Made by a program: the position numbers and the translations under genes. This document shows positions 1 through 41,256 of a stretch of DNA of 41,256 nucleotides, piece by piece. How positions within the stretch are numbered: the first letter of the stretch is position 1; the number at the start of each line of letters is the position of its first letter. The notes beneath the pieces are model-generated. The model was not told where the DNA came from. It was given only the letters and a program-made list of their open reading frames with translations, and did no database searches. Source of the stretch: Gammaproteobacteria bacterium (GTDB taxonomy: Bacteria > Pseudomonadota > Gammaproteobacteria > Steroidobacterales > Woeseiaceae); NCBI GenBank assembly GCA_009937605.1, contig JAACFG010000008.1, positions 1-41,256 of the forward strand. The letters are read 5' to 3'.

Positions 1-965
<965 letters not shown>

Positions 966-2501
966 CTAAAGGCTGGCCCGGTCGCGTATCCAGCAGATCC
1001 CGAGAATGGCCAGGCACAGGCCAATAATGAGTTGATTTCCGACCGCCGCGTACGGCGTAAGCCCACGGCGCGGCGTGACCTCTGCCGTCAGGAGTTCTGG
1101 CTCGAATTGCTTGCCGGTCTGTAGAAGTGCACCGTCTGCGCCGATAAACGCGCTGATACCCGTATTCGTGGAACGGACGGCCGGTCGACCGAACTCGAGC
1201 GAGCGCATGCGTGCGATCTCAAGGTGTTGGTGCGGCGCGATGGAATCGCCGAACCAGGCATCGTTACTGACGTTGATAAGAATGGCGGCGTCGGGAAGCG
1301 CATACAACTGCTCCGCGCCATAGGCATCTTCGTAGCAGATCGCTACGCCAAACTGCGTGCCATCCGCGCCAATCAGCAGCGGCTGTTCTGCATCACCCTT
1401 TGTAAGGTCCGAGTGCGGCAGATTCTGCATTTTCATCCATTCACGTACGCTGGGGGGCACGGGAAAGTACTCACCGAAAGGCACGAGATGGCGTTTGCGA
1501 TACCGCTGGCGTTCCTCAGTACCGATCAGCATGACGCTATTGTAAATTCGGCCTTCGACGCTGCGATCGTAGCTACGCTCCAGGATACCGAACAGGACCG
1601 TCTGCCCATTCTCCCGGGCGTCGCTCTCGACCTGTGCGATAAACGGTTCAACCTGGTCCTGGATAGCAGGGATTGCCACTTCCGGCCACAGCACGATCTC
1701 GCTATCGGCCACGCTCAACGTTGCGCCGTGATAATACTCCATGATCGGCAACAGCTGATCACGATCCCATTTCTTGTCTTGTGAAACGCCCGCCTGGACG
1801 ATGCTGGTACGAATAGCCTTGCCTGCGGGCTCCGTCCAGTCGACCGACAACAGGATCCCACCAATCACCCAGGGCGCGATCACGATCGCGACACCGCCAA
1901 GTCGGGCCCTGGCTGTCGACGCAAGGAATGCCGCGATAGTCGCAGCGGCACTGACAACCAACACGAAGCTCACACCGTAAATGCCAAGCACCGGTGCCCA
2001 ACCCGCGAGCGGTGAGTCTATTTGCCCGTAGCCGAGCCCCATCCATGGAAAACCCGTCAGAACCCAACCTCTGATCCACTCACACAGGACCCAGGCCGCG
2101 GGTCCGGCAAGAACGAGTAGCCATGGCTCGCCATGCGACAGCTTGCTCGTGAGCCAGGCCGCGAGCGATACGAACGCTGCCATGATCAACGCAAGCCCTG
2201 CCATTAGCAGGAGCGCCACCCAGATCGCGGCATTGCCAAATACGTGCACCGAGATGTAGATCCAGTAGATGCCCGTCAGGTAGAACCCGAAGCCGTACCA
2301 AAAGCCGTGGGCAGCAGCATCCCGCGGCGCGACCGTCAGGCATATGTAGAGCAATGGCAGCACGAGCAACGGCGCCAGCAGCCACAAGCCGAACGGCGCG
2401 AACGCAGTCGTCGTGGCCGCACCCAGGACGAACACGATCAGGCGGCTGACGGATGGCCTGTCAGCGGGTAAGAGGAAGATCGGGTGTCTGTATTTTTCCA
2501 A
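966..2501 (-). CDS. lnt: Apolipoprotein N-acyltransferase
   Basis: Inner-membrane enzyme that N-acylates the diacylglyceryl cysteine of lipoproteins, the last step of lipoprotein maturation. It has 511 residues, the usual length. Several hydrophobic helices fill residues 20-215, followed by a nitrilase-like periplasmic domain and a C-terminal membrane segment. The catalytic triad is visible: E274 (in LWPE), K336 (in RYRKRHLVPFGEY) and C389 (in GVAICYED), matching E267, K335 and C387 of the E. coli enzyme. The assigned start is a TTG at 2499-2501, three bases after the corC stop, so reinitiation is likely; a slightly later start cannot be excluded. It is the last gene of the miaB-ybeZ-ybeY-corC-lnt run. 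Confidence 0.96.
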   Translation of the reverse strand: MEKYRHPIFLLPADRPSVSRLIVFVLGAATTTAFAPFGLWLLAPLLVLPLLYICLTVAPRDAAAHGFWYGFGFYLTGIYWIYISVHVFGNAAIWVALLLMAGLALIMAAFVSLAAWLTSKLSHGEPWLLVLAGPAAWVLCEWIRGWVLTGFPWMGLGYGQIDSPLAGWAPVLGIYGVSFVLVVSAAATIAAFLASTARARLGGVAIVIAPWVIGGILLSVDWTEPAGKAIRTSIVQAGVSQDKKWDRDQLLPIMEYYHGATLSVADSEIVLWPEVAIPAIQDQVEPFIAQVESDARENGQTVLFGILERSYDRSVEGRIYNSVMLIGTEERQRYRKRHLVPFGEYFPVPPSVREWMKMQNLPHSDLTKGDAEQPLLIGADGTQFGVAICYEDAYGAEQLYALPDAAILINVSNDAWFGDSIAPHQHLEIARMRSLEFGRPAVRSTNTGISAFIGADGALLQTGKQFEPELLTAEVTPRRGLTPYAAVGNQLIIGLCLAILGICWIRDRASL

Positions 2502-2504
2502 AAC

Positions 2505-3356
2505 TCAGGTGCCTGACCGCTGCACCTGCAGCGCGTCGATACGCCGCTTGTCCGCCTTGACAACTGAAAACTCGAATCCACCGAAGTCGATTTTCTCACC
2601 CCGTCTTGGCAGGCGACCAAGCTCGTGCATGACAAGACCGCCGACGGTGTCGTATTCCTCGTCTTCAAGTTCACATTCGAAATAATCGTTGAAGTCCTCG
2701 ATGCGCGTCAGGGCGCGAACAGCAAAACTCGGCTTGCCATTGCGGTCTCCGTCCGGGCGGATGAACTCTGCTTCTTCATCATCATGCTCATCTTCAATCT
2801 CGCCGACAATTTCCTCGAGAACGTCTTCAATAGTCAGCAGGCCCGCAACGCCGCCATATTCGTCAACCACGATCGCCATGTGATTGTGGCTGGCACGAAA
2901 CTCCTTGAGCAAGGCTTTGAGACGTTTGGATTCGGGTATGACAGAGGCGGAGCGCAGCAACTTCTGTATTGTCACTTCTTTGGCCGCATCAGTACCGAAA
3001 TAGCGCAACAGGTCTTTGGCAAGCAGGATACCCAGCACCTCGTCGCGATCCTCGCCAATGACCGGGAATCTCGAGTGCCCGGATTCGACGATCATCGCGA
3101 GGATATCGTCGAACTCATCCTCGATATCAATAACGACCATCTGCGAACGCGGCACCATGACTTCACGAACCTGTGTCTCCGATACCTCGAGCACACCAGT
3201 GAGCATGCTCTTTTCCTCGGCGTCCAATTCCACCTCGGATTCAATGAATGTCTGGATTTCGTCTCGGCTCCAGGGCGCGCCCCGGAACGCACGCCGAACG
3301 CGCGCGACCAATCCGGGGCTGCCTGAGCCGGTGGTACTGGGAGGTTTTTCGTTCAT
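2505..3356 (-). CDS. corC: CorC/YbeX-type CBS-domain protein
   Basis: HlyC/CorC family protein of 283 residues without the membrane domain, as in E. coli YbeX (CorC), which is linked to magnesium/cobalt efflux and ribosome-related phenotypes. The visible order is a short N-terminal region, two CBS domains (about residues 65-185, including the VREVMVPRSQM and MAIVVDEYGGVAGLLTIED blocks) and a C-terminal CorC_HlyC domain (about 205-280, with EDEEYDTVGGLV and GFEFSVVKADKRRI). The ATG is at 3354-3356. It sits 15 bp after ybeY and 3 bp before lnt, the conserved operon position. Confidence 0.94.
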   Translation of the reverse strand: MNEKPPSTTGSGSPGLVARVRRAFRGAPWSRDEIQTFIESEVELDAEEKSMLTGVLEVSETQVREVMVPRSQMVVIDIEDEFDDILAMIVESGHSRFPVIGEDRDEVLGILLAKDLLRYFGTDAAKEVTIQKLLRSASVIPESKRLKALLKEFRASHNHMAIVVDEYGGVAGLLTIEDVLEEIVGEIEDEHDDEEAEFIRPDGDRNGKPSFAVRALTRIEDFNDYFECELEDEEYDTVGGLVMHELGRLPRRGEKIDFGGFEFSVVKADKRRIDALQVQRSGT

Positions 3357-3371
3357 AGTCGCGTAATTCTA

Positions 3372-3851
3372 TCAGGTCTGGCCTGACGCTCCATATGGAT
3401 CGGGGAGTCCGTGTGCTGTCAGGATGCGCGTCTCGAGCGCTTCCATGGCAACTGCCTCCGAGTCTTCTTCGTGATCGAACCCCAGGAGATGCAATGTGCC
3501 ATGCACCAGCATATGCGCCCAGTGGGCCGCGACGGATTTTCCTTGTTCCGAGGCCTCAGCATCGACGACGCTCGCACAGACCACAATGTCCCCAAGTAAT
3601 GACGGTGCGTCATCGGGTAGCCCCGCTATCGGGCCAACAGGAAATGACAACACATTCGTCGCCTTGTCCTTATCGCGGTAGTCGCGATTTAACGCGCGGA
3701 TCTCGTCTGCGTCCACGACGCGTACCGAGACCTCGACATCATTCGGGACGCCGACAGTTTCAACCGCCCGCGTTACCCATGTGTCAACGATCGTTGCTTC
3801 CGGACCCGTGTCGTCTTCGCAGGCCCGCTGAACGTCAACCAGAACTGTCAT
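3372..3851 (-). CDS. ybeY: Endoribonuclease YbeY (16S rRNA maturation)
   Basis: Zinc-dependent endoribonuclease involved in 16S rRNA 3'-end maturation and ribosome quality control. It has 159 residues, the normal size. The family signature HGTLHLLGFDH gives the three metal-binding histidines H117, H121 and H127, and the conserved NVLSFP and LGDIV blocks are present upstream. Its ATG (3849-3851) lies inside the end of ybeZ with a 17-bp overlap, which suggests translational coupling; the pairing with the PhoH-like ATPase YbeZ is highly conserved. Confidence 0.97.
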   Translation of the reverse strand: MTVLVDVQRACEDDTGPEATIVDTWVTRAVETVGVPNDVEVSVRVVDADEIRALNRDYRDKDKATNVLSFPVGPIAGLPDDAPSLLGDIVVCASVVDAEASEQGKSVAAHWAHMLVHGTLHLLGFDHEEDSEAVAMEALETRILTAHGLPDPYGASGQT

Positions 3852-4815
3852 TTTCTTCGTAGGCCTTCACGATACGCTGCACGAGTTGATGACGCACAAC
3901 GTCCTTCGGCGTGAAGTAAGTAAACGAGACGCCTTCCACGTCCTGTAACACGTCGATCGCATTCCTCAAACCCGACAACTGGCCATTAGGAAGATCAATT
4001 TGCGTCACATCGCCGGTTACGACAGCCCGCGATCCGAAGCCGATACGTGTCAGGAACATCTTCATCTGCTCGACGCTCGTGTTCTGTGCTTCGTCAAGAA
4101 GGACGAAAGACTCATTGAGCGAGCGGCCACGCATAAAGGCGAGTGGCGCAATTTCGATGACATTGCGCTCGATGAGCCGAGTGACTCGCTCGGCGCCGAT
4201 CATGTCATACAGCGCGTCATACATTGGGCGAAGATAGGGATCGACTTTCTGCGAGAGATCCCCCGGTAGAAATCCGAGTCTCTCACCTGCTTCGACTGCC
4301 GGACGCACTAATACGATGCGCCGGATCTCTTCCGACTCCAATGCATCGACTGCAGCGGCAACAGCAAGATACGTCTTACCTGTACCGGCGGGACCTATGC
4401 CAAAAGCCAGGTCGTGACTCCGAATATTGCGCATGTACAGTGTCTGGTTTGCGCCACGAGGCCGAATCAATTTACGCCTGGTCTGAATAGAAACGTCTTC
4501 GCTCTCATCGTCAGCACCGGCCGAATTTTCAGGCGCATCATCCATAAAGGACTCCTGCAATAACATGTGTACACGCTCCGGATCGAGCCGCTCATGGTCG
4601 GTCATGTCGAACAGCTTCGACAGGACGTCACCGCCCACTTCAGCTGCACCGGGTTGACCGGTAATCCTAAAGCGATTACCGCGACTTGCGATTTCAACGT
4701 CGAGGCGGCGTTCGATTTGCCGCAGGTGTTCATCAAACTGGCCGCAGAGATTGGCAAGGCGGCTGTTATCGGCGGGCTCGAGAATTACGTCCCGAGAAAT
4801 CTGGACAGCATTCAA
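3835..4815 (-). CDS. ybeZ: PhoH-like ATPase YbeZ
   Basis: Cytoplasmic PhoH-family P-loop NTPase and partner of YbeY. It has 326 residues. The N-terminal region (about 1-110) resembles a KH-like module, followed by the PhoH ATPase domain with Walker A GPAGTGKTY (about residue 142) and Walker B FVLLDEAQN, and the RAVVTGDVTQIDLP block typical of the family. The start is uncertain: TTG at 4813-4815 fits the family length, but its best Shine-Dalgarno-like AGAGG lies about 15 bases upstream, and an ATT codon directly precedes it. It lies 106 bp downstream of miaB, and no terminator is evident in that gap. Confidence 0.95.
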   Translation of the reverse strand: MNAVQISRDVILEPADNSRLANLCGQFDEHLRQIERRLDVEIASRGNRFRITGQPGAAEVGGDVLSKLFDMTDHERLDPERVHMLLQESFMDDAPENSAGADDESEDVSIQTRRKLIRPRGANQTLYMRNIRSHDLAFGIGPAGTGKTYLAVAAAVDALESEEIRRIVLVRPAVEAGERLGFLPGDLSQKVDPYLRPMYDALYDMIGAERVTRLIERNVIEIAPLAFMRGRSLNESFVLLDEAQNTSVEQMKMFLTRIGFGSRAVVTGDVTQIDLPNGQLSGLRNAIDVLQDVEGVSFTYFTPKDVVRHQLVQRIVKAYEENDSSG

Positions 4816-4921
4816 AATCTGTATTTGTAACCTCTGTGCAGGAAGCCACCTGTCAGGACGACAAGGGCATTGCCTTTGCAGGCAAGATATCTATCACGGC
4901 AATAGACCATTAGGCTTGAGA

Positions 4922-6256
4922 CTACGCCGCGGCTTCTTTGTTCGCAAGTCGGCCGCGTAACGAGTTCGGCAGCGCTTCCGTAATCGTGACATCCACAAAC
5001 TGCCCGATAATCGACGCGTCCGCATCGAAATTGACCCAGCGATTGTTCTCGGTACGTCCCGATACCTGGGCGGCGCTTTTCTTTGACAGCTTTTCGACGA
5101 GCACGCGCTGCGTCGTCCCGACCATCGCACGGCTTATTTCCAACGCCTGTTGGTTGATGCGCATCTGCAGAATCTGCAGCCGCTGCTTCTTCACTTCGTG
5201 CGGTGTGTCATCGGCCAACGATGCCGCCGGCGTTCCCGGTCGCGCACTGTAGATGAAGCTGAACGACTGGTCGAAACCGACGTCGGCAACCAGGTTCATC
5301 AACTGTTCGAAATCCTTGTCGGTCTCCCCCGGAAAACCAATAATGAAATCGCTGCTGAGTGAGATGTCGGGACGCGCTTCTCGCAGTTTCCGAATCTTCT
5401 GTTTGTATTCGAGGATCGTATGTCCGCGCTTCATCGCCGCGAGTACGCGATCAGAGCCGTGCTGCACAGGAAGGTGCAGGTAGCTTGCGAGTTTTGGCAC
5501 TTCGGCATAGGCCTGGATCAGGCTGTCCGTGAACTCAACCGGGTGCGACGTCGTAAATCGAATGCGCTCTATTTCGTCGAATGCCGCGACGTAATAGATG
5601 AGCGTCGCCAGGTCCGCGATCTCGCCGTCGTGCATGGGACCACGGTAGGCATTGACGTTTTGCCCCAGCAGGTTAACTTCTCGCACACCTTGCTCTGCGA
5701 GTGATGCGACCTCTGCAATAACATCGTCGAACGGGCGGCTGATTTCCTCGCCACGCGTATACGGCACAACGCAGAAGCTGCAATACTTGCTGCAGCCTTC
5801 CATGACCGATACGAACGCGGTTGGCCCGTCCGCACGCGGCTCAGGAAGGCTGTCGAACTTCTCGATCTCGGGGAACGAGATATCGACAACCGAGGCTGCC
5901 TTCCTGCCCGCATCGGTAATCAGCTCCGGAAGGCGATGCAAGGTCTGCGGCCCGAATACGACATCGACGAACGGCGCACGCTTCGTAATGCCCTCACCTT
6001 CCTGGCTGGCAACACAGCCCCCAACGCCTATCTTCACGCCAGGGTTTTTCTCCTTGAGCGCGCGCCAGCGTCCCAGCTCGGAGAACACCTTCTCCTGGGC
6101 TTTTTCGCGAATCGAACAGGTGTTTACGAGCAACAGATCCGCGTCTTCCGGCGTATCGGTCAACTCGTAGCCGTGCGACTCGCGCAAGACGTCCGCCATC
6201 TTGTCCGAGTCGTACTCGTTCATTTGGCAGCCCATTGTCTTGATGTATAACTTCAT
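4922..6256 (-). CDS. miaB: tRNA-2-methylthio-N6-dimethylallyladenosine synthase
   Basis: Radical-SAM methylthiotransferase that adds the 2-methylthio group to i6A37 of tRNAs. It has 444 residues, the family size. Domain order: UPF0004 domain with cluster-binding cysteines C10, C47 and C81; radical SAM domain with CSKYCSFC (C155, C159, C162); C-terminal TRAM domain (about 378-440). The ATG at 6254-6256 is followed by the canonical [16 protein letters not shown] start. It is the first gene of the envelope/ribosome run, 8 bp from the Sat-CysC gene, which is transcribed toward it on the same strand. Confidence 0.98.
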
Positions 6257-6264
6257 GTCATGCG

Positions 6265-7977
6265 TTATTTAATGAAACCGAGATTCTCAAGCTTAACCAG
6301 TATGCGGTGCGCTGCAAGGTCGGGCGAGATTCCGATCGTGTCAATATCCATCTCCGGCTTCTCCGGGACCTCGTAAGGGTCGCTGATCCCCGTGAATTCC
6401 TTGATTTTACCAGCGCGTGCCAGCGCGTAGAGGCCTTTACGATCGCGTTCTTCGCAGATTTCGAGCGGTGTCGAAACGTGGATCTCAACAAAGCCGCCCA
6501 CCGGCTCTATCGACTCACGCACCTGCCGGCGCGTGTGGGTGTATGGCGCGATGGGAGCGCAGATTGCGATTCCGCCATTCTTCGTGATCTCACTTGCCAC
6601 GAAACCAATGCGCTGAATATTGAGGTCACGGTGCTCTTTCGAGAAACCAAGTTCACTTGAGAGATTCTTGCGCACGATGTCGCCATCGAGCAACGTGATC
6701 TGGCGCCCGCCGATCTCCATCAGTTTGGACATCAGGGCGTTGGCGATCGTCGACTTGCCCGAACCCGAGAGGCCCGTGAAGAACACGGTGAACCCCTGCT
6801 TATGACGCGGCGGGTGTGTCCGTCTCAGCTCGGTCACCACGTCCGGGAACGAGAACCAATCGGGGATTTCAAGGCCCTGTTGCAGGCGGTGCCTGAGGTC
6901 GGTTCCCGCAATGTTCAGGACATTGTCCTCGTCCGTGGCGTCGTCGATCGGGATGTACTCTGCCTTGTTCTCCGCGTAGACCATCATGCGGAACGGCACC
7001 ATCGAGATATCGAGCTCGTCGGCGTGTTCGGTCAGGAGTTCCTGCGCATCATACGGGCCGTAAAAATCCTCGCCATTGGAGTCTTTGCCCGGACCTGCAT
7101 GATCACGACCAATAATGATATGTGTGCAGCCGTAGTTCTTGCGGATAATTGCGTGCCACATCGCTTCGCGTGGGCCACCCATGCGCATCGCCAATGGCAG
7201 CAAGGATAACGACGTCGTCTGTTCCGGGTAGTGCTTGAGGACGTGCTCGTAGCATCGCACCCGCGTGTAATGATCCACGTCGCCGGGCTTGGTCATTCCG
7301 ACAACCGGATGAATCAGCAGGTTGGCCTCTACTTCGCGCGCGGCCCGGTAGGAAATCTCCTGGTGCGCCCGGTGCATCGGGTTGCGCGTCTGGAACGCCA
7401 CAACCTTGCGCCAGCCGAGCTTCTTGAATCGCGCCCGCACTTCGGCCGGGCTCTCACGAAGATGCTTGAAATCGTAGTGGGTTGGCGCCTCGATACCGGT
7501 GAGTTTCCCGCCGACATACACGGGATTGGCGATGTTATTGAGGAAATGTACCGCCGGGTGCTTTTCGTCGGTCGTACCGAACACGCCTTTTGTTTCGGCC
7601 GCCTTGTCCGGCGTCCAGATGTCGCCGACTTCGAGGGTGGCGAGAATTACGCCTTCGAGATCGCGCAGGGCGACCTTGTCGCCCGTTTTCAGGTCACCCG
7701 CAAATTCCTCGCTTACGTCCAGCGTGATAGGTATCGGCCAAAGCACACCGCTGGTGAGGCGCATGCCGCCGACGACTGTCTCGTAGTCGTCCTTGTTGAG
7801 AAAACCATCGAGCGGTGAAAAAGCACCGTTCAAGAGCAATTCGATATCACAGAGCTGGCGCTCCGTCAGGTCCCAGGACGCATAGTCGCGCGCCGCGGCC
7901 TTTTCGGCTTCAGCCGCGTCCGCATCAAGATAAAGATTTTTCAGTTCGCCGCCATGCGGTTCCTTGAACGCACCCAT
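6265..7977 (-). CDS. Bifunctional ATP sulfurylase / APS kinase (Sat-CysC fusion)
   Basis: Makes PAPS from sulfate in two steps: ATP sulfurylase gives APS and APS kinase phosphorylates it. The protein has 570 residues. The N-terminal sulfurylase is the single-chain Sat type, with [11 protein letters not shown] (196-206) and GRDHAGPG (290-297). An APS kinase domain begins near residue 392, with Walker A GLSGSGKS (402-409), the DGD block, and ICAPIAPY. This differs from the E. coli CysDN heterodimer plus separate CysC. The ATG is at 7975-7977 with GGAG about 10 bases upstream. No cys neighbours are seen; it sits alone between ssb and miaB. Whether it serves assimilation or sulfated-product synthesis cannot be told here. 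Its kinase active site appears intact, unlike fungal Sat in which the C-terminal domain is inactive. Confidence 0.95.
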
Positions 7978-8006
7978 TTCATCACTCCAGAGTAATGTGT
8001 AAAGAG

Positions 8007-8042
8007 AAAGCCGCGCAGGTTAGCTATACCCGGCGCGGCTTT
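8007..8042 (-). terminator. Probable intrinsic terminator after ssb
   Basis: A 10-bp inverted repeat, AAAGCCGCGC (8007-8016) with GCGCGGCTTT (8033-8042), encloses a 16-base loop in which GGT/ACC can pair further. On the minus strand the stem ends in a pyrimidine-rich CTTTCTCTTT tail. It lies 27 bases after the ssb stop and 30 bases before the Sat-CysC start, so it probably separates the two transcription units. Confidence 0.7.
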
Positions 8043-8068
8043 GAATAGTGGTTTGGCGTAGGTTTCGC

Positions 8069-8545
8069 CTAGAACGGAATATCGTCGTCGAAGTCGTCGG
8101 GACCCGGCTGGGGAGGTGCACTTCCGCCACCCTGCTGACCACCGCCTTGTTGACCGCCACCCTGCTGGCCACCGCCGCCACCGAACGAACCACCGCCACC
8201 GGCTCCGCCGCGACCGCCAAGCATTTGCATCTCGTCGGCGATGATCTCGGTCGTGTAGCGATCCTGCCCATCCTGGCCCTGCCATTTGCGCGTGCGCAGT
8301 TTGCCTTCGATGTAGACCTGGGAGCCTTTGCGCAGGTACTCGGCCGCAATCTCAGCCAGGCGGCCGAACATGGCCACCTTGTGCCACTCGGTTCGCTCTT
8401 TCTGCTCGCCAGTCTGCTTGTCCTTCCACGACTCGTTGGTCGCGACCGTCATATTCGTAACGGCTGAGCCGCTCGGCATGTAGCGCGTCTCGGGATCGCC
8501 CCCGAGGTTTCCAACGACGATGACTTTGTTAATTCCGCGGGCCAT
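8069..8545 (-). CDS. ssb: Single-stranded DNA-binding protein
   Basis: Homotetrameric OB-fold protein that coats single-stranded DNA in replication, recombination and repair. It has 158 residues from the ATG at 8543-8545, chosen because AGGAG lies six bases upstream and the protein then begins [15 protein letters not shown], the standard SSB start; an in-frame start 13 codons earlier is rejected. OB fold about 4-108, then a Gly/Gln-rich linker (about 111-143, with QQGGG three times), and the acidic tip DDDIPF that recruits partner proteins. It lies near uvrA with an MFS gene between, an order shared with Pseudomonas. I see no CTGT-N8-ACAG LexA box. Confidence 0.98.
8123..8167 (-). repeat. Triplicated 15-bp QQGGG-coding repeat in the ssb linker
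   Basis: Three consecutive 15-bp units each encode Gln-Gln-Gly-Gly-Gly (SSB residues 127-141) in the intrinsically disordered linker. Units differ at synonymous positions. Such repeats can expand or contract by slippage, changing linker length without a frameshift. Confidence 0.75.
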
Positions 8546-8601
8546 TTTGGCTCCTGTCTTCTGGTTTATTGTGTCCGCCGCCACGGCAGCGAGGGGGGAC
8601 T

Positions 8602-8607
8602 ATTGTA
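8602..8607 (-). promoter_or_regulatory. Possible -10 element of the ssb promoter
   Basis: The minus strand reads TACAAT here (5 of 6 matches to TATAAT), 57 bases upstream of the ssb ATG in the gap after the MFS gene. I find no convincing -35 hexamer at 16-18 bases, so the call is weak. Confidence 0.3.
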
Positions 8608-8656
8608 GAGCCTGATGGGGCAATTACTAGCCCGATTTCCGGGATAAATCCGCAAA

Positions 8657-9829
8657 TTATTTGCGAAAACGCCCGAATCCCTGCAGCGCCAGCCAAATCC
8701 CGCCCAACAGGGCACATACGAAGAACACGTCGGTCGGCCTGCCTTGCCCGAGAAACCGCCCGCCGATCAGGCCACCGACGAAAGCGCCCAGGAACTGGGC
8801 ACTTGAAAAGACCCCCAGCGAGGCGCCGCGAACCTCGTCCCCGGCCAGCACCGAGAGGCGAGCGGGCAGTCCTGCTTCAAGAAAATTGAAGCCGGCGAAG
8901 TAGATCACAAGGGCGACGAATACGGGCATCGGCGAGAACGAGAAGAATGTCAGCCCGAGTTGCGCGACGACAATGAGCGTGACGGCCAGGCCGATCAGGT
9001 ACCCGCGTCCACGGTGATGGTCCTTCATGATCATCGGGACCGCGATTCCGAGCGACACGACGAGTGAGCCAATGTACATCTTCCAGTGCGTCGTGAGTGG
9101 CATTTCGAAGCGGTCGTACAGCAGCAGTGGCAGCGCTACGAACGTCGCTGTCATGATCGCGTGCAACAGGAATACGTAGAAGTCGACCCGCAGCAGGTCG
9201 GCCCGGAACGCCGGTAGCAGACTCCAGCTCTCACGGCGCTGCGGTTGCGGAATATCGGGGAGCAGTCGCAGCATCAGTGCCGCAACGACGGCCAGGGCCG
9301 CGGCCACCCAGAACAGAGCCAGCACGCCGAACTTCGCGGCAATCAGCGGACCGGCGGCGAACGCGATCATGAAAGACGCACCGATACCCACGCCAAACAC
9401 GGCCATCGATCGGGTGCGGACTTCGGGGCGCGTCGCGTCCGTGATCAGCGCGGTCAGCGTCGCCGAGATAGCGCCCGCCCCTTGCAGGAACCGACCCGCG
9501 ATAACGCCATGGATCGAATCTGACATGGCCGCGACGATGCTGCCAGCAGCAAAGATCGCGAGGCCGCTGATAATAATGGGCAGCCGGCCCACGCGGTCTG
9601 ACAGCGCACCCAGCGGAATCTGAAATGCCGCCTGGGTCAATCCGTAGGCACCGACCGCCAGGCCAATCAGGAACGGCGTGGCGCCCTGCAAATCCCTGGC
9701 GTACAGCGACAAGACAGGTAGCAGCGCAAACAAGCCGAACATGCGGATCATCGCGATTAGCGCAACCACGCCGACGGAACGACGTTCATCGGCGTGCATG
9801 GCTATGCGGTCTGGCTTGTCTGGATCCAA
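8657..9829 (-). CDS. MFS transporter (12 TM, drug/sugar exporter-like)
   Basis: Inner-membrane major facilitator protein of 390 residues, substrate unknown. About 12 hydrophobic segments are visible, and the MFS signature appears after TM2 as GALSDRVGRLPII. It resembles the YajR/multidrug type MFS that sits between ssb and uvrA in Pseudomonas. The start is most likely TTG at 9827-9829 because AGGA precedes it by about nine bases; the alternative in-frame ATG at 9797-9799 (residue 11) lacks a Shine-Dalgarno. A CGCAAA/TTTGCG hairpin overlaps the stop codon but has no T-run. It is divergent from uvrA across 75 bp. Confidence 0.9.
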   Translation of the reverse strand: MDPDKPDRIAMHADERRSVGVVALIAMIRMFGLFALLPVLSLYARDLQGATPFLIGLAVGAYGLTQAAFQIPLGALSDRVGRLPIIISGLAIFAAGSIVAAMSDSIHGVIAGRFLQGAGAISATLTALITDATRPEVRTRSMAVFGVGIGASFMIAFAAGPLIAAKFGVLALFWVAAALAVVAALMLRLLPDIPQPQRRESWSLLPAFRADLLRVDFYVFLLHAIMTATFVALPLLLYDRFEMPLTTHWKMYIGSLVVSLGIAVPMIMKDHHRGRGYLIGLAVTLIVVAQLGLTFFSFSPMPVFVALVIYFAGFNFLEAGLPARLSVLAGDEVRGASLGVFSSAQFLGAFVGGLIGGRFLGQGRPTDVFFVCALLGGIWLALQGFGRFRK

Positions 9830-9904
9830 AGTACTGCTTCCTTTGCGCCGCGGATGCGCGGCGGCGTATATTAGCAGGTTGTTCGCTTTACACTGAATCT
9901 CAAA

Positions 9905-12757
9905 ATGAAATCAATAGACATCAGAGGCGCGAGGACCCACAACCTCAAGAACCTCGACCTCACGCTGCCCCGCGACCAGTTGATCGTGTTTACGGGGCTG
10001 TCCGGGTCGGGCAAGTCCTCGCTCGCCTTCGATACGATCTACGCCGAAGGCCAGCGTCGCTACGTCGAGTCTTTGTCCGCCTACGCGCGCCAGTTCCTGT
10101 CGATGATGGAGAAGCCGGATATCGACCATATCGAGGGGCTGTCACCCGCGATTTCGATTGAGCAGAAGTCCACGTCGCACAATCCGCGGTCGACGGTAGG
10201 CACCGTCACCGAAATCTATGATTACCTGCGACTGTTATTCGCGCGCGCCGGCACGCCGCGCTGCCCCAATCACGACATCACGCTCGAGGCGCAAACGGTT
10301 AGCCAGATGGTGGATCACGTTCTCGAATTACCCGAAGGCACCAGGCTCATGCTGCTTGCTCCGATCGTTGCGGAGCGCAAGGGCGAACACGTGCAGCTCA
10401 TGGCCGATCTTCAGGCCCAGGGTTTCATTCGAGCACGTATTGACGGCGAAATTTATGAACTCGACCAGCCGCCCGAGCTGGATCTCCGAAAGAAGCACAA
10501 CCTCGATGCGATTGTCGATCGCTTCAAAGTGAAGGAAGACATTCGACTGCGTCTGGCCGAGTCATTCGAAACCGCTCTGCGACTTGCCGATGGCGTCGCG
10601 CGCATTGCCTATATGGAAGGCGACGAGGAAGAAATCACGTTCTCGGACCGATTCGCCTGCAATATCTGCGGCTATAGCCTGACAGAGCTCGAGCCACGCC
10701 TGTTCTCGTTCAATAATCCGACGGGCGCCTGCCCGAGCTGTGACGGCTTGGGTGTGAAACAGTTCTTCGATCCGGCGCGTGTCGTCGTCAACCCGAACCT
10801 TTCCCTTGCCGGTGGCGCGATACGCGGCTGGGACCGCAAGACGACCTACTACTACCAGATGATCCAGAGTCTCTCGTCGCACTACGAGTTCGATATCGAA
10901 ACACCATTCGACGAGCTCACGAAGAAGCTCCAGGACATCGTTCTGTACGGCAGCGGCAAGGACAAGATCGAGTTCTTTTATGCCAACTCACGTGGCATGC
11001 AGATCAAGAAGACCCACCGATTCGAAGGCGTACTGCCGAACCTCGAGCGCCGCTATCGCGAAACTGAATCAAGTGCGGTACGCGAGGAGCTGTCAAAATT
11101 CCTCAATAGCCAGGCCTGCCCGGAGTGCGACGGCACTCGACTCAACGAATCGGCGCGCCACGTGTTCATCTGCGATCATTCGTTGCCAGAAATCACGAGC
11201 CTGTCAGTCGGTCATGTCCGGGAGTTTTTTGACACGATGAAGCTCGACGGTTGGCGCGCAACGATCGCCGACAAGATTGTCAAAGAGATCAGTGATCGCG
11301 TCGGCTTCCTGTCCGACGTCGGACTCGACTACCTCTCACTCGATCGCAGCGCCGAAACGCTGTCGGGCGGGGAAGCACAGCGAATTCGCCTGGCCAGCCA
11401 GATCGGCTCCGGCCTTGTCGGCGTCATGTACATCCTCGATGAACCGTCGATCGGGTTACACCAGCGCGACAACCAGCGTCTCCTGGGAACGCTCACCCAC
11501 CTCCGGGATATCGGCAACACCGTAATTGTCGTTGAGCACGATGAAGAGGCCATCATGTCTGCCGACTTCGTCGTCGACCTCGGTCCCGGCGCCGGGGTAC
11601 ATGGTGGCCACGTCGTGGCCGCGGGCACGCCCGAAGAGGTGCAGAAGGAAGCGACGTCTCTCACCGGGCAATACCTTTCCGGCAAGCGCGAAATCGCTGT
11701 CCCGAGCGAGCGCACGCCCTGTGATCCCGGCAAGCAGGTCCGCGTTCTCGGCGCGAAGGGCAACAACCTCAAGAACATTGACGCGTCGATTCCGGTTGGC
11801 CTGATGACCTGCGTTACAGGCGTATCCGGATCCGGCAAGTCCACGCTCGTCAATGACACTCTGTACAAGTCCGTAGCGGAGGAAATTAACCGGGCAAGCC
11901 GCAATCCCGCGCCACACAGGGCGATAGAAGGCCTCGAAGCCTTCGACAAGGTCATTGATATTAGCCAGAGCCCCATCGGCCGCACGCCTCGCTCGAACCC
12001 GGCAACGTATAGCGGCCTGTTTACGCCGATTCGCGAGTTATTTGCCGGTACCCAGGAAGCCCGCTCGCGCGGCTACCTGCCGGGGCGTTTCAGCTTCAAC
12101 GTGAAAGGCGGACGCTGCGAGGCCTGCCAGGGTGACGGCGTAATCAAGGTGGAAATGCACTTCCTGCCGGACGTGTACGTCCCTTGTGACGTGTGCCGCG
12201 GACAGCGCTACAACCGCGAGACTCTGGAAATTCGGTACAAAGGCAAGAACATCCACGAGGTTCTCGACATGACCGTCGAGGACGCAGCCGTGTTTTTCCA
12301 GAACGTGCCGGTGGTAGCCCGTAAGCTGCAAACGCTGACGGACGTCGGACTGACCTATATTCGCCTCGGGCAGAATGCGACGACGCTGTCCGGCGGCGAG
12401 GCGCAGCGCGTAAAACTGGCAAAAGAGCTGTCCAAGCGTGATACCGGCAATACGTTGTACATTCTCGACGAACCGACGACCGGGCTGCACTTTCACGACA
12501 TCGAGCAGTTGCTGCGCGTTCTGCATCGCCTGCGCGACCACGGCAACACGGTTGTGGTCATCGAGCACAATCTCGATGTAATCAAGACAGCTGATTGGAT
12601 CATCGATCTCGGCCCCGAGGGTGGCGATGGCGGTGGACAGATTGTTGCCGCTGGAACGCCGGAAGCTGTCGCCGCAACGAAAGGCTCGTTCACGGGTGAG
12701 TTTTTGCAGCCGATGCTTCCGCGCGCAGCCGGCGCCGCAAAGAAGGCAGCAACATAG
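9905..12757 (+). CDS. uvrA: UvrABC excinuclease subunit A
   Basis: Damage-recognition ATPase of nucleotide excision repair. It has 950 residues, full length. It carries two ABC ATPase modules: the first Walker A is GLSGSGKSS (31-39), the second GVSGSGKST (near 640), with signature motifs [12 protein letters not shown] and [12 protein letters not shown]. Zinc-binding cysteine pairs are visible (CNIC...CPSC in the first half, CEAC...CDVC in the second). The ATG at 9905 has no clear Shine-Dalgarno; TACACT lies ten bases upstream and could be a -10. No LexA box is visible in the 75-bp divergent region. The last 68 bp overlap the end of the convergent MddA-like gene. Confidence 0.98.
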
Positions 12758-13457
12758 GAACTTTACGACAGTATTGTTCGTAATAGCGCAACCGCTTCGA
12801 GAGATCGCGTTCTTCAAGCCGAATACCCATCAGCGTGTAGGCGGTCATGCCGGCCGCCAGCACGAGATGCGTTACAGTCATTATCGGCGATGCCCAAATG
12901 ACAATGAGCCAGCCTGCGTAGATCGGATGCCGCACGATTCGATATGCCGCTGGCGTGCCAAATGCCGGCTCCTCGCACCGCGTACCACCGCGCAGCATGC
13001 ACCAGGCTTGCTTGAGTCCGAATAATTCAAAGTGGTCGATAAGGAATGTTGCCCAGATCATTAGTGTCCACCCACCTGCATAGGCCATCGTGATGATCGT
13101 TCGAATCACCTCATTCTCGACAAACCACACCACCCCGCCCATCGGCTGCCAAAGTGCCATCAACACGACCAGTGCGAAGCACGACATCAATACGTAGATG
13201 CTACGAACGGCGCTTCGTGCGATGAACGAGCCAAGCCATCTTTTGAAAGGTCGACGAGCCATACCACTGTGCTGCAACGCAAACAGTAGCAACAGGCCGA
13301 CATTGACCAGCAATGCCTGCCGCAGTGGCACGCCGGCAGCTGCATCGATAGTGCGTGCCACGAAAAAATTGCCAAAAAACGCGGCCGCATACACAGAGGT
13401 CGCGACGAATGCGAGGTAGGCGAGTACGGCAAAGACAAACAATCCAAGTTCCTTCAC
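12690..13457 (-). CDS. mddA: MddA-like methyltransferase (putative methanethiol S-methyltransferase)
   Basis: Integral-membrane methyltransferase of the isoprenylcysteine-methyltransferase/NnrU-like fold, 255 residues. The sequence follows the MddA pattern as I know it: several membrane segments, [13 protein letters not shown] near 62-74, [20 protein letters not shown] (the ICMT-type SAM-binding motif, about 171-184), and GIRLEERDL followed by VPMLLP. MddA converts methanethiol to dimethyl sulfide using SAM; function here is inferred from resemblance. GTG start at 13455-13457 with a strong GAGGAG six bases upstream. The final ~16 residues are an arginine/alanine-rich tail read antisense through the end of uvrA. 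It follows the alpha/beta hydrolase by 11 bp, so the two are probably co-transcribed. Another NnrU/ICMT-family substrate is possible. Confidence 0.7.
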
Positions 13458-13468
13458 GTCGTTCTCCT

Positions 13469-14020
13469 CTAGGCTGCTTTGAACTGGTCCGGCATTGCGA
13501 CCGGCAGGACGAAATCGAGAAACACCGGATTAACGAGATGTGGGTGCGTCAATGGGGCCATATGACGAAGCCCGACCATCTTCAGCAATCCCCCGTCCGT
13601 GACGTGAGCTGCCGTTTTCTCAGCAGCCTGCCGGGCCGCTAACCAGCTGCGCGTGCCACTCAATAGACGAACAGGCATACGGAGCCGCTGTGCCTGAAAC
13701 TGCGAAATGCCGGTCGGCTCGAAACACACGATGCTGGCGACGCGTTTTGGATAGAGCGTCGCAACGCAGGCAGCAACAGCCGCACCGCGTGCATGAGCGA
13801 CGATATGGAAAGGTCGTGATATTGCGCCGGTCTGGCGAAGTACAGTCTGAACATCGTCAGCCAGGGCCCGCCGACCCTGTCCCGTCAAGTCCGGCGCGAT
13901 GACTGTGGCTCGGTCGCGGACGAGATCTTTGAAGTCTCGCCACATACCGCTGCTGCTCGCACTGCCGTGCAGGCAAACCAGAACCGGGCGTTCCGTGTCT
14001 GTCTCTTGTGCTTGATACAT
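13469..14020 (-). CDS. Alpha/beta-hydrolase fold protein lacking the nucleophile serine
   Basis: A 183-residue alpha/beta-hydrolase-like protein, short because the cap region is missing or reduced. The oxyanion-hole motif VCLHGS (15-20) and PDLTGQG (43-49) are typical, and a C-terminal GLRHMAPLTHP region supplies the expected histidine. The nucleophile elbow, normally GHSxG, reads A75-H76-A77-R78-G79: the catalytic Ser is Ala (codon GCA), so it is probably not a canonical serine hydrolase. The ATG is at 14018-14020. It is the first gene of a likely two-gene unit with the MddA-like gene 11 bp downstream and is divergent from the membrane regulator. It could be a binding or scaffold pseudoenzyme, or a decaying gene with an otherwise intact frame. 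Confidence 0.8.
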   Translation of the reverse strand: MYQAQETDTERPVLVCLHGSASSSGMWRDFKDLVRDRATVIAPDLTGQGRRALADDVQTVLRQTGAISRPFHIVAHARGAAVAACVATLYPKRVASIVCFEPTGISQFQAQRLRMPVRLLSGTRSWLAARQAAEKTAAHVTDGGLLKMVGLRHMAPLTHPHLVNPVFLDFVLPVAMPDQFKAA

Positions 14021-14135
14021 CTCTTCGATTCCACCTTATGGCCTGTGATGAAGTGTCCGCGTAGAATGATCAACAGTCCTGACCCAACTACGACCAATAC
14101 CTGACCATTTGCTGACACGCGCTCCCGAGGCAGCA

Positions 14136-16487
14136 GTGACCGAAGAAAAAGACCAAAAATCAGAGGTTTACAGGTTCGATGATTGTGTGCTCGACGCCGA
14201 CACGCGCGAGCTGACAATGGACGGTGAGCCCGTCACGACCCAACCCAAGGCGTTTGAACTACTGCTGTTCCTGGTACGCAATCGCAGCCGTGCTGTTGAT
14301 AAGGACGAGCTCCAGGACGCGCTGTGGCCGCGCAGTATCGTGACTGAGACCGCGCTGACGCGTTGCGTCATGAAAGCCCGGCGCGCCGTCGGCGACGATG
14401 CCGACAAACAATCCGTGATCAAGACAGTGCATGGTCATGGCTATCGATTCGTCGCCAACATCGACGATCAGGCCGCACGGCCAGCCGAGGGAACAGTCAG
14501 CCCGACCAGGCCTCAACCCGCCAGGCGCAGCCCGGCGCTCGCGATCGCTGCCGCGATCATCATGATCGCTGTTGCAGGCTGGTGGTTTTTCGCCCCACAT
14601 GCGGTCAGCGGTGAGGTTCGACTCGCCGTATTGCCCGTCGAAAATGCGACGGGCGATGGCGAACTTGACTGGGTTCGAACGGGCATGATGAGTCTTATGA
14701 ACCGCATGCTTGAAGCCCGTGGCATCGCCGTGGTGGCTGAACGAAGCGTACTGGATCTCGCCGGCGACAAAACACTTGCCGAACTGACGACCAGGGACGG
14801 CGAGTTCAATATTGCTCTGCTCAGGACGTCCGGTCACACACATACGCTTGCCGCCAGGATCGAGTTTGACCAGGGCCTGTATCGGCTGAATTACACGTTT
14901 GCCGGAGGTGATGGCCGCGACCAGAGACGCACAATCGTCGGCAAGGAACCAACGCGCCTGGTTAAAGATGCTGTCGACACGATCGCGAGCCTGGTCACGA
15001 CGGGTACGCCGCCCAATGAGCACATGCGCGTTATCTCGGATGACGATTTCCTGAATGAGGCCTACGCGCGTGCGATGAGCCTGCAGTTCGAGGGAAACTA
15101 CGAAGACGCGAAGCGTTTCTTCCAGGTCATCATAGAACAGGACCCGGAGCTATTCTGGCCACGCTATGAGTACGCGCTGTGCGTGCGCAACCTGCGTGAC
15201 TTTGAAACGGCCGAGCGTCTGCTCATCGAACTGCGTGATGAGGTGACGGCATTGGGGGATACGAGCAAACAGGCAATTAGCAACAATGGGCTCGGCGTTC
15301 TCTACTACAGCCAGCGGCGCAATGACGAAGCGCTGGAATCGTTCCACCAGGTCATCCGGTTCGCGACTGAAGCCGGGAAGCCGATGTACGTCGTGACTGC
15401 AAACGTCAATCTCGCCCTTGTTACGCGCAACATGGGGGACATCGAGGCCGCCGCCGCACATATGGAAACGGCCTACGGCGTGTTGCAGGGTATGGATCTG
15501 CAATCCTACCCTGGCACGTTTCACAACACCTACGCAGGCATTTTGATGCGTACCGGCAACATGCAGGAAGCAGAAGAACACTCGCTGGCTGCCATCGAGA
15601 ACCTCCAGCTAACTGGCAAGCGACTGTACGCAGCCTATGCACAGAGCCGTTTGTCGACGATCTATCGCGTATCAGGTCGTCTCGACGAAGCGCTTGAGCT
15701 GGCGGAACAATCGCTTGTCGTACGCCGGGAATTCAACGACCAGCGCGGCATCTCGTCCAGTCTTTCGTCGCTCGGGGAAATCAACCTTGAACTGGGGAAC
15801 CTGACCCGGGCCCGGCAATACGCGGAGCAGGTGTATGACATTGGCGTTCAGACCGATGACATCGAGGTAATCGCGGCCGCCCGGAGTGAGATGGCGCACG
15901 CTGACCGCCTCCTCGGCGAACCGGAAAAGGCCGCAGCCGGTTACACGGAAGCCGAAGCACTGCAACGTACGATGGCTGATCCCACCGGGGTAGCGAATGC
16001 CCGAATTGGAATCGCACGGTCGTGGATAGATCTCGACGACTTCGATGGCGCTGAGAGTATCGGCCAGGAGTTGCTGCAAGGCGCGCGCGACCAGGAACGA
16101 GACCGGCTGGAGGCCAGGGCACTGATACTCCTGGGCGAAGTCGACCTGGCTCGGGAAAACTGGAGCGAGGCAGTCGCGCATTTCGACGAGGCGCTGTCTA
16201 TCGCGGAGCGCATCGGCGACGGTCCGATTGCGTTCTCCGTTCGCACCAGCCTGGCACGGGCGTGGCTGGAACAAGGCGATCTCGCCACGGCACAGACGTA
16301 CGTCGACGCGGTCGCACTCGATCGTCCGGAACACGCAAAGGTATCCAGGCTACAGGCGCGCATGGCCTGGGAACAGGGAAATTCCGCACAAGCTGCGGAG
16401 TTCATGGCCCGAGCCCGCAACAGCTCGGGTGAAGCCTGGAGCGATGAGGATACTGCGGAGCTGGAGCGCTACCGCGTCGGTAACTAG
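14136..16487 (+). CDS. CadC-like membrane-bound winged-helix regulator with TPR sensor domain
   Basis: A one-component regulator of 783 residues. Residues 11-108 form an OmpR/PhoB-type winged helix (ending in KTVHGHGYRFVANI), followed by a Pro-rich linker and a single membrane helix at about 133-153. A small domain starting VRLAVLPVENATGD (about 161-290) resembles the TolB-like domain often found in such regulators. The rest (about 300-780) is a chain of TPR-like helices (for example NNGLGVLYYSQRRNDEALES). I chose GTG at 14136 because GAGG lies five bases before it; a TTG at 14109 has no Shine-Dalgarno. The signal is unknown. It is divergent from the pseudo-hydrolase/MddA pair, which is a plausible target, and its last 4 bp overlap the convergent lipase gene. 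Confidence 0.88.
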   Translation: MTEEKDQKSEVYRFDDCVLDADTRELTMDGEPVTTQPKAFELLLFLVRNRSRAVDKDELQDALWPRSIVTETALTRCVMKARRAVGDDADKQSVIKTVHGHGYRFVANIDDQAARPAEGTVSPTRPQPARRSPALAIAAAIIMIAVAGWWFFAPHAVSGEVRLAVLPVENATGDGELDWVRTGMMSLMNRMLEARGIAVVAERSVLDLAGDKTLAELTTRDGEFNIALLRTSGHTHTLAARIEFDQGLYRLNYTFAGGDGRDQRRTIVGKEPTRLVKDAVDTIASLVTTGTPPNEHMRVISDDDFLNEAYARAMSLQFEGNYEDAKRFFQVIIEQDPELFWPRYEYALCVRNLRDFETAERLLIELRDEVTALGDTSKQAISNNGLGVLYYSQRRNDEALESFHQVIRFATEAGKPMYVVTANVNLALVTRNMGDIEAAAAHMETAYGVLQGMDLQSYPGTFHNTYAGILMRTGNMQEAEEHSLAAIENLQLTGKRLYAAYAQSRLSTIYRVSGRLDEALELAEQSLVVRREFNDQRGISSSLSSLGEINLELGNLTRARQYAEQVYDIGVQTDDIEVIAAARSEMAHADRLLGEPEKAAAGYTEAEALQRTMADPTGVANARIGIARSWIDLDDFDGAESIGQELLQGARDQERDRLEARALILLGEVDLARENWSEAVAHFDEALSIAERIGDGPIAFSVRTSLARAWLEQGDLATAQTYVDAVALDRPEHAKVSRLQARMAWEQGNSAQAAEFMARARNSSGEAWSDEDTAELERYRVGN

Positions 16488-17179
16488 AAACTCCCGGATT
16501 GCAGGAACGTAATCGTAAGCTCGATCGGCTTTTGCATTCGCATCATGAATGCATGCGAATGATCAACGACGACGAAATCAGCCATGCCGTCAAGTTTCGT
16601 GTCGGCAACTGAAACGCGGCCATCATCGGGGTTTTCGAGTACGGAAGAAGTAATCGGGTCAATCGTGCGATTGCCGGCAATCACACCGAGCTCAAAATTC
16701 GCAGGGCCGAGGGCGAGCGGGACGCTGTCTTCGCCCTGGCCAAGCTGGCGTCCGGCAGGGCCATTGAGCCAGTCAAATCCGGGTACGCCCTGCAGTTCGT
16801 CGACGGCAGCACTGCCCTGGTTGGGCGGGCCCAGCATGACGACGCGGCCCAAATCGGGTATCTCATTCTCCGCCAGGTACTGGCGAACGAGAATGCCGCC
16901 CAGCGAATGCGCTACGAAGTGAATGCGCTCAGTCGACTCATAGGCGCGGCAAGTTTCAAGTCCATCTCCGACGGCAACAGGAGCCAGCTCTTCGACGGTG
17001 TGATCCCGCGACGGGTAGTCAATGTTCGCCGTAAGAAAACCTGCGGCCTCGAGTTCGCGCTGCATCGGAGCCATCGATGTCGACGACCGCATCAGACCGT
17101 GCAGCAGGACGACGCACTCGTCAGCCTGCGCAAAACCGGCGCACAGTAACAAGGCGGAAAGCAGGCAGAAACGTCTCAC
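16484..17179 (-). CDS. Secreted lipase-like alpha/beta hydrolase
   Basis: A 231-residue exported hydrolase. An N-terminal signal peptide runs MRRFCLLSALLLCAGFAQA and cleavage is likely after AQA; position -1 to the Cys is Leu, so it is not a lipobox. It has VVLLHGL as oxyanion loop, nucleophile AHSLGG, a late PDDGRVSV segment with a candidate acid, and VDHSHAFMM with the candidate histidine. The pattern matches triacylglycerol-lipase/PGAP1-like proteins of about 230 residues. It probably acts in the periplasm or outside the cell; substrate unknown. GTG start at 17177-17179. It lies 56 bp downstream of the large membrane protein on the same strand. Confidence 0.85.
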   Translation of the reverse strand: MRRFCLLSALLLCAGFAQADECVVLLHGLMRSSTSMAPMQRELEAAGFLTANIDYPSRDHTVEELAPVAVGDGLETCRAYESTERIHFVAHSLGGILVRQYLAENEIPDLGRVVMLGPPNQGSAAVDELQGVPGFDWLNGPAGRQLGQGEDSVPLALGPANFELGVIAGNRTIDPITSSVLENPDDGRVSVADTKLDGMADFVVVDHSHAFMMRMQKPIELTITFLQSGSF

Positions 17180-17235
17180 AGGTTCTCAGACCGGGGGAAT
17201 TGAGCCACGTTCACAATTTAACGGTCGCGCAGTTC

Positions 17236-20200
17236 TCAAGATTTCTCCTCGCTCTTCGAACGCCAGAAGCCATCGGCGCTGAAGCGTTGCCAAACCCACG
17301 GTAACCAACGCAGCAATGCGAAGCTCAGCCACAGAGCCCAGGCCAGGATCAGTCCCTTATATATCCACATGGGCACTGTAATCGCGGATGCGATCGGCAA
17401 CATGGCGTCGCTCCGATCAGAGAACCAGCCGAGCTCAGTGCCGTAAGACCGATGCCCTGCCAGGTGCATATCCGGCGTACCCAACAAACCTTGCGGCAGC
17501 GCGGTGACGATGGCTAGCAAAGCGAACACCGTCAGACCACCGATCGCAATCTGCAGGAAATTGAAACGCCACCAGTTGAGGTCACCCGGTTTGATCTTCT
17601 CGCGCAAACCACAGGCCAGTAACCAGGCTGCAACCAACGCGAGTACCGACCAGCTGAAAGTACTGAAGCCGAGACCGAGCAACAACCAGTGCCGGGTCGT
17701 CAGCGGCGCGATGCCAATGCGCCCAAGAATTAGCGCAAACAAAATCAAGGCCGCGAGCTCTGGCCAGTACAAGACGGCCGGACCAAGTTGCGGTCCCGTC
17801 GTACCGAGCAACCAGCGATTGTCGGTTCGCGATAGCGATAGATTAATGTTGCTGGCCGGCGCGCCCAGGTCGACTTCGGGCGTAAGGGTACGAAAACCCA
17901 TACCGCCATTCGCCCGCCACGCGATATGAATGCTGTGTTCGCCCGGCAGTATTGGCAACGTCAGCTCATCATCTTTGGCGCGCAGCGATTGTTCGCGACC
18001 GTCGATCGTAACGCCAGTCAGCTCCGCGCCAGCCGGCAGCCGCACAACATGCTGTGCGCCTCGCGTGGCCCGGTACTGCAGGCCCATGCTGACATCGCTG
18101 CTGCTATTACCGTAATCGACCGCCAATGTGACAGCATCGAAAGCCAGGGTGGAGCCTGCGCTGGCTTCGGGCCGGGACGCCACAATGACAAGCTGCTCGC
18201 CCGGCCGCGGATCAAATTCCGCGAGGCGGATGTCGCTGACGTCTGCGCCGGTATTGCTCTCCGGCAACCCATCGAAATCAACATTCCAGATATTTCCGAC
18301 CGCGACTCGCCAGGTTTCACTCCATGGCGATTCACCCGCTGTACGCAACGTTAACGGTGACTTCAGAGGCAGATTAGACGTCCAGCTAACCGCCCGCTGC
18401 TGCGGATTCATGGATACGAGGACCGTGCCATCGGTGACAGTAAATTCGCCGCTTACAATCGTTTCACCGTCAATCAGCGGCACCTCGAGTGTTAACGCAC
18501 CCTGTGCCGGGGCGACTCTGTAGACCGTTGTGCGCACACGCCAGTCGAGGTCGAGCTCCACCGTTCGTTCGACGCGAGCGAATGTCGGAAAGCGGCTGCT
18601 CTCCCACCGCACGGTCTCGCCACCCTCTTCCGTTTGCAGGCGTGTCAGCTGTAATGAACCGGACAGCAGGCGCCGGTCTTTTATCCCGGCAATGAACCAG
18701 CCTTCGGCGACGACGCTGACCACTCGTGGCGGTGTCTGGAACGGAATCTCGAGACTGTCAGTCGCAGGCACGGGGCCGCGCATGCTTACAGTGTGTCGCC
18801 CTGGTGTGACGTACAGCCAGTACGTGCCGTTGCCGGCGCGCATTACCCGAGCACTGTCCACGCCATCCACCAGCACGGCATTGGGACGCCAGCCCTGGGC
18901 TGATCCTGGCAACGGTATTGCCACGCCCTCCAAAGCATGCACTGACAGGTTCATGCCGATCGTATCCCCGTCGACTTGCACGCTCGCCGATGCGATTTCG
19001 GCGCAACGCGGCACACAGTCGGGCGGTTCGAGCAAGCGTTGCTCAAGTTGCCGCAGTAGCTCTGCATCCGGCATTTGTGCGTCGGCAGCCGGGCTCGCGC
19101 TCAGCATGGCAACACACAGTCCGGACGCGAGTATGCCAGCCGCCTGGCTCCGCCTGAGGGCAAGACCTCCAGGAAGCGTCCAGCGCCGGTTCGCTATCTC
19201 CGCGGCGAGCATTCCCGCGAACAGGAGCATCAGTCCAACCTCGACAAACCGCAGCGCCGATACCAGCCAGCGAGGCAGAACGACCAGTCGCATCGTCTGT
19301 TCGGAATCGACAGGACCGCTCCACCTGAGTGCGTAGGTATTCCAGCGCCACGACGGGATGCCCGGACCCGCCTGCACAATCGCGTTCGGTGCATGACGCG
19401 AAAACTCCTGGTCCACCTTGCTTCCGGTAACCACCAACTCCTCAAGCGCATCACTCTGAACCGGGCTGGATCGAGCGACGAGGCCGGCTTTTTTTGTCGC
19501 GTATTCCTGTTCAGGGTCCGCCATGTCAAACTCGTCTGCCGGCGAAGCGACAATTCCGGCAAGTCCGTACTGGTTATACTGCGACTCGAGCTGCGGGAAG
19601 ATCGCAACGCGCAGTTGCCCCGCGATGAACGGCACGAGCGCGATGATCAATACAGCGGCGCTTAGCAGTTGGTAGCTGCGGACTATCTTGTGCAATCGCC
19701 CCTCCGGCGTCACGCGCAGCAACGCAACCGCGGCCAGCAGGTTCAACCACAACCACGTTGGCGCGAACATCTCGTGAAAACTCAGGACCAACGCGAACAG
19801 GGCGACAACACCGGCGACTGGCGTGAACAGGCGCCACACGGCGATCGTAATAATCAGCACAAGAAAGAAGTCGAGCAGCTGCCATTCGCTCATCCAGCTC
19901 CCATACGCATTGTCGACGCCCGGTGCCGTCAGCAACTTGTGTCCGGGTGGCAAGTTCAGCGTCGCCTCAACATCGGCAAAGCGCGCGTCCCAACCCGTGA
20001 CAGGCATGGTTCCACGAGTATCGCTGCGGCCGAGGGCCTCGAGATCAACGTTCGTTTGTCGTACTTCGACGCCCGTCTGCCCTTGCGCGGAACCATTGGT
20101 TATCAGCAGACTCTCGCCGTACTCCATAGCGGATAGCAGTGCATAGGGGCCAGCCATGTCGAGGCGCCAGCCGGTACGCATTGCACCGCCAATCCGGTCT

Positions 20201-21291
20201 TGAACAATGAAGCCGTCCCCATCGAAGTCCAGCCACAGCGTTCGGCTGAGCGATAACTCATTGCTCGCCGATACAACACCGCGACTGCGTTCGTTAATCA
20301 GGAGCGACGCATCGCCGTCGACGCGAAACGCTGGATATGCCTGCCAATTGCCGGGCACTTCTGCCTGGGCGGGGTCGACAGGCGCTAACCCCTCTGCGGC
20401 AGAAACCCGCAATCGGTCATTGGACTGGTAACTCCAGACCTCGGAGTCGGGCAGGTTCGTGCCGCCGGCCGCACCTTTGATCTCGTTCATCACGGCCGGG
20501 CCACGCGCACCAAGGTAGACGACCCAGCGACCGGGCCTTACCTGTAAGCGAAGATTACCGTCCGCTTCCAGTTTTGCGGGAAGCTGGCTTTGCAGGCTAA
20601 GTGGCACAAACCCGTCGGGCAGGATTGGACCGAATACTTCCTCACGGACACTACCTGACACGTCGATCTGCAACTGCGTCACAAGACGAGTCGGAATGTC
20701 ATCGGCGATCAGTCGATACACCACGGCACGCACCGAATCCACGGCACGCGTGTCGCGTTCGCGCTCGCCGAGGAACACGCCATTTTGGTTGAACTCAGGC
20801 CGGTCAACTTCGCGACCATCAACGGACAGGGCGACCAGGCCGCTCTCGGCCGGAAGACGCAGCACGCCCGGCCGTTCGTCCCACTCGAATCGCCCGGCAA
20901 TCCGCCAGGTGCCAGGGGCAAGACGGACGCTCGGGACATTATTTCGTGCAATAACCTCAACTGGGCGGTCATTGGCCATTACCCGGTCGGGCCAGTGCTC
21001 CGGACTGCCTGGCAGAGCGACCCACTGGTCGTCGGCATGCAGCGTCCACTGCTGCATGAACCGCCCGCCGGTTGCCGTGACATCGAGCTGTAACTGACCC
21101 GGCCACGCGCACAGGAAATCGCTGCGCTCACCCGCGCCGCGATTGAAGTAGAACGGGCAGCCCCGGTATTCCCTATCCTTGAGAACCCACTGCTGCCAGT
21201 CCGCCAATTCGGCGGGCACGTAGTCCTGGGAAAAACCTGCACCCATGACAAACAACAGTGTGAGAACGAACAGCCTCAGTTTCCTTGACAT
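17236..21291 (-). CDS. Very large multi-spanning envelope protein of unknown function (1351 aa)
   Basis: I do not recognise a characterised family. ATG at 21289-21291 with GAGGAG five bases upstream; an upstream GTG (21319-21321) is less likely. It starts with a signal peptide (about 1-21), then a large beta-rich extracytoplasmic region (22-470), a cluster of membrane helices (about 472-560), and a soluble loop (about 560-672) carrying EELVVTGSK at 617-625, like the TonB-box/plug start of TonB-dependent receptors. Two more hydrophobic stretches follow (about 673-699 and 716-735, the second ending ASPAADA like a signal peptidase site), then a second beta-rich region (735-1170) opening with CVPRC (C759, C763). 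At least four membrane helices end the protein (1175-1330), with a basic/acidic cytoplasmic tail. The two halves look similar in plan, suggesting fusion or duplication. It lies between slyX and the lipase. Confidence 0.85.
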   Translation of the reverse strand: MSRKLRLFVLTLLFVMGAGFSQDYVPAELADWQQWVLKDREYRGCPFYFNRGAGERSDFLCAWPGQLQLDVTATGGRFMQQWTLHADDQWVALPGSPEHWPDRVMANDRPVEVIARNNVPSVRLAPGTWRIAGRFEWDERPGVLRLPAESGLVALSVDGREVDRPEFNQNGVFLGERERDTRAVDSVRAVVYRLIADDIPTRLVTQLQIDVSGSVREEVFGPILPDGFVPLSLQSQLPAKLEADGNLRLQVRPGRWVVYLGARGPAVMNEIKGAAGGTNLPDSEVWSYQSNDRLRVSAAEGLAPVDPAQAEVPGNWQAYPAFRVDGDASLLINERSRGVVSASNELSLSRTLWLDFDGDGFIVQDRIGGAMRTGWRLDMAGPYALLSAMEYGESLLITNGSAQGQTGVEVRQTNVDLEALGRSDTRGTMPVTGWDARFADVEATLNLPPGHKLLTAPGVDNAYGSWMSEWQLLDFFLVLIITIAVWRLFTPVAGVVALFALVLSFHEMFAPTWLWLNLLAAVALLRVTPEGRLHKIVRSYQLLSAAVLIIALVPFIAGQLRVAIFPQLESQYNQYGLAGIVASPADEFDMADPEQEYATKKAGLVARSSPVQSDALEELVVTGSKVDQEFSRHAPNAIVQAGPGIPSWRWNTYALRWSGPVDSEQTMRLVVLPRWLVSALRFVEVGLMLLFAGMLAAEIANRRWTLPGGLALRRSQAAGILASGLCVAMLSASPAADAQMPDAELLRQLEQRLLEPPDCVPRCAEIASASVQVDGDTIGMNLSVHALEGVAIPLPGSAQGWRPNAVLVDGVDSARVMRAGNGTYWLYVTPGRHTVSMRGPVPATDSLEIPFQTPPRVVSVVAEGWFIAGIKDRRLLSGSLQLTRLQTEEGGETVRWESSRFPTFARVERTVELDLDWRVRTTVYRVAPAQGALTLEVPLIDGETIVSGEFTVTDGTVLVSMNPQQRAVSWTSNLPLKSPLTLRTAGESPWSETWRVAVGNIWNVDFDGLPESNTGADVSDIRLAEFDPRPGEQLVIVASRPEASAGSTLAFDAVTLAVDYGNSSSDVSMGLQYRATRGAQHVVRLPAGAELTGVTIDGREQSLRAKDDELTLPILPGEHSIHIAWRANGGMGFRTLTPEVDLGAPASNINLSLSRTDNRWLLGTTGPQLGPAVLYWPELAALILFALILGRIGIAPLTTRHWLLLGLGFSTFSWSVLALVAAWLLACGLREKIKPGDLNWWRFNFLQIAIGGLTVFALLAIVTALPQGLLGTPDMHLAGHRSYGTELGWFSDRSDAMLPIASAITVPMWIYKGLILAWALWLSFALLRWLPWVWQRFSADGFWRSKSEEKS

Positions 21292-21360
21292 GACGACTCC
21301 TCGGCAATGCTTGCCTGACACTATACGTCAACGCAACGAGCGGCGATTCAGGGTTAGGAT

Positions 21361-21567
21361 TCAATAATGCGGTGGGCGTTCGTCGGCCGGATCGCCAGAA
21401 TCCCCGCCGTCGCCGATGGATCTGACTCGATCGATCAGCGAGCGGCAAAGCTCTTCCAGTTGCATCAGTTTGGCTTGCTGGCCGGTTACGACATCGTTGA
21501 GTTCATGCAGTAACTGGTCCTGGTGAGCAAGTCGTGATTCGAGATCGATAAAGCGATCCTCGCTCAT
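21361..21567 (-). CDS. slyX: SlyX family protein
   Basis: Small 68-residue protein that is mostly a coiled coil (about 4-48, heptad pattern in LESRLAHQDQLLHELNDVV), with the family C-terminal PPHY. Function of SlyX is unknown; it is often near fkpA/slyD in enterics. The ATG is at 21565-21567, with AGGGGA about seven bases upstream. It is divergent from uup (66 bp) and 69 bp upstream of the large membrane protein on the same strand. Confidence 0.9.
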   Translation of the reverse strand: MSEDRFIDLESRLAHQDQLLHELNDVVTGQQAKLMQLEELCRSLIDRVRSIGDGGDSGDPADERPPHY

Positions 21568-21633
21568 AGGCGGTCCCCTGTTCGTATGAGGTTATTCAGG
21601 TAGGATACACGCCAAATCCGCACGGAACCTCAC

Positions 21634-23535
21634 ATGTCACTGCTTCGTTTCGACGACATCGGCCTCGAATTCGGCGATCAGCTTATTCTGCGAGACGCCG
21701 AATTTTCGATCGAGCCGGGCGAACGTGTCTGCCTCATTGGCAGGAACGGAGCGGGCAAGTCGACGACGCTCAAACTGATCATGGGCACGCTCGAAGCGGA
21801 TCGGGGCGAGATCATTGCAAGACACGGCCTGATTGTCAGCTCCCTCGAACAGACCCTGCCGGAGGCCATGGATATGCCGATTACGGATGTCATTCGCTCG
21901 GGCCTTACCCAGATCGAGGCGCTGCTGGAGGAGTATGCGCAGAAGTCCGGTACCGATCTCGACAAACATGGCCTTCGCGAACTCGAAGCGTTGCATGCCA
22001 AGATCGATGCGCACGACGGCTGGCACCTCGAGCAACGCATAGAGACAACGATCACCGAACTGCATCTGCCGGCCGACAAGAAAATGAACCAGCTGTCCGG
22101 CGGCTGGCGCCGCCGCGTGGCACTGGCCAAAGCGCTCGTGCAGAAGCCGGATCTGTTGTTGCTGGATGAGCCAACCAACCACCTCGATATCGCGACGATC
22201 AAATGGCTCGAGGACCGGATTTACAGCTATCCAGGTGCGGTCATGTTTATCACCCATGACCGCGCGTTCCTGCAGCGCCTCGCCACCCGGATTGTCGAGA
22301 TCGACCGGGGCAAGCTGACCAGCTGGCCTGGCGACTACGAGAACTTCTTGCGGCGTAAGGAAAAAGCGATGGAGGACGAGTCCGTCGCCGAAGACAAGTT
22401 CGACAAGAAGCTCGCCGAGGAAGAAGAGTGGATACGCCAGGGCATCAAGGCGCGACGAACGCGCAATGAAGGGCGCGTACGATCGCTAATGAAAATGCGC
22501 GAGGAACGTGAGGAACGCGTCGCCAAGGAAGGTAAAGCGCGAATTCACATTGAGGAGGCCGAACAATCAGGTCGCAAGGTCATTCGAGCTCGCAATATCA
22601 GCTACAGCTACGGCGACGAAGAAGTAATCCGCGACTTCTCGATCAAGATCATGCGCGGTGACCGGATCGGACTGATCGGCAACAACGGTGTCGGCAAGAC
22701 CACGTTGCTGCGACTGCTGCTTGGCGAACTCGAGCCACAAACCGGCACGTTGAAAATGGGTACAGGTCTCGAGGTCGGCTATTTCGATCAGCTTCGGCAG
22801 ACGCTCGATCTTGAAAAATCCGTTTCGTACAACGTGGGCGAAGGACGCACCTATATCAAACTCAATGGCAAGGATCGCCATGTCGTCGGTTACCTCCGGG
22901 GCTTCCTGTTCAGCCCGAAACGAGCGATGACGCCGGTGAAGTCCCTGTCGGGCGGTGAGCGAAATCGCGTAATTCTCGCCAAGCTCTTTACACGGGCCGC
23001 CAACGTGCTTGTCCTCGATGAGCCAACCAACGATCTCGATATCGAAACGCTCGAGGTGCTGGAACAGAAACTCTGTGAATACACGGGCACGCTCATCGTC
23101 GTCAGTCACGATCGCGAATTCCTCGACAACGTGGTGACGAGCACGGTCGTGTTTGAGGAAGACGGCAAAGTGCAGGAGTACGTTGGCGGCTACAGTGACT
23201 GGGTGCGGCGCGGACACCAACTGGCTGTTACCGACAACCCCTACGAAGTCGAGCGCAAGAAACGAGAAGCGCTGGAGCGCAAGAAGAACAAGGTCGCGAC
23301 GAAACTCAGCTACAAAGACCAGCGGGAACTCGACAGACTGCCTGCGGACATAGAGGCAATCGAAGCGGATATTGCGGCGTTGCAGGAAATCATCGCCGCA
23401 CCCGATTTCTACACGCAGGACGCCGAACTCGTCCAGCGGAAGCTGCTCGAGCTTAGCGAGACCGAGGCCCTGTTGGAAAAGCGCATCGAGCGTTGGGGCG
23501 AGCTCGAAACGTTGCAGGAGTCCTTCCTGACGTAG
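21634..23535 (+). CDS. uup: ABC-F family ATPase Uup
   Basis: Soluble ABC-F protein of 633 residues with no membrane segments. Two ATPase domains: Walker A GRNGAGKST (about 37-45) with signature LSGGWRRRVALAKAL, and GNNGVGKTT (about 349-357) with LSGGERNRVILAKLF. A charged linker at about 240-310 joins them, and a C-terminal coiled coil (about 555-625) is the DNA/ribosome-interacting tail that distinguishes Uup from EttA, YheS and YbiT. Uup is linked to ribosome function and transposon excision. ATG at 21634. The stop lies 4 bp from the convergent MAPEG gene stop. Confidence 0.95.
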   Translation: MSLLRFDDIGLEFGDQLILRDAEFSIEPGERVCLIGRNGAGKSTTLKLIMGTLEADRGEIIARHGLIVSSLEQTLPEAMDMPITDVIRSGLTQIEALLEEYAQKSGTDLDKHGLRELEALHAKIDAHDGWHLEQRIETTITELHLPADKKMNQLSGGWRRRVALAKALVQKPDLLLLDEPTNHLDIATIKWLEDRIYSYPGAVMFITHDRAFLQRLATRIVEIDRGKLTSWPGDYENFLRRKEKAMEDESVAEDKFDKKLAEEEEWIRQGIKARRTRNEGRVRSLMKMREEREERVAKEGKARIHIEEAEQSGRKVIRARNISYSYGDEEVIRDFSIKIMRGDRIGLIGNNGVGKTTLLRLLLGELEPQTGTLKMGTGLEVGYFDQLRQTLDLEKSVSYNVGEGRTYIKLNGKDRHVVGYLRGFLFSPKRAMTPVKSLSGGERNRVILAKLFTRAANVLVLDEPTNDLDIETLEVLEQKLCEYTGTLIVVSHDREFLDNVVTSTVVFEEDGKVQEYVGGYSDWVRRGHQLAVTDNPYEVERKKREALERKKNKVATKLSYKDQRELDRLPADIEAIEADIAALQEIIAAPDFYTQDAELVQRKLLELSETEALLEKRIERWGELETLQESFLT

Positions 23536-23539
23536 CGTC

Positions 23540-23926
23540 CTATAGAAGCTCTATGAGCAAGGCCACGCAAGCGATCCAGCCAACCGTAAACGAGAGAGTT
23601 CGAATCCACGGAATTGCCAGCGTGTAGGCCACCAGGTGGACGAGCCGCGCCCAGAAGTAAACCTGGCACATCAAGACAGTCGTTTCGTTGCTAATTCCCG
23701 CCGCATTGGCAATCAGCACCAGCGTTGCAAACAACACGAGGTTTTCGACCGAATTGTAATGTGCTGCCTTCATGCGCACGGCCCAGGCCGCAGGCGCCTT
23801 CGGCTCCTCGGGGTAGCCGACGGCATCGATGAGGCCCCGGACCATAATTGTGTTGAGAATGTATGGAAGCCACATAATCGCCGACAGCGCGGCCACCCAC
23901 GTCAGGCTCGTAAGTTCTGGTGTCAT
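23540..23926 (-). CDS. MAPEG family membrane protein
   Basis: A 128-residue protein with about four membrane helices and the MAPEG pattern: a conserved AHYNSVENLVLFA block after TM1 (about 54-66), corresponding to the glutathione-binding E-N region, and FWARLVHLVAYTLAIPWIRT in the second half. Bacterial MAPEG proteins may bind glutathione; the actual reaction is unknown. The ATG (23924-23926) overlaps the TAA of the upstream GNAT gene as TAATG, with GGAGAA upstream, so translation is probably coupled. Last gene of the long minus-strand run. Confidence 0.9.
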   Translation of the reverse strand: MTPELTSLTWVAALSAIMWLPYILNTIMVRGLIDAVGYPEEPKAPAAWAVRMKAAHYNSVENLVLFATLVLIANAAGISNETTVLMCQVYFWARLVHLVAYTLAIPWIRTLSFTVGWIACVALLIELL

Positions 23927-24432
23927 TATCTTCTCCTTGTTGTCTTTCTGGTCAGGAAGTAACACTTCTCGGGCATCGGTGCGTCATCAGGATAGTCCTG
24001 GACGGCGAAGCCCAGCGACAGGTAACACCGGTACGCCGGCGTATTGTCGCGGTAAACGAAGAGCGAGTACTCATCATACGCTTGCGTCTCCTCAAGGAGC
24101 GCGATGATCATCTCGATGAGTCGTCTGCCCGCGCCCTGTCGCCGCAAGCCGGGATTCGATACGAGACGCGCAAGATGACCACGACCATCGCGTTCGTACG
24201 CTTGGCCAAATGCCGCCAATTGCTTATCTGTATGTCGCAAAGTCCACGACCGCATCAGGTCAAGGCGACAGTCCTCGCGAAACGTCTCGCCAGTAAATGG
24301 AAACCGGAAATTCGGACCTCCCCAGATATTGACGGATTCGGCACTGGGAAACCAGGTCATGATTTCGGTGATCTCGGCGTCCACCAACGGTGACAGTGTC
24401 CAGCCATCGTCCTGCAATGACTGCAACGTCAA
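23926..24432 (-). CDS. GNAT family N-acetyltransferase
   Basis: A 168-residue acetyltransferase with the acetyl-CoA binding motif SNPGLRRQGAGRRLIEMII (motif A, R/Q-x-x-G-x-G/A) around 91-110 and the later YRDNTPAYRCYLSLGF motif. Substrate unknown. The start is probably TTG at 24430-24432, which overlaps the nhaA stop as TTGA and has AAGG seven bases upstream; its own stop overlaps the MAPEG start. These overlaps argue that nhaA, this gene and the MAPEG gene are translated from one message. Confidence 0.88.
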   Translation of the reverse strand: MTLQSLQDDGWTLSPLVDAEITEIMTWFPSAESVNIWGGPNFRFPFTGETFREDCRLDLMRSWTLRHTDKQLAAFGQAYERDGRGHLARLVSNPGLRRQGAGRRLIEMIIALLEETQAYDEYSLFVYRDNTPAYRCYLSLGFAVQDYPDDAPMPEKCYFLTRKTTRRR

Positions 24433-25610
24433 TTGCGGGCCTTGGGCAGGGACAGGTGCAAAACGATGTAGCCCATAATGCCGGACAGCAGGGACCCGAC
24501 GCTGATACCTATGCGCTCATCGAACACAGCTTCCTGACTGACTGCCACATTTTCAAATGCCAGGGACCCGACAAACAGACTCATGGTGAAACCAACACCA
24601 CACAGGATCGACACGCCGTAAAGGCTGCCCCAATTCGCGCCTTTCGGCATGCGGGCGACCCCCAGCTTGATGGCCGCGAGGCACAACAGGAAGACGCCCA
24701 ACTGCTTACCCACGAATAGGCCGGCCGCGATGCCCAGCGGCACCTTATGTAGCAGGTCTGCAAGCTCAAGGCCACGAAAGTCAATTCCGGCATTAACGAA
24801 CGCGAACATCGGCAGCACACCGAAAGCGACTACGTAGTGCAGGTCGTGTTCCAGCTCGCGCAGTGGCGAGTGGTCGGGCCTGTCCGGATCACGCATCGGA
24901 ATGAAAGCAGCGAGCGCGACGCCGGCAAGCGTCGCGTGGACGCCGGACTTCAAAACGGCGATCCACATGATCACGCCAATGAAAACGTAGGACGACACAC
25001 TCATGACTTTGCGCCAGCTCATCGTCGTCAGTATGAGCAAGCATGCAATGGCCGTGAGACTGGCGGCTGTCGACAGTTCGGCCGAATAGAAGATCGCAAT
25101 GATTACGATTGCGCTGACATCATCGAATATTGCCAGTGAGACGAGAAATACCTTGAGGGATACCGGAACGCGGCTGCCGAGCAGCGACAGGATACCGAGT
25201 GCAAACGCGATATCCGTTGCCGCCGGGATCGCCCAGCCGTTGAATCCTTCCGGATCGTCCCCGTTGACTAACAGGTACACGGAGACGGGAACGACGATAC
25301 CGCCTACCGCGCCCACCGCCGGCAGCACGACGTTTGACAACTGCGATAGCTCACCTTCGAGAAACTCGCGCTTGAGCTCGAGCCCGACCAGGAAGAAGAA
25401 GATCGCCATGAGGCCATCGTTAACCCACAGGAACAATGGTTTGGCGATTTGCAGAGCGCCGACGCGTACTTCTACGGGCGTTTCGATGAAGTAGCCATAC
25501 AGGCCCGAGGCACCGGTATTGGCGGCGATCATCGCGAGTACGGAGGCAGCCATCAGCACAATGCCACCGGCTGATTCCATTTTCAGGAAGTTTTTTATCG
25601 TTGCTTGCAC
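24429..25610 (-). CDS. nhaA: Na+/H+ antiporter NhaA
   Basis: Inner-membrane sodium/proton antiporter of 393 residues with about 12 membrane helices. Diagnostic features are ESAGGIVLMAA near the N-terminus, ATDIAFALGILSLLG, and the paired aspartates in LAIFDDVSAIV, equivalent to D163/D164 of E. coli NhaA. The likely start is GTG at 25608-25610; AGGG lies about ten bases upstream, and ATG at residue 11 is an alternative. It is consistent with a saline habitat or sodium/pH homeostasis. No nhaR-like regulator is nearby; it is embedded in a long run, 19 bp after the TerB-like gene. Confidence 0.96.
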   Translation of the reverse strand: MQATIKNFLKMESAGGIVLMAASVLAMIAANTGASGLYGYFIETPVEVRVGALQIAKPLFLWVNDGLMAIFFFLVGLELKREFLEGELSQLSNVVLPAVGAVGGIVVPVSVYLLVNGDDPEGFNGWAIPAATDIAFALGILSLLGSRVPVSLKVFLVSLAIFDDVSAIVIIAIFYSAELSTAASLTAIACLLILTTMSWRKVMSVSSYVFIGVIMWIAVLKSGVHATLAGVALAAFIPMRDPDRPDHSPLRELEHDLHYVVAFGVLPMFAFVNAGIDFRGLELADLLHKVPLGIAAGLFVGKQLGVFLLCLAAIKLGVARMPKGANWGSLYGVSILCGVGFTMSLFVGSLAFENVAVSQEAVFDERIGISVGSLLSGIMGYIVLHLSLPKARN

Positions 25611-25629
25611 GCCGTAATTTCCCTATCGC

Positions 25630-26100
25630 CTACTCGCCGGGCATCGTTTCGGCAAAGTAACGATCGAACGCGCGGTGAACGATCTCGGGAGCTATGCCGA
25701 GCGCCCCCATGGCAAAATTGAACTGCTCCATTTCGGAGTAGTGCCGATGACCATCTGCTGCGACCACCTTCAGTCCCATCAAGGCAATGTCCTCCTTGTC
25801 GCCGTCGGGCAACGTAATGCCAAGATCGACCAAGGGCTCGGCGAGCACCGGATTGTCAGCCAGTTCGGACATTACCGTTGTAATCAACTCAAGGGATTCG
25901 GCCCCCGGTATACCGTAGTACTCCTGGATTAGCGTGATAATCCTCGCGGACTCCTCAGGCTCGATCTTCCCACTCCCACGGGCGATGAATACGAGCAGGC
26001 CCGCCACGAGAAACTTGGAGTCAAAGGTTTTCGTTCCTTCGCTCATTTCGACAATCAGCGTCGTACCTTCGATCTTCGCACTAAGAATTTCATTGCTCAT
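25630..26100 (-). CDS. TerB-like helical protein
   Basis: A 156-residue soluble protein. It begins with a short beta-like segment (EILSAKIEGTTLIVEMSEG) followed by an all-helical region with the TerB/DjlA-type acid pattern: GKIEPEESARIITLIQEYYG near 48-67 and VVAADGHRHYSEMEQF near 118-133. The TerB fold is found in tellurite-resistance clusters and in many unrelated contexts; no other ter genes are here, so resistance should not be inferred. ATG at 26098-26100 with GAGG five bases upstream; a longer in-frame reading is rejected. 7 bp after the DUF1801 gene. Confidence 0.75.
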   Translation of the reverse strand: MSNEILSAKIEGTTLIVEMSEGTKTFDSKFLVAGLLVFIARGSGKIEPEESARIITLIQEYYGIPGAESLELITTVMSELADNPVLAEPLVDLGITLPDGDKEDIALMGLKVVAADGHRHYSEMEQFNFAMGALGIAPEIVHRAFDRYFAETMPGE

Positions 26101-26107
26101 GACAGCC

Positions 26108-26530
26108 TCACCGGGTTTCGTATTTCTTGCGCATTTGTTCGACAGATCCATCGATCAGCCGTTCCAGTAGAGTTTCATCCACGTCTGCAAGCCGTTTGAT
26201 GTACAGGCAGGACTTGCCCGTCTTGTACTTTCCAAGTTTTGCCATCAGTTTTGAGAAGGAGCTGAAACCGGGCATGATGTATACGGTAAGCGCCTGCTTC
26301 CGTGGCGAAAACCCCGTGATCATATAATCGCCCTCCCGGCCGCTTGCGTAGCGGTAGTGGTAGGTGCCATAACCCACCATGCTCGTTCCCCACATTCTGG
26401 CTCGCTTGCCTGTTGCCCTGCGCATCATGGCGGCCACCTTGCGGACATCTGCTCGCATCTGCTTGTCATCAATCGACTTGATAAACTCCGTGACGCTCGC
26501 CGTTGTCGCTTTTGTCTTGTTCTCTGCCAC
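26108..26530 (-). CDS. DUF1801 family protein
   Basis: A 140-residue YdhG/DUF1801-type protein: residues near 28-50 carry ADVRKVAAMMRRATG, then RMWGTSMVGYGTYHYRYASG and GFSPRKQALTVYIMPGF, ending in GKSCLYIKRLADVD. The fold resembles frataxin/YdhG proteins; the biochemical role is unknown. I choose the GTG at 26528-26530 because family members begin MAENKT, which this start gives, and it leaves a 13-bp gap after upp; an ATG at 26576-26578 would overlap upp. Confidence 0.88.
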   Translation of the reverse strand: MAENKTKATTASVTEFIKSIDDKQMRADVRKVAAMMRRATGKRARMWGTSMVGYGTYHYRYASGREGDYMITGFSPRKQALTVYIMPGFSSFSKLMAKLGKYKTGKSCLYIKRLADVDETLLERLIDGSVEQMRKKYETR

Positions 26531-26543
26531 GCTGCACGCTCTA

Positions 26544-27167
26544 CTAGTGAGAAGTACCGAACAATCGGTCGCCCGCATCTCCCAGGCCCGGAACGATGTA
26601 CTTCTTCTCGTTCAGCTTGTCGTCAATCGATGCCGCGTAGATCTTCACGTCGGGGTGCGCCGCCTCAACCAGCGCGATACCTTCCGGACAGGTAACAATG
26701 CATATGACGACGATATCCTCGGCGCCACTGCCTTTCAGCAGATCGAGTGCGGCCACAGTTGAGCCGCCCGTCGCCAGCATCGGGTCGATAACAATACAGG
26801 TACCGCCATTGATCTGCCGGGGGAAACGCTCGTAGTAGGTTACGGGCTGTTTGGTTTCCTCATCCCGATAGAGTCCGACGAAGCCTACGCGCGCTGTCGG
26901 AACGAGCTCGAGAATACCCTCGAGCATGCCGACGCCGGCTCGCAGGATGGGCACGACAACAATATCCGTGTCGATCTGACGGCAGTTGGCGGCGGCCACC
27001 GGCGTCTCGACCGTAATCTCCTTCGTCTTGATACTTTTGAGGGCCTCGTAGCAGACGAACTTCGTGATTTCGGTGGCCAGTTCACGGAAACGCTTATGGC
27101 CGGTCTCGATGTCACGAATAATGCCGAGCTTGTGCTGTACACAGGGATGTTCGATTTGAATTGCCAT
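26544..27167 (-). CDS. upp: Uracil phosphoribosyltransferase
   Basis: Pyrimidine salvage enzyme converting uracil and PRPP to UMP. It has 207 residues from the ATG at 27165-27167, with GGAG eight bases upstream and the canonical IEHPCVQHKLG beginning; longer readings into the VOC gene are rejected. The PRPP-binding loop is VIDPMLATGGS, and the uracil-binding YIVPGLGDAGDRLFGT motif is near the C-terminus. It lies 13 bp from each neighbour, the VOC gene upstream and DUF1801 downstream. No uraA permease is adjacent. Confidence 0.97.
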   Translation of the reverse strand: MAIQIEHPCVQHKLGIIRDIETGHKRFRELATEITKFVCYEALKSIKTKEITVETPVAAANCRQIDTDIVVVPILRAGVGMLEGILELVPTARVGFVGLYRDEETKQPVTYYERFPRQINGGTCIVIDPMLATGGSTVAALDLLKGSGAEDIVVICIVTCPEGIALVEAAHPDVKIYAASIDDKLNEKKYIVPGLGDAGDRLFGTSH

Positions 27168-27180
27168 TTGCGAGACTCCA

Positions 27181-27534
27181 CTACTCGTCGATTTCGCCCC
27201 AGATCGCAAACTCAGTTCCAACCGGGTCGATAAAATGAAAACGTCGACCGCCAGGAAAGGAAAAAATTTCCTGGCTGATCGTCCCACCTAGTTCCTTGAC
27301 GCGTTCAACGTCTCGCTCGAGGTCTTCGCTGAAGAACACCAGCAGCACGCCTGTCGCTGGCGCCGGTTCAGTCGCCAGCCGCATACCACCGTCGAAGCGA
27401 CCGTCATTGAAACCGTAGTACTCGTCACCCCATTCCTGAAACTCCCAACTGAACATTGCCTCGAAAAAGGCACGCGCCTTCTTCATATCGGTAACAGGTA
27501 TTTCGACATAGTCGATACGGTTTTCCGGTCTCAC
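27181..27534 (-). CDS. VOC (glyoxalase/bleomycin-resistance) superfamily protein
   Basis: A 117-residue VOC-fold protein in the typical small form: IDYVEIPVTDMKKARAFF opens the first beta-alpha-beta module, GVLLVFFSEDLERDVERV the second, and FHFIDPVGTEFAIWGE ends it with the usual metal-site E/H positions. The substrate is unknown. GTG start at 27532-27534 with GGGAG six bases upstream. It lies 15 bp after the unknown gene at 27550 and 13 bp before upp. Confidence 0.9.
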   Translation of the reverse strand: MRPENRIDYVEIPVTDMKKARAFFEAMFSWEFQEWGDEYYGFNDGRFDGGMRLATEPAPATGVLLVFFSEDLERDVERVKELGGTISQEIFSFPGGRRFHFIDPVGTEFAIWGEIDE

Positions 27535-27549
27535 GGTTGTCTCCCTGCG

Positions 27550-27942
27550 CTAGAGTCCTTTCAGTCTCAGTATTGGGCGCTCGGCAATCACCGACACGGT
27601 ACCAAATTCGCCACTGATTGCGTATCGACCGTCATCCAGAACGTCCAGGTCGCCTATCGCACCGTTCGCCAGTTCTTCTACAATATCAATGACTTCTCCG
27701 CTATCTCCCGCGTCAGTCCGCACCGCTTCACAATAGGGAAACTCGATGACCGCGGGCCGGATACAATTCTTTTCGGCCGGCCGTGGTTTTTCATAGAACG
27801 GGTGGTCCGCTTCAAGATAGAGGTCGATATCGATTACCAGCGTCTCCCCTTCGATTCGCCATGACAGGACAAACGATCTTGCGAGATCGACGTCTGCAAA
27901 TTCCCGCAGTTGCCGCCAGCTGATTTTTTCGCTGTCGCTCAT
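27550..27942 (-). CDS. Conserved-looking small acidic protein, unknown function
   Basis: A 130-residue soluble protein that I do not recognise. It is acidic and mixed alpha/beta: an amphipathic start (SWRQLREFADVDLARSF), a beta-rich middle (LVIDIDLYLEADHPFYE), a segment CIRPAVIEFPYCEAV with two cysteines (near 60 and 70), and a C-terminal beta pair ending in PILRLKGL. No signal peptide or membrane segment. ATG at 27940-27942 without a clear Shine-Dalgarno. Spacing of 34 and 15 bp to its neighbours supports it being a real gene in the run. Confidence 0.7.
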   Translation of the reverse strand: MSDSEKISWRQLREFADVDLARSFVLSWRIEGETLVIDIDLYLEADHPFYEKPRPAEKNCIRPAVIEFPYCEAVRTDAGDSGEVIDIVEELANGAIGDLDVLDDGRYAISGEFGTVSVIAERPILRLKGL

Positions 27943-27976
27943 AATTCTGTGCCGCGTGCCTGTCCCATGGTCGTTC

Positions 27977-28465
27977 CTAACCGAAAGTCGCCGCTACCCA
28001 GACGCCGATATAGTGTGACAAGACAAGCACGAGAATCGCGATTCCGAGGTGCTCACCGATAATGTAGAACGGCGATTCATCTTGCGACTTGGCGAGAAAG
28101 TAGCTCAGGATGACAATAACAAGCAGCCCCCATACAACCGACACCGACACGGCCGTTGCCAGCGGCAATAACAAGAGTGGCACCGCAAAACTGATTGAAA
28201 ACACGAACTTCGTGACGAAGGTCATTATCGTCGCCGCCCAGACATGCCCGTGATCCGTGTTGGGATCGGCCTCTTCGGCCAGGTGAATGCCCAGTGCGTC
28301 GGACATGGCGTCGGCTACGGCAATCACCAGAATGCCTCCAAGAACAGCCGTAATTGACCGGGTGCCCGAGTTCAGCCCGACGATCAGGCCGATCGTCGTG
28401 ATGACGCCGGAGGTGGCACCAAAAAACAGCCCGGTGCGGGCCCCGTCACTCTTGAAAAACTCCAT
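27977..28465 (-). CDS. VIT1/CCC1-like membrane protein
   Basis: A 162-residue membrane protein with about five helices and the VIT-type opening GATSGVITTIGLIVGLNSG, followed by VIAVADAMSDALGIHLAEE, which resembles the metal-site helix of vacuolar iron/manganese transporters. Likely a divalent-metal transporter relative; direction and substrate unknown. ATG at 28463-28465 with AGGAG five bases upstream; a longer in-frame reading is rejected because it runs back into the GNAT gene. Only one base separates it from the GNAT stop. Confidence 0.8.
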   Translation of the reverse strand: MEFFKSDGARTGLFFGATSGVITTIGLIVGLNSGTRSITAVLGGILVIAVADAMSDALGIHLAEEADPNTDHGHVWAATIMTFVTKFVFSISFAVPLLLLPLATAVSVSVVWGLLVIVILSYFLAKSQDESPFYIIGEHLGIAILVLVLSHYIGVWVAATFG

Positions 28466-28466
28466 A

Positions 28467-29000
28467 TTACTCCTGTGCCAGCGTCGCGCTGTAGAGGCTG
28501 ATTGCCTCGTCGTCACCGGGCATTGTAATCATTCTCTCAAACGCGAGTCCCAGCTTTTCGATCAAGCCAATCGACGGTCCGTTTCCTGGTGACACGATGG
28601 CAACCAACTTCCGGATTCCAAGATCGTCCCGCGCATGCGCCAGAACAGCAAATGCGGCCTCCCCGGCATAACCCTTCGAGCAAAAGTCCGGCAAGACCGC
28701 GAATCCGATGTCAGGGTCTTCCAGGTTCTCACGCCTGAACAGGCCACAGATACCAATCTTCGACCCGTCGGATTTCAGCTCCATGCTGTATGGACCGTAG
28801 CCGTAGTCCTCGTACAACTTGAGCGCACCGGCTTGCATCGCCTCATGCGCTTCTTCAGTCGTCCGAACACCCCGGTCGCCAACATTGCGTACGAACGCCG
28901 GATCGTTCCAGACCGCGAGCATCAGATCGGCATCGTCGAGCGTTACGCGACGCAGGAACAGGCGCTCCGTCTCGAGCTGCCAGTCGTTGAGTTGCTGCAC
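28467..29000 (-). CDS. GNAT acetyltransferase, RimJ/RimL type
   Basis: A 177-residue acetyltransferase. WQLETERLFLRRVTLDD at the start, IGICGLFRRENLEDPDIGFAV in the middle and RKLVAIVSPGNGPSIGLIEKLG near the end are hallmarks of RimJ/RimL-like GNATs. The substrate may be a protein N-terminus or a small molecule. GTG start at 28998-29000 overlaps the methyltransferase TAG as TAGTG, with GGAGG five bases upstream, so coupling is likely. Longer readings are rejected. Confidence 0.88.
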   Translation of the reverse strand: MQQLNDWQLETERLFLRRVTLDDADLMLAVWNDPAFVRNVGDRGVRTTEEAHEAMQAGALKLYEDYGYGPYSMELKSDGSKIGICGLFRRENLEDPDIGFAVLPDFCSKGYAGEAAFAVLAHARDDLGIRKLVAIVSPGNGPSIGLIEKLGLAFERMITMPGDDEAISLYSATLAQE

Positions 29001-29623
29001 TACTCCCTCCTGGTCCAGCAGGAATACAGGAATTGCTGGTTCGAGCCCATTGGCGTTATGTGATTCTCGAGTTCCTGGCACTGCAATCCGAACTCGGGCC
29101 CCAGCAGTTCCTCAACCATTTCGATGCTGTAGCGCCGGATCTCGAGCCCACTGCACTTGAGTGGTCCGCTCGGCCCAAACATGGCGAGGACAAGATGGCC
29201 ACCAGGCGCCAGTGCACTTTTGAGAACCTCAACATAGCGTTCACGATCCTGCTCCTCGACAAGAAAATGCAGTGCGGCTCGATCGTGCCAAAGCTGCCAT
29301 GTTCGCGAAGGCAGGAATGCCGTCACATCGGACACCACCCATTTGACGTTATCCGCGCGATCACCCAGCCGCTCCTGCGCTTGCTCGAGACCCCTGCCCG
29401 AGACATCCAGCACAGTGATGTCGGTGAAACCATCCTCCAACAGATGATCGACGAGTGTCGATGCCCCGCCGCCGATATCAATGATGGCCTCATCTCGACC
29501 GACGGCGGTTCTTTCGATAAGTTGCAGAGACCGCTCTGGTCGTGGTTGAAACCACGACACATCGGTAGACGCCTTCGAGCTATAGACGCTCTCCCAGTGA
29601 TCCTGTCTTGATGTCTCGTTCAT
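29000..29623 (-). CDS. Class I SAM-dependent methyltransferase
   Basis: A 207-residue cytoplasmic methyltransferase. Residues 8-32 (HWESVYSSK...VSWFQPRPERS) match a widespread small-molecule methyltransferase family; motif I is IIDIGGGAS (47-55), motif II ITVLDVSGRGL, then WVVSDV and the FGPSGPLKCSGL segment with a conserved Cys. It resembles thiopurine-type or other small-molecule enzymes; no substrate can be given. ATG at 29621-29623. It is 14 bp after the DUF4404 gene, with its stop coupled to the RimL-like GNAT. Confidence 0.88.
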   Translation of the reverse strand: MNETSRQDHWESVYSSKASTDVSWFQPRPERSLQLIERTAVGRDEAIIDIGGGASTLVDHLLEDGFTDITVLDVSGRGLEQAQERLGDRADNVKWVVSDVTAFLPSRTWQLWHDRAALHFLVEEQDRERYVEVLKSALAPGGHLVLAMFGPSGPLKCSGLEIRRYSIEMVEELLGPEFGLQCQELENHITPMGSNQQFLYSCWTRRE

Positions 29624-29637
29624 TTCTCGTCACCAAG

Positions 29638-29892
29638 CTAGATTCCCATCCTTGCCAGGGTGTCGATAACCTCGCGCAGGAAGCGAGCGGCCGCAGGATG
29701 TTTGACGGCGAAATTGGCTTCGAGCCCCGTCGCCCGCTCGACCAGGGCGCCCGCGTCGGTATCGTTCTCGATGACGCTGTGGATGTCATTGTCGAGATCG
29801 CTCATGAGCTGATGCAGCTCCGCGTCCACGTCCGCCTTGTCGAGTTCTTCGCGCAGCTGCGCCAGCAGGTCCTTGATTCGTTCATTGCTCAT
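29638..29892 (-). CDS. DUF4404 family protein
   Basis: An 84-residue helical protein. It has an N-terminal coiled-coil-like segment (RIKDLLAQLREELDKADVD) and the family C-terminus NFAVKHPAAARFLREVI...LARMGI. The function is unknown. ATG at 29890-29892, 5 bp after the trpS stop; the Shine-Dalgarno is weak. The context is trpS upstream and a methyltransferase downstream. Confidence 0.85.
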   Translation of the reverse strand: MSNERIKDLLAQLREELDKADVDAELHQLMSDLDNDIHSVIENDTDAGALVERATGLEANFAVKHPAAARFLREVIDTLARMGI

Positions 29893-29897
29893 AGTTT

Positions 29898-30908
29898 CTA
29901 ACCCAGCTTCTTGATCCCGATCGCGTCGCGTATTTGCGCAAGATACGGCACTGACAACTCGCGCGCACGTTCCGCGCCCTTCTTAAGCTCTGCCTCAACC
30001 ACGGCCGGGTTGGCGATCAACCGATCGTATTCGTCGCGTGCAGGCCGCATGTGTTCGTTGATGTACTCGAACAGTTGCTGCTTCATCTGGCCCCACGCTA
30101 TCCCGTCGGCAAAGGCCTTCTCAACCTCGGCCGTCTCGCCAGGCGTCGCGAAAGCCTTGTAGATGTCGTAAAGGGTACTGCCTTCTGTCTCTTTCGGCTC
30201 GCCGGGCTCGAGGCTGTTCGTCTTGATCTTCATAATCAACTTACGGAGTCGTTTTTCCGGCGCGAACAGAGGAATCGTGTTGTTGTAGCTCTTCGACATC
30301 TTGCGCCCGTCGAGCCCCTTGAGTACGGCCGTATCTTCCCCGATGACGGCCTCCGGCAAAACCAGCGTCTCGCCATAGTTATGATTAAAGCGCTGCGCAA
30401 TATCGCGGGCCATTTCGACGTGCTGCTTTTGATCCTGCCCAACCGGCACCTTGGTCGATTTGAACATCAGGATGTCCGCGGCCATCAGGATCGGATAACT
30501 GAACAGTGCCATCATGACGCCCTTGTCCGGGTCTTTGTTGCCGCTTTCGACATTCGCCTGCACGGAGGCTTTGTAGGAATGCGCACGGTTCATGAGGCCT
30601 TTGGCCGTCATTCCATGCAGGATCCACGTGAGCTCGGGAATCTCGGGGATATCCGACTGCCGGTAGAAATAGGCGTGCTCGGTATCGAGACCCAGGGCCA
30701 TCCACGCCGCCGCGATCTCGAGTGTCGATTGAGCGATCTTGTCGGGATCTTCGCTCTTGGCCAGCGAATGGTAATCAGCGAGGAAATAGAAGTGCTTGGT
30801 ATCGAGGTCCTTGCTGGCTTCGATACCTGGCCGGATGGCGCCCACGTAGTTGCCAATGTGGGGCGTGCCTGTTGTGGTGATCCCCGTTAGATAAACGTCC
30901 TGCGTCAT
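29898..30908 (-). CDS. trpS: Tryptophanyl-tRNA synthetase
   Basis: Class I synthetase charging tRNA-Trp. It has 336 residues. The HIGH-type signature is TPHIGN (15-20), the KMSKS loop is at 203-207, and GQDQKQHVEMARDIA is the typical mid-domain motif. ATG at 30906-30908, two bases after the ggt stop, which suggests coupling with ggt. The C-terminal alpha-helical domain is complete. Confidence 0.97.
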   Translation of the reverse strand: MTQDVYLTGITTTGTPHIGNYVGAIRPGIEASKDLDTKHFYFLADYHSLAKSEDPDKIAQSTLEIAAAWMALGLDTEHAYFYRQSDIPEIPELTWILHGMTAKGLMNRAHSYKASVQANVESGNKDPDKGVMMALFSYPILMAADILMFKSTKVPVGQDQKQHVEMARDIAQRFNHNYGETLVLPEAVIGEDTAVLKGLDGRKMSKSYNNTIPLFAPEKRLRKLIMKIKTNSLEPGEPKETEGSTLYDIYKAFATPGETAEVEKAFADGIAWGQMKQQLFEYINEHMRPARDEYDRLIANPAVVEAELKKGAERARELSVPYLAQIRDAIGIKKLG

Positions 30909-30910
30909 TC

Positions 30911-32623
30911 CTAATAACCTGCGGCCTGGCCGTCCTTCCTGACTTCCGAGGCGCCATAGTACACGCCTTCTTCCTTATCAAACATGATTGCCTGGTAACC
31001 GCCAAAGCTGCCATTGGACGTACCCAGTGTGTGACCTCTGCGTTCAAGCTCTTCCCGCACTGCGGCATCGAATTGATTCTCGAGATGCAGCACACCACCG
31101 TCGGTCATCACGGTTCCGGTAGGTTGCGATGAGCCCGTGTGATTGACCCGTGCCGCATCACCTGCCTCCTGCAGGTTCATGCCGAAATCGACCATATTCA
31201 CGATAATCTGCGCGTGGCCCTGCGGCTGCATTGCGCCGCCCATCAGGCCGAAGCTGATTAGCGGCTCGCCGTCCTTCATTACAAACGCGGGAATAATCGT
31301 GTGGAACGGTCGCTTGCCCCCTTCAACCACGTTTGCATGGTTTGCATCCAGGGCGAACAACTCGGCACGATCCTGCAGGACAAACCCGAGATCACCCGGC
31401 GTCATACCGGACCCCATGCCCCTGTAGTTGCTCTGAATCAGGGACACCATATTGCCATCGCTGTCCGCCACAGTCAGGTAAATCGTGTCGCCGTTTTCCA
31501 GCTTCGCATCGCCGGCAGGCAAGGACGTTGATGCCTTGTCAGGAGAAATCAGCTGGCGACGCTCGTCCGCGTATTGTTTTGAGACCAGCCAGTCGACGGG
31601 TACGTCGGCGAAGTCCATATCAACGTAGTACTTCGCGCGGTCCTCGAACGCGAGTTTTTTTGCCTCGACCAACGTGTGCACGTACTCGGCACTGCCAAAT
31701 CCCATCGAGGCGATATCGAAACCCTCGAGAATATTCAGTATTTGCAGGGCTGCGATACCCTGGCCATTCGGCGGCAACTCGTAGACATCCCAGCCACGGT
31801 AATTGGTCGATACCGGCGTTACCCATTCCGATTCGTGGGCCGCCAGGTCGTCATAGTTGAGCAGACCACCCTGCTCCGCCATGTAGGCGTCGATCTTCCT
31901 CGCAATGTCCCCTTTGTAGAACTCATCACGCCCCTTCTCGGCGATCGATTCGAGCGTATTCGCAAGGCGCGGGTTCCGGAACATCTCGCCCTTCTTCGGC
32001 ACATCGCCATCCGGCATGTAGGTCTCGGCAAATCCCGGGTAATGCCCGATGCGTTTCTTGTTGCTCTGGAAGTAGTACGCGATGACCTCCGAAACCGGGA
32101 AACCGTTACGAGCATACTCAATAGTGGGCGCCAGAACGTCTTCCATGGGGAGGCGACCGTACCGGCCGTGCAACTCGTACCAACCATCCACCGCGCCGGG
32201 CACGCTGACGGGCAGAGGGCCGAATGGCGGGATCTTCTCGATGCCGTTTTCCTGGAAATACTCAAGCGTCATTGCCATCGGCGCGCGCCCCGACGCATTG
32301 AGACCAGTGAGTTCTTTCTTTTCCGCATCCCATACGATCGCAAACAAGTCGCCACCGATGCCATTCCCGGTCGGCTCCATCAGCCCGAGTGCAGCATTGG
32401 CCGCGATAGCCGCATCGACGGCACTACCGCCCGACTTGAGAATATCGAGCGCGATCTGCGTCGCGAGCGGTTGGCTCGTCGCCGCCATCCCATGTGGTGC
32501 TATGACTTCCGAACGTGACGCAAGCGCGCGCCCCGCCACGCGATCGTAGCCCGGCTCAGCGGTCATGCCGACATTCCCAAGAAACAAACTTACGCCGCAA
32601 ATCCACCATACTCTTCGTTTCAT
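30911..32623 (-). CDS. ggt: Gamma-glutamyltranspeptidase
   Basis: Periplasmic or secreted N-terminal-nucleophile hydrolase that cleaves gamma-glutamyl bonds such as in glutathione. It has 570 residues from the ATG at 32621-32623, with GGAG six bases upstream; an earlier in-frame start has no such signal. A signal peptide is visible (MKRRVWWICGVSLFLGNVGMTA). The autocleavage site is T380 in NGDTIYLTVAD, where the large and small subunits separate. Other conserved blocks: GGSAVDAAIAANAALGLMEP, PNGQGI, RGMGSGMTPGDLG and MGGAMQPQGHAQ. Two bases before trpS; divergent from pepQ. Confidence 0.95.
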   Translation of the reverse strand: MKRRVWWICGVSLFLGNVGMTAEPGYDRVAGRALASRSEVIAPHGMAATSQPLATQIALDILKSGGSAVDAAIAANAALGLMEPTGNGIGGDLFAIVWDAEKKELTGLNASGRAPMAMTLEYFQENGIEKIPPFGPLPVSVPGAVDGWYELHGRYGRLPMEDVLAPTIEYARNGFPVSEVIAYYFQSNKKRIGHYPGFAETYMPDGDVPKKGEMFRNPRLANTLESIAEKGRDEFYKGDIARKIDAYMAEQGGLLNYDDLAAHESEWVTPVSTNYRGWDVYELPPNGQGIAALQILNILEGFDIASMGFGSAEYVHTLVEAKKLAFEDRAKYYVDMDFADVPVDWLVSKQYADERRQLISPDKASTSLPAGDAKLENGDTIYLTVADSDGNMVSLIQSNYRGMGSGMTPGDLGFVLQDRAELFALDANHANVVEGGKRPFHTIIPAFVMKDGEPLISFGLMGGAMQPQGHAQIIVNMVDFGMNLQEAGDAARVNHTGSSQPTGTVMTDGGVLHLENQFDAAVREELERRGHTLGTSNGSFGGYQAIMFDKEEGVYYGASEVRKDGQAAGY

Positions 32624-32688
32624 CCTATGCTCCGCGCCCCTGCAGGGGTTGCCAATGATGGCACTCGCCGCCAGCCTCGGCAACAGGG

Positions 32689-32694
32689 TATGAT
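32689..32694 (+). promoter_or_regulatory. Possible -10 box of pepQ (leaderless start)
   Basis: TATGAT (5 of 6 matches to TATAAT) lies six bases before the pepQ ATG, so a transcript starting about seven bases after the box would start at or near the A of ATG. No Shine-Dalgarno is present, which fits a leaderless message; no good -35 is visible. Confidence 0.4.
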
Positions 32695-32700
32695 TCCCGG

Positions 32701-34047
32701 ATGAACCCAGATTACACCGATAAAAACCCGGCGCTCGGCGCCCTGTATGGCGACCACATCCAGACAGTGATGGCGCGCCACGACCACGCTCTCGAGCAAG
32801 CCGGTGCCAGCCACGCCGTTATTTACTCGGGCAACCCGAAGCTCGCGTTTCTCGACGACTACCATCACCCGTTCAAGGCGAACCCACACTTTGTGAGTTG
32901 GGCACCGCTCACAGCGCTGCCGTTTTCGTACATCGTCTACACGCCCGGGAGTACGCCGGTCCTGATCTACTACCAACCGCACGATTACTGGCATGTCGTA
33001 CCCGGCGCTCCCGGTGGGTACTGGACCTCGCAATTCGACGTTCGCGTCGTTCATTCGACCGAAGACATCGCCGCACATCTTCCCGAAGATCGCGAGAAGT
33101 GCATCGCAATCGGCGAATTCGCGGACGAAGCGCTCGCCTTCGGCATTGAGCGCGTCAATCCGACCACCGCTGTCAATATCCTGCACTTCGCCCGCGGTGT
33201 GAAGACAGAGTACGAGTTGGCGGTCATGCGATTGGCTGCGGAGCGTGGCGCTACGGGCCATGTTGCTGCCGAAGCGGCGTTCCGGGCTGGCAAGTCAGAA
33301 TTCGATATTCACCGTGCTTACTGCAAGGCGGTCAGCCACACAGACCCTGAACTGCCGTATGGCAATATTATTGCACTCAACGAGCATGGTGCCGTGTTGC
33401 ACTACACCGATCTTGACCGCGATGTCCCGGGCGCGATTCGTTCATTCCTGATCGACGCCGGAGCACAGGTGCACGGTTATGCGTCGGATATCACGCGCAC
33501 CTACTCGAACGGCGACCAACGCTTCCAGGATCTTATCGATCGCATGGACGCCATGGAATTGGAGATTATTGGCCGCGTCCAGGCCGGGATCGATTATCGC
33601 GAGCTGCACGTCGGCACGCACAAGACGTTGGCAACGCTGCTTGTCGACGCCGAGCTTGCGATCGGCGACCCCGAAACGCTACTGGAGACCGGGGTCACGT
33701 CTGCGTTCTTCCCGCACGGACTCGGCCACCTGCTCGGTATCCAGGTTCACGATGTCGGCGGCCACCAGGAAAATGAAGCCGGAACAATCATCGATCCACC
33801 GAGCGGTCATCCGTTCCTGAGACTGACACGGGCACTTGAGGAAGACATGGTGCTGACTATCGAGCCGGGCCTGTATGTCATCGACATGCTGCTCGAAAAC
33901 CTGCGCGGCACACCGGCCGAGAATCATGTGAACTGGGACACTGTTGACTGGCTGCGCCCATATGGTGGGGTGCGCGTCGAGGACGATATCCGAGTAATGG
34001 CTAATGGTCAGGAGAATCTGACTCGCGACGCTTTTGCTCGTCTTTGA
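32701..34047 (+). CDS. pepQ: Xaa-Pro dipeptidase PepQ
   Basis: Dinuclear-metal M24 peptidase that cleaves Xaa-Pro dipeptides in the cytoplasm. It has 448 residues. The metal ligands are all visible: D252 and D263 (IDAGAQVHGYASDITRTY), H343 (PHGLGHLLG), E388 (LTIEPGLY) and E427 (GGVRVEDDI), matching D246, D257, H339, E384 and E423 of E. coli PepQ. ATG at 32701 without a Shine-Dalgarno (see the -10 at 32689). The last 47 bp overlap the convergent SDR gene. Confidence 0.95.
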   Translation: MNPDYTDKNPALGALYGDHIQTVMARHDHALEQAGASHAVIYSGNPKLAFLDDYHHPFKANPHFVSWAPLTALPFSYIVYTPGSTPVLIYYQPHDYWHVVPGAPGGYWTSQFDVRVVHSTEDIAAHLPEDREKCIAIGEFADEALAFGIERVNPTTAVNILHFARGVKTEYELAVMRLAAERGATGHVAAEAAFRAGKSEFDIHRAYCKAVSHTDPELPYGNIIALNEHGAVLHYTDLDRDVPGAIRSFLIDAGAQVHGYASDITRTYSNGDQRFQDLIDRMDAMELEIIGRVQAGIDYRELHVGTHKTLATLLVDAELAIGDPETLLETGVTSAFFPHGLGHLLGIQVHDVGGHQENEAGTIIDPPSGHPFLRLTRALEEDMVLTIEPGLYVIDMLLENLRGTPAENHVNWDTVDWLRPYGGVRVEDDIRVMANGQENLTRDAFARL

Positions 34048-34843
34048 GTTTCGCCTTAACTCTCGCGCCCTTCTTTTCCAGCGTCGGCTTCAGAATTTTG
34101 CCCATCCAGGGCGCCAGGTAGCCCAACGTCGTAAGGAAGCCACCCGATCTGGGCATTGCGAGCTCCCGCACATTGTTGCCGCAAAGATCCAGGATTACCT
34201 GGGCCACTTCATCGGCGGTGCTCATTGCCTGGGAAAAGACGATGTCATCGACATCGTCCAGGTTATCCATGATAAAACCGGTGTCGATCGGACCCGGGGA
34301 AACTACCGCCGCCTTGATGTTGGTACCCTGTAATTCTTCACCCAAGGCCATAGTGAATATCCGCAGGCCAAATTTGCTGGACGAATAAGCGGCCGCGCCC
34401 GCGCTCGCAAGTCGGCCATGGAGCGACGCAACGTTAATAATCGCGCCACCTCCGGACTCTTCCAGGTACGGCAACGCGAGTCGGGTCAGAACGATCGGCG
34501 CTCGGAGATTGACGTCAATGACCTTGCCGAGCTCTGCTACGTCTACATCCCGCACATTGCCGCGCGCGCGGTGACCCGCATTATTGACCAACACGTCCAC
34601 ACGACCGAACTCGAATGCCACCTTCTTGAACAGGTCGTTACACGCGTCGACGTCGGTTACGTCCATCGCGAAGATCTCGACCCGTGTCCGGTCACGCAGC
34701 TCTTCGGCAATTGCCTCGAGATTCTTTTTGTCGCGTGCGACGAGCATCAGGTTGGCGCCGGCGTCCGCGAAAAGACGCGCGGTAGCTGCGCCCACACCTT
34801 TGGACCCACCGGTAATAATGACGGTCTTGTCTTTGAAAATCAT
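34001..34843 (-). CDS. Short-chain dehydrogenase/reductase (SDR)
   Basis: A 280-residue classical SDR oxidoreductase of unknown substrate. It has an NAD(P)-binding Rossmann motif TGGSKGVGAA (11-20), NNAG (near 88-91), the catalytic Ser in INVASLHG, and YSSSK as the Tyr-x-x-x-Lys pair. The C-terminus is basic and lysine-rich and includes ERGXX-type helices near a hydrophobic LGYLAPWMGKIL segment that could be membrane-peripheral. ATG at 34841-34843 has no Shine-Dalgarno. The stop region overlaps pepQ by 47 bp. Confidence 0.9.
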   Translation of the reverse strand: MIFKDKTVIITGGSKGVGAATARLFADAGANLMLVARDKKNLEAIAEELRDRTRVEIFAMDVTDVDACNDLFKKVAFEFGRVDVLVNNAGHRARGNVRDVDVAELGKVIDVNLRAPIVLTRLALPYLEESGGGAIINVASLHGRLASAGAAAYSSSKFGLRIFTMALGEELQGTNIKAAVVSPGPIDTGFIMDNLDDVDDIVFSQAMSTADEVAQVILDLCGNNVRELAMPRSGGFLTTLGYLAPWMGKILKPTLEKKGARVKAKLKDEQKRRESDSPDH

Positions 34844-34849
34844 GCGGAG

Positions 34850-34855
34850 AGTATA
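34850..34855 (-). promoter_or_regulatory. Possible -10 box of the SDR gene (leaderless start)
   Basis: The minus strand reads TATACT (5 of 6 matches), exactly six bases before the SDR ATG, the same arrangement as upstream of pepQ. There is no Shine-Dalgarno and no good -35. The REP-like element at 34858 lies immediately upstream. Confidence 0.4.
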
Positions 34856-34857
34856 AT

Positions 34858-34879
34858 GTGGGAGCGCGCCTTGCGCGCG
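34858..34879 (+). repeat. REP-like element A
   Basis: GTGGGAGC (34858-34865) leads into a perfect hairpin with stem GCGCGC/GCGCGC around a CTT loop (34864-34878). It is the same sequence family as elements at 36235, 38722 and 40613, but in the opposite orientation and with GTGG instead of GTAG. REP elements of this design (a GTAG-type tetranucleotide 5' of a hairpin) are moved by RAYT transposases. Confidence 0.7.
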
Positions 34880-34901
34880 TTTATTCAAGTGGCAATAGCC
34901 G

Positions 34902-35216
34902 CTAGAAGCCGAGGTATCCCTTGATCTTCTTCCAGAGAGAAGATTCCCACCCATACACTTCGAGCTGGTCTGGCGTTAGCACAGCCACGGGCATGGTAGT
35001 GTCGGCTCTTATGGCTTCGTTCGCCGCGACATCTTCGGGACGCAGCTCGAGTCGCCCTTTCTTCCCTTCTCGTGATGTTGTCAGGCCGTCCACCTCAAGA
35101 CTCAGGTACGGCAGCACATCGTCATCGACGATGTCATCGAGGAACACGGCATCCGGATCGAAGGCTTCCCTCGACAGGATTACACAATCATCAAACGCTT
35201 CGTTGTCGTTGCTAAT
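34902..35216 (-). CDS. Small acidic protein of unknown function, possible ATT start
   Basis: The frame is open between a stop at 35304-35306 and the TAG at 34902. A GTG at 35145-35147 gives 81 residues but has no good Shine-Dalgarno. An ATT at 35214-35216 is preceded by GGAG with seven bases between, and gives 104 residues beginning MSNDNEAFDDCVILS. The protein is acidic (several Asp runs, FLDDIVDDDVLPYL), has a central Lys/Arg patch, and ends in a basic/aromatic tail (WESSLWKKIKGYLGF). There is no signal peptide or membrane helix. I do not recognise the family. The CRP-like site and -10 box upstream support expression. Confidence 0.6.
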   Translation of the reverse strand: MSNDNEAFDDCVILSREAFDPDAVFLDDIVDDDVLPYLSLEVDGLTTSREGKKGRLELRPEDVAANEAIRADTTMPVAVLTPDQLEVYGWESSLWKKIKGYLGF

Positions 35217-35266
35217 GGTTCTGCTCCAGCGTTTCGGCCGCCCGACGGGCGAATACCGAAATCTAA

Positions 35267-35272
35267 CTCTAT
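35267..35272 (-). promoter_or_regulatory. Possible -10 box downstream of the CRP-like site
   Basis: The minus strand reads TAGAGT (4 of 6 matches). A start about seven bases beyond it places the centre of the CRP-like site near -40.5 to -41.5, the class II activator position, and leaves a 5' leader of about 44 bases to the ATT codon at 35216. Confidence 0.4.
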
Positions 35273-35281
35273 GCCTCTCGC

Positions 35282-35315
35282 CCGCATTTCTCTGTGAGCC
35301 GACTCACAAATGCGG
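35282..35315. other. Imperfect inverted repeat containing the CRP-like site
   Basis: CCGCATT (35282-35288) pairs with AATGCGG (35309-35315) and TGTGAG with CTCACA, with a four-base TCTC bulge on the left and a CCGA loop. It lies 44 bases past the patatin stop. It could fold in RNA as a weak patatin terminator or simply reflect a palindromic operator; no T-run follows. The rest of the 143-bp gap also has a CGCCC/GGGCG repeat at about 35239-35251. Confidence 0.55.
35293..35308. promoter_or_regulatory. CRP/Vfr-like binding site
   Basis: TGTGA-N6-TCACA: both five-base half-sites match the E. coli CRP consensus exactly. It is located upstream of the small acidic gene at the spacing of a class II CRP promoter. 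Roughly 0.1 such exact matches would be expected by chance in a window this size, so the promoter geometry matters. Confidence 0.55.
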
Positions 35316-35359
35316 ACTTCCGATAAGTGTTTGATATTTCGATCGTTTCTTGTCTTTTC

Positions 35360-36160
35360 TCACCAATCCTTAGCCTGCGGGAGTACTCTTTTCGCTGTCT
35401 CTCGTCCAATTTCGATCATTTCTGCCGAGTGATCGACGTCGAATGTTCTCGCCGCATCGCGAGGAATGTCGATGACAAGGTCGGGCGGATACGCAGCAAG
35501 TTTCTGCCGTGCAATCGTACTCTGCATCGCATCGAAGACCATGAAAGCCACGTCGTAGGCGCCAATCCCCTTGCGTGGTTTCAGTGGTTGTTTACGCGTA
35601 GGTTTACCGCCCAGGTTTACTGCCAGTGTCAGGTCGGTGTGGTCGTCGAAAACCGGCGCAATCGGCACCGGATTCACGACTCCGCCATCCACAAGCATCC
35701 TCTCGTTGTATCGTGCCGGAGTAAAAAACAAGGGCAATGAACATGACGAGCGAATGGCATCGAACAACGGTCCCTTGCTAAGCCAGACCTCCCTGCCACT
35801 TTCGAGTTCGGTTGCCACGGCTGTGAAACGTATAGGCAGATCTTCAATCTGGCGGTCCCCGACGAGCTTGATCATCTTGGCAATGATCCGGTCACCTTTT
35901 ACCAGCCCTCCGCCCTCCCAGGCGATGTCCATCATGTTAACCATGTCCAGTTTGGACAGGTTGCGAACCCAGTTCTCGTAGTCGGCCAGTTTGCCGGCTG
36001 CGTAGATACCACCGACCAGGGCGCCGACTGAGCATCCTGCGACTGAACTTATGATGTATCCCTTTTCTTCCAGCACCTGGATGACGCCGATGTGGGCGAG
36101 ACCGCGAGCGCCACCGCTCCCAAGCACCAGTGAAACTGTTTTTCCGCCCGAGGTGGTCAT
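35360..36160 (-). CDS. Patatin-like phospholipase, RssA type
   Basis: A 266-residue cytoplasmic patatin-family acyl hydrolase. Oxyanion loop GSGGARG (14-20), nucleophile elbow G42-C-S44-V-G46, and catalytic aspartate in DGG (158-160): the Ser/Asp dyad is complete. No signal peptide, so it probably acts on membrane lipids from the inside. ATG at 36158-36160, without a clear Shine-Dalgarno. It lies 16 bp beyond the rplQ terminator, so it probably has its own promoter or gets readthrough. Confidence 0.92.
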   Translation of the reverse strand: MTTSGGKTVSLVLGSGGARGLAHIGVIQVLEEKGYIISSVAGCSVGALVGGIYAAGKLADYENWVRNLSKLDMVNMMDIAWEGGGLVKGDRIIAKMIKLVGDRQIEDLPIRFTAVATELESGREVWLSKGPLFDAIRSSCSLPLFFTPARYNERMLVDGGVVNPVPIAPVFDDHTDLTLAVNLGGKPTRKQPLKPRKGIGAYDVAFMVFDAMQSTIARQKLAAYPPDLVIDIPRDAARTFDVDHSAEMIEIGRETAKRVLPQAKDW

Positions 36161-36176
36161 GCGACCATGCTAGGGC

Positions 36177-36202
36177 AAAAAAAAAGCCGGGCTAAGCCCG
36201 GC
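36177..36202 (-). terminator. Rho-independent terminator of the alpha operon
   Basis: A GCCGGGC/GCCCGGC stem with a three-base loop (36186-36202), followed on the minus strand by nine Ts (36177-36185). It lies about 50 bases after the rplQ stop and is a textbook intrinsic terminator. The plus-strand side has only four Ts. Confidence 0.93.
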
Positions 36203-36222
36203 TTTTACGTATTGTCGGTATC

Positions 36223-36255
36223 GCGATCGCGATCGCGGCCGATGGCCGCTCCTAC
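36223..36255 (-). repeat. REP-like element D with GCGATCGC tail
   Basis: On the minus strand GTAGGAGC leads into the hairpin GCGGCC-ATC-GGCCGC (36235-36249), then two overlapping GCGATCGC octamers (36223-36236). The TAG of the GTAG is the rplQ stop codon (36252-36254). The stem differs from the other copies but remains fully paired. Confidence 0.75.
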
Positions 36256-36635
36256 TCCTCAGTAACGACTTCCTGCTCGGCAAGTTCCGTCAGCATAACG
36301 ATCGCCATCGGCGCAGCATCACCCGGACGTGGGCCGGTTTTCAGGATGCGCAGGTAGCCACCTGGGCGCTCCTTGAAACGTGGACCAATTTCCGAGAACA
36401 GTTTGCCGACGACTTCCTTGTCCCGCAGGCGGTCAAAGGCGAGACGACGATTCGCTACACTGTCTTCCTTGGCGAGCGTAATGAGCGGCTCGACGACACG
36501 GCGCAGTTCTTTGGCTTTTGGCAGCGTCGTGCGGATCGTTTCGTGCATCAACATCGACGTAGCCATGTTGCGGAACATGGCCTTGCGGTGAGAGCTGTTA
36601 CGACCCAGTCGACGACCGGATTTTCTATGGCGCAT
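36252..36635 (-). CDS. rplQ: 50S ribosomal protein L17
   Basis: A 127-residue large-subunit protein beginning [20 protein letters not shown], the L17 signature, and ending TEE. Last gene of the alpha operon, 17 bp after rpoA. ATG at 36633-36635. Its TAG stop lies inside the GTAG of a REP-like element, so the annotated C-terminus may have been fixed by that insertion. Confidence 0.98.
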
Positions 36636-36652
36636 TTTTCGTATTCCTTGGA

Positions 36653-37654
36653 TTACATCATGAGCTCATGCTCGGGACGCAGGCTGGCTGGTGGCCAGTT
36701 ATCCAGGTGCATTCCGAGACCGAGTCCATGACCTTCGAGTACTTCCTTGATCTCCGTGAGCGACTTCTTGCCGAGGTTCGGCGTCCGCAGGAGTTCAACT
36801 TCGGTTCGCTGTACGAGGTCACCGATGTACATGATGTTTTCTGCCTTGAGGCAATTGGCTGAACGAACTGTCAGCTCGAGCTCGTCGACCGGGCGCAGGA
36901 GGATCGGATCCACCTGGTTCTCTGCCTGGTCGCCAACGCCTTCTTCCTGACCCTGCAGGTCAACGAAGACAGACAGCTGGTCCTTTAGGATGCTACCGGC
37001 GCGGCGGATAGCTTCTTCAGGATCGATCGTGCCGTTCGTTTCAATATCGATGAGCAGCTTGTCGAGGTCGGTTCGCTGCTCAACGCGGGCCGCTTCGACG
37101 TTATACGTCACGCGAACGATCGGGCTGAACGAGGCATCCAGTTGCAGACGACCGATCGGGCCGGCCTGCTCTTCGAACAGCGGGCGCTGCGTAGCCGGAC
37201 GATAGCCGCGGCCGCGCTCCACCCTGAGGACCATGTTCAGCTCACCGGCCTTGGTCAGATTAGCGATGACCATTTCAGGGTTCATGATTTCGACGTCATG
37301 ATCGAGCTGAATATCGCCAGCGGTAACAGGTCCCGGCCCCTTCTTCGAGACGCGAAGCTCGGCCGAATCACGAGAATTCATCGTGACGGCAACCTGCTTG
37401 AGGCTGAGAAGAATATCGACGACATCTTCCTGCACTCCTTCGATGCTGGTGTACTCGTGGAGCACACCCTCAATCTCCGCTTCCGTAATCGCAGCTCCGG
37501 GCATGGAGGACAACAGAATACGACGCAGCGCATTGCCGAGCGTATGGCCAAAGCCGCGTTCGAACGGCTCGATAACTACTTTTGCTTGCAAATCGTTGAC
37601 CGGCGTTACTTTTACTACGCGCGGCTTCAGAAAGTCGTGTACAGATTCCTGCAT
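36653..37654 (-). CDS. rpoA: RNA polymerase alpha subunit
   Basis: A 333-residue alpha subunit. The N-terminal assembly domain (about 1-235) carries [23 protein letters not shown], and the C-terminal DNA/activator-binding domain (about 250-325) carries [18 protein letters not shown]. The alpha-CTD is intact, as needed for CRP-type activation. ATG at 37652-37654, between rpsD and rplQ as usual. Confidence 0.99.
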
Positions 37655-37671
37655 GGGTAAATACCCTCCGA

Positions 37672-38292
37672 TTACTTCGAGTACAGCTCGACGACGAGGT
37701 TTTCGTTGATGTCGGGAAGAATGTCTTCACGATCAGGCAACGCCTTCAAAACACCTGCCATCTTCTTGGCGTCGACATCTACCCACTCGGGCAGGCCGAC
37801 CTGGCTCGCAATTTCCATCGCACTCTGGATGCGCAGTTGCTTCTTCGCCTTTTCGCGAATCGTAACAGCGTCTCCAGCTTTGAGCTGAGCGGACGGGATG
37901 TTAACGACTTTGCCATTAACCTCGATGCTCTTGTGGCTCACTAACTGGCGAGCTTCAGCACGCGTCGAAGCAAAGCCCATGCGATAAACCGTGTTGTCGA
38001 GACGACCCTCGAGAAGACGCAACAGGTTCTCACCCGTCGAGCCCTTCAATTGGGCAGCACGCTTGTAATAATTGCGGAACTGACGCTCGAGTACGCCGTA
38101 CATGCGACGCAGTTTCTGCTTCTCACGAAGCTGCAAACCGTAATCCGACATACGCGGACGACGCTGAGTCGGGCCACCCGGAGGTACCTCGAGCTTGCAC
38201 TTCGATTCCAGCGGCCGGACGCCACTCTTCAAAAACAGATCCGTGCCTTCGCGGCGGGACAGTTTACACTTTGGTCCTAAATATCTTGCCAT
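37672..38292 (-). CDS. rpsD: 30S ribosomal protein S4
   Basis: A 206-residue primary 16S-binding protein. It begins [19 protein letters not shown] and contains the S4 RNA-binding domain ([24 protein letters not shown]). In other gammaproteobacteria S4 represses translation of the alpha operon; I did not identify the mRNA pseudoknot here. 17 bp before rpoA. Confidence 0.99.
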
Positions 38293-38302
38293 TGTTCAGC
38301 CT

Positions 38303-38683
38303 CTACACGCGGCGTTTTTTGGGCGGACGACATCCGTTATGCGGAATTGGCGTCACGTCCTCAATATTCTGAATACTGAAACCCAGGGCGTTCAGGGCGC
38401 GAACCGCTGACTCACGACCCGGGCCTGGTCCACGAACGCGCACGTCAACATTCTTGACACCGAACTCGAGGGCCGCACGGCCCGCTTTGTCCGATGCAAC
38501 CTGAGCTGCGAACGGGGTGGATTTACGCGAACCACGAAAACCGCAACCGCCGGCCGTAGCCCAAGACAGGGCATTACCCTGGCGATCGGTAATCGTAATT
38601 ATCGTGTTGTTGAAGGAAGCATGAATGTGCGCAACTGCGTCAACAACGTGCTTTTTTACCTTCTTCTTTTTTGGTTCTGCCAT
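38303..38683 (-). CDS. rpsK: 30S ribosomal protein S11
   Basis: A 126-residue platform protein, with [34 protein letters not shown] and the C-terminal [14 protein letters not shown] cysteine stands in AGGCGFRGS where E. coli has serine, a position that varies between species. ATG at 38681-38683; 10 bp before rpsD. Confidence 0.99.
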
Positions 38684-38700
38684 TCTAGTTACCTGTTAAG

Positions 38701-38741
38701 AGCGGCCTTCGGCCGCTATCACGCGCAAGGCGCGCTCCTAC
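38701..38741 (-). repeat. Double hairpin with REP-like element B
   Basis: Two hairpins side by side in the 54-bp rpsM-rpsK gap: AGCGGCC-TTC-GGCCGCT (38701-38717) and CGCGC-AAG-GCGCG (38722-38734) followed by GCTCCTAC. On the minus strand the second reads GTAGGAGCGCGCCTTGCGCG, the same as element A. The TAG of GTAG is the rpsM stop codon (38738-38740). Paired hairpins of this kind resemble a BIME-like arrangement. It may also affect expression of rpsK and downstream genes. Confidence 0.75.
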
Positions 38742-39094
38742 CGCTTAATCGGGCGCTTCGGTCCCTTGCGGGTCCGGGCGTTCGTGCGAGTGCGTTGGCC
38801 GCGCAGCGGCAACCCACGACGATGACGAATACCGCGGTAAGAACCGAGATCCATCAAGCGCTTGATATTCATCGACGTCTCACGACGCAGATCACCTTCG
38901 ACCGTGAAAATAGCCACGGCTTTACGAAGCTTCTCAACTTCTGGCTCTGCGAGGTCCTTAACCGGCGTGTTCTGAGCAACGCCAGCGGCGTCGCAAATCT
39001 GCTGCGCGCGCGTGTTTCCAATACCGAAGATCGACGTCAATGCAATCACGACGTGCTTGTTCAACGGAATGTTTATGCCTGCTATACGTGCCAC
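38738..39094 (-). CDS. rpsM: 30S ribosomal protein S13
   Basis: A 118-residue head protein beginning [19 protein letters not shown] and ending RPIKR. The start codon is GTG at 39092-39094, with GAGG about nine bases upstream. First gene of the alpha operon. The stop TAG is provided by the REP-like GTAG. Confidence 0.98.
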
Positions 39095-39123
39095 TTAACC
39101 AATCCTCATCAATAACGCGGGCT

Positions 39124-39237
39124 TCAGCCCTGGCGCTGCTTGTGCCGTGCGTCAGTGCAGATCACCCGCACAACACCGTTACGGCGAATAATCTTGCAGT
39201 TTCTGCAGATTTTTTTAACTGATGCTCTTACTTTCAT
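39124..39237 (-). CDS. rpmJ: 50S ribosomal protein L36
   Basis: A 37-residue protein beginning [20 protein letters not shown]. The zinc-binding residues C11, C14, C27 and H32 are all present, so this is the zinc-containing (C+) form. ATG at 39235-39237, TGA at 39124-39126. It lies between secY and rpsM, the standard place. Confidence 0.97.
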
Positions 39238-39247
39238 GAGCGTTCTC

Positions 39248-40600
39248 CTAACCACCCTTGCCGTAGTTTCTCAGGTTCGCTTTTTGCATCATGCCTTCGT
39301 ACTGGTGACTCATGGCATGTGCCTGCATCTGCGACATGAAGTCCATCGTGACAACGACCAGAATCAGAAGCGAAGTGCCACCGAAGCTGAACGGCATGCT
39401 CGGGTAGAACATGCGTACGAACTCAGGCAGAAGACATACACCAGCGATGTAAAGCGCTCCCCAGAACGTGAGCCGTGTCAGGACCCGATCAATGTATTCC
39501 GCTGTGTGAGCGCCCGGCCGAATACCCGGCAGGAATGCGCCCGCTTTCTTCAGGTTGTCCGCCGTGTCCTTCGAGTTGTACATCAGCGCCGTGTAGAAGA
39601 AGCAGAAGAAAATAATCATTGCTGCGTACAGCAGCACGTAGACAGGCTGCCCGGGACCGAGGTTCGCACCAATGGTCTGTAACGCGCGCTGCGCGGCGTT
39701 TGGATCAGCGGCCTGGCCGAAAAACTGTGCAATCGTTGCCGGGAACATCAGGATGCTTGAGGCAAAGATCGGCGGGATAACACCCGACATGTTGATCTTG
39801 AACGGCAGGAACGTGCTCTGCGCCTGGAACATCTTGCGGCCCTGCTGGCGCCGAGCGTAGTTGACCGTGATACGGCGTTGCGCACGCTCCATATAGGTCA
39901 CGAATACGATCGCCGCGATGCCGCCCAGCAGCATCAGGATCGCCGTAATCGCAGCCATCTCACCAGTACGCACTAGCTCTGCTGTGCCAGCGATTGCGGC
40001 AGGCAGCCCGGAAACGATGCTCGCAAGAATGATCATCGAGATACCGTTACCGATACCGCGCTCTGTGATCTGTTCGCCCAGCCACATCAGGAATACCGTG
40101 CCCGTCACAAGCGTGATGCATGCCGTGATCAGGAACGCAGGTCCCGGGTTAACGACGAGCGTGCCCTGATTCTGCAGGAAGCTCGCTGCCGCGATGGACT
40201 GGAAACTCGCGAGAGCAACCGTACCGTAACGCGTGTACTTCACAATCTGGCGACGACCCTGCTCACCCTCCTTACGCAGCTGCTGTAGCTGCGGAACGAT
40301 GTGGCTGGCCATCTGCATGATGATGGACGAGGAAATGTAGGGGATGATGCCGAGCGCGAAAATACCGAAGCGTGACAACGCACCGCCGGAGAACATGTTG
40401 AACATGCCGAGCATGCCGCCTGACTGCTCCTGGAACCAACTGGCCAATGCAACCGGGTCCACGCCGGGCACCGGAATGAAGGTACCAACGCGGTAAACGA
40501 TCAGCGCACCAACGAGAAACGCAAGACGAATCTTCAATTCGCCAAGCTTGCTCGCTTGCTTCGCCAGATCGGCCGGATTTTGTTGGGGCTTCTTCGCCAT
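39248..40600 (-). CDS. secY: Protein translocase subunit SecY
   Basis: A 450-residue ten-helix core channel of the Sec translocon. Characteristic blocks include [37 protein letters not shown] and VNPGPAFLI. The ATG is at 40598-40600. It is preceded by rplO with a REP-like element in the 35-bp gap, and followed by rpmJ (10 bp). Confidence 0.99.
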
Positions 40601-40612
40601 ATTCAGTTCATT

Positions 40613-40634
40613 CGCGCGTAAGACGCGCTCCTAC
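40613..40634 (-). repeat. REP-like element C
   Basis: On the minus strand GTAGGAGC is followed by the hairpin GCGCGT-CTT-ACGCGC (40614-40628). Compared with element A, the stem has a compensated base-pair change (C-G to T-A), so pairing is kept. It starts one base after the rplO TAA stop (40636-40638) and lies before secY. Confidence 0.75.
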
Positions 40635-40635
40635 A

Positions 40636-41070
40636 TTAGTCTTCGATGCTTCCGCCAGCTTTCTCGATTTCTGCGCGTGCACCCTTGGTGACCGCCAGAC
40701 CCTTAAGCTTGACCGCTTTCTTGATCTCGCCCGACTTGATGACCTTAACTTTGGTCGTAAATGCCGGAACCAGATTCGCCTTCTTCAGAACGTCCAGATC
40801 GATGACATCCGCCGCCGGCAACTCGAGCTCGTGCAAACGCAGCTCGGCCGAATACTTCGCCATCCGTGAACGAAAACCGACTTTCGGCAGGCGACGCTGC
40901 AGCGGCATCTGACCGCCCTCGAAACCGACCTTGTGAAAACCGCCTGAACGCGATTTTTGGCCCTTCTGGCCACGGCCGCTCGTCTTGCCCTGGCCGGCGG
41001 AATGACCGCGACCGAGGCGCTTGCCTACTTTTTTCGAACCCTTACCGGGTGAAATCTCGTTAAGACGCAT
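40636..41070 (-). CDS. rplO: 50S ribosomal protein L15
   Basis: A 144-residue protein beginning [20 protein letters not shown], with the glycine/basic-rich [22 protein letters not shown] typical of L15. ATG at 41068-41070, one base after the rpmD stop. Part of the spc operon. Confidence 0.98.
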
Positions 41071-41071
41071 G

Positions 41072-41256
41072 TCAGGCTTCCTCTACCGATAGCAGGTACG
41101 AAACACGATTGATCATGCCGCGGTTCTCCGGCGTATCGACGACCGTAACGGTCTGATGCATCTTGCGGAGACCCAGTCCGGCAACACAGGCTTTGTGGCT
41201 CTTCAGCCGCCCGTGCTTGCTCTTGACCAGCGTGACCTTCAATTCTTTTGGCTTCG
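41072..41256 (-). CDS. rpmD: 50S ribosomal protein L30 (start outside the window)
   Basis: Partial gene: about 60 residues are visible, ending [10 protein letters not shown] with TGA at 41072-41074. The visible part begins [18 protein letters not shown] and contains [14 protein letters not shown] and [12 protein letters not shown], the L30 signature. Only the first few codons lie beyond base 41256. One base before rplO. Confidence 0.95.

Follow-up and report, generated by a model that had tools for sequence, protein, structure and literature searches.

A TonB-box-like motif in the periplasmic linker of an undescribed inner-membrane protein family

Why should a large inner-membrane protein carry a short string of residues that resembles the TonB box of outer-membrane receptors? 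The question is raised by a gene on contig JAACFG010000008.1 (assembly GCA_009937605.1), whose analysed stretch of 41,256 nucleotides (the window) is one of the 232 contigs of a 3.12-Mb genome; the nearest relatives with names are metagenome-assembled genomes labelled Woeseiaceae or Gammaproteobacteria. The open reading frame at 17236..21291 was borne out on the minus strand, where all features of the protein described below also lie, and encodes 1351 residues from an ATG, or 1361 if an upstream GTG is taken. An earlier note on this DNA, written from the letters alone, had placed the protein in no known family, and searches of Pfam, NCBIfam and the PDB sequences with the protein, with profiles and with six divergent members returned sub-threshold matches only, in keeping with a tandem-half family not previously described. 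The profile of CreD, another type of inner-membrane protein, also found no match in the Pfam scans. About 120 homologous places were found; among near relatives 32 of 60 have a homologue, and genomes sampled from the order and from the phylum have one in 90 of 396 and 28 of 398 cases, respectively. Most homologues are full length, at 34–73% identity, and 165 positions, including C45, C61, C759 and C763, are nearly invariant across 98 full-length sequences. The f10 genomes G125, G257, G229, G303, G255 and G237 also hold family members (L117, L118, L120, L123, L124 and L125), and several of these genomes show one in-frame stop within the match region, possibly a frame end or a gene break.

The protein was modelled with AlphaFold2 using 82 homologues, the halves being modelled separately, and the mean pLDDT reached 86 for residues 22–745 and 87 for residues 670–1351. 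These models and the alignment-averaged hydropathy uphold the initial description of a multi-spanning protein with two large beta-rich extracytoplasmic regions, and place its helices in two transmembrane groups; they consist of beta-sandwiches and transmembrane helices, as expected of an inner-membrane-like protein and not of a beta-barrel receptor. Comparison of the two halves by hhalign gave a probability of 97.9% (E 5e-13, 464 columns), and because of this profile match the protein is, judged at the sequence level, an ancient tandem duplication. Each half follows the same plan: a beta region in the periplasm leads into four helices, after which the chain returns to the periplasm in a segment with strands and then forms one more helix. 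A predicted signal peptide (residues 1–21, 21229..21291), assigned by alignment hydropathy with the cleavage site inferred from sequence, is followed by the periplasmic beta region of half 1 (residues 22–470, 19882..21228), which was delimited by AlphaFold2 and fold search and contains the conserved C45 and C61. The helix group TM1–TM4 (residues 472–564, 19600..19878) and the later pair TM5 and TM6 (residues 674–731, 19099..19272), which is joined by an arginine-rich cytoplasmic loop, were placed by AlphaFold2 and hydropathy. In half 2, the periplasmic beta region (residues 760–1166, 17794..19014) is the homologue of that of half 1 according to AlphaFold2, hhalign and fold search, and a helix group predicted by AlphaFold2 closes the protein (residues 1175–1338, 17278..17769).

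Fold searches with both halves suggested two structural likenesses. In each half, one beta-sandwich resembles, in fold only, the N-terminal domain of the M1 aminopeptidases (aminopeptidase N and LTA4 hydrolase), with Z scores of 9–14 (about 11 and 14 for the two halves) and an rmsd of 2.6–4.0 over 140–150 residues; in half 1 the matching portion runs from residue 340 onward. The window protein differs from these enzymes in that it has no catalytic domain, shares only near 10% identity, and has a transmembrane bundle inserted ahead of the last sandwich strands. No peptidase domain was matched in it by Pfam, and the HExxH zinc motif is absent from it and present in 1 of 93 homologues. The top Foldseek matches of both halves were to Ost1/ribophorin I, a subunit of the eukaryotic oligosaccharyltransferase (E 2e-7 and 9e-10). 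The likeness lies in beta domains held outside a membrane anchor, and the overall superposition is loose (rmsd 15–25). Ost1 has one anchor helix in place of the helix bundle of the window protein, and Pfam and PDB sequence searches returned no match that would indicate sequence kinship between the two.

The box-like motif lies in a linker that is specific to half 1 (residues 569–640, 19372..19587), which is fast-changing, predicted to be disordered (pLDDT mostly below 60), and represented in the half 2 model by a short ordered loop at the corresponding place. The motif had been described as lying in a soluble loop between helix groups; a soluble linker was indeed found, and its site can be narrowed to the stretch that follows TM4 and precedes both the closing strands of the first periplasmic sandwich and TM5. 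The strands that follow it (residues 652–672, 19276..19338), defined by DSSP of the model and by structural alignments, appear in the model to complete the half 1 sandwich, since the alignment spans model residues 319–651 and yet only about 145 residues are aligned, so that TM1–TM4 and the linker are skipped. The linker end would therefore be periplasmic. Helix parity counted from the signal peptide and the distribution of positive charges also put the linker on the periplasmic side, and the arginine-rich turns TM3–TM4 and TM5–TM6 agree with this. The motif is thus predicted to face the periplasm and not the cytoplasm, where the TonB-box idea would have lost its ground.

The string EELVVTGSK that had been read at residues 617–625 was confirmed there, and the box-like motif, ALEELVVTGSK (residues 614–624, 19420..19452), was assigned by matrix scoring, by reference to the receptor boxes of the same genome and by comparison of spelling between lineages. 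The score matrix was derived from the receptor boxes of the window's own genome, 16 of its 18 receptors being used, and applied to 93 homologous linkers, each of which was compared with shuffles of its own composition. The score of the window protein lies above chance, being reached by none of 500 linker shuffles. Across the family, 45 of the 93 linkers scored at p≤0.01 against their own shuffles, where 0.9 would be expected and the reversed linkers gave 4 of 93. In 44 of these 45 box-bearing proteins the best match within the whole chain of about 1350 residues falls in the linker, and 41 linkers outscore the best non-linker match of any homologue. The distance from the end of the box to the conserved Q640 is 14–18 residues in most members. 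The exact pattern EE-x-VVTG occurs in the window's genome, by a DNA pattern count, only in two receptors and in the window protein. A further candidate, YLDEIRVTAPK in L177, belongs to a short open reading frame in which no signal sequence could be seen; it was discarded as probably fortuitous.

Conservation of the motif at the same site holds within the window's own taxonomic family but not among all homologues. Members from that family carry the box in 37 of 45 cases, those from the rest of the class in only 8 of 29, and none of the 19 from a distant clade of another class has it. In the other 8 of the 45 members it is lost or decayed, and box-less genus members often keep a decayed version such as ALEEFTDAGAA or AVEEVVAEKGR. 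When the linker was left out of the tree, about 13 changes were needed to explain where the box is present, and the box must therefore have been lost or gained repeatedly. Because of these losses, the sparse occurrence in other families and the number of changes, the box is not essential to the core function of the family. Within the genus, identity falls from 0.51 in the box to 0.11 over the preceding 22 residues, a contrast that is partly built in because the rows were picked for having a box. Identical codons make up the same fraction, 0.44, of the box and of the adjoining conserved core, and since codon turnover equals that of the core, the boxes are not recent copies. The likeness to receptors is also confined to about 11 residues in most members, so that the earlier suggestion of capture from a receptor gene found no support as a recent event. 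Two linkers extend further. That of L025 (residues 570–653) holds the longest receptor-like stretch of the family, EELVVTGSRILRPDASVSSVPMKVFS, and that of L131 (residues 577–687) has a plug-like phrase, AAVITREDIDKSG, ahead of the box LIEVTGSR, an order reversed in receptors. Pfam found no Plug similarity in either linker.

Comparison with the receptors of individual genomes revealed that the spelling of the box matches that of the same lineage in several cases. In genomes G737 and G605, receptors often spell their box VERIEVTGSR, and the family members there read EYERIEVTASK (L078) and ELERIEVTSSR (L087). The matrix from the receptors of the respective genome gives these boxes 20.4 and 25.0 bits, and four other matrices give 10.7–15.4 bits. 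L075 also scores highest with the matrix of its own genome, and L126 with that of G142, a genome of its genus; the exceptions are L001, which ties with G142, L028, which scores highest with G000, and L127, which does so with G792. The window's genome encodes 18 receptor plug domains and 5 TonB_C domains over the cut-off. All tested genomes of the window's class with a family member have at least 7 receptors, and those of the 19 distant members without a box have 0–6, a pattern that rests largely on one clade and is compatible with a role for TonB.

The genes around the locus offer little beyond the genus. The downstream neighbour is a secreted, lipase-like alpha/beta hydrolase (16484..17179, minus strand; Pfam Abhydrolase_6 and DUF676), and the upstream neighbour is slyX (21361..21567, minus strand; Pfam SlyX, 2.5e-21). 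Upstream, slyX and a divergent ABC-F gene are kept across the genus; downstream, the secreted hydrolase follows in most genus loci, in several of them after a DUF2238 membrane protein. Outside the genus, among loci whose flanking sequence extended to at most 5 kb, no neighbour was found to recur across families, which suggests that the protein does its work without a constant set of genes beside it. The lipase, which had been proposed as a functional partner, is thus a conserved neighbour within the genus but absent beside distant homologues, and the adjacency of slyX likewise holds in the genus and fails in distant loci; neither is an obligate partner. An inner-membrane gene of the DUF2238 family (PF09997) begins 0–25 bases after the homologue in L002, L003, L004, L103, L105, L108 and L111; the window has no such gene at that place and the hydrolase follows directly. 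Adjoining the hydrolase, positions 14109–16487 of the window encode a CadC-like Trans_reg_C DNA-binding domain fused to a long TPR region.

Taken together, the inner-membrane, multi-spanning and non-receptor character of the protein, its undescribed family and its periplasmic box-like motif stand as originally read, and the recent capture and the obligate lipase or slyX partner do not. We consider the box to be a putative docking site for the C-terminal domain of TonB on a non-receptor inner-membrane protein; this is the most likely reading, and our confidence in it is about evenly balanced. The box would be displayed on the flexible linker, some 70 periplasmic residues that connect TM4 with the closing strands of the half 1 sandwich, and the C-terminal domain of TonB may take it up as an added strand, the mode of binding known from receptors. 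Such docking could park Ton complexes near the inner-membrane protein, or the proton-driven Ton motor could tug the linker and, through its direct connections, TM4 and the final sandwich strands; we infer this pulling, as we do the binding and any physiological role. Counterpoints are the frequent absence of the box among homologues, the proteins that do not score best with the receptors of their own genome, and the location, since a TonB box usually bridges TonB to the outer membrane and would be unusual on a protein of the inner one. The main rival to a docking site, which we regard as somewhat unlikely, takes the box for an evolutionary by-product, a receptor-like string without function that a fast-drifting, alanine- and glutamate-rich linker holds by descent or through capture of a receptor start. 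The roughly 13 changes on the tree, the decayed versions in several members (for example ALEEFTDAGAA) and the longer receptor-like stretches of L025 and L131 would fit this view; it is opposed by the excess over same-composition shuffles, the near-fixed spacing, the match of codon turnover to the core, the lineage-specific spelling, and the lack of Plug similarity of the L025 and L131 linkers in Pfam.

Two other explanations appear weaker. The box might be a tag for some different factor, for instance a protease, chaperone or assembly factor of the periplasm, which acts on receptor N-termini as well, and this would account equally well for the lineage-matched spelling and for the boxes in the VWA/YfbK-like proteins described below; we think it improbable, as reviews describe TonB as the ligand of such a sequence (PMC9022066, PMC11658791). 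The view that the box is a strand within the fold of the protein itself and resembles a TonB box by convergence could draw on the near-fixed distance to the following strands. The box segment is nevertheless predicted to be strandless with a pLDDT below 50, many homologues that keep the core residues are box-less, and the lineage spelling would stay unexplained, which makes this explanation very improbable.

If the docking reading is true, the clients of the Ton motor, which is understood as powering receptors of the outer membrane and toxins that exploit this route, would extend beyond receptors to an inner-membrane protein and to a second, unrelated family. VWA/YfbK-like proteins (PF12450) were tested as suspected carriers of similar motifs. 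Among those of the order, 6 of 20 testable proteins (L266, L268, L270, L273, L281 and L283) have a box at p≤0.01 in a variable N-terminal linker, as in DYEEIVVTGSR, PADEIVVTTSK and SLDEIMVTTRK, and several have a lipobox-like sequence; none was found in the window's own genome. Because these proteins carry it too, the box-like motif occurs in at least two unrelated families of non-receptor envelope proteins. We tentatively suggest, with rather less than even confidence, that the TonB box serves as a transferable docking motif and has repeatedly spread or evolved into disordered linkers of unrelated non-receptor envelope proteins in receptor-rich proteobacteria, where the Ton motor may dock to or pull on clients other than receptors. 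The family itself is large, widespread and strongly conserved, has no Pfam entry, and has a fold that can now be partly assigned; its lineage-matched box offers a concrete and cheap binding test. In the open-licence literature, no report was found of a TonB box in a resident non-receptor protein, whether of the inner membrane, of the VWA type or otherwise.

Among known systems, the TonB-dependent receptors share with the window's family a TonB box in a flexible periplasmic segment that is spelled as in the same lineage. In receptors, TonB binds the box as a strand added to its C-terminal domain, and the box can be internal, as in FecA, where it occupies residues 80–84 after an extra domain (PMC11658791); in one of the present models the Ton motor pulls (PMC9022066). 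A receptor of the window's genome (L160) likewise has an internal box after an extra domain. The window protein differs from the receptors in having neither a plug domain nor a barrel and in lying in the inner rather than the outer membrane; Pfam found no Plug domain (PF07715) in it, the 18 of the genome being elsewhere. The VWA/YfbK-like proteins resemble it as non-receptor envelope proteins with a TonB-box-like motif, but belong to another family and fold, and many have a lipobox-like sequence. The bacteriocins colicin M and pyocin S2 are also non-receptors that offer a TonB box to TonB (PMC11658791, PMC9022066); they are, however, secreted toxins drawn in via receptors, whereas the window protein is a resident of the inner membrane.
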